Positions 1 to 64,000 of a stretch of DNA of 64,000 nt are shown here, piece after piece. Position 1 is the first letter of the stretch. Each line of letters begins with the position of its first letter. The translations under genes and the position numbers were made by a program. The stretch comes from Porphyromonas sp. COT-239 OH1446 (lineage in GTDB: Bacteria > Bacteroidota > Bacteroidia > Bacteroidales > Porphyromonadaceae): NCBI RefSeq assembly GCF_000768875.1, contig NZ_JRAO01000009.1, positions 1 through 64,000 on the forward strand. Direction: 5' to 3'. The notes under the pieces were generated by a model, which saw only the letters and a program-made list of their open reading frames with translations, was not told the origin of the DNA and did not search any database.

Positions 1-493
1 TCCACCTCTAGAGTAGGGTGCAAACAATGCCCGACAATGCAGCGACTGTAGGCATCGGTAAGTAGGGAAAGATAGGCAAAGCCTTCTTTGTAAGAAATAT
101 AGGTAATATCAGCCACGACCAGCTCGCCGGCCTTCTGAGGCACGAGCTTGGGCTCGGTATTCAGCAGGTCTTCATACTTATGAAAACGATGCTGAGAGTT
201 CGTCGTCCTAGGGCGAAAGCGGCGTTGGCGTAGAAGTAAACCATTGGCTCTAAGCGACAGAGCTCAAAAAGCTCTCGAAAGCCCGAGGAAGGTAGGTTCT
301 CCTGCTGCCTAAGATACTGACAGTAAAGGATAATGCTCGTGCAGAGGACATCTTCCTCATGACCAGCAAAGGCGTTGAATTGGCGTTTGTAGAAGGCCTG
401 ACGGCTAAAGCCAAGCAGTGCGCAGAGAGGAGCGACAGGATGCTGATGCTCCGCATCTGACAAACGATGAACTACTTGGCTGCGGAGTTTTTT
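1..493 (-). pseudogene. IS3-family transposase OrfB (DDE integrase), frameshifted and cut by window edge
   Basis: From the frameshift heptamer the -1 frame reads through LCALLGFSRQAFYKR, the usual start of the IS3 OrfB integrase region. The frame breaks at the A run at 238-240, where one base appears lost. From 239 downwards another frame carries on with RPRTTNSQHRFHKYEDLL, VVADITYISY and TDAYSR. VADITYI holds the first catalytic Asp of the DDE core, and TDAYSR is the conserved strand after it. The second Asp and the Glu lie beyond the window. The family assignment is firm; whether the frameshift is biological cannot be judged here. Confidence 0.82.
487..493 (-). promoter_or_regulatory. A_AAA_AAC programmed -1 frameshift site of the IS3 element
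   Basis: On the minus strand the orfA codons GTA AAA AAC form the classical slippery heptamer A_AAA_AAC. A -1 slip here leads into the OrfB frame (KKLRSQVVHRLSDAEHQH), giving the OrfAB transposase. The position, just before the orfA stop at 472-474, is the expected one for IS3 elements. Confidence 0.75.
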
Positions 494-527
494 ACGATCT
501 CGATGCCGTAGGTCTCTTCGGCCAAAT

Positions 528-559
528 CCACCAAGAGCTTATACCACCAAGAGCTTATA
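528..559. repeat. 16-bp perfect tandem duplication inside IS orfA
   Basis: The 16-mer CCACCAAGAGCTTATA occurs twice in direct succession, at 528-543 and 544-559. Sixteen is not a multiple of three, so the second copy frameshifts orfA. Removing one copy restores the expected end of the OrfA protein. Confidence 0.95.
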
Positions 560-918
560 GGCTTCATGACCCAAGCTCTCGCGCTTGAGGCGACTTTTGA
601 GTACACGGTTCTCCTTGCGTAGTTGGCGCAATTCTTCTCTCTCACTGAGCGTTAGATCGCTCTTGGGGGGCTGGGACGATTTCATAGGACAGGAATGAGG
701 TTTGTCTTCAAGATCAAATTTACGAATCCAATCGAGAAGTACACCATGGGAAATGTTGTACTTGTTCTCGATGGCGTGTTTGCTCTGTGGACCACTCAGG
801 TACTCCTCGATGATCGCAAGGCGTTCAAAATCGCTAGATGCTGCGGGCATAATCAATAGGAATTGGGCTCCACCCACTGTCAACTTTTTTCAGTACACGA
901 CAATCTCTAGAGAATAAT

Positions 919-3639
919 CTATTGCTCAAGGTCGAAGAGGAGCACCTCGGCGATCTCTCGGAGGACTGCATCTTGAGACCTCTGCCAGCCCTCTCGCTCC
1001 AGGGCCTCGAGCGTCTCGGCTCGAGCCTCTGAGTCTCGAGTGGCCCAGCGACGCAGGAGCAGCAGAGCTGCCTCCCGCTCTGCACTGAGACCTTCGTCCT
1101 CGTCTCGACCTCTGAGGCTCTCGAGAGCTGAGCGCATCAGTCTCGTGCGCCAGCTCTTGTGCTCGATGTGATAGCCACGGGTCAGATGTCGAGCCAGTAT
1201 GATGTAACCTAGAGGGACGAGGTCGCTGTAGAGCCCCCCATCCGAGGTCTTGAAGATCCATGCCATTGCCCACTGAGGAGCAGCAGGGCAGCGGTCGAAG
1301 AGGCTCTTGGCCAGGCAATCCCTCAGCTCAGCCTTGGAGAAGGAGACGGAGGCGAGATAGCTTGCCCGCTCGAAGGTCATCGCCTCCTCGGGCATGATGA
1401 TCTGAGCGATGAGCTTGAGCTCACGCACATCTCGACTCATGAGATAAGTTGCCAGGTCTAGATCCTTGGGCAGACTCGAGGCCAGGCGTTGGAGGTGCTC
1501 CTGGGTCAGGCCAAAGTTGATCCCATAGTGCAGACCTTTGTCCCGCATCGAGCTCGAGACGACCCCATCCATCCCCTCTCGCAGTCGTCCTCTGAGTCGC
1601 TTAGCCAGCTCGAGGGTCTCGGCCGTCGGTTCGCTCTGCGCCATACCCTGAAGCTCTGTGGGGTTCAGCCCTAGAGTGCCGTACTCCTGACTATAGCGGA
1701 GCATTTGCTCGGCATAGCCCTCTCGGTAGTCAGCCACAACGTCCACGATGCCACCATCCTCGAAGATCAATTCTAGGCGTGGATTGACAAAGCCTCTGTA
1801 AGGAGCTAGATCGAGTGTGGCATAGCGTCTGAGTACCTCCTCGTGGATGTGTGGCATGACTTTGATACCATAGCCCTCGACCAGCGAGCGGGCGGCCTCG
1901 TAGTCGCCCTCGCTCTTGATGCGCTGCACTTCGCCCAGTAGTGAAGCGATCGAGCGACGAACCTCTTCATAGTCATGGATGATCAGCTCGATGCCTCTGA
2001 GCTCGATGTGCTTATTCTCCGCTGCTCGGGCCAGGACATAGTAGGCGATCAGAGCCCTATTGCGCATATGTGCCTCCTCAAGCTCGTGCCCAGGGCGGAT
2101 GCGTACGAGCTGCGTTACCAATCCGTTGAGTAGATAGCGGTAGTAGCAGGCCTTGTAAGCCTCTCGGTCGGGTAGGAGTCCCAGCTCGACCATCTTCGCA
2201 TCGGCGATATAGTAGAGGGCGAATAGGTCTGCTCGTGCCTCCTCGATCGTCGAGCCATAGGCCCCGAGAGCATCGGGTGATACCCCTGGTAATAGCTGTC
2301 CTGATCCATGCCCGAGACACTCATGCAAGTCAGTGTGCAGCTGCTCGGTGTACTCCTCATATCGCTCAAGCATCGCCCGTACGGAGACATCGGGGACGAA
2401 GAGCTCATCCATCCCGCTATGCTTCGAGGCATAGTGGTAGGCTCGGTGGATGTTGTCTATGGTAACGGACTTCGAACCATAGCGTGCTCGTATCCAGTCT
2501 GCATTCGGTAGATTGATACCAATAGGGGTAGCAGGGTATGAGTCGCCTGCTAGCATCGCAACCGTAACAACTGAGGCTGATACACCTTTGGGCTCAGGCT
2601 TTTTGAAGCGTTCGTCTATGGGGGCATTTCTCTCGAACCATCCAGCCTCACGGCACATTCGTTCGCTGCGCTCCGAGGCTTGCCTATGACGCAGGTGCAC
2701 GAGACCCTCCCATGAACCCTTGAGACCGATCGGGTCGCTGTATGTCTCGGTGAAGCCATTGATGAAATCCACCTCTACCGACGTGTCCTGTACCCATAGG
2801 ATACAGAAGCGATTGTAGGCCCCGAGGTCGCCCGTCTTATAGTACTCCAGGAGGGCAAGTATGGCCTCTCGCTGCTCGGGGGTGTCGGTGTAGGCGAGAG
2901 CCGCCTTGAGGTGGGTAGAGATGCGCTCCAGGGCTGCTCCATACAGTCCCCCAATGCGATAGGTCTCCTCGTACAGGCGGCCATCATTCGTGCGAGCTAG
3001 GCGGCTATTGAGCCCATAGGAGGCAGGGCTTTCGGGCTCATCTGCTCCTCTCTCTTGCGCCTCGTAGTACTCCTCTGCCTCCTGCTGTGAGATCCCTGGA
3101 GCGTAGAAGTTGACCGATGAGGCGAGCAGGAGATCCTCCTGGCCCGACTGTTGTGTCCGACGAGCTTCTAGTTCAGGACAGAAGATCACCCTGCTAAGCT
3201 CATCTAGCTCTACCGAGGTGAACTCCAACAGCTCTGCAGACCCGATCTGTATCTCAGCGATTGCCCTACGCAGAAAGCTTTCACTGAAGGCTGGCTCGAA
3301 CTTCTCCGAACCATAGTGGTGATGGATGCCTGAGGAGAACCATAGACGATATAGGTACTCTTCGAGGGCGAGGAAGTCTACCGATTGTCTATCCCCCGAA
3401 TAATGACGATAGATGCCCTCGAGCAGATTTCTTAGACGCAGGTTATAAACTCCGTTTTGGTCAAAGATGATGTCTCGCCCCGAGAGGGCTGCCTCGCTGA
3501 GGTGATAGACCAATAGCTTGCGCTCAAGAGGAAGGGCTTCGAAGCCAGTGATTTCGTAGCGAAGGATCTCTATATCAGCGAAGCGAAGCACATGTGCTCC
3601 GTTGATCACGTCTGCCTGGTTCGTTCTTATAGGTTTCAT
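919..3639 (-). CDS. Dipeptidyl peptidase III (M49 metallopeptidase) with long C-terminal extension
   Basis: A 906-aa zinc peptidase expected to remove dipeptides from the N-termini of oligopeptides. The M49 signature HECLGH (HEXXGH) is at about residues 439-444, and the second zinc motif EEARAD follows near 467-472. The N-terminal part (YEITGFEALPLERKLLVY, GRDIIFDQN) is also typical. There is no signal peptide, so it probably acts inside the cell on imported peptides. Many bacterial members are about 675 aa; the extra ~200 residues after about 700 are helical and charged. From family knowledge they may match the armadillo/AlkD-like domain reported for the Porphyromonas gingivalis enzyme, but I cannot test that here. 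The IS element lies directly downstream. Confidence 0.9.
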   Translation of the reverse strand: MKPIRTNQADVINGAHVLRFADIEILRYEITGFEALPLERKLLVYHLSEAALSGRDIIFDQNGVYNLRLRNLLEGIYRHYSGDRQSVDFLALEEYLYRLWFSSGIHHHYGSEKFEPAFSESFLRRAIAEIQIGSAELLEFTSVELDELSRVIFCPELEARRTQQSGQEDLLLASSVNFYAPGISQQEAEEYYEAQERGADEPESPASYGLNSRLARTNDGRLYEETYRIGGLYGAALERISTHLKAALAYTDTPEQREAILALLEYYKTGDLGAYNRFCILWVQDTSVEVDFINGFTETYSDPIGLKGSWEGLVHLRHRQASERSERMCREAGWFERNAPIDERFKKPEPKGVSASVVTVAMLAGDSYPATPIGINLPNADWIRARYGSKSVTIDNIHRAYHYASKHSGMDELFVPDVSVRAMLERYEEYTEQLHTDLHECLGHGSGQLLPGVSPDALGAYGSTIEEARADLFALYYIADAKMVELGLLPDREAYKACYYRYLLNGLVTQLVRIRPGHELEEAHMRNRALIAYYVLARAAENKHIELRGIELIIHDYEEVRRSIASLLGEVQRIKSEGDYEAARSLVEGYGIKVMPHIHEEVLRRYATLDLAPYRGFVNPRLELIFEDGGIVDVVADYREGYAEQMLRYSQEYGTLGLNPTELQGMAQSEPTAETLELAKRLRGRLREGMDGVVSSSMRDKGLHYGINFGLTQEHLQRLASSLPKDLDLATYLMSRDVRELKLIAQIIMPEEAMTFERASYLASVSFSKAELRDCLAKSLFDRCPAAPQWAMAWIFKTSDGGLYSDLVPLGYIILARHLTRGYHIEHKSWRTRLMRSALESLRGRDEDEGLSAEREAALLLLRRWATRDSEARAETLEALEREGWQRSQDAVLREIAEVLLFDLEQ

Positions 3640-3723
3640 GCAGGATATATATCTATACGGTGATGAATAGTGTCGAATAATCTTGGGGCAAAGATACGAT
3701 TATCCCCCCTAGGCCAAACGAAA

Positions 3724-3761
3724 GAGGGTGTGCCCAGATACTAAGATCTGAGCACACCCTC
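3724..3761 (-). terminator. Intrinsic terminator after the thioredoxin-like gene
   Basis: A 10-bp stem (GAGGGTGTGC paired with GCACACCCTC) with an 18-base loop. On the minus strand it is followed by a T-rich CTTTCGTTT. It lies downstream of the gene ending at 3830 and just upstream of the peptidase gene, so it separates the two. Confidence 0.7.
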
Positions 3762-3829
3762 AATAGATAATTGGATCGCCTCTTATCTGTGCCCGAAGGC
3801 CGAGGTGGAGGCATAATTGCTTCGATAAT

Positions 3830-4339
3830 TTAGCGCAAATAGAATCTTTTGAGTTCCTCTAACGCTGGGTCTACACTTAGTACCACTCCTCTCTCATCGA
3901 CTAGATAGCTGTGCATACTACCCGAGAGGGCATAGCGGTCGATTATCTCGAGGCGGACTTGAGGGTTGGGGGAGCATTGCCCCGCTTGGTTGGTAGGAAT
4001 CCCATCGAGCAGCAACGTCTGTTCATAGACAGCCTTGTCGAGGTCTAGGCAGACGGCTCTGTAGGCAATCTTGTCGCTGACCGTATGTGCAAAGTGGTTG
4101 CTCCAGGCAATGTGCTCTGAACGGCTCTCTCCATCGTAAGCTGCCCAAAAGTGGATTAGGCTATAGCGGCCCGACTGGGGGAGGAGCTGATACGGTTGCT
4201 CTTGTAGAGGTTTCATTTCGGGTAGTACGTTGCCCACTGCCAGACCACTATGAGATTGGTCCATAGGTGAGGTGGCCGATGCGCCTACGAGTAGGACAAG
4301 GCCTGCGACTAAGCCGAAAAGAATTCCTTTTAGCTTCAT
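3830..4339 (-). CDS. Secreted thioredoxin-fold protein lacking the CXXC motif
   Basis: A 169-aa protein with a clear N-terminal signal segment (MKLKGILFGLVAGLVLLVGA) and no lipobox Cys. The body resembles the TlpA/redoxin fold: SLIHFWAAYDGESRSE sits where TlpA-like proteins have a W-C-x-x-C active site, followed by a helix, the strand YRAVCLDLD, and a late SYLVDERGVVLSV strand like the usual cis-Pro/DxxG region. The two catalytic cysteines are missing, so a disulfide oxidoreductase role is unlikely. It is transcribed alone on the minus strand and followed by a terminator. Assignment rests on motif layout only; the biological role is unknown. Confidence 0.6.
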   Translation of the reverse strand: MKLKGILFGLVAGLVLLVGASATSPMDQSHSGLAVGNVLPEMKPLQEQPYQLLPQSGRYSLIHFWAAYDGESRSEHIAWSNHFAHTVSDKIAYRAVCLDLDKAVYEQTLLLDGIPTNQAGQCSPNPQVRLEIIDRYALSGSMHSYLVDERGVVLSVDPALEELKRFYLR

Positions 4340-4514
4340 AAATCATTATTTAGATTCAACTTCCCAAAGCTTCGTATGGGCCTTGTGCAGGCGGCACACT
4401 TGGCTGTGGTTCCCGGCTTTCGGGAGAGTAGGTCAAGGGTCGAAGAGCCGCTTGCTCTAGCCTCATTGACGAGGCAAAGATAATAAAAATCTTAACGATG
4501 CTCCTCTATGACAG

Positions 4515-4571
4515 CAGCCTGGGCGCATGAGTCAGGAGGTATAATCCTCTCTAACTCACGCGCCCAGGCTG
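4515..4571 (-). terminator. Long stem-loop downstream of the M16 peptidase gene
   Basis: A strong inverted repeat (CAGCCTGGGCGC... paired with ...GCGCCCAGGCTG, with an inner ATGAGT/ACTCA pairing). It begins about 30 bp after the M16 stop codon on the minus strand. No clear T-run follows, so it may be a terminator or a 3' stabilising structure. Confidence 0.55.
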
Positions 4572-4601
4572 TCTGTTGTAGGCGGAGTAAGCCTTTAGAG
4601 C

Positions 4602-7451
4602 TTATTTCTTCTCCTCTCTAGCTTCAGGCAGGAGCATCACCTCGATGCGATCCTTGCTCTTGACGAGCTGCTCTGCTGCCAGACGAATGTCTTCGGGAGT
4701 AAGCGCATCAAGGGTCGCATCAAAGTCTGTGAGCGTATCCATATTTCTGTAGAAGTAGGTACGCAGTACATTCATCCAATAACTATTCTCCTTGAGATGG
4801 GTCTTCTGAGACTCCTTGGCACTGCTGATCACCTTGTCGAAGTGCTCACGCTTGACGCCATTCTTGGCAATATCCTCAAGCTCCTTGAAGATAAGACTGT
4901 TGAGGTGCTTGGCCTTGATGGGGTCTGTTTGGAAGATGATGCGTAGCTGTGCACGCTGCTCTGGAGCCAGGGTTATAGAGCCAGAGGTGCTGACACCATA
5001 GGTGCCCCCCTCCTCTTCTCTGATCGAGGCCGTGTAGACGATGTCGAGGATCTGACCGAGCATATCGACCGTTATCGAATTCTTGAGGTCATGCTTCATG
5101 TCTGCGACCAAGAAGTTCACCACGAGACCCATAGGTGTCTGTAGTGGTTTCGTGTAGTGGTTCATATAGCTTCCGCGACGAGACTTAGGCAGGAGGTGCT
5201 CGGTGGACTTCTCTACCTTCTTGGTTGAGGGCAGAGAGGCGATGTACTGCTCTACGAGTGGACGAAGCTTCTCGAGGTCTACGTTACCTACGATGAAGAA
5301 CTTGAAGCCACGGACATTAGAGAAGCGTTGCTTGTAAAGCTCGAGAGCACGATCGTAAGAGACCTGTTCAAAGTCCTTCTCCTTAAGTGATCCACCGAAG
5401 GGGTTCTTAGGAGTCAGAGCAATGCTGATGGTATCACCAATGGTTGAGAGAGGGTTAGCTTCAGCGGCCTTGATTTCACTGATGGTACGCTCCTTGAATG
5501 CTTCGTAGGCCTCTACATCCTTGCGCTTAGCTGTGAAGTGGAGGTAGAGTAGCTGTAGCATTGTCTCCAAGTCTTCTTGGTTACTGCTGCCGCTAGCATA
5601 TTCCTCTGTCGATCCAATGCCGGTGCTGGCACTGGCTACACGGCCCGAGAGCACACGATCAAGGGCATTCACGTCGAATGCTCCAACACCACCGAGGTTG
5701 GCCAGCGGGTTGAGTAGACGGAGCGTCTTGTTGTCTTTGTTTACATTCAGAGCGTATAGACCACCAGGGCGTACAGCTGATAGGCTGATCTGGTCAGCCT
5801 TGAAGTCTGTAGGCTTGATGATGACCTCTGTGCCGTTGCTGAGTGTCCAGATGGTCGTGCCAAACTTGCCGTTCTTCGCTTCTTTGACGATCTTGCCCTT
5901 GGTGGGCAGCTTATCCATGAGCTTCTCGCTACTGATCTGCTCCTTGTAGGGCTCTACTGGCTGCTTGCGTGCCTCTAGGTACTGGGCTGCGAACTCGGCC
6001 TTTGTGGGGTACTTGAGCCCTTCCTTCTCAGGGGCAGAGAAGAGGATCACGTTGTTGTTGTCGGTGATGATCTGCTGGAAGGTCGCATTGACAGCCTCCA
6101 GGGGCAGAGCATTCGCGATCTGTGAGCCCAAGGTGTACCAGGTCTCGGGAGTTGCCAGGTTGCCTCCGTCGCAGAAGTAGTCAGCGTAGATGTTGGCATA
6201 GGTTCCGTTCTTACGCTTGTCTCGCTCGGCATTGCGAGCCTTGAGGATGGAGACATACTCCTTGCTCGCATGCTTGTACTCGCTCTGGGTGAAGCCGTGC
6301 TGACGTGCACGCTCGATCTCGGCCACGAGGGCGTCGAGACCACGCTTGTACTGGCCCTCCTTGACTTCGATGTCGAAGGAGATCGCCTGCTCTGTGGGGG
6401 ACACGAGGAAGTCTCCGAAAGATGCTCCTCCGGAGAGGAAGGGTGCATTGGGTTTCTTCGTAATCTGAGAGAAGCGACGATCGAGCATGTGTGCGATGAC
6501 ATACTTGAGGTAGTTCTCCACGATGGCGAAGTTGGTCTCCTTCATCTCCCTGGGCGTAGCGTCGGACTTGAAGAGAATGGAGATATTCGTGCTCGTAGCC
6601 TCGGGGTCTGTCCCCATGGCTATGATGGGCTCTTGGTTGTCGGCTACCTCAAGGTATTCACGCACGGCAGGGTTTACAGGCTTAGGAATGTCGGCGAAGA
6701 TGCGCTTGAGTGAAGCCTCTACCTCGTCCACATTGATATCTCCGACCACGATAATAGCCTGTAGATCTGGTCGATACCATTTCTTGTAGTAGTCTCTGAG
6801 CTCTTGATACTTGAAGTTGCGTACGACCTCCATACGTCCGATGGGCATACGTTCGCCATAGCGGCTATTGGGGTAGGCTTGACGGATGAGGCTCTCTCCG
6901 ATACGTTGTCTGGCATTGTTGCGCGAACGCCATTCTTCTTGGATTACACCACGCTCGGCATCAATCTCCTTATCTTCGAGGGAGATGGCGCAGCTCCAGT
7001 CGTGCAGGATTAGTAGGCAGGAGTCAATGGTGGCTTTACGAGCCACGGGGACATTCATCAGCGTATACACAGTCTTGTCGAAAGCGGTGTAGGCATTGAT
7101 ATTCTCCCCGAATTTCACTCCGATCGTCTCGAGGTAATTGATGATCCCCTTACCTGGGAAGTTTTTCGTCCCATTAAAAGCAATGTGTTCGAGGAAGTGG
7201 GCTAGCCCGCTTTGGGAGTCTTCCTCCTGCATTGAACCGACACGCTGAGCGATGTAGAACTCGGCCTTACCCTCTGGTAGGGCATTGTGACGGATGAAAT
7301 AGGTCAGTCCATTCTCTAGCTTCCCGATGCGCACAGCACTATCAATGGGGAGCTTGGGCATCTGCTGGGCGTAGGCCGAAGCTGATAGCAGTGTAATCCC
7401 CACGAGGGCCAAAGAGAGGAGCGATGACACAAATCTTGCTCGTAGTCTCAT
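4602..7451 (-). CDS. Exported M16-family zinc metallopeptidase (pitrilysin/PqqL type)
   Basis: The chosen ATG at 7451 gives 949 aa and a clean signal peptide (MRLRARFVSSLLSLALVG ... AYAQQ). The open frame continues upstream to 7799, but that part overlaps the next gene and a promoter box and is unlikely to be translated. The inverted zinc motif HFLEH lies in GLAHFLEHIAFNGTKNF, and the third-ligand region reads EIDAERGVIQEEWRSR. The length fits two M16 half-barrels, an active N-half and an inactive C-half. It is probably periplasmic and degrades peptides. Homologues are common in asaccharolytic Bacteroidales; the substrate is unknown. Confidence 0.88.
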   Translation of the reverse strand: MRLRARFVSSLLSLALVGITLLSASAYAQQMPKLPIDSAVRIGKLENGLTYFIRHNALPEGKAEFYIAQRVGSMQEEDSQSGLAHFLEHIAFNGTKNFPGKGIINYLETIGVKFGENINAYTAFDKTVYTLMNVPVARKATIDSCLLILHDWSCAISLEDKEIDAERGVIQEEWRSRNNARQRIGESLIRQAYPNSRYGERMPIGRMEVVRNFKYQELRDYYKKWYRPDLQAIIVVGDINVDEVEASLKRIFADIPKPVNPAVREYLEVADNQEPIIAMGTDPEATSTNISILFKSDATPREMKETNFAIVENYLKYVIAHMLDRRFSQITKKPNAPFLSGGASFGDFLVSPTEQAISFDIEVKEGQYKRGLDALVAEIERARQHGFTQSEYKHASKEYVSILKARNAERDKRKNGTYANIYADYFCDGGNLATPETWYTLGSQIANALPLEAVNATFQQIITDNNNVILFSAPEKEGLKYPTKAEFAAQYLEARKQPVEPYKEQISSEKLMDKLPTKGKIVKEAKNGKFGTTIWTLSNGTEVIIKPTDFKADQISLSAVRPGGLYALNVNKDNKTLRLLNPLANLGGVGAFDVNALDRVLSGRVASASTGIGSTEEYASGSSNQEDLETMLQLLYLHFTAKRKDVEAYEAFKERTISEIKAAEANPLSTIGDTISIALTPKNPFGGSLKEKDFEQVSYDRALELYKQRFSNVRGFKFFIVGNVDLEKLRPLVEQYIASLPSTKKVEKSTEHLLPKSRRGSYMNHYTKPLQTPMGLVVNFLVADMKHDLKNSITVDMLGQILDIVYTASIREEEGGTYGVSTSGSITLAPEQRAQLRIIFQTDPIKAKHLNSLIFKELEDIAKNGVKREHFDKVISSAKESQKTHLKENSYWMNVLRTYFYRNMDTLTDFDATLDALTPEDIRLAAEQLVKSKDRIEVMLLPEAREEKK

Positions 7452-7488
7452 ACTGATTGTTGATTGGTAAATAATGAATTTAGCTGCA

Positions 7489-7496
7489 CAAATATA
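7489..7496 (-). promoter_or_regulatory. -7 box (TATATTTG) upstream of the M16 peptidase gene
   Basis: The minus strand reads TATATTTG about 38 bp before the ATG at 7451, matching the Bacteroidetes TAnnTTTG -7 element. A -33 TTTG at the right distance is not obvious. The box supports the ATG at 7451 over the longer reading frame. Confidence 0.5.
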
Positions 7497-7654
7497 GCTC
7501 TTTGTTATGAGAGTATATCTGCTTGGTTGGGGTTTTGTTGCGTTTGTGTGTGCTCTTGTGTGCAGTTTTGGTGTTTCTATATGTGTGCTTGAGATAATAT
7601 TGCTTCTTAGGCAGGATTTTTTGCTTCGGATTTGTATACTTCTTGACAACCTCG

Positions 7655-8776
7655 CTAGGAGCAACTCAGAGGAGAAGCCTCCTGCTTGAGCCGCTCGGCC
7701 AGTAGCATGGTCTGCTCGAGGTAAGGAATGTCGCACGAGAGTAGAGGCGAGAAGTCCGACTTGCCTAGCTCTGAGAACAAGAGGTTGAAGCTCCACCACT
7801 TGCCTCTGATCGGCCTACAGTCGATGAGCAGCAGGTCGGGCTCGGGGATCTGGACAGTGTAGAGATAGACTACGAGGCGCATGCCTCCCTCCTCGGCATG
7901 GTACTGTAGCGATAGGTGTGGGCGAGCGCGGCGTACACCACAGAATCGCTCGTCTATGAGTCTCTGGGCGATCTCCTGCGGACGGTAGTCCTCGCAGACC
8001 CAATCGACGAAGGGGGTGTCATAACGCTCCTCGCCCGAGCACAACCCAGCCGTACGCTCGAGGTAGACCATCCCATGGCTGACGGCTACGAGGCGCACGA
8101 CAGAGAGTCGCCCCTGTGCCGAGGCAAACTGCGTCTGAGCAATGCGACCGATGGGGCGATTGTGATCGTCCAGGATGGTGAGCCATCGCTCGGCCCTAAG
8201 CCTGCGCTCCATCCACCGAAGATGTGTGCCCTCAAGGGTGTACATGGGCAGCATGAAGAGGGGTATGAACCACGAGAGTAGCACCTCGAGCAGCGGACTG
8301 CTCTCGAGCAAGGCTACAAGAGACCAACCTATGCCCGAGACGATACAGAAGTAGCGGAAGATGATCCGTCGGAAGCGTCTATGCTCGGCGAGCAAAGCTC
8401 TGAGGCGTCGCGTCCCGCAGCAGCTCTCGCCCTCGATCTCGGGTGAGAGGTCGCCTAGGCGTGTCATGAGGGCGAAGTTCGTAAGCCGTACGATGAGATA
8501 CAATCCTAGGCCTAGGAGCTGAGCCGAGAGGGTCGAGAGGGTAGGGGCAGACCATATACCTAGCCCCAGGGTAGGTGCGAAAATGAAGAAGACGATCCAC
8601 CAATAGCGTCGTGGTGTAATGGATAGAATGCTCGAGAGGAGCAGCAAGACGAGCACAACTATCTGTAGCTCGGGTGTGAGGGGCAGCAGTAGCACGAGGA
8701 GTGCTACTGGCAGTATGAGTAGATCTATACCTTGCCCGATGAGGGGCAGAGGGCGAAGTCGTTTCTGATGCGTCAT
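7655..8776 (-). CDS. Membrane protein with a degenerate Nudix-like C-terminal half
   Basis: A 373-aa protein. Residues ~1-195 hold about six hydrophobic segments (LLILPVALLVLLLPLT, IVVLVLLLLSSIL, YWWIVFFIFAPTLGLGIW, and others) with a cytoplasmic-looking CCGTRRLRALLAEHRRFRR loop. From ~200 a soluble part starts ILDDHNRPIGRI, like the first strand of Nudix/IDI-type domains, with a later helix YRPQEIAQRLIDERFCG where the Nudix box would sit. The catalytic RExxEE residues are absent (QRLIDER), so hydrolysis is doubtful. This likeness is my inference from pattern and needs a profile search. Its gene sits upstream of the M16 peptidase gene, about 200 bp apart. Confidence 0.5.
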   Translation of the reverse strand: MTHQKRLRPLPLIGQGIDLLILPVALLVLLLPLTPELQIVVLVLLLLSSILSITPRRYWWIVFFIFAPTLGLGIWSAPTLSTLSAQLLGLGLYLIVRLTNFALMTRLGDLSPEIEGESCCGTRRLRALLAEHRRFRRIIFRYFCIVSGIGWSLVALLESSPLLEVLLSWFIPLFMLPMYTLEGTHLRWMERRLRAERWLTILDDHNRPIGRIAQTQFASAQGRLSVVRLVAVSHGMVYLERTAGLCSGEERYDTPFVDWVCEDYRPQEIAQRLIDERFCGVRRARPHLSLQYHAEEGGMRLVVYLYTVQIPEPDLLLIDCRPIRGKWWSFNLLFSELGKSDFSPLLSCDIPYLEQTMLLAERLKQEASPLSCS

Positions 8777-8831
8777 AGAGCAGAGGGAGGGCTTGCGAGT
8801 AACCTCACAGCCCTATAGTTGCGGCGAGCTG

Positions 8832-8840
8832 CCCCCCCCC
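8832..8840. repeat. C9 homopolymer upstream of the membrane protein gene
   Basis: Nine consecutive C residues lie 56 bp upstream of the start codon at 8776, in the region where its promoter would be. Such tracts can change length by slippage; whether this one varies is unknown. Confidence 0.9.
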
Positions 8841-8978
8841 TAGAGGAAGTGCCGACTAGGGAGCGACTCGTCTATTTGTAATGATACAACACTTGTCGGG
8901 GGCTTTGGGTTGCCTATCCCTCGATAGGGGAGGCTATCAGGGGAGGGTGTAGGGCCTCGGGTGGGGAGGCTGCTTGAT

Positions 8979-9093
8979 GTCCTCAGAGGTTTCGATAGGA
9001 TCGCTGTAGAGGCTTAAGTAGGAGTTCGAGTGAGCTCCTATCTATACCTCGATTGAGTTCCTATTTGAGTCTCGATCGAGATCCAAATAGAGT
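8979..9093. repeat. 23-bp degenerate dyad repeat array, block A (about 5 units)
   Basis: Units begin at 8979, 9002, 9025, 9048 and 9071, exactly 23 bp apart. Each carries a CTC-N4-GAG-like element followed by a CCTA-N2-TAGG-like element; units 9048 and 9071 fit best (CTCGATTGAG, CTCGATCGAG). The first two units are weak. The same family occurs at 29082, 36348, 45530 and 54987. Confidence 0.75.
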
Positions 9094-9217
9094 CTTGTAT
9101 GGGGATATAGACGGGGACACATCCGCAATCTAGATAGCCGCTCCCTAAAACTATTGGGAGGGGGAAGCCTGGGGTGAGCTATAACCCTAGGCTAGAGGTC
9201 TCTGGGAGATATAGCTA

Positions 9218-9251
9218 GCCCCCTCGTAGGGTATATCCCAGACGAGGGGGC
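9218..9251 (-). terminator. Stem-loop terminator of the YceI gene
   Basis: GCCCCCTCGT pairs with ACGAGGGGGC across a 14-base loop, 57 bp past the YceI stop codon. The minus-strand tail is not strongly T-rich, so termination efficiency is uncertain. Confidence 0.6.
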
Positions 9252-9307
9252 GAGGCCTTCTTTTGAGAGAGTTAGAGTTGAACCTCTACTCTCCTGTCTT
9301 TGAAACT

Positions 9308-9970
9308 CTAACGGGTGCTGAGGACGAACTGCAGCTCGATCTCGTCGTTGATAAACTTATCGGCAAGGTTGTCGAAGAACTTCTTCGAGCCATAGCGTAC
9401 ATTCCACTCCGAGCGATCGATCAAAAACTTCTTGCTACGGATCTGATACTTTTGAGTAGATTGATCCATTAGGACGTCTTCGATAGGGATGCTGATATTC
9501 TTGACAATACCCTTGAGTGTGAGATTTCCTTTGATCTCAGTGAGACCCAGCAGAGGAAGCCCCTCCTCGGGCAGATCTGTGAGTTCGAAGCGAGCCTTTG
9601 GATGCTGCGTTACATCGAAGAAGTCTTCACCCTCGAGGTGTGCCTTGAGCTTCTCTGCCATCTCACCCTCCAGATCGGTAACCTTGATACTTCCCATATC
9701 TACCTCGACGAAGCCCGAGACGAGCTTGTCCTCGTGCAGCTCGATCTGTCCGTCGCTCAATGCGATTGATCCATAATGCTCGCCTGCAGGCTTGAATCCC
9801 TTCCATAGGAGGGTCGAACCCTCAAGGTCTATGGGAGAAGTCCTGCTGTTTGAGGACGTAGACACGGGTTGCTGCTCCTGTGTAGCAGTCGTTTCCTTCT
9901 TGTTGCCAGAGCATGAGCTCAGGCTCAGTAGCCCTATCCCAAGGATGAGGGCGGTTAAGTTTTTATTCAT
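9308..9970 (-). CDS. YceI-like lipoprotein
   Basis: A 220-aa lipoprotein: the signal peptide ends in a lipobox (LLSLSSC, Cys at about 20), followed by a Ser/Thr/Gln-rich linker. From about residue 45 it has the YceI pattern: LEGSTLLWKGFKP, the strand VSGFVEVDMGSIKV, then HLEGEDFFDVTQHPKARFE, and a GNLTLKGIVKNISIPI strand near 150. YceI proteins are lipocalin-like barrels that bind isoprenoid-type lipids. It is probably anchored in the periplasm or outer membrane. It is transcribed alone, with a terminator downstream. The ligand is not known from sequence. Confidence 0.88.
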   Translation of the reverse strand: MNKNLTALILGIGLLSLSSCSGNKKETTATQEQQPVSTSSNSRTSPIDLEGSTLLWKGFKPAGEHYGSIALSDGQIELHEDKLVSGFVEVDMGSIKVTDLEGEMAEKLKAHLEGEDFFDVTQHPKARFELTDLPEEGLPLLGLTEIKGNLTLKGIVKNISIPIEDVLMDQSTQKYQIRSKKFLIDRSEWNVRYGSKKFFDNLADKFINDEIELQFVLSTR

Positions 9971-10462
9971 AATGAGTTATAAAGTTTTTTGTGTGCTCTA
10001 TCCAATCGCACTGACTTTATAACTGGTGAAGTCAATATAATGTTTTCGCAGAGATAGTATTTTCTCCTTTCCCGATTTTCTCTAGCTATAGATGCGATGC
10101 CTGTCTTTGCCGCACTTGTGGCACTTGCGTTTCCTGTCGAGACCGAGGCACTTGACGGGAGCTATGGTTAGGGATCGGCTCTGTGGTATTTGCCTTGATG
10201 TTCCTATCCACAACGTTGCCTCGATATGAAAGGTGATGTTAGGGTCTGTTTTTACCTAATCTATGCTATTGTATATGGAGTCAAGTTTGGCGAACTTTGT
10301 TGCCAAAGAGTGAGCTCCGTCACCAATTTGTCTACCCGACATCTGAATAGAGATGCTCTGTGGAGCTGTTGATAGGCTGCCTACCTCTCGATCTCTGATG
10401 CTGCTAAGCATAGGGCTCTTTTGCTCCTAGATTACAACTCTAACTCAATAACCACAAAACCA
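9971..10462. other. 492-bp intergenic region, possible minus-strand gene remnant
   Basis: Between the divergent YceI and DUF4198-like genes. No riboswitch, tRNA or strong terminator is evident. On the minus strand a start-less open stretch (10255 to the TAG at 10082) ends RKCHKCGKDRHRIYS, a C-x2-C zinc-ribbon-like tail; it could be the 3' end of a lost gene or chance. Confidence 0.5.
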
Positions 10463-11212
10463 ATGACAATGAACATTACGAAACTTCTGAGACTACTCTC
10501 CCTCTCCCTCTGCTTGATCCTCATGACGGGGCTTGCCGAGGCGCACACGATGTGGCTCGAGACCTCTACACGAGGTGCTATCGGTCGAGCCCACCAGGTA
10601 TCGCTCTACTTCGGGGAGTTTAGCATGGCCGACCGCACTCCAATTAAAGGTTGGCTCAAAGGAATGCATGAGGGCACCTGGCAGGTGCTTACCCCCTCGG
10701 GTGAGCTTATCGACCTCAGAGCCCATGCAATGGACAGTTGCTATGTGGCGACCTTTCACCCACAGCAGCAGGGTTGGTATCGCATTCATTATTCGATCGT
10801 AGTCCCCGAGCTTTGGAGAGGCTCACAGCTGCGCTATCAGTCGCTTGCCTGGGTCTATGTCGGTCAACCTTCGGAGGCTGTTACCGAGGCTCAGCGCAAG
10901 AGCCCCTTCGGTCAGGGGATTACCTTCTTGCCTCCTGTAGAGCCTAGATTTGCTGTTGGGAGTCAGACGCACTTCCCGGTGGTAGTAAACAGTGGCTCGT
11001 ACAAGGGGCTCAAGGTAACCATCCAAGGAGATAATGGTTGGGCGAAGAATTATTATCGCTATCCAGAGGGGCAACTCAGTTTCACCCCCATCTGGTCGGG
11101 TCGTTATCTGATGAGCTCGACGAAGCAGCGCACCCTAGCCCCCGAGGAGGCTGAGCAGTATGCTGGAGCTAAGGGGGTCTATGACATGATTACCTACTTC
11201 TTCAGCTTCTAA
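10463..11212 (+). CDS. Secreted DUF4198-like protein, possibly metal-related
   Basis: About 249 aa from the ATG at 10463; an ATG two codons later is equally possible, and the frame upstream lacks a good start. The signal peptide (LLSLSLCLILMTGLAEA) would be cleaved before HTMWLET, leaving an N-terminal His. This AHxxW start and the two beta-rich halves resemble DUF4198 proteins, some of which accompany nickel or cobalt uptake; metal binding here is inference. A stretch near 165-180 (FAVGSQTHFPVVVN) looks like the second domain's first strand. It is monocistronic, closed by a very strong terminator. The cobalamin operon begins two genes on, but no direct link is shown. Confidence 0.6.
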   Translation: MTMNITKLLRLLSLSLCLILMTGLAEAHTMWLETSTRGAIGRAHQVSLYFGEFSMADRTPIKGWLKGMHEGTWQVLTPSGELIDLRAHAMDSCYVATFHPQQQGWYRIHYSIVVPELWRGSQLRYQSLAWVYVGQPSEAVTEAQRKSPFGQGITFLPPVEPRFAVGSQTHFPVVVNSGSYKGLKVTIQGDNGWAKNYYRYPEGQLSFTPIWSGRYLMSSTKQRTLAPEEAEQYAGAKGVYDMITYFFSF

Positions 11213-11247
11213 ACTGAAGGATTTAGTAGTCTTCGGCTTGTGCCGTA

Positions 11248-11291
11248 GCACAGCGGGCAGGGCAGATCAAGATCTGCCCTGCTCGCTGTGC
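11248..11291 (+). terminator. Strong intrinsic terminator after the DUF4198-like gene
   Basis: A nearly perfect 21-bp inverted repeat (GCACAGCGGGCAGGGCAGAT and its complement) with a two-base centre, starting 36 bp after the stop codon. It is followed by TTATT. Confidence 0.85.
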
Positions 11292-11314
11292 TTATTCGCT
11301 CGAGAGGAGCTCAG

Positions 11315-11345
11315 TTGTACAAGTCTACGATTTGGACTAATTTTG
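11315..11345 (+). promoter_or_regulatory. Promoter of the trigger factor gene
   Basis: TTG at 11315-11317 and TAATTTTG at 11338-11345 are separated by 20 bp, a good match to the Bacteroidetes -33/-7 promoter (TTTG, then TAnnTTTG). Transcription would start near 11352, about 80 bp before the ATG. Confidence 0.7.
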
Positions 11346-11430
11346 CGGTCGCTCTGCTCTGTATGTAGCACTGAACTAAGCAACGAGAGATAATTCAATT
11401 GGTCTAACGAAATAATAACGACTATCACAA

Positions 11431-12804
11431 ATGGCTGTATCCATTCAGTACACCAAGAACAATGCCGCTGCTGTGATTACTATCCCAGTAACTAAGGCTG
11501 ATTACCAACCCGAGGTCGACAAGGCTCTCAAAAACTATCGCCAGCGTGCGGACATCCCAGGCTTCCGCCGTGGGCACGCTCCCATGGGGATGATCCAAAA
11601 GAAATTTGGTCTAGGAATCAAGATCGAAGAGATTAATCGCTTCGTAGGCCGAGAGCTCTATGATTATATCAACACTAATAAACTCAATGTCCTAGGCGAG
11701 CCTCTGCCCGCTTTGGACGCACCTGAGCAGGATCTGGAGAAGGGTGAGGACTTTGTCTTCTCCTTCGACATCGCTCTTGCCCCCAAGGTAGAGGTCAAGC
11801 TCACCAAAAGCGATAAGATCCCCTATTACCGCATCGAGGCTACCGATGAGATGATCTCTCAGCACATTGAGCAGATGCTCAATAGTCATGGCCAGCAGAT
11901 CGAGGCGGAGATCATCGAAGAGAAGGATCTCGTCAAGGGGATTCTCACCGAGCTCGAAGGTGATGCCACTAAGCAAGAGGGTGTTCGTGTCGAGAATGCT
12001 ATGCTCTTGCCTTCCTATATCAAGAGCGAGGAGCAGAAGGCCAAGTTCGTTGGAGCGGCCAAGGCGACGACAGTTGTTTTCGACCCCTATGCAGCCTATG
12101 AGGGCAACGAGCACGAGTTGGCCTCTTTCCTTCATATAGACAAGACAGAGGTCGAGCAGTACAAGGACAAGAGCTTCAGCTTCGAGATCACCTCTATCAG
12201 CCGCCATGTGCCTGCTGAACTGAATGAAGAGTTCTTCGTCAATGCCTTTGGTCAGGAGAGTGAGATTAAGGACGAGGAGTCTCTTCGTACCCAGGTACGT
12301 GCTGGCTTCCGCGAGCAGTTCGACCCCGAGAGCGACTACAAGTTCCTCCTAGATTTGCGTCAGAAGATCGAGGAGAAGGCTGGCTCTGTAGAGCTAGCTG
12401 ACGATCTGCTCAAGCGTTGGCTCAAGGTTAGCAAGGAAGGCAAGCTCACCGACGAGGAGATCGAGCGCGAGTACCCTCAGATGATCCAGGGCCTCGTCTA
12501 TCAGCTCGTTAAGGACGATCTGCTGGCCGAGCACCAGGTGCAGGTTACCGATGCAGACCTACAGGCCTTCGCCCTCGTGGTGGCTAAGAGCCAGTTCGCC
12601 CAGTATGGTATGAGCTCTGTGCCCGATGCCATTCTGGCCCAGTATGCTAAGAGTATGCTCGAGAAGGAAGATACTCGCCGCAACATCGCTGCCCGTGTGA
12701 TGGACAACAAGTTTGCCGAGATCGCCAAGACCCTCGTAACCCTCGAGGAGAAGAGCGTAAGCCCCGAGGAGTTCGGTGCGCTGATGCAGGCAGTCGAAGC
12801 CTAA
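11431..12804 (+). CDS. tig: Trigger factor, ribosome-associated chaperone
   Basis: A 457-aa protein with the trigger factor layout. The N-terminal ribosome-binding domain carries the signature loop PGFRRGHAPMGMIQKKFG (residues ~44-61), the FRK-type contact with ribosomal protein L23. The middle, FKBP-like region (~150-240) is divergent, and the C-terminal helical arms form the chaperone cradle. It should bind nascent chains at the ribosome exit tunnel. The gene has its own promoter and terminator, so it appears monocistronic here, although in many bacteria tig is followed by clpP. No sign of truncation. Confidence 0.92.
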   Translation: MAVSIQYTKNNAAAVITIPVTKADYQPEVDKALKNYRQRADIPGFRRGHAPMGMIQKKFGLGIKIEEINRFVGRELYDYINTNKLNVLGEPLPALDAPEQDLEKGEDFVFSFDIALAPKVEVKLTKSDKIPYYRIEATDEMISQHIEQMLNSHGQQIEAEIIEEKDLVKGILTELEGDATKQEGVRVENAMLLPSYIKSEEQKAKFVGAAKATTVVFDPYAAYEGNEHELASFLHIDKTEVEQYKDKSFSFEITSISRHVPAELNEEFFVNAFGQESEIKDEESLRTQVRAGFREQFDPESDYKFLLDLRQKIEEKAGSVELADDLLKRWLKVSKEGKLTDEEIEREYPQMIQGLVYQLVKDDLLAEHQVQVTDADLQAFALVVAKSQFAQYGMSSVPDAILAQYAKSMLEKEDTRRNIAARVMDNKFAEIAKTLVTLEEKSVSPEEFGALMQAVEA

Positions 12805-12843
12805 TCATCTCTCTCGATCGAGAGCTATCCTCATGTTCGCTAG

Positions 12844-12877
12844 GGGGTGCGACGAGACAATGGTCTCGCCGCACCCC
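12844..12877 (+). terminator. Intrinsic terminator of tig
   Basis: GGGGTGCGACGAGAC pairs with GTCTCGCCGCACCCC around an AATG loop, starting about 40 bp after the tig stop codon and followed by TTCC. Confidence 0.85.
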
Positions 12878-12933
12878 TTCCGCTATCTAGGCATTGCCTC
12901 TCAGCCCTTATCCGCTCGTAACTATACAGGCCC

Positions 12934-12941
12934 TACCTTTG
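12934..12941 (+). promoter_or_regulatory. -7 box (TACCTTTG) of the cobalamin operon
   Basis: TACCTTTG lies 80 bp upstream of the cbiG-cbiF start. No clear -33 TTTG is visible. The leader between this box and the ATG shows no B12 box or other cobalamin riboswitch motif. Confidence 0.5.
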
Positions 12942-13020
12942 TTACCTAAGAAAGGCACCCTCGGCCTGTCCCAGGAGGCCCTCCCACCGAACAATTAGGA
13001 CATATACATTTATTCCCTGC

Positions 13021-14841
13021 ATGAATAGGATCGCTATCATAGCCGTCTCGCCTCAGAGCATCGAGGTCGCACAGACGCTCCGCCCCGAGCTGGGGCAGGC
13101 GGTCGAGATCTACTCGACGCATCAGACCTCGGGTGTCCTCGAGATCGCAGATATTAAGAGCTTTTTGGCCGAGCACTTTACTCACTTCGATGCTTTCATC
13201 TTCGTCGGTGCTATGGGGATCTGCGTGCGCAGCATTGCCCCTCACCTCGGCCACAAGTACTGCGACCCTGCTGTCATCTGTGTCGATAGTACGGCACGCT
13301 TCGCCATCTCTGTCCTCTCAGGCCATATCGGTGGGGCTAACGAGCTGACTCTCGAGGTGGCTCGCATCCTAGGGGCCGAGCCTGTAGTGAGCACCCAAAC
13401 AGATAATACCGGCCTTTGGGCTTTAGATCTACTGGGGCGGCGATATGGTTGGCATGAGGAGGCCAATACAGATGGCCTCAATCGCCCCATCGCTCTCTAT
13501 ACCAATGGTGCTCGCACTGCCCTCCTACTCGAGGTCAAGGATCGGGGCACTTTTGAGCTCGAGCGTACCCGAGCCCCTCATGTGGAGATCTTCTACCGTC
13601 GGGAGGACTTCTTTCCTGAGGACTACGAGCTCATCCTCGTGGTCAGCCCCCGACGCTTCGAGAGCTCTCGCCCCACGATCCAGTACAGCCCTCGGGTGCT
13701 GACCCTCGGGATGGGTTGCCGCTATCTTTGCGACCCTCGAGAGATCCCCGAGTATATCGTCTCCGAAGTCCGCCGCATGGGCTACCTACCAGAGGCTATT
13801 GGCCGCTTGGCGACCATAGATCTCAAGAAGAATGAGCCCCTCCTGCATCAGATGGCGGACTATCTGCACCTCGAGAGCCCGACCATCTACACAGCCGCAG
13901 ATCTCGCTCCTGTAGAGATCCCCAACCCCTCGGCTAAGGTCTTTGAGGTAACTGGGGTCTATGGTGTGGCCGAGAGCTCGGCCAGGCTCGTAGCCCGTAT
14001 GGGCAGCATTGTCATTGAGAAGCAGAAGGGGATGCTGCATGAGGGCAATGACTTCACCTTCGCCTTGGCTATAGATCGAGAGGCCGAGCGCAGGGGACAC
14101 ATCGAGATCGTTGGGGCAGGCCCTGGCGACCCTGAGCTTTGCTCGATCCGAGGGCGTGCCTTCCTCGAGATCGCCGACCTGATCCTCTATGCTGGTAGCC
14201 TCGTGCCCAAGGCTTTGACCACCTGTGCCAAGCCTGGGGCGACAGTCCGTAGCTCCGCTTCGATGAATCTCGAGGAGCAGTTTGCCTTGATGAAGGATTT
14301 CTACGACCGAGGCCTCCTGGTCGTTCGCCTGCATACGGGCGACCCCTGTATCTATGGGGCTATCCAAGAGCAGATGGCCTTCTTCGACGAGTATGAGATG
14401 AGCTACCATATCACCCCTGGGATCTCTTCTTTTCAGGCAGCTGCGGCGGCTTTGAGATCTCAGTTTACTATACCCGAAAAGACCCAAACCATCATCCTCA
14501 CCCGAGGCGAGGGGCGCACCCCCATGCCCGACAAGGAGAAGCTGCACATGTTGGCCCGCTCTCAGAGCACGATGTGTATCTTCCTCTCAGCTGGCATCGT
14601 AGACGACGTGCAGGCACAGCTCCTCGAGCATTATCCGCCCACGACGCCAGTGGCTGCCTGCTATCACCTCACCTGGCCCGATGAGCGCATCTATAGAGGC
14701 GAGCTGCACGAGCTGGCCCATTTGGTCAAGAGTAATAACCTCACCCTTACGACGATGATCGTCGTCGGGGAGGCTATTGACAATCGTAAGGGACTCTCCA
14801 GGCTCTATGCCGATGAGTTCAAACACCTTTTCCGTCGATGA
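13021..14841 (+). CDS. CbiG-CbiF fusion: cobalt-precorrin-5A hydrolase / cobalt-precorrin-4 C11-methyltransferase
   Basis: A 606-aa bifunctional enzyme of anaerobic cobalamin synthesis. Residues ~1-355 are CbiG: FVGAMGICVRSIAPHLGHK, the loop LSGHIGGANELTLEVA, and a C-terminal CbiG domain (VLTLGMGCR ... TGVYGVAESSARL). Residues ~359-606 are CbiF/CobM, a tetrapyrrole methylase with VGAGPGDPEL, YAGSLVP, LHTGDPCIYGA and TPGISSFQAAAAAL. CbiF methylates C11 using S-adenosylmethionine, and CbiG opens the delta-lactone and releases C2 as acetaldehyde, so the fused activities are consecutive steps. The stop codon overlaps the start of the next gene (ATGA), indicating translational coupling. Both domains look complete. 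Confidence 0.92.
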   Translation: MNRIAIIAVSPQSIEVAQTLRPELGQAVEIYSTHQTSGVLEIADIKSFLAEHFTHFDAFIFVGAMGICVRSIAPHLGHKYCDPAVICVDSTARFAISVLSGHIGGANELTLEVARILGAEPVVSTQTDNTGLWALDLLGRRYGWHEEANTDGLNRPIALYTNGARTALLLEVKDRGTFELERTRAPHVEIFYRREDFFPEDYELILVVSPRRFESSRPTIQYSPRVLTLGMGCRYLCDPREIPEYIVSEVRRMGYLPEAIGRLATIDLKKNEPLLHQMADYLHLESPTIYTAADLAPVEIPNPSAKVFEVTGVYGVAESSARLVARMGSIVIEKQKGMLHEGNDFTFALAIDREAERRGHIEIVGAGPGDPELCSIRGRAFLEIADLILYAGSLVPKALTTCAKPGATVRSSASMNLEEQFALMKDFYDRGLLVVRLHTGDPCIYGAIQEQMAFFDEYEMSYHITPGISSFQAAAAALRSQFTIPEKTQTIILTRGEGRTPMPDKEKLHMLARSQSTMCIFLSAGIVDDVQAQLLEHYPPTTPVAACYHLTWPDERIYRGELHELAHLVKSNNLTLTTMIVVGEAIDNRKGLSRLYADEFKHLFRR

Positions 14842-17372
14842 TTCTAGTCTTCGGAGGTACGACAGAGGGACGTGCGGTTTGCTCCGTGCTCGAGCAGTCG
14901 GGGCGGGACTTCTATTACTCGACCAAGGGGGATGCCCAAGAGATTGACCTCGTGCATGGGCATCGCCTCATGGGGGCAATGACCCGAGAGATGATGCAAG
15001 CCTTCATTCAGGAGCAGGAGATCCACCTCGTCGTCGATGCGGCTCATCCCTTCGCTGCCGAGCTACACCGTACGATCGGCGAGGTAACCCTAGCCCTGGG
15101 TGTGCCTGTCGTGCGGTATGAGCGTCGCTACCCCGCCCTGGACGAGCGGATTATCTCGTGCCAGAGCTATGCCGAGATGGCCGAGCGACTGCTCGCTCAA
15201 CCTGCTCGCCGTCTGCTCGCCCTGACAGGGGTCAATACGATCACACACCTGAAGGCCTTCTGGAGCCAGAGGGAGACTTTCTTTCGCATCCTCGATCGAG
15301 ACGACTCGAGGGAGAAGGCCGAGGCCGCGGGCTTCCCCGCCTCCCACATTCGCTACTTCGCCGAAGGGGAGGATCAGCTGCTCTTCGACGAGATCCAGCC
15401 CGATGCTGTGGCAACGAAGGAGAGCGGCGAGAGCGGCTTCTTCGACGAGAAGGTCGCCCCAGCCCTCGAGGCTGGCGTGCCGGTCTATATGATTACTCGC
15501 CCTCCGTTGCCCGAGCATTATCAGACAGTCTACGGCCCAGTGGGCTTGCGCAAGGCCGTCGAAGGGCTTGTCCCCGAGTTCTTCCCCCTCAAGACGGGCT
15601 TCACAACAGGCTCGACGGCTACAGCTGCTACGGTGGCCGCCCTGAGGGCCCTTCTCCTGGGCGATCAGGAGGCCACAGAGGCCGAGATCTTCCTCCCCAG
15701 CGGCGAACCTGTACGCCTGCCTATAGAGGGCCTCGAGGCAACTCCACGAGGCTATCGAGCTCGAGCCCTCAAGTATTCGGGCGATGATCCCGACGTTACC
15801 CATGGGGCAGAGATCTGCTCCGAGGTTTGGCTCAGCGACGAGCATCGAGAGGTGCGCTTCGTCCAGGGCCCAGGGGTGGGGGTGGTAACGCTCCCAGGCC
15901 TGGGCATCCCGATAGGCGAGCCTGCGATCAATGCCACCCCTAGGCAGATGATGACCAGCGAGGTGCGCAGGCTCTATCCCGAGGGTGGGGTAGACATCAT
16001 GATCAGCATCCCCGAGGGGGAGGCTCTTGCCAAGAAGACCTTCAACCCTCGCCTGGGTATCCTGGGCGGCATCTCTGTCATTGGTACGTCGGGGGTGGTC
16101 AAGCCCTTCTCAAGTGAAGCCTTCGTCGCCTCGATAGCTCGACAGACAAGCGTTGCCCTATCGCTCGGGGCGGACACGATTGTGATCAATAGCGGGGCTA
16201 AGAGCGAGGGGTATCTGAGGGCGGCCCTCTCGGAGCTGCCGCCGCAGTCCTTCGTCCAGTATGGTAACTTCATCGGGGAGACCCTGGCCAAGCTTGCCGA
16301 GCACTCTGTCCCCAAGATCATCATGGGCATCATGCTCGGCAAGGCTGTCAAGTTGGCCGAGGGCAATATGGATACGCATAGTAAGAAGGTGGTGATGAAC
16401 CGAGCCTTCCTGCACGAGGTCGCCCGATCCTCTGGCTGTAGTGCCGAGGCAGAGGGGCTGATCGATCGTATCACTCTGGCTCGAGAGCTGTGGAGCGACC
16501 TCTCGGCTGACGATCTTGGCCGATTCATGCGCCACATCACCCGAGCCTGCTTCGAGGTCAGCCAGAGGCTCGTCCCCGAGAGTGAGCTGACCGTCCTGCT
16601 CATTGACGATGAGGGGCAGATACGTTATTCCTATCCATTCGATTACAGATACATGATGAGAGAACCTATATACTTCGTTTCGCTCGGCCCAGGAGATCCC
16701 GAGCTGATTACCCTACAGGCTCTACGCCTCCTGGAGCGTTGCGATCGCATTTACACTCCAGTGCCCCTTGCCCCGTCGGGGCGGCGTTCGTCCAAGGCTT
16801 CAGAGATTATGCTCAGCCTCGGCATTCGTCCCGAGCAACTGCAGAGCTATGACCTGCCGATGAGTAAGCAGAGGGATGGGGCTCAGGCGGCCTATCGCAT
16901 GGTTGCCGATGAGATTATCCGCCTCTCTCGAGAGGGCTCTACGGAGCGTATTGCTGTCGTAGCCGAGGGCGATAGTGGCTTCTATTCCTCTTCGGCCTAT
17001 ATTGGCGATCACCTGTTGGAGGCTGGGCTTCAGATCCGCCAATTGGCTGGTGTGCCTGCCTTCATTGCCAGCAATGCCCTCGTTGGAGGGCAGCTGGTGC
17101 AGCTGGAGGAGCAGCTCAGGGTGATCCCTGGAGAGGCTTCAGCCGAGGAATGGGCTGAGGCTTGGCAGGGCAAGCACACAATTGTCGTGATGAAGGGCTC
17201 GCTCTGCCAGGAGGAGATCTTGCGAGCTATGGCCCTCTACCCAGAGCGTCAGTGGCATTACCTCGAGTTCGTCGGGCAAGAGGGGGAGTACTGCTCGAGC
17301 GATGTGGCAGAGATCTCGCAGCGCAAATTCCCCTACTTCAGCATCATCATCAGCAAGGCTCGGCGGGGGTAA
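14838..17372 (+). CDS. CbiJ-CbiD-CbiL triple fusion of cobalamin synthesis
   Basis: An 844-aa three-domain protein. Residues ~1-245 are CbiJ/CobK, the NAD(P)H-dependent cobalt-precorrin-6A reductase (MILVFGGTTEGRAV, DAAHPFA, LLALTGVNTI). Residues ~250-600 are CbiD, the C1-methylation enzyme (LKTGFTTGSTATAATVAAL, GGISVIGTSGVVKPFS, GEGKSEG-like NSGAKSEGYLRAAL). Residues ~605-844 are CbiL/CobI, the precorrin-2 C20-methyltransferase (YFVSLGPGDPELITLQAL, EGDSGFYSSSAYI). These steps are not all adjacent in the pathway (CbiL is early, CbiD and CbiJ are later), so the fusion serves co-expression or channelling rather than a linear order. The CbiH, CbiE/T, CbiC and CbiA steps are not in this window. 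Confidence 0.92.
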   Translation: MILVFGGTTEGRAVCSVLEQSGRDFYYSTKGDAQEIDLVHGHRLMGAMTREMMQAFIQEQEIHLVVDAAHPFAAELHRTIGEVTLALGVPVVRYERRYPALDERIISCQSYAEMAERLLAQPARRLLALTGVNTITHLKAFWSQRETFFRILDRDDSREKAEAAGFPASHIRYFAEGEDQLLFDEIQPDAVATKESGESGFFDEKVAPALEAGVPVYMITRPPLPEHYQTVYGPVGLRKAVEGLVPEFFPLKTGFTTGSTATAATVAALRALLLGDQEATEAEIFLPSGEPVRLPIEGLEATPRGYRARALKYSGDDPDVTHGAEICSEVWLSDEHREVRFVQGPGVGVVTLPGLGIPIGEPAINATPRQMMTSEVRRLYPEGGVDIMISIPEGEALAKKTFNPRLGILGGISVIGTSGVVKPFSSEAFVASIARQTSVALSLGADTIVINSGAKSEGYLRAALSELPPQSFVQYGNFIGETLAKLAEHSVPKIIMGIMLGKAVKLAEGNMDTHSKKVVMNRAFLHEVARSSGCSAEAEGLIDRITLARELWSDLSADDLGRFMRHITRACFEVSQRLVPESELTVLLIDDEGQIRYSYPFDYRYMMREPIYFVSLGPGDPELITLQALRLLERCDRIYTPVPLAPSGRRSSKASEIMLSLGIRPEQLQSYDLPMSKQRDGAQAAYRMVADEIIRLSREGSTERIAVVAEGDSGFYSSSAYIGDHLLEAGLQIRQLAGVPAFIASNALVGGQLVQLEEQLRVIPGEASAEEWAEAWQGKHTIVVMKGSLCQEEILRAMALYPERQWHYLEFVGQEGEYCSSDVAEISQRKFPYFSIIISKARRG

Positions 17373-17424
17373 GGGGTTCGAGGGGAATGGCTTCGGAGAT
17401 ACACTCCCTCTGCGGTGATTTGTG

Positions 17425-17432
17425 TACCTTTG
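17425..17432 (+). promoter_or_regulatory. -7 box (TACCTTTG) of typA
   Basis: TACCTTTG lies 18 bp before the ATG at 17450, so transcription would start about 10 bp before the start codon. A matching -33 box is not evident. Confidence 0.5.
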
Positions 17433-17449
17433 CCTCCCTCAATTAGACA

Positions 17450-19267
17450 ATGAATATGCAAGATATTAGAAACATTGCTATCATCGCCCACGTAGACCAC
17501 GGTAAGACGACCCTCGTGGACAAGATGATGCTGGCCGGTAAGCTATTCAGGGATGATAAAGCTGCCGAAGTGGATACCTTCCTCGACAATAATGACCTCG
17601 AGCGAGAGCGTGGGATCACGATCCTGTCGAAGAATGTGAGTATTCGCTACAAAGATGTTAAGATCAATATCATCGATACTCCTGGGCACGCAGACTTCGG
17701 CGGAGAGGTGGAGCGAGTCCTGAACTTGGCGGATGGCTGTCTGCTGCTTGTGGATGCCTTCGAAGGGCCTATGCCTCAGACGCGCTTCGTCCTGCAGAAG
17801 GCCATCGAGATGGGCCTCAAGCCCATCGTTGTGATCAATAAGGTGGACAAGCCCAATTGCCGTCCCGAGGAGGTGCAGGACATGGTCTTCGACCTGATGT
17901 TTAGCCTCGGGGCAAGCGAAGACCAGCTCGACTTCGAGACGATCTTCGGCTCGGCCAAGCAAGGCTGGATGAGCAAGGACTACAAAGAGCCTACGCAGGA
18001 CATCTCTACGCTCCTAGACACGATCCTAGCTGAGATCCCCGCCCCTCGTCGTCTTGAGGGCCCCGCACAGATGCTCATCACCTCGCTGGACTACTCCTCG
18101 TACGTAGGACGTATCGCTGTGGGGCGAGTGCATCGAGGCACTTTCAGAGAAGGGCAAGAGGTCGCTCTGTGCAAGCGAGATGGCTCGGTGGCGAAGATGC
18201 GCATCAAGGAGCTCAATATCTTTGAAGGCCTTGGCCGCTCTCGGGTCGAGGCGGTCTCTTCGGGGGATATTTGCGCCCTGGTAGGCATCGAGGGCTTTGA
18301 GATTGGCGAGACGGTTGCGGATGCTGCCACGCCCGAGGCTCTTGATCCGATTGCTGTTGATGAACCCACCATGAGCATGCTCTTTACGATCAACAACTCC
18401 CCCTTCTACGGCAAGGAGGGTAAGTTCGTAACCTCTCGCCACATCCACGACCGACTGATGAAGGAGCTGGACAAGAACCTCGCCCTGCGTGTCGAGCCCG
18501 CCGAGAGTGCCGACAGCTGGCTGGTCTATGGCCGTGGCGTGCTGCACCTCTCGGTGCTGATCGAGACGATGCGCCGTGAGGGCTACGAGCTACAGGTGGG
18601 GCAGCCACAGGTAATCATCCGAGAGATTGACGGGGCGAAGCATGAGCCCGTCGAGCAGCTAACGGTCAATCTGCCTGCCGAGAGTGCTAGCCGCATCATC
18701 GACCTCGTTACTCGGCGCAAGGGCGAGATGACGATGATGGAGACGAAGGATGAACGCACCTTCCTCGAGTTTGTCATCCCCTCTCGAGGGATCATCGGGC
18801 TGAACAATGCCGTGCTGACTGCCTCAGCGGGCGAAGCCGTGATGGCGCATCGCTTCCTCGAGTTTCAGCCCTGGAAGGGGGAGATTGACCGCCGCAACAA
18901 CGGCTCAATCATCGCCCTGGAGACCGGCACAGCCTATGCCTATGCGCTGAACAATCTGCAGAGCCGAGGCCGCTTCTTCATCTCTCCGCAGGAGGAGGTC
19001 TATGCGGGCCAAGTCATCGGTGAGCATACGAAGGAGGGCGACCTCTCGGTCAATGTCTGCAAGAGCAAGAAGCTCACCAATATGCGCGCCTCGGGCAGCG
19101 ACGACAAGGTCTCTCTTGCCCCACCCGTGGCCTTCAGCCTCGAAGACGCCCTCGAGTACATCCGCATCGACGAATATGTAGAGGTAACCCCTGGTTCGAT
19201 GCGCATGCGCAAGATATTGCTCGACGAGAACGAGCGCAAGCGCATGGCTAAGGCCGCCCAGCAATAG
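17450..19267 (+). CDS. typA: TypA/BipA translational GTPase
   Basis: A 605-aa ribosome-binding GTPase of the elongation factor superfamily. The GTP motifs are [10 protein letters not shown] (G1, residues ~12-21), RGITI (G2), [16 protein letters not shown] (G3) and NKVDKP (G4). They are followed by the EF-G-like domains and the TypA-specific C-terminal region ([15 protein letters not shown]-like [34 protein letters not shown]). It acts in stress and low-temperature growth and in ribosome biogenesis. It is transcribed alone between its own promoter and a strong terminator. Length and motifs match the family fully. Confidence 0.96.
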
Positions 19268-19293
19268 GCCTTGCCGAGCCCCTCGGGGGCATG

Positions 19294-19340
19294 AAAGCCT
19301 CCCAAGAGATAGGCCCTCGGGCCACCTCTTGGGAGGCTTT
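19294..19340 (+). terminator. Intrinsic terminator of typA
   Basis: AAAGCCTCCCAAGAG pairs perfectly with CTCTTGGGAGGCTTT, followed by TCGTT. It lies 27 bp after the typA stop codon; the A/T-flanked stem could act in both directions. Confidence 0.88.
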
Positions 19341-19397
19341 TCGTTAAGTGCTGGTATATAGTGTGTTGAGGAGGGGGGCGGAGAGGGCCAAATTTTC

Positions 19398-19639
19398 TTG
19401 CGGAAGAAAATATTTTTTCTTGCGGAAGAAAATTTATTTTCGTGCGCACGAAAAAATATTTCCTTGCGCACAGAAATTTTTGTCTCTGCGCAAGGCTCTT
19501 CGGGGGCTTGCTCACTCGTCCAATTTTTTGCCCGCAAGCAAGCGAATTTCCCTCCGCAAACAGGTCGATCTTTGTTCGCAAGCAAATCCAATTTTGTCCG
19601 CAGGCGAGTCGATCGCTTTCCGCAAACAAAAAGCCCCTT
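19398..19639. repeat. 22-bp degenerate direct-repeat array (11 units)
   Basis: Eleven units of exactly 22 bp start at 19398, 19420, 19442, 19464, 19486, 19508, 19530, 19552, 19574, 19596 and 19618. Each begins with a TTGCGC/TCCGCAAGCAA-like core and ends in an A/T-rich half. The first units are purine-rich (TTGCGGAAGAAAAT, twice), and later ones carry CGCAAGCAA or CGCAAACA. There are no unique spacers, so it is not a CRISPR. It sits between the convergent typA and efflux operons. Open frames across it exist on both strands but look like by-products of the repeat. Confidence 0.85.
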
Positions 19640-19659
19640 CGCCTGGCGAAAGGGCTTTT
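19628..19659 (-). terminator. Intrinsic terminator of the metal efflux operon
   Basis: A stem formed by AAAGCCCCTTCGCC and GGCGAAAGGGCTTT with a minimal loop, about 60 bp past the adaptor stop codon. On the minus strand it is followed by TTTTTGTTTG. It overlaps the last 22-bp repeat unit. Confidence 0.8.
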
Positions 19660-19720
19660 GCTTGGGCGCATAGGGGCTCTCTCGGAGGGCTCGGCCCCCC
19701 TCGCCCCCTATACTCGGATT

Positions 19721-20965
19721 TTAGTGGGCATGGGCGTGCTCGCTGGACTTATCCTTCTTCGCATGGACGAAGAAAGCTCCTCGGCAGGCTACCTTCGTCC
19801 CCTGTGGCAGCTCCTCGAGCAGCTGTAGGGCCGTGTAGCCCATCTGCGACGCTCCACGGACGACCTCGACGGGGCGGAAGTAGATGGGTTCGCTCTCGGG
19901 GTCATGTCCCTCGCCCTCCTCATGCTCATGCTCGGGGGTAGGGGCTAGAACGTAGATCACATCCCGTCCCGAGGTGTGGATGATGGCCTCGTCGGGCAGA
20001 GCGGGCGAGGAGACTTGCCCCAGGCTCACGATGCCCGTGATATTCATCCCGTCAATGAAGCCCGAGATATCGCCCAAGAGATCGCAATGGGCTGCGATCG
20101 TGCGGCTGTCGGGCTCGAAGGTATTGCTCAGAGAGTAGACGCGGGCATCGTATTCCTTGTCGGGGCAATTCGTTAGGCGGAAGTGGATAATTTGCCCTGG
20201 CTTGATCTTGGCTAGATCCTGCTCGTAGATGTTGATCTCTAGGTGCATCCCCGAGTTGTCGATGATCTCGGCCAGTGGTGTGGAGGCATCCACATACGCC
20301 CCGATCTTACCCATCACCTTGCTGACCACACCTGAGAGTGGACTGATGATGTCAAGATAGGGGCGGATGTTGCTCGTCGATATGCTTTCGGGGGTAATAC
20401 CCATGAGGTATAGCTGTTGTTTCAGCGAAGCCAGTCGTGCTTCTAGAGAAGCGAGCTCAGCGATGGCCGACTGGAGATCTTTGGCCGCCCCTGCAGCTCC
20501 TGCTTCGAGCATCTCTTGCCTCTTGCGTTCTTCTCTAGCATAGATGATTCGGCTCTGTGTCGTTAGATACTCCTCTTGCAGTTGGACGAACTGGGGATTG
20601 GCCAGTCGGGCAATGACTTGCCCTTTGCGTACCCGATCGCCAGGGTGCACCGAGAGGCTCTGCACTAGCCCTCCGTAGAGGGCTGAGGTATAGGCCTTGT
20701 GGCTATTGGGGACGTGGATCGAGCCATTGGCCCGTATGGTGGCACTGAGGTCTTTGTATTCGATCTCCCGAAGCTCGATCCCCACGCTGCGCATTTGCTG
20801 GGCAGTGATGGCGATGAGTTCGTCTTCTTTGTCTTCTTCTGTCTGTGTGGCCTCGGCGTGGCTGTCCTCTGAGCCGCCAGTGCAGCTGCCCAGGAAGAGG
20901 CTGCTCCAGGCAAAGAGCAGCACAAGGATGAGGCTATAGGGCTTGAACATAGTCTTAGGATACAT
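19721..20965 (-). CDS. RND efflux periplasmic adaptor lipoprotein (CusB/CzcB type)
   Basis: A 414-aa membrane fusion protein. The signal peptide ends in a lipobox (LFLGSC), followed by an acidic, His-containing linker. A barrel-sandwich half (SALYGGLVQSLSVHPGDRV) precedes a long helical hairpin (~130-200) and the second half (ISPLSGVVSKVMGKIGAYV), then a beta-barrel domain. Late in the protein a His/Glu-rich loop (TPEHEHEEGEGHD) and the tail EHAHAH suggest divalent metal binding. It would link the inner-membrane pump to the outer-membrane channel. Its ATG directly follows the stop codon of the channel gene (TAAATG), implying coupled translation. It is the last gene of the operon. Confidence 0.9.
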   Translation of the reverse strand: MYPKTMFKPYSLILVLLFAWSSLFLGSCTGGSEDSHAEATQTEEDKEDELIAITAQQMRSVGIELREIEYKDLSATIRANGSIHVPNSHKAYTSALYGGLVQSLSVHPGDRVRKGQVIARLANPQFVQLQEEYLTTQSRIIYAREERKRQEMLEAGAAGAAKDLQSAIAELASLEARLASLKQQLYLMGITPESISTSNIRPYLDIISPLSGVVSKVMGKIGAYVDASTPLAEIIDNSGMHLEINIYEQDLAKIKPGQIIHFRLTNCPDKEYDARVYSLSNTFEPDSRTIAAHCDLLGDISGFIDGMNITGIVSLGQVSSPALPDEAIIHTSGRDVIYVLAPTPEHEHEEGEGHDPESEPIYFRPVEVVRGASQMGYTALQLLEELPQGTKVACRGAFFVHAKKDKSSEHAHAH

Positions 20966-22222
20966 TTAGAGGTGAGTGAGTGAATGGATGTGGATGACCG
21001 CCAGGCTCAGCTGATAGCAGCTCTCCAGGTAGGACAGGCGCACCTCGGTCATCGTCTCGAGGGCCTCGAGGTACTCGAGGTAACTGATCTCGCCCGAGCG
21101 GAAGTTGCGGTCTGCAACTCTGAGGACTTCCTCGGCTGTGGGTTGGGCCTCGTATTTGTAGTATTCGTATTGCTTGAGGCGCATTCGGTAGGCTTCCTGG
21201 GCCGAGCAGAGGGCTGCCTCGAGGTCGCTGCGTAGCTGCTCGTGGGCATGCTCTCGGGCTTGGATCTCCAGCCGTTCGGCCCGTAGCTTAGCTCGGCTAG
21301 TCCCCAGGTCGAGGGGGATCGAGAGCCCTAGGTAATAGGAAGAGAAGCGTTTGCCGAGCCCCTGCCATACCTCTCGCCCTCCGATCTCGTGCATTCCGAC
21401 GGCAGAGCTATTCTCGTAGCCCAGGGTAATCTCGGGCAGTAGTGAAGCTTTCGTATGGCGACGCTCGGCCCGAGCTTCTTCGATCCTGATGCTCGAGAGG
21501 CGCAGGCCTGCGTTGTGCTCGAGGCTATTGAGCTCGACCTCTCGAGGGAGCTTGAGGGGGATGAGTTCTCGATCGAGAGCAATCCGCACGACACCCTTGT
21601 GCCCGAGCAGACTAGCCATTTGCCGAGAGGTCTCCTCGAGGGTCAGTAGGCATTCGCTCATCTGCTGAGCGATCTTCCCTCGCTTGAGCTGCGAGAGGCG
21701 CAGCTCCGAGCTCTTAGCCACCCCACTGCGATGGCGCAGTTCACTCAGCCGTACATAGTCCGCATAGGTCGAGTCGAGCTGGGCGATTGTCCGAGCCCGA
21801 TACTCCTGATAGCGAATACCCTCGTAGAGTGTGCGCAGCACAGTGATGAGCTCTTGTTTATCGAGAGCTAGCTGTGCACCTTGCTGTTGGCTCTGTATGC
21901 GCAGCAATCGTCTCTTAGCCCCGAAGACCGTTGGGAAGGGGAGGCTCTGCTTCACCTCGAGCATCAGATCTCGCTCTGCACCACCCATATTGCCGTATTG
22001 CCCCCCGAGCTCTAGGCGAGGCAGCTCGTAGGCCGTATGGCGCATTTGTTGGGCAGCCTGATGCCTCAGCCTTGCGGCCTCGAGCCCTTGGTGCTTGCCC
22101 TCGAGGAGCTCGATCGCCTGGGCGAGGCTCTCTAGGTGCAGGGTGTCCTTGGCCTGTGCCTTAGCCTCTCCGAGGAGAAGAGGTATTAGGACGAGTATTA
22201 GGAGATTTTTATTCCGAATCAT
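20966..22222 (-). CDS. TolC-like outer membrane efflux channel (CusC/CzcC type)
   Basis: About 418 aa from the ATG at 22222 (MIRNKNLLILVLIPLLLGEA, a signal peptide ending near KAQA). The frame is open further upstream but would overlap the pump gene more. Two repeated helical halves are visible, with typical motifs: ARLRHQAAQQ, LMLEVKQSLPFPTVFGAKR, and in the second half LSIPLDLGTSRAKLRAERL and RNFRSGEISYLEYLEAL. It forms the outer-membrane trimeric duct of the tripartite efflux complex. The start overlaps the end of the pump gene by 14 bp, so the three genes form one unit. Confidence 0.88.
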   Translation of the reverse strand: MIRNKNLLILVLIPLLLGEAKAQAKDTLHLESLAQAIELLEGKHQGLEAARLRHQAAQQMRHTAYELPRLELGGQYGNMGGAERDLMLEVKQSLPFPTVFGAKRRLLRIQSQQQGAQLALDKQELITVLRTLYEGIRYQEYRARTIAQLDSTYADYVRLSELRHRSGVAKSSELRLSQLKRGKIAQQMSECLLTLEETSRQMASLLGHKGVVRIALDRELIPLKLPREVELNSLEHNAGLRLSSIRIEEARAERRHTKASLLPEITLGYENSSAVGMHEIGGREVWQGLGKRFSSYYLGLSIPLDLGTSRAKLRAERLEIQAREHAHEQLRSDLEAALCSAQEAYRMRLKQYEYYKYEAQPTAEEVLRVADRNFRSGEISYLEYLEALETMTEVRLSYLESCYQLSLAVIHIHSLTHL

Positions 22223-25200
22223 CTGTAGCTTGTATTTGGGGTTGATGTTTGCCTTTGCTGAAGAGCAGATAGAGCAGTGGTAGGACAAAGAGGGTCAGGG
22301 CTGTGGCCGAGATGAGCCCCCCGATCACGACCGTAGCCAGAGGCCTCTGCACCTCTGCCCCCGCCCCAGTGCTCAGGGCCATAGGGAGGAAGCCGAGGCT
22401 CGCCACCATAGCGGTCATGAGCACGGGCCTCAGACGCTCGGTAGCCCCGAGGCGGATGCGTGTGAGCACATCTCGCACTCCCGAGTGCTCTAGTTGGTTG
22501 AAGGTACCGATCATCACAATCCCGTTGAGCACAGCCACGCCAAAGAGGGCAATGAAGCCGATCCCTGCGCTGATGCTGAAAGGCATCCCTCGCAGCATCA
22601 GAGCCGCTACCCCACCGATGGCACTCATCGGGATAGCTGTGAAGATGAGCAGAGCCCAGCGCACCGAGCCAAAGGTGAAGTAGAGCAGGGCGAAGATCAA
22701 GAGCAGCGATAGAGGGACGGCCACGAGCAGACGGCTCTGAGCCTCCTGCAGGTTCTCGAATTGCCCCCCGTAGGTGATGTAATAGCCTGTGGGCAGGCGC
22801 AGGCTCTGTAGCCGCTCTTGGATCTCCTCGACTACGCTCTTGACGTCTCGTCCAGAGACGTTGAAGCCCACGACAATCCTACGCTTACCCTCCTCTCGGC
22901 TGATCTGTGCAGGGCCACTTTGGTAGCCCACCTCGGCCAGTGAGGAGAGGGGGATGAGGATGTCATCGTGGCTGGGGACGGGCAGGTTGCGCACGTCCTC
23001 TATATCCCCTCGGTGGATGCTGTCGAGGCGGACTACGAGGTCGAAGCGACGCTCATCCTCAAAGACCTGCCCTGCGACCTTGCCCGCAAAGGCTGTGCTG
23101 AGGACGTCGTTGGCCTGAGAGACCGTAATGCCATAGGTGGCGAGCCTAAGACGGTCGTACTGGACGTTGATCTGTGGCAGACCTGTCACCTGCTCGACCT
23201 GTGGGGCACTAACCCCCTCGACCTCGGAGAGGATGGCGGAGATCTGCTCGGCATAGATGCTGAGGCTATCTATATTCTCCCCGAAGAGCTTGACAGCCAC
23301 GTCTTGGCGGATACCGGTCATCAGCTCATTGAAGCGCATCTGAATGGGTTGGTTCTTCTCGAAGAAGATGCCTGGCAAGACTTCGAGGGCGTGCTCGATC
23401 TCATCACCTAGGGCCTCATAGCTCTTACTCTGGTCGCTCCACTCTGCTCGAGGCTTGAGGATGACCATGATGTCCGTAGCCTCGGGGGGCATAGGGTCTG
23501 TGGGCACCTCGGCCGAGCCTGTCTTGCCAACGACCATGCGAACCTCATCGAAGCTCTTCATGATGCGAGAGGCCTGCATCGAGGTCTCTATGCTTTGGCT
23601 CAGGGAGCTCCCCTGGGGAAGGAAGCAGTGGAAGGCATAGTCGCCCTCTTGGAGCTGTGGAATGAACTCCCCCCCGAGGCTCGAGAAGCCCAGGAGAGAC
23701 AGGGCGAAGAGCCCCACAGAGCCTAGCAGCACATAGCGTTTGAAGCGAAGGGCGCGCTCGAGCAATGGGGCATAGATGCCCTGTAGACGGCACATCATCC
23801 GATCAGAGAGAGTCTCTCGACGCTGAGGATTCTTGTCTAGGAAGAGGGCACACATCATCGGGATATAGGTCAGCGAGAGGATGAGAGCCCCGATGATGGC
23901 CAGTGAGACGGCCATGGCCATGGGGGCGAACATCTTACCCTCGACCCCTACGAGCGTGAGGATGGGGATGTAGACAATGAGGATGATGATCTCACCGAAG
24001 GTGGCACTGCTGCGGATCTTCGAGGCCGAGGCGAAGACTTCCTCGTCCATCTCAGCCTGCGTGAGGCGTTGGCTATTCGTGCGGAGCGATAGGTGGTGCA
24101 GCGTCGCCTCGACGACGATCACAGCCCCATCGACGATCAGACCGAAGTCGATAGCTCCGAGGCTCATGAGGTTGGCACTGATGCCGAGCCAGTTCATCAT
24201 CCCCAGGGCAAAGAGCATCGAGAGCGGGATGGCCGAAGCGACGATGAGCCCAGCCCGCATATTCCCGAGGAAGAGGACTAGGACGAAGATCACGATCAGA
24301 GCCCCCTCGATGAGGTTCTTCTCCACGGTGCTGATGGCCCGATCGACGAGGTCAGTACGGTCGAGGAAGGGGACAACCTCGACATCTTCGGGTAGGGCCT
24401 GTCGCACCTGCTCGAGGCGATCCTTGATGCGGCGGACAACCTCGTGGCTATTCTCCCCCTTGAGCATCATGACGATACCCCCGACGGTCTCCTGCTCCCC
24501 ATCTAGGGTCAGAGCTCCGTAGCGGATAGCTTTGCCTAGGCGTAGCTGGGCGACGTCTCGGATGAGGAGCTGCTGCCCCTGTTCGTTGTGTCGGATACTG
24601 ATATTTCCGATGTCCTCGAGGGAGGAGACCATGCCGATCCCACGCACGAAGAAGGCGTTCGGACGCTTGTCAATGTATGCTCCGCCTGTGTTCTCATTGC
24701 CCTGCTCTAGGGCTGTGAAAATGTCCGAGATGCTGACCCCGAGGGCACGCAGGCGGTTGGGGTCTACCGAGACCTCATACTGCTTGACCTCGCCGCCGAA
24801 GCTATTGATCTCGGCTACGCCTCGGATGCCGTTGAGCTGACGAGCGACGATCCAGTCCTGCATCGTGCGCAGCTCCTGAAGCGAATACTTCCCCTCGGCC
24901 TCGGCCTTGGGACGCAGGATGTACTGGTACACCTCGCCTAGGCCCGTGCTCACGGGGGCTAGCTCGGGTGTGCCAGCCCCGTTGGGGATTTGCTCTGCTG
25001 CCTCGGGGAGGCGTTCGCTGATCTGTTGGCGGGCAAAGTAGATATCCGTCCCCTCCTCGAAGACCAAGGTTACGACCGAGAGCCCGAAGCGAGAGATACT
25101 GCGCATCTCGACCAGCTCGGGCAGATTGGCCATGGTGCGCTCGATGGGTGCTGTAACGAGCTGCTCGACCTCCTGAGTGGCCAGCGAGGGCGAGGTCGTA

Positions 25201-25349
25201 ATGATCTGCACCTGATTGTTGGTGATGTCTGGCACGGCATCGATGGGCAGACGGCTAATGCTCCAGCCGCCCCAAATGATGAGCAGCAGGGTCATCATGC
25301 CGATGAGCATTTTGTGTCGGATGCTGTACCTGATGATATAGTTTAACAT
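22209..25349 (-). CDS. Heavy-metal RND efflux pump, inner membrane (CusA/CzcA type)
   Basis: A 1046-aa RND transporter. The N-terminus (MLNYIIRYSIRHKMLIGM) is typical of the heavy-metal (HME) branch, as are RLPIDAVPDITNNQVQI and the twelve-helix layout with helix IV/X regions (GAIDFGLIVDGAVIVVEA in TM4, FGVAVLNGIVMI in TM10). The TM4 Asp/Glu-containing motif GLIVDGAVIVVE is the HME proton-relay signature. Metal specificity (Cu/Ag versus Zn/Co/Ni) cannot be read with confidence. Start and end are well defined; the gene lies downstream of a small Cys-rich protein gene and is coupled to the channel and adaptor genes. Confidence 0.93.
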   Translation of the reverse strand: MLNYIIRYSIRHKMLIGMMTLLLIIWGGWSISRLPIDAVPDITNNQVQIITTSPSLATQEVEQLVTAPIERTMANLPELVEMRSISRFGLSVVTLVFEEGTDIYFARQQISERLPEAAEQIPNGAGTPELAPVSTGLGEVYQYILRPKAEAEGKYSLQELRTMQDWIVARQLNGIRGVAEINSFGGEVKQYEVSVDPNRLRALGVSISDIFTALEQGNENTGGAYIDKRPNAFFVRGIGMVSSLEDIGNISIRHNEQGQQLLIRDVAQLRLGKAIRYGALTLDGEQETVGGIVMMLKGENSHEVVRRIKDRLEQVRQALPEDVEVVPFLDRTDLVDRAISTVEKNLIEGALIVIFVLVLFLGNMRAGLIVASAIPLSMLFALGMMNWLGISANLMSLGAIDFGLIVDGAVIVVEATLHHLSLRTNSQRLTQAEMDEEVFASASKIRSSATFGEIIILIVYIPILTLVGVEGKMFAPMAMAVSLAIIGALILSLTYIPMMCALFLDKNPQRRETLSDRMMCRLQGIYAPLLERALRFKRYVLLGSVGLFALSLLGFSSLGGEFIPQLQEGDYAFHCFLPQGSSLSQSIETSMQASRIMKSFDEVRMVVGKTGSAEVPTDPMPPEATDIMVILKPRAEWSDQSKSYEALGDEIEHALEVLPGIFFEKNQPIQMRFNELMTGIRQDVAVKLFGENIDSLSIYAEQISAILSEVEGVSAPQVEQVTGLPQINVQYDRLRLATYGITVSQANDVLSTAFAGKVAGQVFEDERRFDLVVRLDSIHRGDIEDVRNLPVPSHDDILIPLSSLAEVGYQSGPAQISREEGKRRIVVGFNVSGRDVKSVVEEIQERLQSLRLPTGYYITYGGQFENLQEAQSRLLVAVPLSLLLIFALLYFTFGSVRWALLIFTAIPMSAIGGVAALMLRGMPFSISAGIGFIALFGVAVLNGIVMIGTFNQLEHSGVRDVLTRIRLGATERLRPVLMTAMVASLGFLPMALSTGAGAEVQRPLATVVIGGLISATALTLFVLPLLYLLFSKGKHQPQIQATDDSE

Positions 25350-25462
25350 ATTGATATGGCAATGTATAATGAGCCCAAAGGCCCTCGACCCCCAAGCTGG
25401 GAATAGGATGCCTCTGTGCGTAAACTAAGGGAATGAAGCTATAGTCTAATGCGGTGTGTGCG

Positions 25463-25801
25463 CTAGATCTTGGGCGGCTGCCATATCTCCCTAGGCCGAC
25501 GGATGTAGACGCCTAGGCTGGTGGGGATGAAGCTCTCGTCTACCTGCTCCAGGGCCGAGAGCTCTAGGGTGAGCCCTCTGAGCTGAGTCGAGCCTAGGGT
25601 GAGCCCACAGCAGGAGCAGAAGCAGAAGGGTGAGCAGGCATCTCGATGATGTGCCCCCTCCGCCCCCTCTGTAGCCACGCAGAGGGCTGCTTCGCCTCGA
25701 TCGGAGGCGAGGATCTCCCCCGAGCTCAGACGATCGGTGCAGGGCATGAGCGCGAGCAGGAGGAGGTAGAGGCAGAGACTATAGTGGAGGAGCTGCTTCA
25801 T
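25463..25801 (-). CDS. Small Cys/His-rich exported protein (DUF6660-like)
   Basis: About 112 aa from the ATG at 25801. An N-terminal hydrophobic segment (LLHYSLCLYLLLLALMPC) is followed by a short domain with a metal-binding look: HHRDACSPFCFCSCCG contains five Cys and two His. The layout matches small proteins often placed before CusA-type pumps in Bacteroidetes (DUF6660, named from memory). A role in metal sensing or delivery to the periplasmic pump is inferred from residues and position. It precedes the pump by about 110 bp on the same strand. Confidence 0.65.
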   Translation of the reverse strand: MKQLLHYSLCLYLLLLALMPCTDRLSSGEILASDRGEAALCVATEGAEGAHHRDACSPFCFCSCCGLTLGSTQLRGLTLELSALEQVDESFIPTSLGVYIRRPREIWQPPKI

Positions 25802-25826
25802 CAAGGGCAAAGGTAAGGCAAATCAG

Positions 25827-26411
25827 CTATATATCGAGCCCAATACGTACATAAAATGCTGGGAGTACCTCCAGCCCCCCTGAGGGTCTCGTCGAGACGA
25901 GGTCCAGCCGTCCCCCTACGCCTAGGGTGATATGGACGTAGGGCAAGAAGATGCTTAGATCCTCGAGGATGGCTGGCAGGGGGATGGCCAGCCAGTCAAA
26001 CTTCGAGCCGATCCCCAGCGAGATCGAGCCATAGTGCTTGGTCTTGATCTCGGGGGTTGCGATCGGGAGGTCGAGACGGGCATTGGCGTAGAGGGGCAGA
26101 TGCGACCAGGGGAAGTATCGCCCGTCGAGCAGCAGCGACCGAGGGGAGAGCTGATACGCTCCTCCATCCACGGCTAGATTGACCCCAGCGGCTACCTGTA
26201 GCTGAGGCAGGGGACGATAGGCCAGCATTATGGCCAAACGTACATCGGGTACACCATAGTGTCGGCTATAGTCGTCGAGGATTACGGTCTCGTAGGGGTT
26301 TGTGCCGCTGATGTCCATGAGGCCATAAATCCTCCGCCTCGAGAGGTCTTGGCCTAGGAGTGGGGGAACTGTCGAGACGATTAGGAGTAGCAGTAGTAGT
26401 CTTCTCTTCAT
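25827..26411 (-). CDS. Putative outer-membrane beta-barrel protein of the efflux operon
   Basis: A 194-aa protein with a signal peptide (MKRRLLLLLLIVSTVPPLLG). The rest alternates hydrophobic and polar residues in strands (LAIMLAYRPLPQLQVAAGV, GSISLGIGSKFDWLAIPL, YVHITLGVGGRLDLV) and ends in FYVRIGLDI, with a terminal-strand look, so an eight-stranded barrel is likely. No family is recognised with confidence. It is the first gene of the minus-strand operon with the DUF6660-like protein and RND pump; a promoter box lies about 55 bp upstream. Function unknown. Confidence 0.6.
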   Translation of the reverse strand: MKRRLLLLLLIVSTVPPLLGQDLSRRRIYGLMDISGTNPYETVILDDYSRHYGVPDVRLAIMLAYRPLPQLQVAAGVNLAVDGGAYQLSPRSLLLDGRYFPWSHLPLYANARLDLPIATPEIKTKHYGSISLGIGSKFDWLAIPLPAILEDLSIFLPYVHITLGVGGRLDLVSTRPSGGLEVLPAFYVRIGLDI

Positions 26412-26462
26412 AGAGGTAGAGGGTAGAGTGGGGCTGTGAACAGCCTAGAGTGAGCTTATTTG

Positions 26463-26470
26463 CAAAGATA
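26463..26470 (-). promoter_or_regulatory. -7 box (TATCTTTG) of the metal efflux operon
   Basis: The minus strand reads TATCTTTG about 52 bp before the first ATG of the operon at 26411. It follows directly after the stop codon of the upstream 777-aa gene. Confidence 0.5.
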
Positions 26471-26490
26471 AGCTCTTTGCCCGTTGATTT

Positions 26491-28824
26491 CTAACGCCAT
26501 AAATTCTTTACCTCAGAAGGAGTGTTGGTACTCCCTCTATCTTCAAATGAGCTAAATATTTTTAATTGAATGCAGGGAGCATTTAGTTTGTATCTCATTT
26601 CGATCTTAAGCTCGACACAGACTAATACATAATCCCCGAGATCTTCATTTCTATCATTCTCCAACTCTTTCTTTAACTCCTGATGCTGATTCAAGTCAAT
26701 GATGTTAGTGTAAATTCTATCCTCTTCATCAATGCTTTTTAACCCATATCTCGAAATGGTGTCTTTGTTGGTCTTTTCGTGTCTTATCAATGGCATATCT
26801 GCTTTTCTGAGAACGAGCATAGAGACTCCCATCCATTCATTGCTATCAATACATATGATCCTCATACCTTTGTAACTCCACTCTTTTCCTCCCTCTCCCT
26901 CCTCCAAATTTGTTATGCCTGATGCTAGGAAAAATGGAAGATTTACCCCCATGGCAACGATAATGAATTGTTCGGGATCAAGATTCAGACGGTCGATAGC
27001 GTTGAAGACATCCTTCGTTTGCAGTACGTATTTTTCTGCGGACATTAGCTGAAATCCATTAGATAGAGACCTGGATATATTCAAGGCAATTTGTTCGGCG
27101 GTAATGGTATCTACCTCTCCGTATCCAATTCCTTGACTTTCCCCGAAGGCTTCCTTCTTTACGAGGATATTGCCCCCCCCAATAAATAATGAGTGTTCTT
27201 TACTTGATGAATGTTCATTACTTGGAGTTGTAGGATTAGTTTCATCTCTAGATATTTGGGAGCAGAATTTAAGTACTGGGCCTAGTATCTCTTTTGTAGA
27301 TTGCTTGAATCTTTCAACCTTTTGACTATCCAACGATTGAGTTCTTTGGATCTCCTCCTTGGTTCTATTGACAGACTCCTGGAGTTCGTCAATTAGGTCG
27401 TTTGGGAGCTTTTTCTCTCTCTCTCGAAACCAGTCGTCTGAGCACAGATCAGATAGCCCAAGTTCGGATAAGAGATCTTTGTCTTTACGAATATCATTGA
27501 TAAGCTGTCTTAGCTCGTCAAGCCCCTCTTCCCAATACCTCAGTTTGTGCAGGTCTTTGGGAGGAGTTAGTAGTTTTAGTCGGGGTGGGAATAGACCAAC
27601 CTCTCCCACTAGGGTATATTGTCGGAGGAAGAGTACCCCGAGATAATACTTGATCCACCTTGGAATACTCTCAAGAGTATCTCCAAAAGGAGCATCCATG
27701 TCTGGGTGTTGGTAGTTTCTTGCGTAATAAAAAGGGTCCTGTTCTAAACGTTCGGATGTTGCCATGTATTGATCAATCACATCCTCTAGGCTCTCGGGAA
27801 CAAGGACGTACTTGGGGGGGATTTGCTTAGAATATCTTAAAATTTTCCGCAGTAATTTGTGTTTTCTCAGATACATCAATAGCCCCCCGAGGGCATAGTG
27901 GAGTTCTAGAAAAGCTTTTTGTGCTTTCTCCCTCTCAGCCCTATTTTCTTCGTTGGCCTCACCGCCACTATGATCCATGTTTGTATGAAGCAGAGTAAGA
28001 TCATAAAATTGATGTGCTACCGTCCAATATGACATGATGTAGTCCTCTTTGTCGTAGGATAGAGCTTGTAAAATACACTTCCAAATAAAGATGTTGGTTT
28101 GGGGACTCATGATTGTTCTCTGATGTTGATCCAAGACCAATTCCACAAAAAAAGATGCATTCCAAAGGGAGATCTTTTTCCTTTTTCGTTGGCAGACCAT
28201 TTCATTCGCAGCAAACATGGAGTTATAGTACTCTTGTGGATATTCAATGATGCTTCCTCGTCGTTCTTCTCGATAACGGATGATAGCCCTATAATAAAAT
28301 TCTTGTAAAAACCGACTTAGCTCCTCATCGTCTTTTTGTATCGCATAAAAGAGAAGGTCAGATATACTAGTGAAGAAAAGAATTTTCTCCTTCTTATTCG
28401 TGCTCGAGTCGTGTCTTTTTTCTAAGTGCTGAGAGAGCTTGAGTGGATGGTAGAAGACATATATTTGATAGGCAATTGCAAATGTGAGGATAAGCAAAGC
28501 TGCTAACGAAACCACGAGTAATATCAAAGCTGAATGATCAACCCATTCGTTGAGAAAGCCTAATTCGATACATCTTGGTAGTTGTAGCATCCAAAAGATG
28601 CATCCAGCGATTAGTATCACTAAAGACCCAATGTAGCAGCGAGTAATCCATTCTCTCCTAATAAAAGTATCGACTAGTCTTGTTGAGCCATATTTGTCAT
28701 CAATTCGAGTTATCGTTTGCAGTAACAGAGGGAAAGCGATTGCTAGTATGGCTGTGCCCATTGGTAGAACTACCTCCTTGACAATGTCAGGGTAGTTCGC
28801 AAATAATACTTCTAAAGTCTTCAT
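26491..28824 (-). CDS. Unrecognised 777-aa membrane-anchored protein, AT-rich
   Basis: I do not recognise a family. Three hydrophobic segments are clear: ~17-37 (VVLPMGTAILAIAFPLLLQ), ~62-82 (YIGSLVILIAGCIFWML) and ~95-122 (ALILLVVSLAALLILTFAIA). About 650 mostly cytoplasmic residues follow, rich in helices and charged residues, with a Ser/Thr/Asn-rich linker near 535 and a compact beta-containing domain from ~550 (IVAMGVNLPFFLASGI, MRIICIDSNEWMGVSMLVL). Base composition and codon use are far more AT-rich than in every neighbour, suggesting horizontal transfer. The gene stands alone with its own promoter and has C7 and G8 tracts inside. A defence or surface-signalling role is possible but unsupported. 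Confidence 0.75.
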   Translation of the reverse strand: MKTLEVLFANYPDIVKEVVLPMGTAILAIAFPLLLQTITRIDDKYGSTRLVDTFIRREWITRCYIGSLVILIAGCIFWMLQLPRCIELGFLNEWVDHSALILLVVSLAALLILTFAIAYQIYVFYHPLKLSQHLEKRHDSSTNKKEKILFFTSISDLLFYAIQKDDEELSRFLQEFYYRAIIRYREERRGSIIEYPQEYYNSMFAANEMVCQRKRKKISLWNASFFVELVLDQHQRTIMSPQTNIFIWKCILQALSYDKEDYIMSYWTVAHQFYDLTLLHTNMDHSGGEANEENRAEREKAQKAFLELHYALGGLLMYLRKHKLLRKILRYSKQIPPKYVLVPESLEDVIDQYMATSERLEQDPFYYARNYQHPDMDAPFGDTLESIPRWIKYYLGVLFLRQYTLVGEVGLFPPRLKLLTPPKDLHKLRYWEEGLDELRQLINDIRKDKDLLSELGLSDLCSDDWFREREKKLPNDLIDELQESVNRTKEEIQRTQSLDSQKVERFKQSTKEILGPVLKFCSQISRDETNPTTPSNEHSSSKEHSLFIGGGNILVKKEAFGESQGIGYGEVDTITAEQIALNISRSLSNGFQLMSAEKYVLQTKDVFNAIDRLNLDPEQFIIVAMGVNLPFFLASGITNLEEGEGGKEWSYKGMRIICIDSNEWMGVSMLVLRKADMPLIRHEKTNKDTISRYGLKSIDEEDRIYTNIIDLNQHQELKKELENDRNEDLGDYVLVCVELKIEMRYKLNAPCIQLKIFSSFEDRGSTNTPSEVKNLWR
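27173..27180. repeat. Homopolymer of eight C (G8 in the coding strand) inside the 777-aa gene
   Basis: Encodes the Gly-Gly-Gly of FIGGGNI at about residues 549-551. A gain or loss of one base would truncate the C-terminal ~225 residues. A run of seven G in the plus strand (about 27814-27820) lies in the same gene. Confidence 0.9.
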
Positions 28825-28854
28825 GCTTATTTAATTCTAATGTCCAAAGGTAAT

Positions 28855-28862
28855 CATTTTGA
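28855..28862 (-). promoter_or_regulatory. -7 box (TACCTTTG) of the 777-aa gene
   Basis: TACCTTTG on the minus strand lies about 31 bp before the ATG at 28824. No -33 element at standard spacing is obvious. Confidence 0.45.
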
Positions 28863-29081
28863 TGTTTACTTCTTTGGTGATTTGATTGGAATGCGATGCG
28901 TCGGAACGTAACGAGAAAGGTTTTTGTGTGATAGCAATTAGTCCCTTGATTAATAATAAGCGGTGTGGTGTATAAACATCTGATTTCTAAATGTCTATTT
29001 TGAATATATTTGTTCCCCGATAGGTTAGCTTCTTACGACTAAGATCTCTAGTGGGCTCTTGGGGACGGCTTTGCTCGACCT

Positions 29082-29335
29082 CCTCCGATGGGTCTCTATC
29101 CCTCTTCGTGGAGCTTCTACTTATATCTCTCTAGAGGCTCAAGATTGGGTCTCGCTTGAGCTCCTACTTAGACCTCTGTTGCGATCCTATTTGGATCTCA
29201 CTTGAGCTCCTATTTGGGTCTCTCTTGAGCTCCTACTTAGATCTCTATTGCGATCCTATCGGCATCTCAGGGACAGCCCTAGATAGGGGCTCACCCGAGA
29301 GCTTATCGAGACCTCGGCCGAGGGCCTACTGGGGA
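29082..29335. repeat. 23-bp degenerate dyad repeat array, block B (about 11 units)
   Basis: Well-formed units start at 29151, 29174, 29197, 29220, 29243, 29266 (24 bp), 29290 and 29313; weaker units precede at 29082, 29105 and 29128. The units alternate a CTCnnTTGAG-like and a CCTAnTTNG-like element (for example CTCACTTGAGCTCCTATTTG). This is the longest copy of the family. Confidence 0.85.
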
Positions 29336-29418
29336 CTATCTTGACCTTGGACGAGAGCCCCACTCGAGAGCTAGAGGGCTTGCCCCGTGAGGGCGTTGGC
29401 TCTTTGGCATAATAGCAG

Positions 29419-29426
29419 TACTTTTG
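29419..29426 (+). promoter_or_regulatory. -7 box (TACTTTTG) of the cobalt operon
   Basis: TACTTTTG lies about 70 bp upstream of the cbiK start. The nearest TTTG (29402-29405) is only 13 bp away, so the -33 element is uncertain. Confidence 0.45.
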
Positions 29427-29494
29427 TCCGAAACAAGAGACAGGCAGCGTGCAGAGCCACAAAGCCTTTGCCCTCGATCCCCAAAACGCCTACA

Positions 29495-30388
29495 ATGATG
29501 CAAACGACCAAACCCCTAGCCCCCAGCGAACTCGTCCGTCGCACGGATGAGGCTCTGCTGCTCGTAACCTTCGGCAGCACTTATCCTGGCCCTCACCGTA
29601 CCTTTGCCCATATCCGTAAGTTCTTTGCGGATCGCTTCCCCGATAGGGATATTTACATGGCCTTCACCTCGAGGATGTGCATGCGTCGCTGGTTCGAGAA
29701 GAGTGGCGAGCAGTACTACCCTGCCGATCAGTGGCTCAGTGCGATCGGTGCTGCAGGCTACAAGCGTGTGAGCATCCAAAGCTTGCACGTTATCCCCGGG
29801 CTCGAGTATTCGCTCATCACCGATCGCTACATTCCCCAGTTCCGTGAGGCCTATCCTGAGATCCCTGTTTGCCTAGGTGAACCCTTGCTTTGGGATGATG
29901 AAGATATTCGTCTTGTGGGTAATGTCATCTACGAGGCCTTTGCCCCTCGATTGAGCGCAGGGGAAGCCCTCGTCCTAATGGGTCATGGCAATCATACTGA
30001 CAAGTTTCCCGAGGCTAACGGCAAGTATGACCAGCTCAATACCTATCTACAGAGCCTCGATGCCAAGATCATCATCGGGACGGTGGACTACGAAGCCTTG
30101 CTCTACGATCATGTACTCGAGTATCTCAATCGGGTCTGTGCCTCGGGGACGACGCTCAACTTCCTCCCGCTCATGTCCGTGGCGGGCGATCACGCCCTCA
30201 ACGATATGGTCGGCGACTACGACGAGGACGAGCCCATGCACGAGCAGAGCTGGCGCACCCGTCTGCTCTGTGAGGGCTATCCTAGCGACCGAGAGGAGAA
30301 CTGTCATCTGCACGGCCTGGGCGACTACGATGCCATCTGCTCCATTTGGTTGGCCCACCTAGAGCGTGCCGAGGCAGCCCTAGGTTAG
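29495..30388 (+). CDS. cbiK: Sirohydrochlorin cobaltochelatase CbiK
   Basis: About 297 aa from the double ATG at 29495; upstream in-frame codons cross the promoter region. CbiK-type class II chelatase: an opening strand LLVTFGSTYPG, then a fold built of two similar halves. The two catalytic/metal-binding His regions are visible as VLMGHGNHTDKFPEAN and LMSVAGDHALNDMVGD. It inserts Co2+ into sirohydrochlorin. No signal peptide, so it is cytoplasmic, unlike some Bacteroidetes or Desulfovibrio forms that are exported. It is followed by the cobalt transporter genes and the SirC domain that would make its substrate, which strongly supports the cobalt assignment. Confidence 0.9.
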   Translation: MMQTTKPLAPSELVRRTDEALLLVTFGSTYPGPHRTFAHIRKFFADRFPDRDIYMAFTSRMCMRRWFEKSGEQYYPADQWLSAIGAAGYKRVSIQSLHVIPGLEYSLITDRYIPQFREAYPEIPVCLGEPLLWDDEDIRLVGNVIYEAFAPRLSAGEALVLMGHGNHTDKFPEANGKYDQLNTYLQSLDAKIIIGTVDYEALLYDHVLEYLNRVCASGTTLNFLPLMSVAGDHALNDMVGDYDEDEPMHEQSWRTRLLCEGYPSDREENCHLHGLGDYDAICSIWLAHLERAEAALG

Positions 30389-30440
30389 TGTCTTGACCCA
30401 GCTATTGCATTTGTCTTACCCCATATATATCGGATCCTCT

Positions 30441-31430
30441 ATGCTACGTAAGCTCTACCTCCTACCCCTTATCCTCCTCATTGCCCTCGAGCCCCTACAG
30501 GCCATGCACATCATGGAGGGGTATCTGCCCCTGGGCTGGTGCATCTTTTGGTATGCTGTCTCTGTGCCCTTCGTCTTCTTGAGCTATCGCTTCATCGCCG
30601 CTCAGGTGCGCCGAGAGCCTCGCCGTCGTGTCGATCTAGCCCTGGCCTCGGCCTTTGTCTTCATCCTCTCGGCCCTCAAGCTACCCTCGGTTACGGGCAG
30701 TAGCTCGCACCTAACGGGGACGACGCTCGGCACGCTCACGGTGGGCGTGATGGCCATGCCACTTATTGGGACGATCGTCCTCATCTTCCAGTCGCTGCTC
30801 CTGGCACACGGGGGGATCAGCACCCTCGGGGCGAATGTCTTCTCGCTGGCCATCATCGGCCCTCAGGCCGCCTACCTCGTGTACGTGTCGCTGAGCAAGG
30901 TGATCTCCCGCCGCAGCATCGTGGTCTTCGTGGCGACCTTCATCGGTTCGATGGCGACCTATGTAACGACTTCGATCCAGCTGGCCATCGTCTTCCCCGA
31001 TCCCGAGATGGGCTTCGTGGGGGCTGCGGGTAAGTTCCTCGGTATCTTCGCAGTAACGCAGCTGCCCCTATCGGTGCTCGAGGCGATCATCACCGTCGGG
31101 GTGATCGAGCTGCTCGAGGGCACTCGTCGCTCTGCCCTGGCGGTAGTCGATCGGGCTCAGACGCTGCGCACCCTAGGCCTCTCGCTGCTGGCCCTCGTCT
31201 GTCTCGCTCTGCCTGTGGTGGGCGGATATGTGGACTTCGGTTCGGGTGCAGACGACCAGGCGGGCGAGATGGTTGAGGCTCTGGCTACGGGCTACGAGCC
31301 TACCCCCTTCTTCGAGGGCTACGAGCCCAGCGAGGCCGCCGAGCCTTGGCTCTTCGCCCTACAGGTCGGTATCGGTATCTTGATCTTCGCCTTGGCTTAC
31401 CGAGCCATCAGGCGTAGGAGCAAGGCCTAA
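30441..31430 (+). CDS. cbiM: Cobalt ECF transporter substrate-binding subunit, CbiM-CbiN fusion
   Basis: A 329-aa membrane protein from the ATG at 30441. A signal-like N-terminus (MLRKLYLLPLILLIALEP) would be cut before MHIMEGYLPLGW, the invariant CbiM start whose Met-His N-terminus coordinates cobalt. Further CbiM motifs are KLPSVTGSSSHLTGTTLG and the HGGISTLGANVFSLAIIGP stretch. The C-terminal ~90 residues (GADDQAGEMVEAL, EPWLFALQVGIGI) match CbiN, so M and N are fused. It gives cobalt specificity to the ECF transporter with the CbiQ and CbiO domains encoded next, 11 bp downstream. Confidence 0.92.
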   Translation: MLRKLYLLPLILLIALEPLQAMHIMEGYLPLGWCIFWYAVSVPFVFLSYRFIAAQVRREPRRRVDLALASAFVFILSALKLPSVTGSSSHLTGTTLGTLTVGVMAMPLIGTIVLIFQSLLLAHGGISTLGANVFSLAIIGPQAAYLVYVSLSKVISRRSIVVFVATFIGSMATYVTTSIQLAIVFPDPEMGFVGAAGKFLGIFAVTQLPLSVLEAIITVGVIELLEGTRRSALAVVDRAQTLRTLGLSLLALVCLALPVVGGYVDFGSGADDQAGEMVEALATGYEPTPFFEGYEPSEAAEPWLFALQVGIGILIFALAYRAIRRRSKA

Positions 31431-31441
31431 TATCCCCTCGG

Positions 31442-33529
31442 ATGAACTCGGGCATACGCTCCCTCCCCCTCCCCCTTCGTCAGCCACAGCTCAGGCTCGC
31501 CCTCCCTCTTGTGAGCCTCGTGCTGTCGCTCCTGCTGAGCAGGGCCATCTTATTGGCCCTGCTCAGCCTTGCCCTATACCCTATGCTGCTGTACCTCGAG
31601 CCACCGGGCTCGAGGATGCGTCGCCTCAGGCAGCTCCTCCTGCTCGCAGCCTTCGTCTCGGTGAGCATACTACCTGTGATGCTTGTCCGCCAGAGCGACG
31701 CCGTGCTTGAGCTCCTCTGGGGGTGGGGTGTCTCTAGAGAGAGCCTCTCCCTCGGCCTTGTCCTGTGGCTACGCTGTATGAGTGCTGTGGGCTCACTCCT
31801 CCTCTTGCTGAGCCTAGTGCCCATCTACGAGCTCTGCCGAGAGCTGCGGCGCATCGGCGTACCGCAGCTGCTGGTCGAGCTCTTCGAGCTGACCTACCGC
31901 TACATCCACGTCCTACAGGAGACGACGAAGCAGATTGCCCTGGCACAGACCGCTCGGCTCGGTTGGCTCGGCTGGCGAGCAAAGCTCCGAGATCTGCCGC
32001 TATTGCTTTCGCAGACCTTCATCCTGACCTATCACGGGGCTGAGGCTCTCTACGAGGGTCTGCTTTCACGTGCCTATGCCGAGGGGGATAGCCCCTCGCC
32101 TTCCCCCACAGACCAACCCCCTATACAGATGGATACGACCTCGGCCCTTGTCAGCCTCCGTGGCATAGGCTTTGCCTACGAAGTCCGACAAGCAGCCCTT
32201 CGGGGCATCGACCTAGAGCTCTTCGCCCGAGAGCGAATTGTCCTGCTGGGCAAGAATGGTGCAGGCAAGTCCAGCCTCATGTACCTGCTCGCAGGCCTGC
32301 GCCTATGGACTCAGGGGCGGATCCTGCTCGGCACGCACGCCCTCGGACGTGGGCGAAGTGATCTGCCGCAGCTGCGCAGACAGGTGGGCCTTGTCCTACA
32401 GAACTCCAACCATCAGCTCTTCTGCCCCAGTGTCGAGGACGAATTGGCCTTCGGCCTACGCAACCTTGGCCTCTCGGACGAGGAGGTGCGTCGGCGGGTC
32501 GAAGCCCTTATCGCAGACTACGAGCTCGAGGAGCTACGCCACCGCCCTCCTCACGAGCTGAGCGAGGGACAGAAGAAGTGGGTGTCGATCATCTCTGTCC
32601 TGGCCCTCGACCCCCCGATCCTCCTCTTGGACGAACCTACGGCCTCGCTGGACTGTTACTTTACAGACCGAGTGATCGACCTGCTGAGCCGCCTCAATGA
32701 TGAGGGTAAGACCATCCTCCTCTCTACCCACGACATGGAGCTCGCCTACCGCTGGGGTAGGCGTGCCGTCGTCCTCGTTGATGGCAGCATCGCCGCCGAT
32801 ACCTCGGTAGAGGAGGTCTTCGCCGATGAGGCTCTGCTCAGACGAGCTAGCCTGCGCCCTGTGAGGGCGATGCAACCTCTGCACCCCGACACAACATCCC
32901 TCATCCCCTCGCCTTCGGAGGATTATAGCCTGCCACTCTTCCTCGCCTCGTCGAAACATCGAGCCCTCATCATCGGTGGAGGTTCGGGGGCGTGGATCAA
33001 GGCCCGAGGGCTTATCGACAGAGGTGTCGAGGTCTCGGTCATCAGTCCAGAGGTTTGCCCCGAGCTCGCAGAGGCGATCCTGAAGGGGCGATGCCGCTGG
33101 ATCGCTCGCCCTTTCGGACAAGGGGAGGAGGTTGCCCCTCACTACAGCATCGTAGTGGCCGCAACGGGCGATGAGGCTCTCGACGGATGGATCTGCCTCT
33201 CGGCCGCACGTCAGGGGCAATTGTATGCGCACCTGGGGCATCGAGGCCTCGGTAACTTCCACTTCGCTTGGTCTGCGAAGCAGGAGGGCATCAGCCTTGC
33301 CACGCACACCGATCAGGCCTTGCCCGAAGTCTCACGTGCCCTAGGGCAATATCTTTTGGCCCACTTGCCCTCGCTCTCGAGCTTAGAGTTGGACGAACTG
33401 GCTCAGCTGCGCCACAGCCTCTCCGAGCTACGCCACAGCGCAGAGCCTCCGCCTCAAGAGCTGGAGCATCGTTACGATGAGCTGCGAGCGACTATCCTTG
33501 CTCGCCTCGAAGCTCCACCCAGCAGGTAA
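31442..33529 (+). CDS. CbiQ-CbiO-SirC triple fusion: cobalt transporter and precorrin-2 dehydrogenase
   Basis: A 695-aa protein joining three modules. Residues ~1-215 are CbiQ, the transmembrane T component (ELFELTYRYIHVLQETT is the conserved coupling helix region). Residues ~230-470 are the CbiO ATPase: Walker A LLGKNGAGKSSLM, Q-loop VLQNSNHQLF, signature LSEGQKKWVSI, Walker B ILLLDEPTASLD, switch His in STHDME. Residues ~495-690 resemble the Met8/SirC family: an NAD-binding Rossmann start RALIIGGGSGAWIKARGL, then VVAATGDEALDGWI, LGNFHFAW and a C-terminal helical region. SirC oxidises precorrin-2 to sirohydrochlorin, the CbiK substrate. No frameshift or stop divides the modules. Fusion of importer and dehydrogenase is unusual. 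Confidence 0.88.
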   Translation: MNSGIRSLPLPLRQPQLRLALPLVSLVLSLLLSRAILLALLSLALYPMLLYLEPPGSRMRRLRQLLLLAAFVSVSILPVMLVRQSDAVLELLWGWGVSRESLSLGLVLWLRCMSAVGSLLLLLSLVPIYELCRELRRIGVPQLLVELFELTYRYIHVLQETTKQIALAQTARLGWLGWRAKLRDLPLLLSQTFILTYHGAEALYEGLLSRAYAEGDSPSPSPTDQPPIQMDTTSALVSLRGIGFAYEVRQAALRGIDLELFARERIVLLGKNGAGKSSLMYLLAGLRLWTQGRILLGTHALGRGRSDLPQLRRQVGLVLQNSNHQLFCPSVEDELAFGLRNLGLSDEEVRRRVEALIADYELEELRHRPPHELSEGQKKWVSIISVLALDPPILLLDEPTASLDCYFTDRVIDLLSRLNDEGKTILLSTHDMELAYRWGRRAVVLVDGSIAADTSVEEVFADEALLRRASLRPVRAMQPLHPDTTSLIPSPSEDYSLPLFLASSKHRALIIGGGSGAWIKARGLIDRGVEVSVISPEVCPELAEAILKGRCRWIARPFGQGEEVAPHYSIVVAATGDEALDGWICLSAARQGQLYAHLGHRGLGNFHFAWSAKQEGISLATHTDQALPEVSRALGQYLLAHLPSLSSLELDELAQLRHSLSELRHSAEPPPQELEHRYDELRATILARLEAPPSR

Positions 33530-33547
33530 GGCAAGCATTATTTGCCG

Positions 33548-33555
33548 TACCTTTG
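33548..33555 (+). promoter_or_regulatory. -7 box (TACCTTTG) of ruvB
   Basis: TACCTTTG lies 73 bp upstream of the ruvB ATG and 18 bp after the end of the preceding gene. No clear -33 element. Confidence 0.5.
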
Positions 33556-33628
33556 CGCCTGTGAGGGGGCATTGCACCCAGGAGGCCCTAGATGTAGCCC
33601 AGCCCCCATACAGCATACCCAATAGCAG

Positions 33629-34657
33629 ATGAATGACTTTGATATACGTGATGCCCAGAGGTTCGATGCTCGGGAGGAAGAGGTAGATCGGGCCCTGCGC
33701 CCACTCTCCTTCGATAGTTTCAGCGGTCAGGACAAGGCCGTGGAGAACCTCAAGATCTTCGTCGAGGCCGCCAAGTTGCGCTCCGATGCCCTGGATCATG
33801 TCTTGCTCTACGGCCCTCCAGGGTTAGGCAAGACGACCCTCTCGCACATCATCGCCCACGAGCGAGGGGTCGGCATCAAAATCACTTCGGGCCCTGTGCT
33901 CGACAAGCCTGGGGATTTGGCAGGCTTGCTTACCTCACTTGAGCCCAATGATGTCCTTTTCATCGATGAGATCCATCGCCTGAGCCCCATCGTCGAGGAG
34001 TACCTCTACTCGGCCATGGAGGACTATCGCATCGATATTATGCTCGACAAGGGCCCCAGTGCCCGCTCCATCCAGATCGATCTCAATCCCTTTACTCTTG
34101 TAGGGGCGACGACCCGTAGTGGTCTCTTGACCGCTCCGCTTAGGGCTCGCTTCGGGATCAATCTGCACCTCGAGTACTATGACGTCGATACTCTGAGCAA
34201 TATCCTACGTCGCTCGGCGCAGATCCTCGGCGTCCCCTGCGCCCCCGAGGCTGCTCGAGAGGTCGCTGGGCGCAGCCGTGGTACGCCTCGAATTGCCAAT
34301 GCGCTGCTTAGGCGAGTGCGAGACTTTGCTCAGGTCAAGGGTAATGGATCGATCGATCGTGCCATCGCCTGCTACGCCCTCGAGGCCTTGAATATTGATC
34401 GGCACGGATTGGACTACATAGACAACAAGCTACTCGAGACCATCATCGACAAGTTCGCCGGCGGGCCTGTCGGGCTGACCACTATTGCCACAGCCCTTGG
34501 GGAAGATCCTGGTACGGTCGAGGAGGTGTACGAGCCCTATCTGATCAAGGAGGGCTTCCTCAAACGTACTCCTCGGGGACGTGAGGCGACAATGCTGGCC
34601 TACGAACATCTGGGCAGAACCTTCCTCCCTCGTCCATCAAGCCTCTTCGACGAATAA
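33629..34657 (+). CDS. ruvB: Holliday junction branch migration helicase RuvB
   Basis: A 342-aa AAA+ motor. Walker A is [15 protein letters not shown] (~residues 67-81), Walker [10 protein letters not shown], sensor 1 [19 protein letters not shown], and the C-terminal winged helix contains [16 protein letters not shown]. RuvB forms hexamers that pull DNA through the RuvA-bound junction during recombination repair. All catalytic motifs and the usual length are present. It is followed within 33 bp by the flippase gene, a pairing often seen in Bacteroidales. Confidence 0.97.
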
Positions 34658-34689
34658 CCCTCAGACCGCACCCCTCGGACGAGAACCCT

Positions 34690-36195
34690 ATGGCTTCGAC
34701 CTTCCGCTCCCTCCTCCAAGACACTGCCGTCTACGGGCTCAGCAGTATGTTAGGTCGCTTCCTCAATTGGATGCTGACCTTCGTCTATGTCCGTGTCTTG
34801 CTCGAGCAGGAGATGGGGCAGATGACCCATCTATATGCCTGGACGGCTGTACTGCTTATCCTCTTGACCTATGGGATGGAGACGACCTTCTTCCGCTTTG
34901 CTAGCAAGCACGATGAACCCGAGCGTGTACTCGGATCGACACTTTGGACACTGGGGATTAGCTCTTCCGCCTTCGTCCTCCTGGGCATCTTGACCTCGGA
35001 GACGGTCGCTCCACTCTTAGGGCAGCCCGACGCCCCAGAGCTCGTGATGATGCTGGTAGGTATCGTGGCCCTGGATGCCTTCACTGCTATCCCGTTGGGC
35101 TATCTGCGCTACCAGCGTCGGCCCTGGTGGTTCATGACGGTGCGGATGAGCTTTATCCTCTTGACCATCAGCTTGACCCTCGGTGTCTTCTACGGCTTGC
35201 CCCTCCTGGAGGCTACCTTCCCCTCGATCTTCGCGGGCTGGTATCGTCCCGAGCATCATCTGCATTACATCCTCGGCATCAATCTCCTGGGCAATCTTGT
35301 CCAGTTAGGTCTCCTCCTGCCCACAATAGCTCAGGGGCGAGGAGGACTCGATACCAAGCTTCTCAGACCTATGCTCTCCTATGCCTGGCCCATCCTCCTG
35401 TTGGGTCTTGTGGGGACACTCACGAATCAAGCCGACAAGCTCCTCCTGCCCCATCTCTTCGATGATAGGCTCGAGGCCGATCGGCTGCTTGGGATCTATG
35501 GGGCTTCGTACAAGCTGGCAGTGATCATGGTGCTCTTCACCCAAGCTTTCCGCTATGCCTATGACCCCTTCGTCTTCGCCAAGAGCAGAGACTCGGACGA
35601 GGCTGCACGCAGGGCTTATGCCGATGCTATGAAGTATTACCTCATTACGGCTCTAGTGATCATGCTGGCCGTCATGGCTTACCTGGATGTGATCAAGCTG
35701 CTCATCCCCGAGAGCTATTATAGTGGCCTGGTCGTCGTGCCCTACATCATGGTGGGGCAATTGATGTTCGGCCTATACTCGAACCTCTCTATATGGTTCA
35801 AGCTAACGGATCAGACGCATTGGGGGGCGATCCTCTCCTGTATTGGCTGCCTCCTGACTGTGGGAGTTATCTACTTCCTCACGCCTGTGATTGGCTTCGA
35901 GGCTTGCGCCTATGCCTCGGTGGTGGCCAATGGGGCGATGATGATACTCTCTTACCTCCTCGGACGAAGGTATTACCCCGTCCCCTACGAGCTCCCTCGG
36001 ATGGGCCTCTATGCGGCCATCACGTTGGGCAGCCTCATCCTCCTAGCTCTGATCCGTCGCTATACCCCCGATCTTCTGTGGGTGCGTCTGCCCCTGGGGA
36101 CGCTGATTCTGCTGCCTCTCTTGCTGACGCTCCTTCGTCTCGAGGTGCATGTGCCTGCCCTCAAAAGAGCTGTGCATAAGCTATTGCGTCGCTAA
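34690..36195 (+). CDS. Polysaccharide/lipid-linked sugar flippase (MOP superfamily, Wzx-like)
   Basis: A 501-aa integral membrane protein with about 14 hydrophobic helices in two bundles. The start LLQDTAVYGLSSMLGRFLNW is typical of polysaccharide-exporter (PST) flippases, as is the central SYAWPILLLGLVGTLTNQADKLLL. It probably moves an undecaprenyl-linked saccharide or lipid II-like molecule across the inner membrane. No glycan genes adjoin it, so the substrate is not evident. It is co-oriented with ruvB, 33 bp downstream, and likely in the same operon. Confidence 0.85.
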   Translation: MASTFRSLLQDTAVYGLSSMLGRFLNWMLTFVYVRVLLEQEMGQMTHLYAWTAVLLILLTYGMETTFFRFASKHDEPERVLGSTLWTLGISSSAFVLLGILTSETVAPLLGQPDAPELVMMLVGIVALDAFTAIPLGYLRYQRRPWWFMTVRMSFILLTISLTLGVFYGLPLLEATFPSIFAGWYRPEHHLHYILGINLLGNLVQLGLLLPTIAQGRGGLDTKLLRPMLSYAWPILLLGLVGTLTNQADKLLLPHLFDDRLEADRLLGIYGASYKLAVIMVLFTQAFRYAYDPFVFAKSRDSDEAARRAYADAMKYYLITALVIMLAVMAYLDVIKLLIPESYYSGLVVVPYIMVGQLMFGLYSNLSIWFKLTDQTHWGAILSCIGCLLTVGVIYFLTPVIGFEACAYASVVANGAMMILSYLLGRRYYPVPYELPRMGLYAAITLGSLILLALIRRYTPDLLWVRLPLGTLILLPLLLTLLRLEVHVPALKRAVHKLLRR

Positions 36196-36347
36196 ACCCC
36201 AGCCTAAGCCTCGTCGAATACCCCTCTTAGGACTGTCCTATGCCCTCGGCTCGATCCTCCTCGGCTCCCCTCCCAGGGCTTGATTTTGCTCTCCGAGAGC
36301 CCCTCGCTCCCCTCTCCATTCGTTCTCTGCCGAATGCTCATGCGAGC

Positions 36348-36530
36348 CGCCATCGAAGCACAAGTAGGCCCTCGAGTGAAGTCTACTTAACCCTCGACCG
36401 AACTCCTACTTAGACCTCCATCGAGATCCTATCTGAGCCTCGAGTGGAGTCCTACTTAACCCTCTGCGGAGGTTCTAGATAGGCCCTCTATCGAGTCTCT
36501 ATCGAGTCCTCCGTCGAGCTCTCCCCGAGC
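36348..36530. repeat. 23-bp degenerate dyad repeat array, block C (about 8 units)
   Basis: Units start at 36348, 36371 (22 bp), 36393, 36416, 36439, 36462, 36485 and 36508. The best ones read CTCGACCGAACTCCTACTTA, CTCCATCGAGATCCTATCTG and CTCGAGTGGAGTCCTACTTA. The last two units have lost the CCTA-N2-TAGG half. Confidence 0.85.
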
Positions 36531-36608
36531 TTTCCCTCGACTCCCTTAGTCCTTTGCCGAGGGCTTCGATGTGCGGGGATGGAGGCGAGGGAACACAAAA
36601 TGAATTCA

Positions 36609-36616
36609 TATCTTTG
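36609..36616 (+). promoter_or_regulatory. -7 box (TATCTTTG) of rbfA
   Basis: TATCTTTG lies about 78 bp upstream of the rbfA ATG; a -33 element at the usual distance is not seen. Confidence 0.45.
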
Positions 36617-36693
36617 TAAAACGCTCCAAACGAATCCTCTTTCCTTCGATAGAGGGGAGGTACATTACTACATATACTTCAATAATAGCAGTT

Positions 36694-37029
36694 ATGGACA
36701 ATACAAGAATGAGTCGCATCAATCGACTAATACAAAAAGAGATCAGTGAGATCTTTCGAGAACAAACTAAGGCAATGCCTGGGGTTATCGTCTCGGTTAC
36801 TTCGGTTACGGTGAGCCCCGATCTAGGTATTGCTCGCATTCGCCTGAGCATCTTCCCCAGCGATCGAGGCGAGGAGCTTCTAGCGAATATCCGAGACAAT
36901 GCCAAGGCGATCCGCTATGCCCTCGGACAGCGGGTACGGACACAGCTGCGCAAGATCCCTGAGGTGAGCTTCTTCATTGATGATTCTCTCGATTATCTCG
37001 AGCGTATCGACAGTCTGCTGCAACGATAA
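36694..37029 (+). CDS. rbfA: Ribosome-binding factor A
   Basis: A 111-aa KH-like protein that binds the 30S subunit and helps mature the 16S rRNA 5' end. Motifs: RMSRINRLIQKEISEIF at the start, then TVSPDLGIARIRLSIFPSD and the closing VSFFIDDSLDYLERIDSLL, which is typical of RbfA. Length is normal. It is followed 15 bp later by the LolC/E-like permease, an arrangement common in Bacteroidales. Confidence 0.93.
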   Translation: MDNTRMSRINRLIQKEISEIFREQTKAMPGVIVSVTSVTVSPDLGIARIRLSIFPSDRGEELLANIRDNAKAIRYALGQRVRTQLRKIPEVSFFIDDSLDYLERIDSLLQR

Positions 37030-37044
37030 GCCCTTGGCTTCGTT

Positions 37045-38265
37045 ATGAGGCTCTCTGTTCTCTTTGGGCTTCGGTATCTCTTCAGCCGATCAAGCATCAA
37101 CGCCATCAACTGGGTGTCGGGTATCTCTGCACTGGCCATCGGCATTGTGTCGATGGCCTTGGTGTGTGTGCTCTCGGTCTATAATGGTTATGTACAGCTC
37201 ATCCTCGAGGGGACGGAGCATACAGACCCAGACCTCCTTATTCGCCCCGCTCAGGGACAGACGCTCTCGCTGACAAGAGACCCTAGGATCTCTCAAGCCC
37301 TCGCACAGCCCCAGGTCAAGGGCCATGGTGCGGTGCTGAGGAGCAAAGGCCTCCTCAGCAGTGGTGCTCGCCAGTGGGTGGTCGAGGTCGTAGGTATTGC
37401 GCCTGGCTACCTGGAGGTCGTAGACCTCTCGGAGGGGCTTTCTCATGGACAATTCGATTGGCTTATAGGCTCTGAGGCGAAGGTGAATGTCCCGCTCTGC
37501 TTCGGGGCTTATCTCCTTTTCGGCGGTGCAGATGTCGAGGACGAAGAGGAACTACAGCTTGTCTTCCCTCGGCGCAAGGGTCTGATCAATCCCCTAAGCC
37601 CAGCCTCGGCCTTTGTCCGAGAGCCTGCTCGAGTGATGGCTGGCCTCAAGCCTCTGCGGGAGGATATAGACCACACCATCTATCTCCCCCTAGAGCGGCT
37701 GCAACGCATGCTTGCCTATGATGCCGACGAAGCCTCTGCCATCGCCCTTTCGCTCGAGGAGGGGGCTTCGCTGGAGCAGACGAAGCGCAGCCTCTCCGAG
37801 CTCTTAGGGACTGACTATCGAGTGCTAGATCGGGCCGAGCAGCATCCTGAGCTCTCGTACCTCATTCGGATGGAGAAGGTGATTACCTATGCAGTGCTGC
37901 TCTTTATCCTCCTCTTGGCTGCCAGCAATATGGCTAGTAGCCTTGCGATGCTGGTCATTGAGAAGCGAGGAGATATTGCTACGCTCTATGCCCTCGGGGC
38001 TAGTGCGTCTCAGGTGGCAGGGATTTTTCGTTCGACGGGGCTTCTGATTTCGCTCTCAGGCACGCTGCTGGGCACGCTGCTGGGTCTGCTCCTCTGTTGG
38101 ATACAGCTCGAATGGGAGCCTCTGATGAGTGGTACAGGGTTGGGAATGATGCCCTTCCCTATACAGGTCCAGCTGGAGGATATTTTGCTTATTTTGTTGG
38201 CTTCGGTAGTTGTTTCGCTGCTCATCTCGAGCTTCCCTGTACGTCTTACTCGAAGGTCGGTTTAG
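37045..38265 (+). CDS. LolC/LolE-like ABC transporter permease (FtsX domain)
   Basis: A 406-aa permease with four hydrophobic helices: one after the N-terminal motif (LRYLFSRSSINAINWVSG) and three at the C-end (~275-400, including LLFILLLAASNMASSLAMLV). A periplasmic MacB-like region separates them. The MRLSVLFGLRYLFSRSS start and the FtsX core are those of lipoprotein-releasing LolC/LolE proteins. The ATPase partner (LolD) is not adjacent. It lies 15 bp downstream of rbfA. Confidence 0.85.
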   Translation: MRLSVLFGLRYLFSRSSINAINWVSGISALAIGIVSMALVCVLSVYNGYVQLILEGTEHTDPDLLIRPAQGQTLSLTRDPRISQALAQPQVKGHGAVLRSKGLLSSGARQWVVEVVGIAPGYLEVVDLSEGLSHGQFDWLIGSEAKVNVPLCFGAYLLFGGADVEDEEELQLVFPRRKGLINPLSPASAFVREPARVMAGLKPLREDIDHTIYLPLERLQRMLAYDADEASAIALSLEEGASLEQTKRSLSELLGTDYRVLDRAEQHPELSYLIRMEKVITYAVLLFILLLAASNMASSLAMLVIEKRGDIATLYALGASASQVAGIFRSTGLLISLSGTLLGTLLGLLLCWIQLEWEPLMSGTGLGMMPFPIQVQLEDILLILLASVVVSLLISSFPVRLTRRSV

Positions 38266-38326
38266 GGGAAATAGATTATTTGAATAAATAAAAGCGACTT
38301 TGCGTCCTCATATCAAAATCATTGCC

Positions 38327-38334
38327 TATATTTG
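38327..38334 (+). promoter_or_regulatory. -7 box (TATATTTG) of gdhA
   Basis: TATATTTG lies about 57 bp upstream of the ATG; a TTTG at 38299-38302 is 24 bp away, a little longer than the usual 19-21. Confidence 0.5.
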
Positions 38335-38390
38335 CCCTTGAATTATCCACATTCAAGCTAACATACCGCTAACTCCTAAAAAGATTTCCT

Positions 38391-39728
38391 ATGAAATCAG
38401 CAGAGATTTTAGCAGCCCTAGAGGCTAAGCATCCAGGAGAGAAAGAATTCCTCCAGGCCGTGAAAGAAGTACTTCTATCCGTAGAAGAAGTTTACAACCA
38501 GCACCCTGAGTTCGAAAGAGAAGGGATCATCGAGCGTCTTGTAGAGCCCGATAGGATCATTACCTTCCGTGTGCCCTGGATCGACGATGCAGGCAAGGTA
38601 CATGTCAATATCGGCTATCGTGTGCAGTTCAACAATGCCATCGGCCCTTACAAGGGGGGGATTCGTTTCCATCCGACGGTGAACCTCTCTATCCTCAAGT
38701 TCCTTGGCTTTGAGCAGACTTTCAAAAATGCTCTGACAACCCTACCTATGGGTGGTGGTAAGGGCGGAGCAGACTTCTCCCCCAAGGGCCGCAGCGACAG
38801 AGAAATTATGCGCTTCTGCCAGAGCTTCATGTGCGAGCTTTGGAGACATGTAGGCCCAGACACTGACGTCCCCGCAGGGGATATTGGTGTAGGTGGTCGT
38901 GAGGTAGCCTATATGTACGGTATGTACAAGAAACTGGCCAACGAGCACACGGGTACTTTCACTGGTAAGGGTTTCGAGTTTGGGGGCTCTCGTCTGCGTC
39001 CTGAGTCTACGGGTTACGGAGCAGTGTACTTTGTAGACCACATGTGCCGTGCCAATGGACTCGAACTCAAGGGGAAGACTGTAGCTATCTCGGGCTTCGG
39101 TAACGTAGCCTGGGGGGTAGCCAAGAAGGCCACAGAGCTCGGAGCTAAGGTCGTTACTGTATCTGGCCCTGACGGCTATGTGTATGATCCTGAGGGTATC
39201 AATACAGAGGAGAAGTTTCAGTGCTTGCTCGACCTGCGCTCTAGTGGCAACGACGTAGTGTCTGACTATGTGAAGCGTTTCCCTCACGCTCAGTTCTTCC
39301 CTGGTAAGAAGCCTTGGGAGCAGAAGGTAGACATCGCTATGCCCTGTGCTACTCAGAACGAAATGAACGAGGAGGATGCTCGTACACTCCACAAGAATGG
39401 GGTGCTGCTCGTAGCAGAAACTTCCAATATGGGCTGTACTGCCGAGGCTGCTGAGTACTATGTAGAGCACAAGATCATCTTTGGCCCAGGTAAGGCTGTC
39501 AATGCTGGTGGTGTAGCTACCTCTGGCCTTGAGATGACTCAGAATGCTATGCACCTCGGTTGGACGAACGAAGAAGTAGATGCTAAGCTCCACCAAATCA
39601 TGAATGATATCCACGAGCAGTGTGTCAAGAATGGTCGTGAAGAGGGGTATATTAACTACGTTAAGGGTGCCAATATTGCTGGCTTCCTCAAGGTAGCTAA
39701 TGCTATGGTTGCCCAGGGAGTCCTTTGA
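38391..39728 (+). CDS. gdhA: Glutamate dehydrogenase (hexameric, GDH family I)
   Basis: A 445-aa enzyme converting glutamate and NAD(P)+ into 2-oxoglutarate and ammonium. The substrate site motif TTLPMGGGKGGADF (catalytic Lys within GGGKGG) and GPYKGGIRFHP are intact, and the nucleotide domain begins VAISGFGNVAWGVA. Cofactor preference is not decided by sequence reading; the 450-residue size class is often NADP-linked. In an amino-acid fermenter it would feed 2-oxoglutarate into the Kor system encoded downstream in this window. The codon use is less rich in CTCGAG-type strings than neighbours, as expected for a highly expressed gene. It is flanked by its own promoter and terminator. Confidence 0.96.
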   Translation: MKSAEILAALEAKHPGEKEFLQAVKEVLLSVEEVYNQHPEFEREGIIERLVEPDRIITFRVPWIDDAGKVHVNIGYRVQFNNAIGPYKGGIRFHPTVNLSILKFLGFEQTFKNALTTLPMGGGKGGADFSPKGRSDREIMRFCQSFMCELWRHVGPDTDVPAGDIGVGGREVAYMYGMYKKLANEHTGTFTGKGFEFGGSRLRPESTGYGAVYFVDHMCRANGLELKGKTVAISGFGNVAWGVAKKATELGAKVVTVSGPDGYVYDPEGINTEEKFQCLLDLRSSGNDVVSDYVKRFPHAQFFPGKKPWEQKVDIAMPCATQNEMNEEDARTLHKNGVLLVAETSNMGCTAEAAEYYVEHKIIFGPGKAVNAGGVATSGLEMTQNAMHLGWTNEEVDAKLHQIMNDIHEQCVKNGREEGYINYVKGANIAGFLKVANAMVAQGVL

Positions 39729-39767
39729 TAAGGTCGCCTGATCCCTTTCGAATAAACTTGATCTTTT

Positions 39768-39808
39768 AGGCGTGCGCTTTCGTTTTAGACGAGAGCGTAC
39801 GCCTCTTT
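39768..39808 (+). terminator. Intrinsic terminator of gdhA
   Basis: AGGCGTGCGCTTTCGT pairs with ACGAGAGCGTACGCCT around a short TTTTAG loop and is followed by CTTTTG, about 40 bp after the gdhA stop codon. Confidence 0.88.
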
Positions 39809-39849
39809 TGTTGGGCTTTGCTAAAGTTTGAAACTTATTTCACATAAGT

Positions 39850-39880
39850 TTTGCTCCATAAGCAAATTATTCTAACTTTG
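39850..39880 (+). promoter_or_regulatory. Promoter upstream of the SusC/SusD operon
   Basis: TTTG at 39850-39853 and TAACTTTG at 39873-39880 are exactly 19 bp apart, an excellent Bacteroidetes -33/-7 promoter. Transcription would start near 39887, giving a leader of about 265 nt before the SusC start codon. Confidence 0.75.
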
Positions 39881-39886
39881 CGAGGA

Positions 39887-40152
39887 GCAATTGGCCATAA
39901 TTGGCCCTAAAGACAATGAAACGCATAGGAGGTAATGGTATTTGTCGTCCCGTCAAATCTTATTGGGATCTGAACGGGGGGCGTGCATCTGAGTATCTAG
40001 ATAGATACCCTGCCCATTTCTTCAACCATCCCCAAAGCCGTAGAGCTGAGAGCCGTTTTTTTATGGACTCGACTCTACGGCTTTGGCATTCTTTTCATAG
40101 GCTAAACTAGCGATTTATGATAATTAATTACTAACGTTTTTTTTCTAGTAGT
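39887..40152 (+). promoter_or_regulatory. Structured leader with internal terminator-like hairpin before susC
   Basis: The leader carries a 14-bp perfect stem (CCAAAGCCGTAGAG at 40032-40045 pairing with CTCTACGGCTTTGG at 40073-40086), followed by CATTCTTTTC. It can encode short peptides, one in the frame starting ATG AAA CGC ATA at 39916, rich in FF, HP, RR and W codons, ending after the stem. No other promoter box is evident between the stem and SusC, so transcription probably passes the stem and may be attenuated there. A separate small RNA ending at the stem is the alternative. Confidence 0.45.
40032..40086 (+). terminator. Terminator-like stem-loop in the susC leader
   Basis: A perfect 14-bp stem with a 27-base loop containing a T7 run, followed by CATTCTTTTC. 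It could end the short leader transcript or act as an attenuator. Confidence 0.6.
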
Positions 40153-43100
40153 ATGAGAAAAGGAATTCAGTTTGTCAGGGGTGGTTTCACCCTTCTGAGC
40201 TTACTGGCCGTGATGCTCTATGCACTGCCAGCCTTAGCCCAGAACACGATAACGATTCGTGGGACAGTTACGGACAAAAACAAGGATGCCTTGCTCGGTG
40301 TGAGCGTTCGCGTTGATGGAACCAGCAAGGGTGCATCGACGGATGTGGACGGAAAGTTTACCCTAGTAGGTGTCCCATCTAGAGGGCGACTCGTGATCTC
40401 TTTTACGGGGATGAAGACTCTCAACATTCCTGTCAATGGCAAGACTTCGTTTGACATCGTGATGCAGGAGGACGACAAACTCCTCGATGAGCTCGTTGTC
40501 GTGGCCTATGGTAAGGCCAAGAAGGTGAATCTGACAGGAGCAGTATCCAGTCTGGACTCTAAAGCTATCGAAGCCCGTCCAGTGGCTACTGTATCTCATG
40601 CACTGCAGGGCTTGATCCCTGGTCTTAACCTAACCGTAGGTAATTCTGGAGGTGCGCTCAATAGCCGCCTGAACATTAACATCCGCGGTACAGGTACAAT
40701 CGGTGCTGGCTCTAACTCTGGTCCACTGATCTTGATCGATGGAGTTGAGGGTGATATGAATACGCTGTCTGCTAATGATATCGAAAATATCTCTGTCCTC
40801 AAGGATGCCTCTTCGAGCTCGATCTATGGTTCTCGAGCAGCCTTTGGTGTGATTCTCATTACGACTAAGAGCGGTCGTGAGGGTAAGACTAGAGTGAGCT
40901 ACAATGGTAATGTGCGTTTCTCGACAGCTACTCAGGTGCCCGATATGATGGACTCTGAGATGTTTGCGAACTATTTCAATCGTGCTGCTCAGAACTCTGG
41001 TAGTAGCCCCGTCTTCAATGCCGAGATCATGGAAAAGATCAAGAAGTTCAAGGCTGGCTCTAGGGATGAGAAGATTAAGTTTGGTACCGACTGGAATGCT
41101 AAAGACCGCGAGTGGAGTCTCTATTCTGGGGCTTGGGCCAATACAAATTGGTTTGAGGAATTCTATCAGAAGAACGCTCCCTCTCATGAGCACAACCTCT
41201 CTATCAGCGGTGGTACGAACCGACTCAAATATTATCTCAGTGGTGCGCTGCTAGACCAAAGAGGTATTCTCAAACCCTCTAAGGATGAATTCCAACGATA
41301 CAACTTCTCTGCTAAGATCAGCGCAAACGTAGCCTCTTGGCTGATGGTGAACTATCAGAGCCGCTTCACTCGTGAGGACTATGAACGTCCTAGTTATCTA
41401 ACAGGGCTCTTCTTTCACAATATTGCCCGTCGTTGGCCAACCAATCCTTACTACGACCCCTTCGGTTATCTAATGCCTCACAACGAAGCCAATCAGATTA
41501 TCAATGGTGGACGTGATAAAAATCAAAAGGACTTCTATAATCAGCAGCTCACGGCGATCATTACGCCCCTGGATGGCCTGACTATCAGACTCGAGCAGAA
41601 CTACAACACTGTAGTGAATTATAACCATTGGGATGTTCAGACGATCTACAACCACGATAAGAATGGTAACCCTGTAGAAACGAAGTGGGATGATGGTCGC
41701 ATCAGTAACTACACGGAGGTCGGAGAGTCTAGTTACAAGACAAACTTCTTTTCTGGTCGCTACTTTGCCGAGTATGCTAAGATCTTTGCGGATAAGCATG
41801 ACATTAAGGTAACCGCTGGTCTCGATATGGACATTAGCCGTTCGCGCAATCTTTCTGGAACTAAGAAGCACCTCATCACACCTCTCGTGCCAACGATCAA
41901 TACCGCTACGAGCGATAAGCCTGGCCTTAGTGGTGGTTATAGCCATTGGTCTACGATGGGTGTTTTTGCTCGTGTCAATTATGCCTTCGATAGTCGCTAT
42001 CTCTTCGAGTTCTCGGTGCGTCGAGACGGTTCCTCTCGTTTCATCGGGGATAAGACTTGGGCGACCTTCCCTTCTTTCTCTCTTGGATGGAATGCTGCCA
42101 GTGAAGCCTTCTGGGAGCCTCTCCGTGGGACGATCTCACAGTTTAAGCTTCGTGGCTCATGGGGGCAGCTTGGAAACACCAACATTCAGGCTCTCTACCC
42201 ATGGTTCCTCTCTATGCCATTTACACCTGCGAGCACTACATCAGGCTCTTCGTGGTTGCTTAATGGATCTAGGCAGACGATCTCCAGTGCCCCTGGTCTT
42301 GTGTCTAACAGTCTGACCTGGGAGCGTGTAGAGAGCTGGAATATCGGTCTTGACTTCTCTGCCTTCAAGACTCGCCTACAGGGTTCGTTTGACTTCTATA
42401 ATCGCAATACGCGCGATATGGTAGGCCCCTCAGAGCCGATTACCTCTCTGCTGGGGGCTGGCAGACCTCCTGTGAACAACTCCGACTTGAAGTCCTATGG
42501 TTGGGAGCTTGAGCTGCGCTGGCGCGACCAGATCGGAGACCTGCGCTATGGAGCCAAGTTTGTGCTCTCGGACAGCCAGGTAGAGATCACTAAGTTCTAT
42601 AACCCAACTGGTGCTCTGAACAAATGGTATGTGGGTCGTAAGATGGGTGAGATCTGGGGTTATGAGACTGTAGGTATCGCCAAGACTGATCAGGAAATGA
42701 CCGAGCATCTGAAGCATAGCAAGCCTAGCTGGGGCAACAACTGGGCCGCTGGAGACATCATGTATCGTAACTTCAATCCTGGTACTGGAGAGAAGCAGGA
42801 TATGGTCGTAAGTGGTGGCAACTTTACCCTAGAGGATCATGGTGATCTGCGTATCATCGGGAACAGCTCGCCTCGCTACTCTTACAGCTTCACGGCAGAT
42901 GCTTCGTACAAGGGTATTGACTTCAGCATCATGCTGCAAGGTGTTGGCAAGCGAGACTTCTATGACAGCTCTCCCTACTTCGCTGGTGCTAACCACGGGC
43001 AGTGGCAGAGTGCTGGCTTCAAAGAGCATTGGGATTTCTTCCGTCCAGAGGGAGACCCTCTAGGGGCTAATCTGAATGCCTATTATCCTCGTGTAGCTTT

Positions 43101-43380
43101 CGGTTCTGCGGGTAAGAACTTCCAAACCCAGACGCGATTCTTACAGGATGCCTCTTATATGCGTATCAAGAATGTACAGCTGGGCTATACGATCCCTCGC
43201 CACCTGGTAGAGGGTCTAGGCGTTAACGGTCTGCGTGTCTACACCTCTGTGGACAATTTGGCTACTTTCACCTCGCTCAGTAAGATCTTCGATCCAGAAG
43301 CTACTGGCGGAGACTGGGGGCCTGGTAAGATCTACCCACTGCAGCGTGTATGGTCTCTGGGGCTCAACCTCAACTTCTAA
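40153..43380 (+). CDS. SusC/RagA-family TonB-dependent outer membrane transporter
   Basis: A 1075-aa outer membrane receptor. The signal peptide (LLSLLAVMLYALPALAQ) precedes a carboxypeptidase-like regulatory domain (~35-115, TIRGTVTDKNKDALLGVSVR), a TonB-box region (DKLLDELVVVAYGKAKK) and the plug (VSHALQGLIPGLNLTV, NIRGTGTIG). The long barrel ends in WSLGLNLNF, with a terminal aromatic as is usual. It imports oligomers (glycans or peptides) captured by the SusD lipoprotein, powered by TonB. In peptide-using Porphyromonas relatives the RagA/B pair transports peptides, and with no glycoside hydrolase next door a peptide role is possible, but the substrate is not determined. Confidence 0.92.
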   Translation: MRKGIQFVRGGFTLLSLLAVMLYALPALAQNTITIRGTVTDKNKDALLGVSVRVDGTSKGASTDVDGKFTLVGVPSRGRLVISFTGMKTLNIPVNGKTSFDIVMQEDDKLLDELVVVAYGKAKKVNLTGAVSSLDSKAIEARPVATVSHALQGLIPGLNLTVGNSGGALNSRLNINIRGTGTIGAGSNSGPLILIDGVEGDMNTLSANDIENISVLKDASSSSIYGSRAAFGVILITTKSGREGKTRVSYNGNVRFSTATQVPDMMDSEMFANYFNRAAQNSGSSPVFNAEIMEKIKKFKAGSRDEKIKFGTDWNAKDREWSLYSGAWANTNWFEEFYQKNAPSHEHNLSISGGTNRLKYYLSGALLDQRGILKPSKDEFQRYNFSAKISANVASWLMVNYQSRFTREDYERPSYLTGLFFHNIARRWPTNPYYDPFGYLMPHNEANQIINGGRDKNQKDFYNQQLTAIITPLDGLTIRLEQNYNTVVNYNHWDVQTIYNHDKNGNPVETKWDDGRISNYTEVGESSYKTNFFSGRYFAEYAKIFADKHDIKVTAGLDMDISRSRNLSGTKKHLITPLVPTINTATSDKPGLSGGYSHWSTMGVFARVNYAFDSRYLFEFSVRRDGSSRFIGDKTWATFPSFSLGWNAASEAFWEPLRGTISQFKLRGSWGQLGNTNIQALYPWFLSMPFTPASTTSGSSWLLNGSRQTISSAPGLVSNSLTWERVESWNIGLDFSAFKTRLQGSFDFYNRNTRDMVGPSEPITSLLGAGRPPVNNSDLKSYGWELELRWRDQIGDLRYGAKFVLSDSQVEITKFYNPTGALNKWYVGRKMGEIWGYETVGIAKTDQEMTEHLKHSKPSWGNNWAAGDIMYRNFNPGTGEKQDMVVSGGNFTLEDHGDLRIIGNSSPRYSYSFTADASYKGIDFSIMLQGVGKRDFYDSSPYFAGANHGQWQSAGFKEHWDFFRPEGDPLGANLNAYYPRVAFGSAGKNFQTQTRFLQDASYMRIKNVQLGYTIPRHLVEGLGVNGLRVYTSVDNLATFTSLSKIFDPEATGGDWGPGKIYPLQRVWSLGLNLNF

Positions 43381-43409
43381 TCTCTCTATCTTAGATAAAG
43401 TATAACGTT

Positions 43410-45401
43410 ATGAAAAAGATAATAGGTAAAACCCTCATTGCGGTTGTAGGTCTTGGTATCCTCAGCGCAACTTCGTGCCAGCGTCTGGACGATGTCCTAG
43501 ACCGCAAGCCTCTCGACCAGGTAGGCCCTGATGTATTCTACTCCACTGCGGAGCAACTCAATAGCTTCAATATGAATATGTATGGGGTATTCCCCAACTA
43601 TGCAGGCTCTTGGGGTGCAGGTATTGCTACTAGGGATAATGGGACGGACAACCAAGCGGCTATCGATCCCAATAGGGCTATGTTCTCCAATGATCACTGG
43701 AAGGTGTCGGCTACAGGCGGTTTGGGTTTCAATACGATCCGCAGCATTAACTGGTTCCTCTCAGACGTTACGACCAAGGACAAGGCTGGTAAGATCTCTG
43801 GAGACCGTAATCTGATCAATCAGAACCTGGGTGAGGCCAAGTTTTTCCGTGCATACCTCTACTTCGATAAGCTGCGTAGCTTCGGAGATTATCCGATCAT
43901 TACCGAGCCGTTGCCCGACGACGAAGCAGTACTTGTAGAGAATGCTAAGCGTATGCCTCGCAACCAGGTGGCACGCTTCATCCTCAAGGAACTTGACGAG
44001 GCTATTGCTCTGCTGCCTGCACAGACAAATATGAAGCAGCGCATTAACAAGGATGTAGCTCGTCTGTTCAAGAGCCGGGTAGCACTCTTCGAAGCAACCT
44101 TCGAGCTCTATCATAAGGGCTCTGGACGTGTGCCTGGGGATGCTAACTGGCCTGGTAAGGATAAGGAATGGAATAAGGGCAAGACTTTCGACCAAGCCTC
44201 TGAGGTCAATTTCTTCCTCGATGAGGCTATGAAGGAGTCTAAAATGGTTGCAGATGCCTACCCACTAGTTGCCAGCACGGACAAGACAAACCCCATTCTA
44301 GGTGGCAAGCCTAACGGTTGGAATCCCTACTATGACCTCTTCGCTTCTGTAAATCCATCAGGCTTCTCCGAAGTATTGCTTTGGAGGCAGTATGGCAAGG
44401 CGGTTCAACTCGTACATCACTCCTCCGAGCGCATGCGCACTGGTACGCAGACGGGTTGGACTCGTGGTTTGGTAGAGAGCTTCCTTATGAGCGATGGTAA
44501 GCCTCGCTATGCTTCTCCTACTCTCAATCAAGGTGATGAGACGATATCCAAACTCAAGGATAATAGTGATCTGCGCTTGCGGCTCTTCATCTTCGCCGAT
44601 GGCGATCTTCAGAATTTGGATGGTGTAAATCCTATCTTCCAGTTCGCATCCCTCATCGAGAAGCCCGAAATACGTGAGAGCACGGGCTATCGTCAGCGTA
44701 AGGGGTACAACTATGACCCCGATATGGTTGGTACGGGACAGAAGGACGAGACTGCGCTCATCCTCTTCCGCAGTGCTGAGGCTTACCTCAACTATATCGA
44801 GGCATCTTATCTGAGGAAGAATACTCTCGATGCCGATGCCAAGAAGTACTGGACGGAGCTCCGTCGTCGTGCTGGTATCACGGCCGAGATCGAAGTAACC
44901 ATCAATGCTACTGACATGGGTACAGAGGCTAAGCTCGATCGTCCCTCCTATGACTGGGCAGCATTCTCGGCTGGTACGCCTATTGACGCCACGCTCTATA
45001 GTATCCGCCGTGAGCGTCGTAGCGAGTTCGCTGGCGAAGGCTTCCGTATGGATGACCTCATCCGCTGGAGAGCTATGGATCAGGTGCGAAACTACCAGAT
45101 CGAAGGGATGAACTTCTGGACTTCTGCCTACAAAGATCCCTCCTTCTCTGGGGTGATCGCTGATGGGGGTGCTCAGTCTGTTCTCTCAAGCAAGGATCTA
45201 GGTGTTTACCTGCGTCCTTATCAGAAGATCAAGGCCAACAACGATATGTACGACGGCTATACTTTCTGGCAGGCACACTACCTATCGCCTTTCTCTGTAG
45301 AGGAGCTTCGTCTCTGCTCTCCTACCAAGGATGAGAATAACTCTAACCTATACCAGAACCCAGGGTGGCCAACCGTAGGTGATGGTAAGGCTCTTCACTA
45401 G
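43410..45401 (+). CDS. SusD/RagB-family outer membrane lipoprotein
   Basis: A 663-aa lipoprotein, substrate-binding partner of the SusC protein. The lipobox is SATSC (Cys about residue 23), followed by LDDVLDRKPLDQVGP, a typical SusD start. Middle motifs include NQNLGEAKFFRAYLYFD and GLVESFLMSDGKP, and the SusD C-end reads FRSAEAYLNYIEA and RRERRSEFAGEGFRMDDLIRW. The length exceeds classical SusD (about 550) but is within the family's range. It begins 29 bp after the SusC gene and is followed by a strong terminator, so the operon has two genes. Confidence 0.92.
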   Translation: MKKIIGKTLIAVVGLGILSATSCQRLDDVLDRKPLDQVGPDVFYSTAEQLNSFNMNMYGVFPNYAGSWGAGIATRDNGTDNQAAIDPNRAMFSNDHWKVSATGGLGFNTIRSINWFLSDVTTKDKAGKISGDRNLINQNLGEAKFFRAYLYFDKLRSFGDYPIITEPLPDDEAVLVENAKRMPRNQVARFILKELDEAIALLPAQTNMKQRINKDVARLFKSRVALFEATFELYHKGSGRVPGDANWPGKDKEWNKGKTFDQASEVNFFLDEAMKESKMVADAYPLVASTDKTNPILGGKPNGWNPYYDLFASVNPSGFSEVLLWRQYGKAVQLVHHSSERMRTGTQTGWTRGLVESFLMSDGKPRYASPTLNQGDETISKLKDNSDLRLRLFIFADGDLQNLDGVNPIFQFASLIEKPEIRESTGYRQRKGYNYDPDMVGTGQKDETALILFRSAEAYLNYIEASYLRKNTLDADAKKYWTELRRRAGITAEIEVTINATDMGTEAKLDRPSYDWAAFSAGTPIDATLYSIRRERRSEFAGEGFRMDDLIRWRAMDQVRNYQIEGMNFWTSAYKDPSFSGVIADGGAQSVLSSKDLGVYLRPYQKIKANNDMYDGYTFWQAHYLSPFSVEELRLCSPTKDENNSNLYQNPGWPTVGDGKALH

Positions 45402-45460
45402 TCTGACCCTCGAGTAGGGTTGCAAGCCCTCTCGAGAGATAAAGATATACCATTCATCGG

Positions 45461-45492
45461 GGTGCAGCAAAACGAAGCGTTTTGCTGCACCC
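45461..45492 (+). terminator. Intrinsic terminator of the SusC/SusD operon
   Basis: GGTGCAGCAAAACG pairs with CGTTTTGCTGCACC around AAG, followed by CTTTGCTTTTC, 60 bp after the SusD stop codon. Confidence 0.9.
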
Positions 45493-45529
45493 TTTGCTTT
45501 TCGGGCTTTGTGCTAGAGATGCCACCGGG

Positions 45530-45759
45530 CTTGATTGAGATCCTGATAGAGCCCTCATCGAGGTTTCGGGTGGGGTCCGGGTGAGCTCTCGAGGGGAATG
45601 TCCTAGAGCTCTCACTCGCTCCTAAGTTGAAGGCTCGGTAGGGCCTCATTGGAGATCCAAGTAGGATCGCATTGGAGACTCAGATAGGATCTCGATCGAG
45701 GGTTAAGTAGGATCTCCGTTGAGGTGTCAGTTGAACCTCTGTCGAGTGCCTATTCAGAT
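45530..45759. repeat. 23-bp degenerate dyad repeat array, block D (about 10 units)
   Basis: Best units start at 45645, 45668, 45691, 45714 and 45737, each 23 bp (CTCATTGGAGATCCAAGTAG, CTCGATCGAGGGTTAAGTAG). Weaker ones lie at 45530, 45553, 45576, 45599 and 45622. Here the TAGG arm is better kept than the CCTA arm. Confidence 0.8.
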
Positions 45760-45931
45760 AGTCTCGAAGCCTCAACAGCATTCATCTCGAGAGCAGGAAG
45801 GCTCTCCCCGGTCGCTCCTGAGGTCTTGCTTCAGCCGAGGTTGGGTCTTCTAAGCCGAGTTTTAGTTCTCCAGGCCCTATTTCTTACGGAGCAAAGTGGA
45901 TCGAGGGCGTAGGAGAAAGGAACAGATTTTA

Positions 45932-45939
45932 TACCTTTG
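45932..45939 (+). promoter_or_regulatory. -7 box (TACCTTTG) before the acyltransferase pair
   Basis: TACCTTTG lies 40 bp before the ATG at 45979. No standard -33 TTTG precedes it. Confidence 0.5.
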
Positions 45940-45978
45940 TCCTACTATAAGACGATGATCATCCTACCCCATACATAG

Positions 45979-46800
45979 ATGAGCAACCCTATCGAGATCG
46001 ATATTGCCCAGGTCGTCGAGGCCAAGAGTGGCAAGAAACTTCCCCGCTGGATTGCCAGGCTGCTACAACGCCTCATTCACGAGCGAGAGATTAATGACAT
46101 CCTCAAGCGACATAGCGACAAGGAGGGTGTTGCTTTCTTTCGTGCCCTGCTGCAGGATCTCAGCGTCCAGGTACGCTGGCGCAACCCTGAGGCCCTGCCC
46201 GAGCATGGACGATATCTCTTCGTCTGCAATCACCCCCTCGGGGCAATAGATGGGGTAGGCCTCTCGTTGCTCCTAGCTGAGCGTTATGGCGATGTGCGCT
46301 ATCTGGTCAATGATATGCTCTACAACCTCAGACCCCTGCGCTCGATCTTCTTGCCTGTGAATACCTACGGAGCGCAGCGCAGAGAGTCGGTGGCCATGCT
46401 CCAAGAGGCGATGCAGAGCGATCTGCCCATCGGGACGTTCCCAGCGGGTTATTGCTCTCGACACCTTGCGGGTCGAGTGCAGGATCGGGACTGGCACAAG
46501 AGCTTCATCCACTTGGCCACGACCTACCAGCGGGATATTGTCCCCCTGCACTTCGTCGGGCGCAACTCTCGGCACTTCTACCTCGTCGATCGTCTGCGCC
46601 GCAGGCTAGGGATTCGGTTCGACCTCTCAACGGCTCTGTTGCCTGACGAGATGTTTCGTACCCGAGGCCGCAGCTTCGAGATCATCGTCGGCTCACCCAT
46701 CCCCTGGCAGGAGGTTGCCCAGTGGGAGGGCTCTGCCCACGCTCAGGCTCAGCGTATTCGCTCTCTGAGCTATGCCCTGGCCACCGAGCTTCGCCCCTAG
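45979..46800 (+). CDS. PlsC-like O-acyltransferase, GlsA type (aminolipid synthesis)
   Basis: A 273-aa acyltransferase. The catalytic His-Asp region reads CNHPLGAIDGVGL (~residues 76-88), followed by FLPVNTYGAQRRESV and FPAGYCSRHL, the last probably the acyl-acceptor loop. No transmembrane helix is strong; it is membrane-associated. In Bacteroides, glsA makes the O-acyl link of glycine lipids and glsB the N-acyl link; the gene after this one is the GlsB-like partner, which supports that pathway. Lysophosphatidic acid acylation is the alternative. Start and end are well defined. Confidence 0.72.
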   Translation: MSNPIEIDIAQVVEAKSGKKLPRWIARLLQRLIHEREINDILKRHSDKEGVAFFRALLQDLSVQVRWRNPEALPEHGRYLFVCNHPLGAIDGVGLSLLLAERYGDVRYLVNDMLYNLRPLRSIFLPVNTYGAQRRESVAMLQEAMQSDLPIGTFPAGYCSRHLAGRVQDRDWHKSFIHLATTYQRDIVPLHFVGRNSRHFYLVDRLRRRLGIRFDLSTALLPDEMFRTRGRSFEIIVGSPIPWQEVAQWEGSAHAQAQRIRSLSYALATELRP

Positions 46801-46855
46801 TTTAGAGATATGATATAGCCCCCCTCCTTGCTCCCCCGATCAAGCCCCTAGTAAT

Positions 46856-47851
46856 ATGCAAGAACAACCCATCATCGCCCCTGTACCCGCCGATCTTATT
46901 CGGCGAGAGCTCACTCGAAAGCTCTTCCTGCGCACGACGAACAAGGCCGACAACGAGATCTACATCTTCAAGGCTGCCGATGCCCCCAACGTGATGCGTG
47001 AGGTCGGCCGCTTACGTGAGGAGGCTTTCAGATATTATGGCGGAGGTACGGGTCGAGAGCTCGATATAGATGAGTTCGACACCGACCCTGAGGGCTATAT
47101 GCAGCTTATTGTTTGGGATCCTGCTGAGCAGGCTATCCTCGGAGGCTATCGCTTTATTTTTGGCTCGGATGTCAGGCTGAGCTCGGATGGGCGTCCGCAC
47201 CTGGCTACGGGAGAGATGTTCCACTTCAGCCCGCAGTTCGTCGAGGAGTACCTGCCGCACACGATCGAGTTGGGTCGCTCGTTTGTCTCGTTGCCCTATC
47301 AGTCCACGCTCATGGGGGCGAAGTCGATGTTTGCCCTCGACAATCTTTGGGACGGCATCGGTGCGCTCACCGTTCTGAACCCCGATATGAAGTATTTCTA
47401 TGGCAAGGTAACGATGTATCGCAATTACAATCGTTATGCCCGTAACCTCATACTTTATTTCTTAGATAAACACTTCCACGATCACGAGCATTTGGTTGTT
47501 CCCATCGAACCGCTGCCTATCGAGGTTGATCCAGACTGTGTGGCTAGCCTTTTCCCCTCGGACAACTTCAAGCAGAACTATCGAGCTCTCAACAAGGAGG
47601 TGCGTAGGCTCGGGATCAATATCCCCCCACTGGTAAGTGCCTATATGTCTCTCTCTCCCGAGATGAGGGTCTTCGGCACTGCGATCAATCATGAGTTCGG
47701 AGAGGTGGAGGAGACAGGTATCCTCATTGCCGTGGATAAGATCCTCGAGGAGAAGCGAGCCCGGCATATCTTGAGCTTCCGACTGACTCGAGAGCATCGT
47801 CGTAGCCTATGGGACTTCGTTCTGAGACGGGTCGGGTTGGTGAGGAGATAG
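46856..47851 (+). CDS. OlsB/GlsB-type N-acyltransferase
   Basis: A 331-aa GNAT-fold protein of the hemolysin/OlsB group, which uses acyl-ACP to N-acylate an amino acid (ornithine for OlsB, glycine for GlsB). Visible motifs: REEAFRYYGGGTGRELDIDEFD, AILGGYRFIFG, and the acceptor strand ELGRSFVSLPYQ near 140-155. The C-terminal ~150 residues are extra compared with OlsB and typical of Bacteroidetes. It lies 55 bp downstream of the O-acyltransferase, the two together forming an aminolipid (glycine or serine lipid) pathway. Its 3' end overlaps the YraN gene by 43 bp in another frame. Confidence 0.75.
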   Translation: MQEQPIIAPVPADLIRRELTRKLFLRTTNKADNEIYIFKAADAPNVMREVGRLREEAFRYYGGGTGRELDIDEFDTDPEGYMQLIVWDPAEQAILGGYRFIFGSDVRLSSDGRPHLATGEMFHFSPQFVEEYLPHTIELGRSFVSLPYQSTLMGAKSMFALDNLWDGIGALTVLNPDMKYFYGKVTMYRNYNRYARNLILYFLDKHFHDHEHLVVPIEPLPIEVDPDCVASLFPSDNFKQNYRALNKEVRRLGINIPPLVSAYMSLSPEMRVFGTAINHEFGEVEETGILIAVDKILEEKRARHILSFRLTREHRRSLWDFVLRRVGLVRR

Positions 47852-48207
47852 CCTGTCGCTATCTCGAGCGACAGGGCTACAGTATCCTCGAGCGCAACTG
47901 GTACGACCGACCTCGGGAGGTGGACATTATTGCCTCGAACACCCGAGAGCTCATCATCGTCGAGGTCAAGGTACGCTCTTCTAGTAGCCGTCTGCGTGCT
48001 CGAGAGACCGTCGATCGAGACAAGAGACGATGCCTCGTTCAGGCAGCCGACAGATACATCCGTCTACATGGGCTGAGCCTCCCTGTACGCTACGATATTA
48101 TTGCTATCGACATCGCAGCGGATCAGACCTATACCGTCGAGCACATCCCCAATGCCTTTTATCCGACGCTAGAGCTACGTCCCCGCCGTCCCCATGGGCG
48201 CAGGTAG
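47809..48207 (+). CDS. YraN/UPF0102 family endonuclease-like protein
   Basis: A 132-aa protein of the YraN family, related in fold to Holliday-junction resolvase-like nucleases. Conserved pieces: GRVGEEIACRYLERQGY at the start, RPREVDIIASN with the acidic Asp, and ELIIVEVKVRSS, the E-x-K active-site pattern. Biochemical role is poorly known. The chosen ATG lies inside the upstream acyltransferase gene, 43 bp before its stop codon; the position of the GxxGEExA motif fixes this start, so the overlap is real. Confidence 0.85.
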   Translation: MGLRSETGRVGEEIACRYLERQGYSILERNWYDRPREVDIIASNTRELIIVEVKVRSSSSRLRARETVDRDKRRCLVQAADRYIRLHGLSLPVRYDIIAIDIAADQTYTVEHIPNAFYPTLELRPRRPHGRR

Positions 48208-48559
48208 CCCCTCGCCCACAGCTCAAGGGTAGGGACATAGTTTCTTAAATAATAATGAAATCTCTACCCTTCAATACCTGAAATTTCGGGTAAATAGGGC
48301 TTGATTAAACCTTTCTGCTTCTTAGATAAAATGGTTCCCCTTCCTGGGAGAAAATATTCTTTCTCTTATAGGTGGAGTATCAAAAACTAGTGGTATATTT
48401 GATGCAGAATTAAGGTCTATCTGCAGGGCGAGGAGTATCTCCTTCCCTCGCCTCGCTGTGGCTGGATCGGTTTACTGAAAGAAGAGAGATCAATAATGAC
48501 CCCACCTAGGCCTTGGCCCTGGCGACGGTCGTGGTGATAACCTTAAACAGTTTCTATAA
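48208..48559 (+). other. Kor/Vor operon leader region (promoter and hairpin)
   Basis: A 352-bp non-coding stretch. A TATATTTG box at 48394-48401 is the best promoter; it would give a leader of about 150 nt. The leader contains a GGCGAGG/CCTCGCC stem at 48427-48452. No TPP riboswitch (CTGAGA plus ACCTGATCTGG-type) motif was found, although the enzyme uses thiamine diphosphate. Confidence 0.55.
48394..48401 (+). promoter_or_regulatory. -7 box (TATATTTG) of the Kor/Vor operon
   Basis: TATATTTG lies 159 bp before the ferredoxin gene start. No clear -33 TTTG. Confidence 0.5.
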
Positions 48560-48787
48560 ATGGCAAAAGTAAGAGGAACGGTCGTCGTAAACACCGAGCG
48601 TTGCAAGGGATGCAACCTGTGCGTAGTGGCGTGCCCTACGAAGGTACTCGAACTGCACCCTACAGAGGTTAACGAAAAGAGCTATCACTATGCTCGCCTC
48701 AAGAATTATGATGACTGCATCGGATGCGCTAGCTGTGGTATGGTGTGTCCCGATGGTTGCATCACTGTCTACAAAGTTAAGATCTAA
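48560..48787 (+). CDS. korD: 2-oxoacid:ferredoxin oxidoreductase delta subunit (4Fe-4S ferredoxin)
   Basis: A 75-aa ferredoxin with two [4Fe-4S] motifs: CKGCNLCVVACP (residues ~14-25) and CIGCASCGMVCP (~53-64). It is the electron-transfer subunit of the 2-oxoacid oxidoreductase encoded by the following genes. The two clusters carry electrons from the thiamine diphosphate site to an external ferredoxin. It is the first gene of the operon, 28 bp before the alpha subunit gene. Whether the complex prefers 2-oxoglutarate or branched-chain 2-oxoacids cannot be read from the sequence. Confidence 0.88.
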   Translation: MAKVRGTVVVNTERCKGCNLCVVACPTKVLELHPTEVNEKSYHYARLKNYDDCIGCASCGMVCPDGCITVYKVKI

Positions 48788-48814
48788 CTCCCACGCTATA
48801 AATACCAATATATT

Positions 48815-49897
48815 ATGGCAGAAGAAATCAAGTTGATGAAGGGCAATGAAGCTATTGCCCACTCGGCCATCCGCTGTGGCGTCGATGGCTATTTTGGTTA
48901 TCCTATTACCCCTCAGTCCGAGATCCTCGAAACCTTGATGGAGGAGCGTCCTTGGACGACTACAGGGATGGTTGTCTTACAGGCAGAGAGCGAAGTGGCC
49001 GCTATCAATATGGTATATGGTGGTGCAGGCTGTGGTAAGCGTGTGATGACCTCTTCCTCGAGCCCCGGTATGAGCCTCAAGCAGGAGGGTGTCAGCTATA
49101 TCGCAGGGGCAGAGCTTCCCTGTCTGTTGGTCAATGTGATGCGTGGAGGACCAGGCCTCGGGACTATTCAACCCAGCCAAGCCGACTACTTCCAGACCGT
49201 CAAGGGTGGCGGGCACGGAGACTATCGCCTCATCACCCTAGCTCCCAACTCGGTGCAGGAGATGGCAGACTTTGTCCCCCTAGGTCTCGAGCTCGCCTTT
49301 AAATACCGCAATCCTGCGATTATCCTTACCGACGGGATCATCGGACAGATGATGGAGAAGGTTAAGTTGCCAGACTTTACCCCTCGCCGCAGCGACGAAG
49401 AGATCCGCCAGCAGTGCCCTTGGGCAACGCTCGGTCGCAAGGACAAGCGTAAGCCCAATATCATCACTTCGCTTGAGCTCGAATCTGCTATCATGGAGCG
49501 CAACAACGAGCACTTCCAGGCCAAGTTTAAGCTCATTGAGGAGCATGAGGTCCGCTACGAATGTATTCAGACGGACGATGCCGACTACATCTTGGTTGCC
49601 TTCGGATCTTCGTCTCGTATCTGTCAGAAGACTGTCGAGTTGGCTCGACGAGAGGGTATCAAGTTGGGGCTCATCCGACCCATTACTCTGTGGCCCTTCC
49701 CCCAGGATGCGATCTCTCAGCTCGCAGATCAAGCCAAGGGTTTCCTTGTGGCCGAACTCAATGCAGGTCAGATGGTCGAGGATGTGCGCCTAGCGGTCAA
49801 TGGACGTGTGCCCGTAGAGCACTACGGACGTATGGGAGGGATGCTCTTCTCTCCTAATGAGATCCTAGACAACCTCAAGAAGCTCTTCTCCCTGTAA
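48815..49897 (+). CDS. korA: 2-oxoacid:ferredoxin oxidoreductase alpha subunit (KorA/VorB)
   Basis: A 360-aa subunit. It begins with LMKGNEAIAHSAIRCGVDGYFGYPITPQSE, the classic pyrimidine-binding part of the KorA/VorB/PorA family, and includes SSSPGMSLKQEGVSYIAG. It lacks its own iron-sulfur motif, which is supplied by the delta subunit. With the beta subunit it decarboxylates a 2-oxoacid (2-oxoglutarate or 2-oxoisovalerate) to an acyl-CoA. The separation of alpha and beta by a small membrane-protein gene is unusual. In an amino-acid fermenter this is a central energy enzyme. Confidence 0.88.
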   Translation: MAEEIKLMKGNEAIAHSAIRCGVDGYFGYPITPQSEILETLMEERPWTTTGMVVLQAESEVAAINMVYGGAGCGKRVMTSSSSPGMSLKQEGVSYIAGAELPCLLVNVMRGGPGLGTIQPSQADYFQTVKGGGHGDYRLITLAPNSVQEMADFVPLGLELAFKYRNPAIILTDGIIGQMMEKVKLPDFTPRRSDEEIRQQCPWATLGRKDKRKPNIITSLELESAIMERNNEHFQAKFKLIEEHEVRYECIQTDDADYILVAFGSSSRICQKTVELARREGIKLGLIRPITLWPFPQDAISQLADQAKGFLVAELNAGQMVEDVRLAVNGRVPVEHYGRMGGMLFSPNEILDNLKKLFSL

Positions 49898-49902
49898 ATC
49901 GC

Positions 49903-50109
49903 ATGATGATGAGAGCTCAAGAGGACAGAGAGGCACGCTTCGAGCGCATAGAGTATTGGCTCACAGTAGCCTTCTACATCTTGGCCGCTTCGTGTCTGGT
50001 GGCTTTCTTCACCCTAAGGCATGAGGCTCGCTGGGTCTTCATTGGCCTCGGTATCGCAGCCCTATTGGTGCGTCTCTGCTCCTATATTCTTCGTCTGATC
50101 AAACACTAA
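49903..50109 (+). CDS. Small two-helix membrane protein within the Kor operon
   Basis: A 68-aa protein, five bases after the alpha gene and ten before the beta gene, so clearly co-expressed. A charged N-terminus (EDREARFERIEYWL) is followed by two hydrophobic helices (~25-40 TVAFYILAASCLVAFFTL and ~47-62 WVFIGLGIAALLVRLCSYIL). It might tether the soluble complex to the membrane or be an assembly factor; neither is shown. I recognise no family. Spacing and lack of frameshifts argue that it is a real gene. Confidence 0.7.
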   Translation: MMMRAQEDREARFERIEYWLTVAFYILAASCLVAFFTLRHEARWVFIGLGIAALLVRLCSYILRLIKH

Positions 50110-50119
50110 ACTTAGCACG

Positions 50120-50893
50120 ATGGAAACGAACTTCAACATTCAAGATATTATCAAGCCCGAGAATTTGGTTTACAAGAAACCAGATCTGATGAACGATGTC
50201 AATATGCACTACTGCCCAGGCTGTAGCCATGGGGTGGTGCATAAGTTGATTGCAGAGGTCATTCAAGACCAAGGCCTCGAGGAGAAGACTATTGGTATCG
50301 CTCCCGTAGGCTGTGCAGTATTTGCATACAAGTATATTGATGTCGACTGGCAGGAGGCTGCTCATGGGCGTGCACCCGCTCTAGCTACAGCGATTAAGCG
50401 TCTGAACCCTGACAAGATGGTCTTCACTTACCAGGGCGATGGAGACCTTGCCGCCATTGGTACGGCAGAGACGATCCATGCTGCCAATAGGGGAGAGAAT
50501 ATTGTCATCGTCTTCATCAACAACGGTATCTATGGAATGACTGGTGGTCAGATGGCCCCCACGACACTCCCAGGGATGAAGACTGCGACCTGTCCCGACG
50601 GTCGTAATACAGAGATGAATGGTTATCCGCTCAAGATAGCTGATCTCTTGGCCTTGCTCGAGGGCACTTGTTATGTAACCCGTCAGTCTGTGCATACCCC
50701 AGCGGCTGTGCGCAAGGCGAAGAAGGCCCTAGATAAGGCTTTTACTAACTCGATGCAACGTAAGGGGACATCGATCGTGGAGATCGTATCGACCTGTAAC
50801 TCTGGGTGGAAGATGAGCCCTGCCGATTCGAACAAGTGGATGGAAGAGCATATGTTTAAGCAGTATCCACTTGGAGACCTTAAGGATATTTAG
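50120..50893 (+). CDS. korB: 2-oxoacid:ferredoxin oxidoreductase beta subunit (KorB)
   Basis: A 257-aa thiamine-diphosphate-binding subunit. MHYCPGCSHGVVHKLIAE gives the conserved CPGCxHG region, and GDGDLAAIGTAETIHAANRG followed by NNGIYGMTGGQMAPTT is the GDG...NNxxY-type TPP/Mg motif. It pairs with the alpha subunit to form the catalytic site. Length is normal for the family. The stop codon lies 26 bp before the gamma subunit ATG. Confidence 0.92.
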   Translation: METNFNIQDIIKPENLVYKKPDLMNDVNMHYCPGCSHGVVHKLIAEVIQDQGLEEKTIGIAPVGCAVFAYKYIDVDWQEAAHGRAPALATAIKRLNPDKMVFTYQGDGDLAAIGTAETIHAANRGENIVIVFINNGIYGMTGGQMAPTTLPGMKTATCPDGRNTEMNGYPLKIADLLALLEGTCYVTRQSVHTPAAVRKAKKALDKAFTNSMQRKGTSIVEIVSTCNSGWKMSPADSNKWMEEHMFKQYPLGDLKDI

Positions 50894-50918
50894 ACACTCA
50901 CCTCATAAGACAAACATT

Positions 50919-51467
50919 ATGACATACGAGATTGTAATCGCAGGCTTCGGAGGCCAGGGCGTTCTATCCATGGGTAAGATCTTGGCTTACTCTGGACTGA
51001 TGGAGGACAAGGAGGTCAGCTGGATGCCTTCCTATGGCCCAGAGCAACGAGGTGGTACCTCGAATGTAACTGTCATCGTGAGCGACGACGCTGTGAGCTC
51101 GCCTGTGGTCAATGACTACGACATTGTCGTTGCGCTCAACCAACCCTCTCTCGACAAGTTCGCCCCTAGGGTCAAGCCTGGCGGGGTGCTGATCTATGAT
51201 ACGAATGGTATCCACCACGTCCCTGGGCGGACGGATATTGAGATCTATGAGGTAGATGCTACGGAAGAGGCCAATCGGATGGGTAACCAAAAGGTGTTCA
51301 ACATGCTCATCCTCGGGGCCTTGCTCTCGGCCCGACCCATGCTCTCGATCAATAGTGTGCAGAAGGGACTGATGAAGTCTCTGCCCGAGCGACACCACAA
51401 GCTCATCCCCATGAATATGGAGGCCTTGGCAAAGGGCGCAGAGCTGCTCAAACGCCACGAGCCCTAG
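50919..51467 (+). CDS. korC: 2-oxoacid:ferredoxin oxidoreductase gamma subunit (KorC)
   Basis: A 182-aa subunit starting at the ATG at 50919 (MTYEIVIAGFGGQGVLSMG). The GFGGQGV loop and the SWMPSYGPEQRGGTSNVTV stretch are hallmarks of the gamma domain. Subunit order is delta-alpha-small protein-beta-gamma. It completes the complex, and the terminator 42 bp later ends the operon. Confidence 0.92.
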   Translation: MTYEIVIAGFGGQGVLSMGKILAYSGLMEDKEVSWMPSYGPEQRGGTSNVTVIVSDDAVSSPVVNDYDIVVALNQPSLDKFAPRVKPGGVLIYDTNGIHHVPGRTDIEIYEVDATEEANRMGNQKVFNMLILGALLSARPMLSINSVQKGLMKSLPERHHKLIPMNMEALAKGAELLKRHEP

Positions 51468-51508
51468 AGTGGGCATGCCCTGAGCTCGGGGTATAGGTAC
51501 AAAGCAAT

Positions 51509-51545
51509 AGGCGAGGTGGACGAAGGTAATTCGCCCACCTCGCCT
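51509..51545 (+). terminator. Intrinsic terminator of the Kor/Vor operon
   Basis: AGGCGAGGTGG pairs with CCACCTCGCCT around a 15-base loop; the following bases are CGTCTATAG, so the T-run is poor, but the stem is strong. Confidence 0.7.
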
Positions 51546-51592
51546 CGTCTATAGCCTCGAGGCTCGGGGGCGTGAGCTCAGGAGATTATCAG

Positions 51593-51600
51593 TACTTTTG
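51593..51600 (+). promoter_or_regulatory. -7 box (TACTTTTG) of hydF
   Basis: TACTTTTG lies 36 bp before the ATG at 51636; a convincing -33 element is not seen. Confidence 0.5.
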
Positions 51601-51635
51601 TACCGCTTGAAAATAAACTATTCTCACGCTGATTT

Positions 51636-52856
51636 ATGCAACAAACCCCTCGCTCCGAGCGGCTACACGTCGCCCTCTACGGCCGCCGCAATAGTGGCAA
51701 GAGCTCGCTCATCAACCGCCTTACGGGTCAGGAGACCTCGCTCGTCTCTGCCACTCCAGGCACAACGACCGACCCTGTGGCCAAGGCTATCGAACTGCCC
51801 CATCTGGGGGCATGCGTCCTCGTCGATACAGCTGGCTATGATGACGATCAGGGCGAGCTAGGAGGGCAGCGAGTAGGGCGAGCCCTACAGACCCTCGAGC
51901 GGGTCGATATAGCTCTCGTGCTGGTCTCTGCGCCCTCTCTCGAGGAGGATGCTGAGCTTGCCCCCGAGCGCAGGTGGCTGGAGGAGCTACGCAAGCGTCG
52001 CATCCCCTTCGCCTTCCTCGTCAGTCAAAGCGATTTGGCTAAGCGAGGGGAGGAGGAGCTGTGCCGAGAGCTCCAGGCCCGCCTAGACCTCCCCTCGAGT
52101 GTCGAATGCCTGGCCCTCAGCAGCAAGACCGGCCAGGGGCTCGAACAGCTGCATGAGCTCCTGCCCCGCTTGGTACCGGAGGACTTTGGGGTGCAGACGA
52201 TCACTCGCTCTCTAGTGTGCTCTAGCGATGTCGTCCTGCTCGTGATGCCTCAGGATCAGGCTGCCCCGAAGGGTAGGCTCATCCTGCCGCAGGTGCAGAC
52301 GACACGAGAGCTGCTGGACAAGGGTTGCATCATCGTGAGCTGTACCCCCGAGCGGCTCGAGGTAGCACTGGCGGCTCTGAATGCCCCTCCGAAGCTCATC
52401 ATCACCGACTCGCAGGCCTTCGGGGCGGTGTATGCGCTCAAGCCAAAGGAGAGCCTGCTGACCTCGTTCTCGATTCTCTTCGCAGCTTACAAGGGGGATA
52501 TAGACCTCTTTGTCGAAGGGGCAAAGGCTCTCGATAGCCTGAGTGAGGGCTCTCGAGTGCTCATCGCCGAAGCCTGTAGCCATGCCCCTGCTACGGAGGA
52601 TATTGGTCGTGTCAAGATCCCCGCTCTGCTGCGCAAACGCTATGGCGAGGACCTCGGTATCGATATTGTCTCGGGGATGGACTACCCGGAGGATCTCAGC
52701 GGGTACGACCTGATCATTCATTGCGGGGCTTGTATGTTCAATCGAGCCCATGTACTCAGGCGCACCGCCCGAGCCTCGGCCCAGCAAGTGCCGATCACGA
52801 ACTATGGTATCTGCCTGGCACACCTAACGGGTATCCTGGACAAGGTCTCGATCTAA
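51636..52856 (+). CDS. hydF: [FeFe]-hydrogenase H-cluster maturation GTPase HydF
   Basis: A 406-aa scaffold GTPase. The GTPase domain shows VALYGRRNSGKSSLINRL (G1), TPGTTTDPV (G2), VDTAGYDD (G3) and SQSDLAK-like NKxD replacement (G4). The C-terminal cluster domain carries EACSHAPATEDIGRVKIP and HCGACMFNR, the HCxxC ligands for the [4Fe-4S] cluster that holds the 2Fe precursor. HydF accepts the precursor from HydE and HydG and gives it to the hydrogenase, so the organism should have an [FeFe] hydrogenase; no hydE, hydG or hydA is in this window. The start at 51636 fits the promoter box. Confidence 0.93.
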   Translation: MQQTPRSERLHVALYGRRNSGKSSLINRLTGQETSLVSATPGTTTDPVAKAIELPHLGACVLVDTAGYDDDQGELGGQRVGRALQTLERVDIALVLVSAPSLEEDAELAPERRWLEELRKRRIPFAFLVSQSDLAKRGEEELCRELQARLDLPSSVECLALSSKTGQGLEQLHELLPRLVPEDFGVQTITRSLVCSSDVVLLVMPQDQAAPKGRLILPQVQTTRELLDKGCIIVSCTPERLEVALAALNAPPKLIITDSQAFGAVYALKPKESLLTSFSILFAAYKGDIDLFVEGAKALDSLSEGSRVLIAEACSHAPATEDIGRVKIPALLRKRYGEDLGIDIVSGMDYPEDLSGYDLIIHCGACMFNRAHVLRRTARASAQQVPITNYGICLAHLTGILDKVSI

Positions 52857-52881
52857 GCCTCTCTACCTCTAGAGAGTGGAT

Positions 52882-52918
52882 GCCCCCTGCTACGACTATT
52901 CAGTCCGTAGCAGGGGGC
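52882..52918. terminator. Bidirectional terminator between hydF and the GNAT gene
   Basis: GCCCCCTGCTACG pairs with CGTAGCAGGGGGC around an 11-base loop. It is followed on the plus strand by GTTGCTCTT and sits between convergent genes. Confidence 0.82.
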
Positions 52919-52960
52919 GTTGCTCTTATGGAGAGAGGGTGAAGAGCTGGCCTCAAGGGG

Positions 52961-53983
52961 CTATTCCATCATCAGCTCCATGGATAGTGGATGCTCGTGG
53001 GCAAGTCGCTCTACCAGTGTCGAGAGGGACATGGGCTTGGCCTCAGGCTCTCGGGTGGGGCTGTAGCGTATGCCGCTAGGGGTGATGAGGTACGAACCAG
53101 TATTGGCGGCGATGAGGTCATCCTCGATATAGGCGTGGAGCTCTGTCTGCCCCTTGCTGCCTGTCCAATGCTCCAGGAGGGGGAGTAGGCGTAGAGGACG
53201 AAGCATTCCCTTGGGTTGCCATAGGGTAGGGGTGTGGCTTCGGACAGGGTGGATGAGCCTAAGGCTGCGGCCCTCGGCTCTACGGCGAAGCTCCTGGAGG
53301 AGCTCCTCTCGGTGATAGGCGAAGCCATAGAGGGCTCTGAGCTCGAGAGCCTCGTCGCTCATGAGGTAGAAGGCTACCCCCGTGATCGAGCCCTCACGAT
53401 CCCGCTCGATGAGCGTATGGCTCACCTCGGCGAGGGAGTAGTCGGCGAGGACGGCCTCCCACTGCGCTCGGCTGTGGCGAATGCTATGGCCCTTGCTCTC
53501 CGCCTCACAGAGTATGAGGAAGTCGATCAGCTCCGAGGCCCTCACCCCTATCGTATCGCTCTCGTCGAGGTTGTGGCTGAGCTCGAAGAAGAAGGCCGTC
53601 CCGTAGCCGAAGCCCTTGCGGTAATAGGTGTAGAGGCTCTCTGAGGCTGGGATGAGGAAGCTGGCCACATCGCCCCGCTCGTGCATGAGCCTAAGGGCTC
53701 GGCGCATGAGGTGCTGCATCTCGCCCTGCCCTCGATACTCGGGCAGGGTGCAAGCCCCTGAAATATAGCCTACTGGGAGGGTCTCGCCCGATAGGGCAAG
53801 GCTATAGGTTGGTAGACCGACGTGGCTGATAGCTTGGCCGCTCTCGGGATCATAACCCAGGAGCGTCTCCTCGTCTCGATAGATTCTGTCGAAGTACATT
53901 TCGACGAAGGGCCGAGGGTCTTCGAAGCAGGTACTCCAGAGCCGCTTCGCCTCGCTTCGCTTGCTGTCGCACTTAGCTCTCAT
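52961..53983 (-). CDS. Eis-like GNAT acetyltransferase
   Basis: About 340 aa from the ATG at 53983 (MRAKCDSKRSEAKRLWSTCF), which overlaps the previous gene's end by 11 bp; the frame upstream is antisense to that gene's reading and unlikely. The acetyl-CoA site is VGYISGACTLPEYRGQGEMQHLM (R/Q-x-x-G-x-G variant), followed by the FLIPASESLYTYYRKGFGYG strand. A C-terminal half after ~150 with a second GNAT-like and a small SCP-like part is typical of the Eis family. Substrate unknown. It forms an operon with the DUF2156 protein upstream. Confidence 0.8.
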   Translation of the reverse strand: MRAKCDSKRSEAKRLWSTCFEDPRPFVEMYFDRIYRDEETLLGYDPESGQAISHVGLPTYSLALSGETLPVGYISGACTLPEYRGQGEMQHLMRRALRLMHERGDVASFLIPASESLYTYYRKGFGYGTAFFFELSHNLDESDTIGVRASELIDFLILCEAESKGHSIRHSRAQWEAVLADYSLAEVSHTLIERDREGSITGVAFYLMSDEALELRALYGFAYHREELLQELRRRAEGRSLRLIHPVRSHTPTLWQPKGMLRPLRLLPLLEHWTGSKGQTELHAYIEDDLIAANTGSYLITPSGIRYSPTREPEAKPMSLSTLVERLAHEHPLSMELMME

Positions 53984-54884
53984 GGTGCAGGACGGCGGTG
54001 TCTTTGTAGAGCAACATGTCGGGTTTGTAGGAGAGCTTGGCCTGTCTGAGACCTTCGATCCCGAGATCTTCCTCTCGATTGACGTAGGTGTACTGCTCGG
54101 GGATGCGGCGGGCAAACTCTCGATTGATCATGGTGAAAGCTCCCTCGTAGGCACGGTCTGCCTTCTCGATATGCACGCCAAAGGTGCTCTGATTGATTGG
54201 AGAGCCGACGGCAAAGGCAATGATTCGTCCATCCACCCGCAGAGCTCCGCCCATGAGTTCCAGCTCATCGAAGGCTGAGAAGACGCGCTCGATCATTCTG
54301 AGCTCCGATGTCCGTCCCTCACCTGCTCCGTGCTCGTCGAACCAGCTGCGTTCGACCGCTAGGCATTCCTCGATATTATTTCGGCTGATCGGCTCGTAGC
54401 TGTAGTTGGGATATAGTCGCTCGAAGCGGTTGATGTGGTTGCGTTTGGACTGTAGAGCCTTGCCCGAGAGGCTAGCCAGTCGCTCTCGTAGGTAGACATA
54501 GTCTCGGCTGCCCTCGTTGCTGGTGAAGCGAAACATCCCTGGGCAGGAGGTCTCGAGAGCCTCTCGGCACTGTGGAGCAACGCCCATGAGTACGAGGGGA
54601 TAGCCCTCTGCCTCAGATATACGGCGCAACTCGGTCATGGCGACTGAGAGGTTACACCCCTCGCCCCCGACGGGCATGAGGTAGGTGGGATGGTTGCGCA
54701 AGGGGGACTGGAAACGGATGACTAAGGTGTCTCGGACAATAGCCCAACTGGTGCCGTAATGCTCGCCCCAACCGTAGAGGTTGCAGAATGCTAGATCGCA
54801 GATGCGAGATGATCCGTTGAGGGTAAATCGTGTAATCTCTGCCCGATCCGCAAGGGAAACGGGCTTGAATATAATTGAATCCAT
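53973..54884 (-). CDS. DUF2156 protein, aminoacyl-phosphatidylglycerol synthetase-like C-terminal domain
   Basis: A 303-aa protein of the DUF2156 group (the soluble C-terminal domain of MprF/LysX-like lysyltransferases). Motifs: KRNHINRFERLYPNY, ECLAVERSWFDEHGAG, GVHIEKADRAYEGAFTMIN and the C-terminal YVNREEDLGIEGLRQAKLSY, a GNAT-like double fold. There is no membrane domain, so it may transfer an amino acid or peptide to a soluble or membrane-surface acceptor, which is inferred. It overlaps the Eis-like gene by 11 bp, indicating co-translation. Confidence 0.82.
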   Translation of the reverse strand: MDSIIFKPVSLADRAEITRFTLNGSSRICDLAFCNLYGWGEHYGTSWAIVRDTLVIRFQSPLRNHPTYLMPVGGEGCNLSVAMTELRRISEAEGYPLVLMGVAPQCREALETSCPGMFRFTSNEGSRDYVYLRERLASLSGKALQSKRNHINRFERLYPNYSYEPISRNNIEECLAVERSWFDEHGAGEGRTSELRMIERVFSAFDELELMGGALRVDGRIIAFAVGSPINQSTFGVHIEKADRAYEGAFTMINREFARRIPEQYTYVNREEDLGIEGLRQAKLSYKPDMLLYKDTAVLHHES

Positions 54885-54986
54885 ATAGCTTGATAACTCT
54901 GCTTGGGACGATTAGGTTCTCCCTCGATCTCGTTAGGAGCTCATCGATCGGCCTCGAGGATGGTTGTGCCTGCGTTCCCCGAGACC

Positions 54987-55147
54987 TTAGCTGAGAGCCT
55001 ATGGACCTCTTCGGTGCGCCCCTAGATGGGGCTGCTCTTGCGCTCCTACTTGGGTCTCTATGGAGGTCTAAGTAGGACTTCGATCGAACTCCTATCTGAG
55101 TCTCACCTGCGATCCAATTAGGATTATAGGTGAGACCCTATCGAGGT
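54987..55147. repeat. 23-bp degenerate dyad repeat array, block E (about 7 units)
   Basis: Units start at 54987, 55010, 55033, 55056, 55079, 55102 and 55125, all 23 bp. Examples: CTCTATGGAGGTCTAAGTAG and TTCGATCGAACTCCTATCTG. It occupies the region upstream of the DUF2156 gene (minus strand) and ends about 50 bp before the stop codon of the PH-domain gene. Confidence 0.8.
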
Positions 55148-55195
55148 CTTTGATACCTCTCTGACCTTTCTGTTAATAAGTTGATTACAAGCTCT

Positions 55196-56725
55196 CTATC
55201 TCTCGATGAGGTAGAGAGTATGGTCTTGGATGTGGCGGGCCTCCTCGAGCGAGGCGAAAGGGATGCTGAACGTCTCGCTCATGGTGTCGATCTTGAGGGT
55301 ACAGCGACCCGAGCGACGCTGCATGGGGGTCTGAGAGAGAGTCAGCCTCTCGATACGCCTCAGAGCGATCCAGCTCTCTATCTGTGCTATCCGCCCATGA
55401 TAGACGCATAGATGTGTCGAGGTAAGCACTAGACGACGATGGTAGTAGGCCCCTCGTGTAGCCCCGAGGGCTAGGAGGAGCGTCGGCAGGAGCAGAATTC
55501 CCCATTCGATGACCTCGGTGAACCACATCACCCCGAAGGCTAGGCCATGCAGCACGAGGCATCCGCCGACGTAGAGGGAGAGCATGCGTCGATTGGGGCG
55601 TAGCTCCTCGAGGGGCTCGGTATCGATGCCCCACCAGCGGTAGAGCCGGGCACGCTCTCGCCAGCCGTAGAGCAGTAGTCCACCCTGTGCCTCTTTCTCC
55701 CCCTGCTTGCCTGCATTGCTTGCCTGTGTGATGCGCAGGCTCGAGAGTCCGAGAAGATGTTCGATGGGGTTGGTCTTCAGGCTGAGGAATACGATCTGGC
55801 TCGAGCGGATGCGTCGGTGAATGCTAGCGATGAGCCCTGCCGAGAGCTCCAGGCGGTCTGAGTAGAGGTCAACCCGTGCCCCCCACTGGCGCAGCACCTG
55901 GGGGATAGACCACAGCACCACGAGGATGAGGTAGAGTACGGCCACGACCTGTAGTACAGACCAGGGGCTGAGGTTGCCCTCGCTCCACTCCTCGACAGTG
56001 CTCTGAGCAAAGGTCTCCGATATGCGAACGAGTACCTTGTCGCCGAAGAGCTCGAGGAGGTCATCGCCCAGGGCCAGCAGCGAGGTGATGAGTAGAGATA
56101 TGGCACGGACGTGGCTCTGAGACAGTGCCCCGAGCAGATGATCTCGCCTGGTGAGCGAGATGCTCCCGAGGGTGGCCTCGCCCTCCTGGATCTCTGCGCC
56201 TCGAGAGATCTCTCCGTCCGTCGTCTCGACCTCGGGAGCGTGTAGCTCCCTCTCCTCTAGACCGATGTAGTTGCGCAGGGCCTTTGCCTCGGCTTCGGTT
56301 AGGATGAGGGTGATCTCGGCCTCGTTGGTCGCTGTTGAGTCGATGCTGATATACTCCATATCGACCAGGCGATAGAATAGATTGCTGCGAGAGGAGATGT
56401 TGTGAATGCGGTCGATGGGGATGCTCTGGTGCTTGCGCGCGAGGCTTAGCACCCTCTGCTCGGTGTGTATCATCCCGTCAGCAATGTGGAAGCGGAAGCT
56501 GAAATACTTGACCAGCGTAGAGATGATGTAGAGGGCGAAGATGACAAAGGTGAGGATGCTCAGGGCATCCCATTTGATCTGTCCGTCGTTGAGTATTGCC
56601 CGGGCAATAGCCACGCCGGAGAGCGTGAGGATGGCGCGCAGTGAGCCCTTGACGTTTTCCCACAGGAGCACGACGAGGGCTGCGCCCCCCATACGTCTAG
56701 GTCGGGAGAAATCAATGGGTTTCAT
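55196..56725 (-). CDS. Bacterial PH-domain membrane protein (YdbT-like)
   Basis: A 509-aa membrane protein with bPH_2 domains and about six hydrophobic helices: an N-terminal pair (~18-60), a pair near 205-275 and a pair near 390-425 (LHGLAFGVMWFTEVIEWGILLL). The bPH_2 modules appear as HIADGMIHTEQRVLSLARK...IPIDRIHNISSR, YSDRLELSAGLIASIHRR...IRSSQIVFLSLK, and SFIGRI-like HLCVYHGRIAQIESWIALRRIERLTLSQ. These proteins are common in pairs with a smaller PH protein, here encoded just upstream (14-bp overlap). Their function is not well known. Confidence 0.82.
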   Translation of the reverse strand: MKPIDFSRPRRMGGAALVVLLWENVKGSLRAILTLSGVAIARAILNDGQIKWDALSILTFVIFALYIISTLVKYFSFRFHIADGMIHTEQRVLSLARKHQSIPIDRIHNISSRSNLFYRLVDMEYISIDSTATNEAEITLILTEAEAKALRNYIGLEERELHAPEVETTDGEISRGAEIQEGEATLGSISLTRRDHLLGALSQSHVRAISLLITSLLALGDDLLELFGDKVLVRISETFAQSTVEEWSEGNLSPWSVLQVVAVLYLILVVLWSIPQVLRQWGARVDLYSDRLELSAGLIASIHRRIRSSQIVFLSLKTNPIEHLLGLSSLRITQASNAGKQGEKEAQGGLLLYGWRERARLYRWWGIDTEPLEELRPNRRMLSLYVGGCLVLHGLAFGVMWFTEVIEWGILLLPTLLLALGATRGAYYHRRLVLTSTHLCVYHGRIAQIESWIALRRIERLTLSQTPMQRRSGRCTLKIDTMSETFSIPFASLEEARHIQDHTLYLIER

Positions 56726-57239
56726 CTAGGCGTATTTGGCTCAGTACGAAGGTTCGTATGCGCTGAGCCTCCTCGAGCGAGAGGCCTGGGATGGTCAGCA
56801 CCCCCAGTTGCCCAGGGACGAAGAGCTCGAGCGAGTGGCAGTGAGCGAGCTTCATGATAGGCCCCTGGTTCAGTGTAACCTGCTGTAGGCGACGGTAGGG
56901 GATAGTGGAGCTCTTGCGGAAGATCAATCCCTCTCGGTAGCAGATGTCATGCTCTCGCACGGCATAGCCCTTGACACGATAGGCAGCATCGACTAGGCGC
57001 AGATTGATCGCACCACTCCCTAGGGCTACGAGGGCAATGAGCCCAGCGATCCAGGGCTTAAACTCCTCGAGTATAACCCACGAGAGACCTATTCCTGAGA
57101 CGAGGATACCCCCCCAAACGAGGGCGATGGAGATGCGCTGTACCTTGCGATAGGAGGGAAGTAGAGCTTGCCAATGGACGGCCTCGCTCTGGGGCAGATC
57201 CTGGGACGAGATCTGCTGATTGGAGAAGTCTGTTTGCAT
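56712..57239 (-). CDS. Bacterial PH-domain membrane protein (YdbS-like)
   Basis: A 175-aa protein with two hydrophobic helices (~40-60 and ~67-85), followed by one bPH_2 domain (VREHDICYREGLIFRKSSTI ... YRRLQQVTLNQGPIMKL and LFVPGQLGVLTIPGL). Together with the next gene it makes a ydbS/ydbT-like pair, which is conserved in many bacteria and speculated to work at the membrane. Its own promoter box (TATCTTTG) is at 57266-57273. Confidence 0.82.
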   Translation of the reverse strand: MQTDFSNQQISSQDLPQSEAVHWQALLPSYRKVQRISIALVWGGILVSGIGLSWVILEEFKPWIAGLIALVALGSGAINLRLVDAAYRVKGYAVREHDICYREGLIFRKSSTIPYRRLQQVTLNQGPIMKLAHCHSLELFVPGQLGVLTIPGLSLEEAQRIRTFVLSQIRLDETH

Positions 57240-57265
57240 GAATAGGATCTAGTGTATTTGCAGGG

Positions 57266-57273
57266 CAAAGATA
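57266..57273 (-). promoter_or_regulatory. -7 box (TATCTTTG) of the PH-domain pair
   Basis: TATCTTTG on the minus strand lies 27 bp before the ATG at 57239. Confidence 0.5.
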
Positions 57274-57332
57274 GTCTTTTCTCCGTGTCGCGACTTCCTC
57301 CCAAAAGAGAGAGGAAAAGTCGGGGAAATAGA

Positions 57333-57340
57333 TATTTTTG
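57333..57340 (+). promoter_or_regulatory. -7 box (TATTTTTG) just before the SerB-like gene
   Basis: TATTTTTG ends only 4 bp before the ATG at 57345. Transcription would start about 7 bp downstream, at or beyond this ATG, so a later ATG (57360 or 57378) may be the true start. Confidence 0.45.
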
Positions 57341-57344
57341 TGGT

Positions 57345-58232
57345 ATGAATGCTAAGCAAATGAACGGGTGTGGACTGCATATGGTCTGTTTGCCTGGTCG
57401 GCAGGACTTCTTCCGACAGGTCGAGTCTAGTCTCGAGCAGCTGGGCCTAGAGGCTCGGCAGGGGTATTGTACTCGTACTGAGAGCTATTTGGTTGCTTCG
57501 CTCAGTCTGCCCGCCCTCGAGGATGCCGATGCCCTGAGGCTACTGACTGCCCTACTGCCCCTGGTGCGCCATGGTAGAGGGGCTCTCTACCTCTCTCGTT
57601 CGGAGGCTCTTTGGCCTATTCGCTACGTCTTTGCTGACCTCGACGGCACGCTCATCCCTGACGAGGTGATGATCGCCCTAGCCCGACAGAGAGGCCTGGG
57701 CGAGGCCATGAGCCGATTGACGATGGAGGCTATGCTCGGGCAGAGCTCCTTCGCCGAGAGCTTCGCCCAGCGCAGCCGCATGCTTAAGGGGCTGCGTCTC
57801 TCAGAGGTTGCCCAGGTTGTGGATGAGGTGGAGATCCCCCTGGATGTCTTGCGATGGATCGGTACGCTCAAGCGTAGTGGTATCGGACTGGAGGTTGTCA
57901 GTGGGGCCTATCGGGAGGTAGTCGCTCCGCTCTGTATGCGCCTTGGAGTCAGGGACTATTGTGCCTCTGCGGCCCTCTTCGAGGGAGACTACTTCACAGG
58001 CACTCTCACCGAGCCCTTGGTCGATGATCTTTATAAGGCGGACTACGTTCGCTTTCGCACCATCGCCCGAGGCATCCTCCCTCTTCGAGTCATGGCTATT
58101 GGTGATGGGGCTAACGATCTGCCTATGCTTTCTCAGGCGGCTCATGCCCTCCTATTCGCATCTCCTAGGGAGGCTCGAGGATTATCGCTCGAGCAGCTTT
58201 GGCATTTCGTCCAGCAGGATATCCGTTACTAA
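57345..58232 (+). CDS. SerB-like HAD phosphatase (phosphoserine phosphatase type)
   Basis: Up to 295 aa if the ATG at 57345 is used; a -7 promoter box at 57333 suggests ATG 57360 or 57378 (MVCLPGRQDFF) instead. An N-terminal ACT-like region (~5-90) precedes the HAD domain: FADLDGTLIPDEV (DxDxT nucleophile), LEVVSGAYREVVAPL (motif II Ser), KADYVRF (motif III Lys) and AIGDGANDLPML (motif IV). This combination is that of SerB, which hydrolyses phosphoserine to serine. The VSGGF of SerB is VSGAY here, so another phosphomonoester is possible. It is convergent with the MarR gene, 6 bp apart. Confidence 0.82.
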   Translation: MNAKQMNGCGLHMVCLPGRQDFFRQVESSLEQLGLEARQGYCTRTESYLVASLSLPALEDADALRLLTALLPLVRHGRGALYLSRSEALWPIRYVFADLDGTLIPDEVMIALARQRGLGEAMSRLTMEAMLGQSSFAESFAQRSRMLKGLRLSEVAQVVDEVEIPLDVLRWIGTLKRSGIGLEVVSGAYREVVAPLCMRLGVRDYCASAALFEGDYFTGTLTEPLVDDLYKADYVRFRTIARGILPLRVMAIGDGANDLPMLSQAAHALLFASPREARGLSLEQLWHFVQQDIRY

Positions 58233-58238
58233 AGCCCC

Positions 58239-58895
58239 CTACTCGGTCGAATTGATGCTCTCGAGGAGCTCTTCGAGGTCGTTACCATTGCCTCTCTGTC
58301 GTACAAGGCTGGAGTGGCGACTACATAGGTGCTTGAGTAGGAAGAGCAGCGAATTCTGTTGATCTTTCTGTAGTGGTGCCGAGAGAATGGCGGCTGCTAG
58401 CCGAAGTCGAGGGAAGACCTTCATAAGCTCTGCACGCCCCTCCGGGCGGATGGAGACACATACACTGCGTCCATCCCTAGGGTCTGGGTGCTCCTCGATG
58501 AGCCCATATCGCTTCAGACGGCGGATGACCTCTGCTCCCGAAGTCTTCTCTAGTCCATTGAGCTGGTGTAGCTCGGTCTTGGTGAGGCTTTCGTGAGCCA
58601 TGAGACTTACTAGGTAGGTGTACTCCTCTTCGGTTTGTAGATGTTCCGAAGCCGAGAGTGCCGCCTTGATATAGGAGCGAGAGTAGCGGTGTAGTAGACT
58701 GAGATGACGAGCGATCTCGACCTCTGCCATAGAGGGGCTGCGCTCAGTATGCCTCCTCTGTGAGGCTCTATCTAGGTGCAGACTATTGACGAAGGCTAGG
58801 AAGGCCTCCATCCCCATCTCATCCGAAGCCTCTACCGTTTGCTCGAAGAGATCGATATACTCCAGCAGCTCTATCATTAGTTGTTTGGATCTCAT
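58239..58895 (-). CDS. MarR-family transcriptional regulator
   Basis: A 218-aa regulator, longer than usual MarR (about 150): an extra N-terminal helical part (~1-60, LMIELLEYIDLFEQTVEAS) precedes the winged helix. The DNA-binding segment includes MAHESLTKTELHQLNGLEKTSG then VIRRLKRYGLIEEHPDPRDGRSV, the wing with the DxRD motif. Target and ligand are unknown. The gene faces the SerB-like gene end-to-end and is divergent from the tRNA gene, so autoregulation at its own promoter is plausible. Confidence 0.8.
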   Translation of the reverse strand: MRSKQLMIELLEYIDLFEQTVEASDEMGMEAFLAFVNSLHLDRASQRRHTERSPSMAEVEIARHLSLLHRYSRSYIKAALSASEHLQTEEEYTYLVSLMAHESLTKTELHQLNGLEKTSGAEVIRRLKRYGLIEEHPDPRDGRSVCVSIRPEGRAELMKVFPRLRLAAAILSAPLQKDQQNSLLFLLKHLCSRHSSLVRQRGNGNDLEELLESINSTE

Positions 58896-58992
58896 TGTTT
58901 TCGTATCGCTTAAAGTGGCTCACAAAGATACAAAACATCCCACTTGCCCTCTCTAGCCAGCCTCACCCTCCAAAGAAATTTGCCTCTACCTA

Positions 58993-59022
58993 TTGCAAAT
59001 TCTATATTTTGTATTACCTTTG
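58993..59022 (+). promoter_or_regulatory. Promoter of the tRNA-Arg gene
   Basis: TTG at 58993-58995 and TACCTTTG at 59015-59022 are separated by 19 bp. Transcription would start near 59029, about 16 bp before the tRNA. Confidence 0.72.
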
Positions 59023-59044
59023 CATTCGAAACAGAGAACAAGGA

Positions 59045-59121
59045 GGCTCCGTAGCTCAACTGAATAGAGCATCTGACTACGGATCAGAAGGTTACAGGTT
59101 TGAATCCTGTCGGAGTCACCA
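59045..59121 (+). tRNA. tRNA-Arg (anticodon ACG)
   Basis: A 77-nt cloverleaf with encoded CCA. Acceptor stem GGCTCCG pairs with CGGAGTC; the anticodon stem TCTGA/TCAGA encloses CTACGGA, giving anticodon ACG. The T arm ACAGG TTTGAAT CCTGT is canonical. ACG reads CGT/CGC/CGA after deamination of A34. Start and end are exact from the pairing. Confidence 0.95.
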
Positions 59122-59134
59122 TCGCAACAGACTA

Positions 59135-59175
59135 AGTGCCGAGGGCAGATCTACGGATCCTTCGGCACTTTTCTT
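59135..59175 (+). terminator. Intrinsic terminator of the tRNA-Arg gene
   Basis: AGTGCCGAGG pairs with CCTTCGGCACT (one mismatch) and is followed by TTTCTTTT, 14 bp after the tRNA. Confidence 0.85.
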
Positions 59176-59239
59176 TTATCCCCCCCTTCGCAAGTAGTCT
59201 TCCTGGCCCATTGGCCTCGTACAGGGACTATAAACACAC

Positions 59240-59274
59240 AACCCCCGCCTACTCCTGAGGGGTAGGCGAGGGTT
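59240..59274 (-). terminator. Terminator downstream of glycogen phosphorylase
   Basis: AACCCCCGCCTAC pairs with GTAGGCGAGGGTT around a CTCCTGAGG loop. It lies 21 bp past the stop codon on the minus strand and is followed there by TGTGTGTTT. Confidence 0.72.
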
Positions 59275-59294
59275 GCGTTCAATGGATATGCGCT

Positions 59295-61880
59295 CTATCG
59301 GCCTGCGATAGCGATCCAGCGAACGTAGGCGAAGTCCATACGGTGGGGCAACTCCTCGTGCATGGGCACGATGCGGATGCCGACCTTAAACTGTCCAGGG
59401 ATGCTATTCAGATGATCGATAGCGTAGGTCTCACGAGAACCCTCCTGCTTGATTAGGGAGAGAGGGCAGACCTCTACGAGGCGCAGAGCTCCAGCCTCGT
59501 CGCTCTGCTGAGCATAGACGAGTTCGACCTCGAGCTTGCAATTAAGTGTACCTCGATCGAGCACCAGTTCCACTCGGTTCGTTGTCCCGATTTCACGGCG
59601 GTTGAGCTGGGCCGCAGGTTCGCTGTCATGCTCTACTGAGAGCACCTGTAGGCTGTCCCAGTGCTCGGCCACGGACTGCTTCCACTCGACCAGCTCCTTG
59701 GCAATGCGATTGCCCTCTGCATGCAGGTGAGCCGAACGCTTAGCCAGCTTGCAGTAGAAACGCTCGAAGTAGTCGTCCATCATACGACGCATCGTGTAGT
59801 GAGGGGCGATGAAGTTGAGCGAGTTCTTGATCACCTGTATCCAGGCATCAGAGAAGGGCTTGCCGTCTCTAGCATCGAAGTAGAGAGGGATGATCTCTCG
59901 CTCGAGCATATCGTAGATCGTCGAGGCATCGAGCTTGTCCTGTAGGCTTTGGTCAGAGAAGGTGCGCTTATCTGTCAAGGCCCATCCAGCTCCAGCCCTA
60001 TAGCCCTCATACCACCAGCCGTCGAGGACTGAGAGGTTGAGTACACCATTCATCTCGGCCTTCTCGCCAGAGGTACCGGAGGCCTCTAGAGGTCGAGTAG
60101 GCGTGTTCATCCAAATATCTACGCCAGCGATGAGCTTCGAGGCTAGACGCATATCGTAGTTCTCGAGGAAGATGATCTTGCCGAGGAACTCTGGACGACG
60201 ACTGATCTCCAGGATATGCTTGATGAGCCCTTGGCCGCCACCATCTGCTGGGTGAGCCTTACCCGTGAAGATAAACTGCACTGGGTACTTAGGGTTATTG
60301 ACAATGCGGGAGAGACGCTCCAGGTCGGTGAAGAGCAGATGAGCACGCTTGTAGGTGGCGAAGCGACGACCGAAGCCGATCAAGAGGGCATTGGGGTTGA
60401 TGCTATTGAGCAGTGCCATTGTAGCCTCGGGGCTGCCACTATTGCGGATCCAGCGGTCTGCGTACTGCGAGCGAATATGGTCTATCAGACGCTGCTTCAT
60501 CTGCTGACGGATCTCGTAGATCTCGCCATTGGGTACTTGCTGTAGCTTACCCCATAGCTCCTCGCTGCTCTGGTGCTTGACGAAGTCTGCTCCGAGGTAT
60601 TTGCGGTAGAACTCCTGCCACTCAGGAGAAGCCCAGGTAGGTAGGTGTACGCCGTTGGTTACATAACCTACGTGGAGCTCTTCGGGGAGGAAGCCTTTCC
60701 ACACAGAGGCGAACATCTCCTGCGAGACACGACCGTGGAGCTTACTTACCCCATTGGCCTCCTGACAGGTGTTCAGAGCGAAGGTGCTCATGGAGAACTT
60801 CTCTCCGTTGCCAGGCGTCTCACGCCCCATATCGATGAACTCCTGCCAAGAGATGCCTAGGCGCTGAGGGATGTGTCCGAGGTACTTGCCTAGAAGCCCT
60901 TCGTCGAAGTAGTCATGCCCAGCAGGCACGGGTGTGTGTACGGTGTAGAGCGAAGAGGCTCGTACCAGCTCGAGAGCTTCGTCGAAGCCAAGGCCCTGTC
61001 CCTCTACATAGTCCAGGAGACGCTGTACACTCATGAAGGCAGCATGGCCTTCGTTCATGTGATAGACATCCTTCTTAATACCCAGCTTGTTGAGCAGCAG
61101 CACACCTCCGATACCGAGTAGATACTCCTGCTTCATACGATTCTCCCAGTCCCCACCGTAGAGCTGGTGGGTGATGGTCCGATCCCATTCGCTATTCTGA
61201 GCGATGTCGGTATCGAGTAGGTAGAGGTTGATGCGCCCTACAGCCACTCGCCATACATGGCAGTAGACGGTGTGGCTGGCATAGGGGACTTCGAGCACGA
61301 GGGGAGATCCATCGGCATTGAGTTCCTGAGTCAGGGGGAGCTGGGTAAAGTCTTGAGCCTCGTAGTGAGCGATTTGTTCGCCTGCGGGGCTTAGCTTTTG
61401 GGTGAAGTAACCATATCTGTAGAGGAAGCCCACGGCACTAAGGCGGACATTGCTGTCGCTAGCCTCCTTGAGGTAGTCCCCAGCCAGTACGCCAAGGCCT
61501 CCGGAATAAATCTTCAGTACGTTGGTCAGACCGTACTCCATGCTCAGGTAGGCCACCGAGGGACGTTGCTCATCGGCGGGCTCGTCCATATAGCGGCGGA
61601 AGTCGGCATACACTCTGTCGAGTTCTGAGAGCAGGCTGCTGTCTTGGGCGATGGTGTCGATTTGCTTGGTCGATAGCTGACGAGTCATCAGTACGGGGTT
61701 GCCCTCGGTCCTCTCCCAAAGCTCGGGGGAGAGACGCTTGAATAGGGCCTGTGCCTCGGGGGACCATACCCACCAGAGGTTGTGAGTCAGCTCATCCAGC
61801 TTGGCCAGCGACTGGGGGAGCTTGGCATAGGTATAGACATCAGTCCATACGGCCTGGTTAGAATGCTTATGTACGATCAT
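59295..61880 (-). CDS. glgP: Alpha-glucan (glycogen) phosphorylase, GT35, DUF3417 type
   Basis: About 861 aa from the ATG at 61880 (MIVHKHSNQAVWTDVYTY); the longer frame would start with TTG. It begins with a DUF3417-type domain (LDELTHNLWWVWSPEAQALF), typical of the bacterial short-form glycogen phosphorylases, then GYFTQKLSPAGEQIAHYEA, LNEGHAAFM-like HMNEGHAAFM and VTNGVHLPTW. The PLP region is EASGTSGEKAEMNGVLNLS, with the Lys in SGEKAEMNG. It releases glucose-1-phosphate from glycogen. No glycogen synthase is near. A -7 box at 61918 probably drives it, and a cobalamin riboswitch lies further upstream. Confidence 0.93.
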   Translation of the reverse strand: MIVHKHSNQAVWTDVYTYAKLPQSLAKLDELTHNLWWVWSPEAQALFKRLSPELWERTEGNPVLMTRQLSTKQIDTIAQDSSLLSELDRVYADFRRYMDEPADEQRPSVAYLSMEYGLTNVLKIYSGGLGVLAGDYLKEASDSNVRLSAVGFLYRYGYFTQKLSPAGEQIAHYEAQDFTQLPLTQELNADGSPLVLEVPYASHTVYCHVWRVAVGRINLYLLDTDIAQNSEWDRTITHQLYGGDWENRMKQEYLLGIGGVLLLNKLGIKKDVYHMNEGHAAFMSVQRLLDYVEGQGLGFDEALELVRASSLYTVHTPVPAGHDYFDEGLLGKYLGHIPQRLGISWQEFIDMGRETPGNGEKFSMSTFALNTCQEANGVSKLHGRVSQEMFASVWKGFLPEELHVGYVTNGVHLPTWASPEWQEFYRKYLGADFVKHQSSEELWGKLQQVPNGEIYEIRQQMKQRLIDHIRSQYADRWIRNSGSPEATMALLNSINPNALLIGFGRRFATYKRAHLLFTDLERLSRIVNNPKYPVQFIFTGKAHPADGGGQGLIKHILEISRRPEFLGKIIFLENYDMRLASKLIAGVDIWMNTPTRPLEASGTSGEKAEMNGVLNLSVLDGWWYEGYRAGAGWALTDKRTFSDQSLQDKLDASTIYDMLEREIIPLYFDARDGKPFSDAWIQVIKNSLNFIAPHYTMRRMMDDYFERFYCKLAKRSAHLHAEGNRIAKELVEWKQSVAEHWDSLQVLSVEHDSEPAAQLNRREIGTTNRVELVLDRGTLNCKLEVELVYAQQSDEAGALRLVEVCPLSLIKQEGSRETYAIDHLNSIPGQFKVGIRIVPMHEELPHRMDFAYVRWIAIAGR

Positions 61881-61917
61881 AAGTTTGGAATATGTGAGAG
61901 TAATTAGCAATGAGCTG

Positions 61918-61925
61918 CAAAGATA
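61918..61925 (-). promoter_or_regulatory. -7 box (TATCTTTG) between riboswitch and glgP
   Basis: TATCTTTG on the minus strand is 38 bp before the ATG at 61880, suggesting that glgP starts its own transcript downstream of the riboswitch. The -33 side is AT-rich without a clear TTTG. Confidence 0.5.
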
Positions 61926-62189
61926 GCCATTTTGATATAACTAAAGAATTTGTGTTATATCTATGCGCTCTATTTAGAAGTAGTTTCGTGCCCTAGGCCC
62001 TCGGGCAAGTGTCTCCAGGGAGAGAATACCCCTACAGACACTACAGATGCCAAAGAGCCTCGGCCAGTACTCGAGTGCTAACCCACGGATCAACTCTCGA
62101 GCCCTCGGCCAAGGCTCTCAGACACTAAATTACTATGGCTCGTAAACCATACCTATCCGGAGTTGATGAAGAGTGGATAGGGACTCTTC
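61926..62189. other. Region between riboswitch and glgP, no gene
   Basis: Contains several hairpins: GAAGAGT/ACTCTTC at 62168-62189 and GTGTCT/AGACAC at 62009-62041, neither followed by a clear T-run on the minus strand. No open frame longer than a few codons with a plausible start follows the riboswitch. Confidence 0.6.
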
Positions 62190-62440
62190 TCGGGATAATG
62201 CAACCCCTCGGCACTCCCTGGCGTAGGAGGGGACGGGTTGTTGCTTTCCTCGAAGCATAGAAAGGCTTTGCAGGTCTTCTGGCTTATGGCCGTCGGTGCG
62301 CTCCCTTCCCAGAGACACAGAACCTCCAGTGGCTAATTGAGCGAACCTACCTGTAGACCAAATACAGCAGCGGGACTGCTCGAGACTCTCACTCGTATTC
62401 CCTTTTAAGCCAAGGCCCTCGAGAGGCTTTAGACTCATCG
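62190..62440 (-). promoter_or_regulatory. Cobalamin (B12) riboswitch
   Basis: On the minus strand the canonical parts occur in order: TTAAAAGGGAA (62399-62410), GCAGTCCCGCTGCTGTA (62363-62379), GCCACTGG (62326-62333), GGGAAGGG (62300-62308) and the B12 box AAGCCAGAAGACCTGC (62270-62285). This matches the cobalamin aptamer core including the B12 box consensus. Exact ends are estimated. It has its own good promoter upstream. The next gene downstream is glgP, 300 bp away with its own -7 box, so its regulatory target is not evident. Confidence 0.9.
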
Positions 62441-62463
62441 AGAACTTTGGCACAAAGCCGCAG

Positions 62464-62494
62464 CAAATGTAACCATAATCTGATACATAGACAA
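62464..62494 (-). promoter_or_regulatory. Promoter of the cobalamin riboswitch transcript
   Basis: On the minus strand TTG (62492-62494) and TACATTTG (62464-62471) are spaced by 20 bp. Transcription would start near 62457, just before the aptamer. Confidence 0.72.
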
Positions 62495-62499
62495 TAGAA

Positions 62500-62543
62500 G
62501 ATCGCCCTACAGTCCCAAAATCTTTGGAGGCTGTAGGGCGATC
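62500..62543 (-). terminator. Intrinsic terminator of the GH84 gene
   Basis: GATCGCCCTACAG pairs with CTGTAGGGCGATC around an 18-base loop, 13 bp after the stop codon on the minus strand. It is followed by TTCTATTG, and insulates the riboswitch unit from the glycosidase gene. Confidence 0.82.
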
Positions 62544-62555
62544 TCTATTCGGCCT

Positions 62556-64000
62556 TTAGTGTACCAGTCGCCAAGACTTGAAGTACACCTGTAGCTCGGT
62601 GGCTGTCGTCTGTCTGAGGCGTAGGCGTGTCCAGCGGCCTGCCTTCATGGGGGCGATGTCTGCTCGAAGGAGCGTCTTGCCCGCTCTCTGCATGAGGGGG
62701 AGGGCGATCCACTGCCCGCCCTGCTCAACCTCGAGGGTGAAGGAGGGAGCAATATCCTTCGTGCCGAGGTCAAACTCTAAGCTCTTGAGCTCGAGGGGCT
62801 CGACGGCTTGTAGCTCGAGGGTAGCACCGCTGGCCCAGCGGATCACCTCGTTGGAGGGGGAGATGGTGATCTGCTTGCCTCGGGACGAGAGGGCTAGGCC
62901 CGAGAGCTGGGCTACGTCGCTCGAGAGCGAGCAGGGGAGGTAGCGTGTGGCCGAGGATAGCTGCGTGCCGTGTGCCTGATTGTAGGCCGCTACCGATCGG
63001 GCGAAGGTGGCGTCCAGGGCAGGCAAGAGGCGTAGCGTCGCCAGGCGCACCCCTGGCTGATAGGGGTTCTGGTTCTCAGAGCTATCGATCTCGTACATCT
63101 GCTCGAGCAGAGAGAGGATGTGGGCGTGGATCTCGGCAAAGGCCTTGGGCTTAGCCTCTCGGGCAGCCTCGAGGGAGATAACCTCCTGCCCGTAGCGTCC
63201 GATCAGCCTAGCCATGCGCAGCCAGGGGGCTAGCTCGGCAATGAGGGCAGGGTTGTCTCGGCTGCTCAGTAGGATGTTAGCCGACCGCTCGAGTTTGAGG
63301 CACTCATCGCCCAGGGTGCGGAGGTCGTTTAGGCTCACCTCGCTGCCCCTCTCGATGCGTCCGAGCAAGTCCTTGAGCTCGGAACTCTCCTCACGACGGA
63401 AGAGATGCCCGTTGGCTCCGAGGTCGGAGCTGTGCTCGGCCAGGCAACGCAGGGCCGAGGACTGAGCCCCTGCCAGCGAGACGATCGAACGCTCCCAGGA
63501 GCGTTGACTGTCGTAGCTCTTCATATTCCATATGTAGTCCGCAATGCTGTAGAGGGCGATCTTGGAGGCCTCGGCATGCTCCATGGGGTTGGAGAGGAAG
63601 CCTGACAGATCCTCTGCGATCTCGAGCGAATTGCCGTAGGTCGCCCCGAGGAGCATATGGTTGCGTACGAAGTCAGAGACGGGGAAGTTGAACCAAATAT
63701 AGGCCCGACGCTTGATGTGGCCATTGATCCACTGCATATCGGGCTTGTCGATGCAGGCCACAACACGATTACCCGTCCACATGATCTCGATGTCGGGGTC
63801 AAGCTCCCGACCTAGGGTGGGGAGGTAGCCCTTCTCGATGCGAGACCAACTCTTGTTGTACTCGGTGGGGCACATGACTAGAGGGGCTACGTCGCCCTTG
63901 CGGTGCACGAACTCTCGGTTGATGTAGTTGAGCAGCTCGGCCTGCTTGTCGGCTTTCGTCCCCTCGCCCGAGATATCGTCGAAGAAGACGGCGAAGCCTC
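62556..64000 (-). CDS. GH84 family glycoside hydrolase (O-GlcNAcase/hyaluronidase type), 5' part outside
   Basis: The visible 481 codons are the C-terminal part; the N-terminus lies beyond the window. The catalytic pair is in VFFDDISGEGTKADKQAELL (Asp-Asp), followed by LVMCPTEYNKSW, IEIMWTGNRVVACI and AYIWFNFPVSDFVRNHMLL, all close to the Bacteroides GH84 enzyme. A helical stretch and a beta-rich C-terminal domain (~330-450) complete it. It removes terminal beta-N-acetylglucosamine from glycans, likely in the periplasm or at the surface. The family is firm; the signal sequence is not visible. Confidence 0.88.
   Translation of the reverse strand, partial: GFAVFFDDISGEGTKADKQAELLNYINREFVHRKGDVAPLVMCPTEYNKSWSRIEKGYLPTLGRELDPDIEIMWTGNRVVACIDKPDMQWINGHIKRRAYIWFNFPVSDFVRNHMLLGATYGNSLEIAEDLSGFLSNPMEHAEASKIALYSIADYIWNMKSYDSQRSWERSIVSLAGAQSSALRCLAEHSSDLGANGHLFRREESSELKDLLGRIERGSEVSLNDLRTLGDECLKLERSANILLSSRDNPALIAELAPWLRMARLIGRYGQEVISLEAAREAKPKAFAEIHAHILSLLEQMYEIDSSENQNPYQPGVRLATLRLLPALDATFARSVAAYNQAHGTQLSSATRYLPCSLSSDVAQLSGLALSSRGKQITISPSNEVIRWASGATLELQAVEPLELKSLEFDLGTKDIAPSFTLEVEQGGQWIALPLMQRAGKTLLRADIAPMKAGRWTRLRLRQTTATELQVYFKSWRLVH

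Follow-up and report, generated by a model that had tools for sequence, protein, structure and literature searches.

Rows of 23-bp near-palindromic units upstream of promoter-like elements in Porphyromonas sp. COT-239 OH1446: putative sites for a DNA-binding protein

The 64,000 nucleotides of Porphyromonas sp. COT-239 OH1446 analysed here (the window) contain five blocks of a degenerate 23-bp unit repeated without spacers, which raise the question of whether they are rows of protein-binding sites, as a first-pass annotation had proposed, or the product of some other process. The window was scored with a weight matrix for a 19-bp box, built from 238 units at 35 other loci of the same genome with the window excluded; it recovers exactly five arrays and no more (Table 1). 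The same matrix finds no array in 60 Markov shuffles of the window, so the arrays are real, and their appearance in shuffled sequence, which the annotation had named as counting against them, did not occur. Single boxes scoring above 11 bits number 27 in the window, two of them inside called genes, against a shuffle mean of 3.9. Called genes occupy 53,931 of the 64,000 bases, and none of the five arrays overlaps a gene called by coding score, as had been claimed for every block. A motif-blind lag detector found four of the five arrays and missed the one at 55040, where the boxes alternate in orientation. The extents of the blocks held up less well: there is an array at each of them, but the strong cores are shorter and the outer parts weak or irregular. 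The matrix scores eight boxes at 29111-29315 in the second array, and irregular CTC/GAG dyads lie beyond the third.

Table 1. Arrays and other features in the window
Feature	Position	Strand	Spacing (bp)	Context
Array, 5 boxes	8986-9096	none	23	Co-directional gap, 7655-8776(-) / YceI gene 9308-9970(-)
Array, 8-9 boxes	29111-29338	none	23, plus one 47 and one 24	Divergent gap, 26491-28824(-) / CbiK-like gene (called start 29495, +)
Array, 4 boxes	36355-36464	none	45, 23, 23	Co-directional gap, 34690-36195(+) / 36694-37029(+)
Array, 5 boxes	45629-45739	none	23	Co-directional gap, SusD gene 43410-45401(+) / acyltransferase gene 45979-46800(+)
Array, 5 boxes alternating in orientation	55040-55150	none	23	Co-directional gap, LPG_synthase_C gene 53973-54884(-) / bPH_2 gene 55196-56725(-)
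Second array family, 22-bp palindromes	19392-19494			Convergent gap
tRNA gene (Rfam)	59045-59118	+
Cobalamin riboswitch (Rfam)	62252-62466	-

The unit is a 19-bp near-palindrome, approximately GAGnTCCTAyTTrgAyCTC, followed by four free bases; the consensus of the 418 units counted after iterative refinement of the alignment is GAGATCCTATTTAGATCTC and then four bases. The arms GAGnTCC and rgAyCTC mirror each other around an asymmetric core, TAYTT. The two-dyad description in the annotation therefore needs revision: its second dyad exists and is centred in the box, although CCTA-N2-TAGG approximates it only roughly given the asymmetric core, but CTC-N4-GAG is simply the joint between two adjacent boxes. 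Adjacent boxes occur in either orientation, and the box has GAG- and GCG- subtypes, with GCG beside GCG being rare (12 of 220 neighbour pairs). Of 407 spacings, 366 measure 23 bp and four measure 22 or 24 bp, with a slight bias towards these steps because two or more spacings of 22-24 were required to call an array; the near-strict period is thus borne out. A step of 23 bp is, however, closer to 2.2 turns of B-DNA than to the two helical turns first suggested.

Information per position varies from 1.48 bits (the A at place 8) down to 0.03 bits at the first spacer base, and it is the length of the spacer that is fixed, its letters being free. At the four unconstrained positions, which look saturated, adjacent units share an identity of 0.350 and units of different loci one of 0.353; at constrained positions the value is 0.86-0.88, whether the units compared are up to four places apart or come from separate loci, and 0.818 once they lie at least five places apart. 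Units two apart reach 0.494 at the free positions, compared with 0.353 between loci, which together with the rarity of GCG beside GCG points to a 46-bp pairing and indicates that duplication in 46-bp pairs also acts.

BLAST with the array at 29 kb found nothing in 20 relatives but 46 matches in this genome; merging these left 35 places outside the window. A sequence-only model, with 150 of 1602 candidates scored, gave at least 207 matches, and a hand count among the model matches listed added at least 57 further places; 40 of these were fetched, and all 40 hold an array, the other 17 being counted from the model match alone. The known array places in the genome thereby come to at least 97 by hand count, with the five in the window included.

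Placement was examined for 80 arrays, none of which overlaps a called gene. They lie in 42 divergent, 32 co-directional and one convergent gap, with five at edges, and the row is upstream of a gene start in 74 of the 75 that could be placed. The BLAST-chosen set (23 divergent, 9 co-directional, 1 convergent) is more divergent than the model-chosen set (18, 19 and 0, respectively). Convergent gaps in this genome are mostly short (13 of 16 sampled are below 150 bp), and the scarcity of arrays there may partly reflect lack of room. Start codons lie a median of 208-221 bp from the edge of the row. Between the two, the motif TAnnTTTG, which we take to be the Bacteroidetes -7 element, points at the gene in 86 of 115 intervals and occurs on the other strand in nine. 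It is present on both sides in 30 of the 42 divergent gaps, and is absent from the arrays themselves (none in 12,441 bases in this genome, where chance would give only a few). Array-free upstream gaps also often carry the motif (21 of 41). The row edge lies a median of 133 bp from it, 64-310 bp at the 5th to 95th percentiles, and closer than 50 bp in only two of 91 cases.

Arrays of other genomes show a similar bias of TAnnTTTG to the gene side (50 of 69, versus 9; for genome G022 alone 17 of 22, versus 2), with 13 occurrences inside arrays in 8,543 bases, and 7 of 61 lie in convergent gaps, the gap classes resembling background. Among 30 genomes, an array lies upstream of the orthologous acyltransferase gene in five and of the LPG synthase gene in 11; our rough estimate is that about five in 30 such gaps would have an array by chance, so array position is at best weakly conserved.

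We propose that the arrays are probably rows of sites for a putative sequence-specific DNA-binding protein, placed just upstream of promoters. What would be expected of such rows, namely position-specific constraint, fixed spacing and free spacer letters, is what the alignment contains. A protein, probably dimeric, would fill neighbouring 19-bp boxes at the fixed 23-bp step; binding would be cooperative, so that a row could cover roughly 100-250 bp just upstream of promoters and serve there as a control element or a barrier. Because rows lie at variable distances from the promoter-like element, a barrier or long-range role suits the data better than an activator working at a fixed distance. 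The idea of a protein covering consecutive sites has a parallel in Streptomyces BldC, which is reported to form cooperative multimers on direct repeats (PMC5859096); the sites here differ in being 19-bp dyads every 23 bp.

The strongest competitor derives from the genus itself. BrickBuilt, known to us only from P. gingivalis and P. gulae, is described as a MITE with a minisatellite and IS5-type ends, present in 19 copies (8 of 19 without leader, tail or both), with promoter activity of leader and tail, and with the consensus AGAYCATARTATCCTCTCRTRTG (PMC4596501). It has in common with the present arrays the intergenic 23-bp imperfect tandem units without spacers and the box GAG-N13-CTC plus four bases, and TACT is seen by eye at the same place in the box in this genome, in G027 and on the BrickBuilt reverse strand; the suspicion in the annotation that similar repeats might be known in Porphyromonas was thus right as regards layout (PMC4596501). 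The arrays could then be a degenerate BrickBuilt-like MITE minisatellite, spread by an IS5-type transposase and expanded by slippage with no function of its own, and the greater likeness of units two apart, as in higher-order copies, would fit. With up to two mismatches, however, the BrickBuilt consensus has no match in this genome, and among 38 family genomes it matches in G025 and G010 only. We take G025 to be P. gingivalis ATCC 33277 and G010 to be P. gulae. Instead of 19 copies there are at least 97 known places, and the arrays of this genome are not generally framed by a leader and a tail that carry IS5-type terminal inverted repeats; IS5-type 12-mer ends are not enriched near them (10 in 83,019 bases, versus 17 in 98,800). 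No similar flank was detected elsewhere for 150 of 164 array flanks, although 14 resemble flanks at other loci, so that an origin in mobile-element remnants, which the annotation had listed against itself, is countered by the lack of general mobile-element ends but not for every flank. Free positions are, moreover, no more alike in adjacent units than between loci, whereas constrained ones stay alike. We therefore consider the arrays a variant that shares the layout of BrickBuilt, with neither its consensus nor its ends, rather than BrickBuilt itself, and a functionless MITE origin unlikely. The loci sharing flanks outside the 23-bp units (mainly L076, L079, L084, L087, L088, L106 and L291) are perhaps a further repeat family or mobile remnant.

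Other readings are less probable still. Palindrome rows of the REP/BIME kind might serve DNA topology, recruiting gyrase or absorbing supercoils between transcription units. REP/BIME elements are interspersed intergenic palindromes, as the arrays are, and 42 of the 75 placed arrays lie between divergent promoters, where supercoils of opposite origin meet; to our knowledge, however, a fixed 22-23-bp tandem step, as tight as the 23 bp seen here, is foreign to such elements. Y1_Tnp (PF01797), the transposase domain linked to REP elements, is absent from this genome and present in one of 12 congeners searched, yet it occurs in seven of eight order relatives. We reject a REP/RAYT assignment on that absence, and regard a topological role as improbable. 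That transcribed rows act as hairpins (terminators, attenuators or stabilisers) is very improbable. The near-palindromic boxes could fold, and the palindrome structure pairs in 64.4% of cells against 22-49% for slid versions, but any palindromic consensus would give the same. Mirrored positions do not compensate for each other (nine pairs, no positive z above 1.4, one strongly negative), and 489 of 500 shuffles score at least as high in arm covariation as the observed alignment. No Rfam family matches the arrays, the matches in the window being a cobalamin riboswitch and a tRNA gene, and the position of the rows is upstream of promoter-like elements, not at the ends of genes; we reject an RNA structure for lack of compensatory changes in paired positions and of an Rfam family. 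A CRISPR array was also rejected, as the boxes are 4 bp apart and are not split by long unique spacers. As improbable as the hairpin reading, in our judgement, is a mutational by-product, in which a replication or repair process of the family duplicates and perfects palindromes of about 22 bp without selection. Such a process would account for a single step length shared across the family by many unit sequences unrelated to one another, but constraint within the unit is uneven, from nearly free to strongly constrained positions, and the consensus is kept across some 80 inspected loci, so selection or another sequence-specific force is needed.

Free and constrained positions together with the fixed step and uncorrelated arms favour sites in double-stranded DNA over hairpins; once placement and the mostly unlike flanks are added, slippage and a mobile element also fit less well than rows of protein sites. 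The preference of the annotation for protein sites over RNA or peptide coding is partly supported, through the constraint pattern, the fixed step and the arms without covariation, and remains the best reading.

Does this organisation extend to relatives? A scaffold search for (GAG-N13-CTC-N4) x3 with at most two mismatches in 38 family genomes gave 340 matches in this genome, 188 in G025, 59 in G022, 23 in G027 and 22 in G010; seven genomes have one match each and 26 none, and the reversed control gave at most two. The five carriers are not one clade in an rpoB tree of 30 genomes. Their boxes vary, being GAGGTATCCTCGTAACCTC and the like in G022 and GAGGCGCTACTGCTACCTC in G027. With TACT added, the scaffold is found over 149 genomes of the order only in this genome, plus one local 23-bp minisatellite, GAGTTACTACTCCCTACTCCGGG, in G117 of another family of the order (contig 9, 15044-15223; L373, L375). 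In the open-licence literature we found BrickBuilt, and no report of such arrays in other species.

The motif-blind detector (66-bp windows, at least 56% identity at lags 14-45) gives a broader view. It was applied to 44 stretches from 20 genomes of the genus, chosen by contig number and round coordinates rather than at random, with six short stretches omitted (L149, L150, L156, L157, L162 and L166; 500-3,038 bases). There were 50 intergenic arrays, 39 at lags 21-24 and seven at 42-45, and 16 of the 20 sampled genomes have at least one array stepping 21-24 bp; the samples of G005, G009, G029 and G031 have none at lags 21-24 or 42-45. All four sister-genus genomes have arrays of this step as well (13 arrays in total, seven at lags 21-24 and six at 42-45). 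In eight genomes of the order that belong to other families, 33,568 intergenic bases held two arrays, one with a lag of 23, and a control of 65 loci from other phyla, taken from a genome-contig scan with a transporter protein of the window, gave 39 arrays, of which four are at lags 21-24. Unit sequences differ from species to species, and dyad symmetry of the folded unit is significant (p<0.05) in 34 of 46 arrays in the genus, 8 of 13 in the sister genus and 2 of 22 in other phyla, where 22 of the 39 arrays (lags 16-34) entered the test; the two order arrays were left out. Stretches upstream of two orthologous genes have lags mostly of 22, 23 or 43-45, with four at 16, 18 and 33.

The lag histogram and dyad test, on these samples, support a wider reading that we hold only tentatively, and think somewhat less probable than its negation: the genus and sister genus may have a new class of element, rows upstream of promoters for DNA-covering proteins with quickly changing specificity. 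The geometry (21-24 bp, often paired as 44-46 bp) would be kept family-wide and the sequence replaced in each species, some genomes having two or more sequence families, and BrickBuilt would be one species' version. Relatives might, more speculatively, have homologous or analogous proteins that recognise other sequences, keeping the step of about 22 bp while replacing the site sequence. Since there are several array families per genome, one protein would not explain all of them. What the present genome adds is a further species with the BrickBuilt layout, here without mobile-element ends, in promoter-upstream DNA at no fewer than 97 places. Were the arrays read by a protein family, they would amount to a substantial level of gene regulation or chromosome organisation that has gone unrecognised, and the fast change of sites could be used to study protein-DNA co-evolution.

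We note several further repeats. MITE464/PgRS of P. gingivalis resembles the arrays as a tandem repeat in intergenic DNA of the genus, but its 41-bp step and its sequence are different (PMC4596501). Tandem arrays of 41 bp at L216:6583 (G025) and L152:3021 (G005) are likely PgRS/MITE464 repeats. A second array family in the window consists of 22-bp palindromes around TTTCnTGCGCAnGAAA; six loci of the genome carry this motif, for the most part in 22-bp arrays, and their gap classes vary. In G024, a near-perfect 22-bp array (L359, approximately 980-1302 on the reverse strand) lies upstream of the LPG synthase gene and possibly expanded recently.
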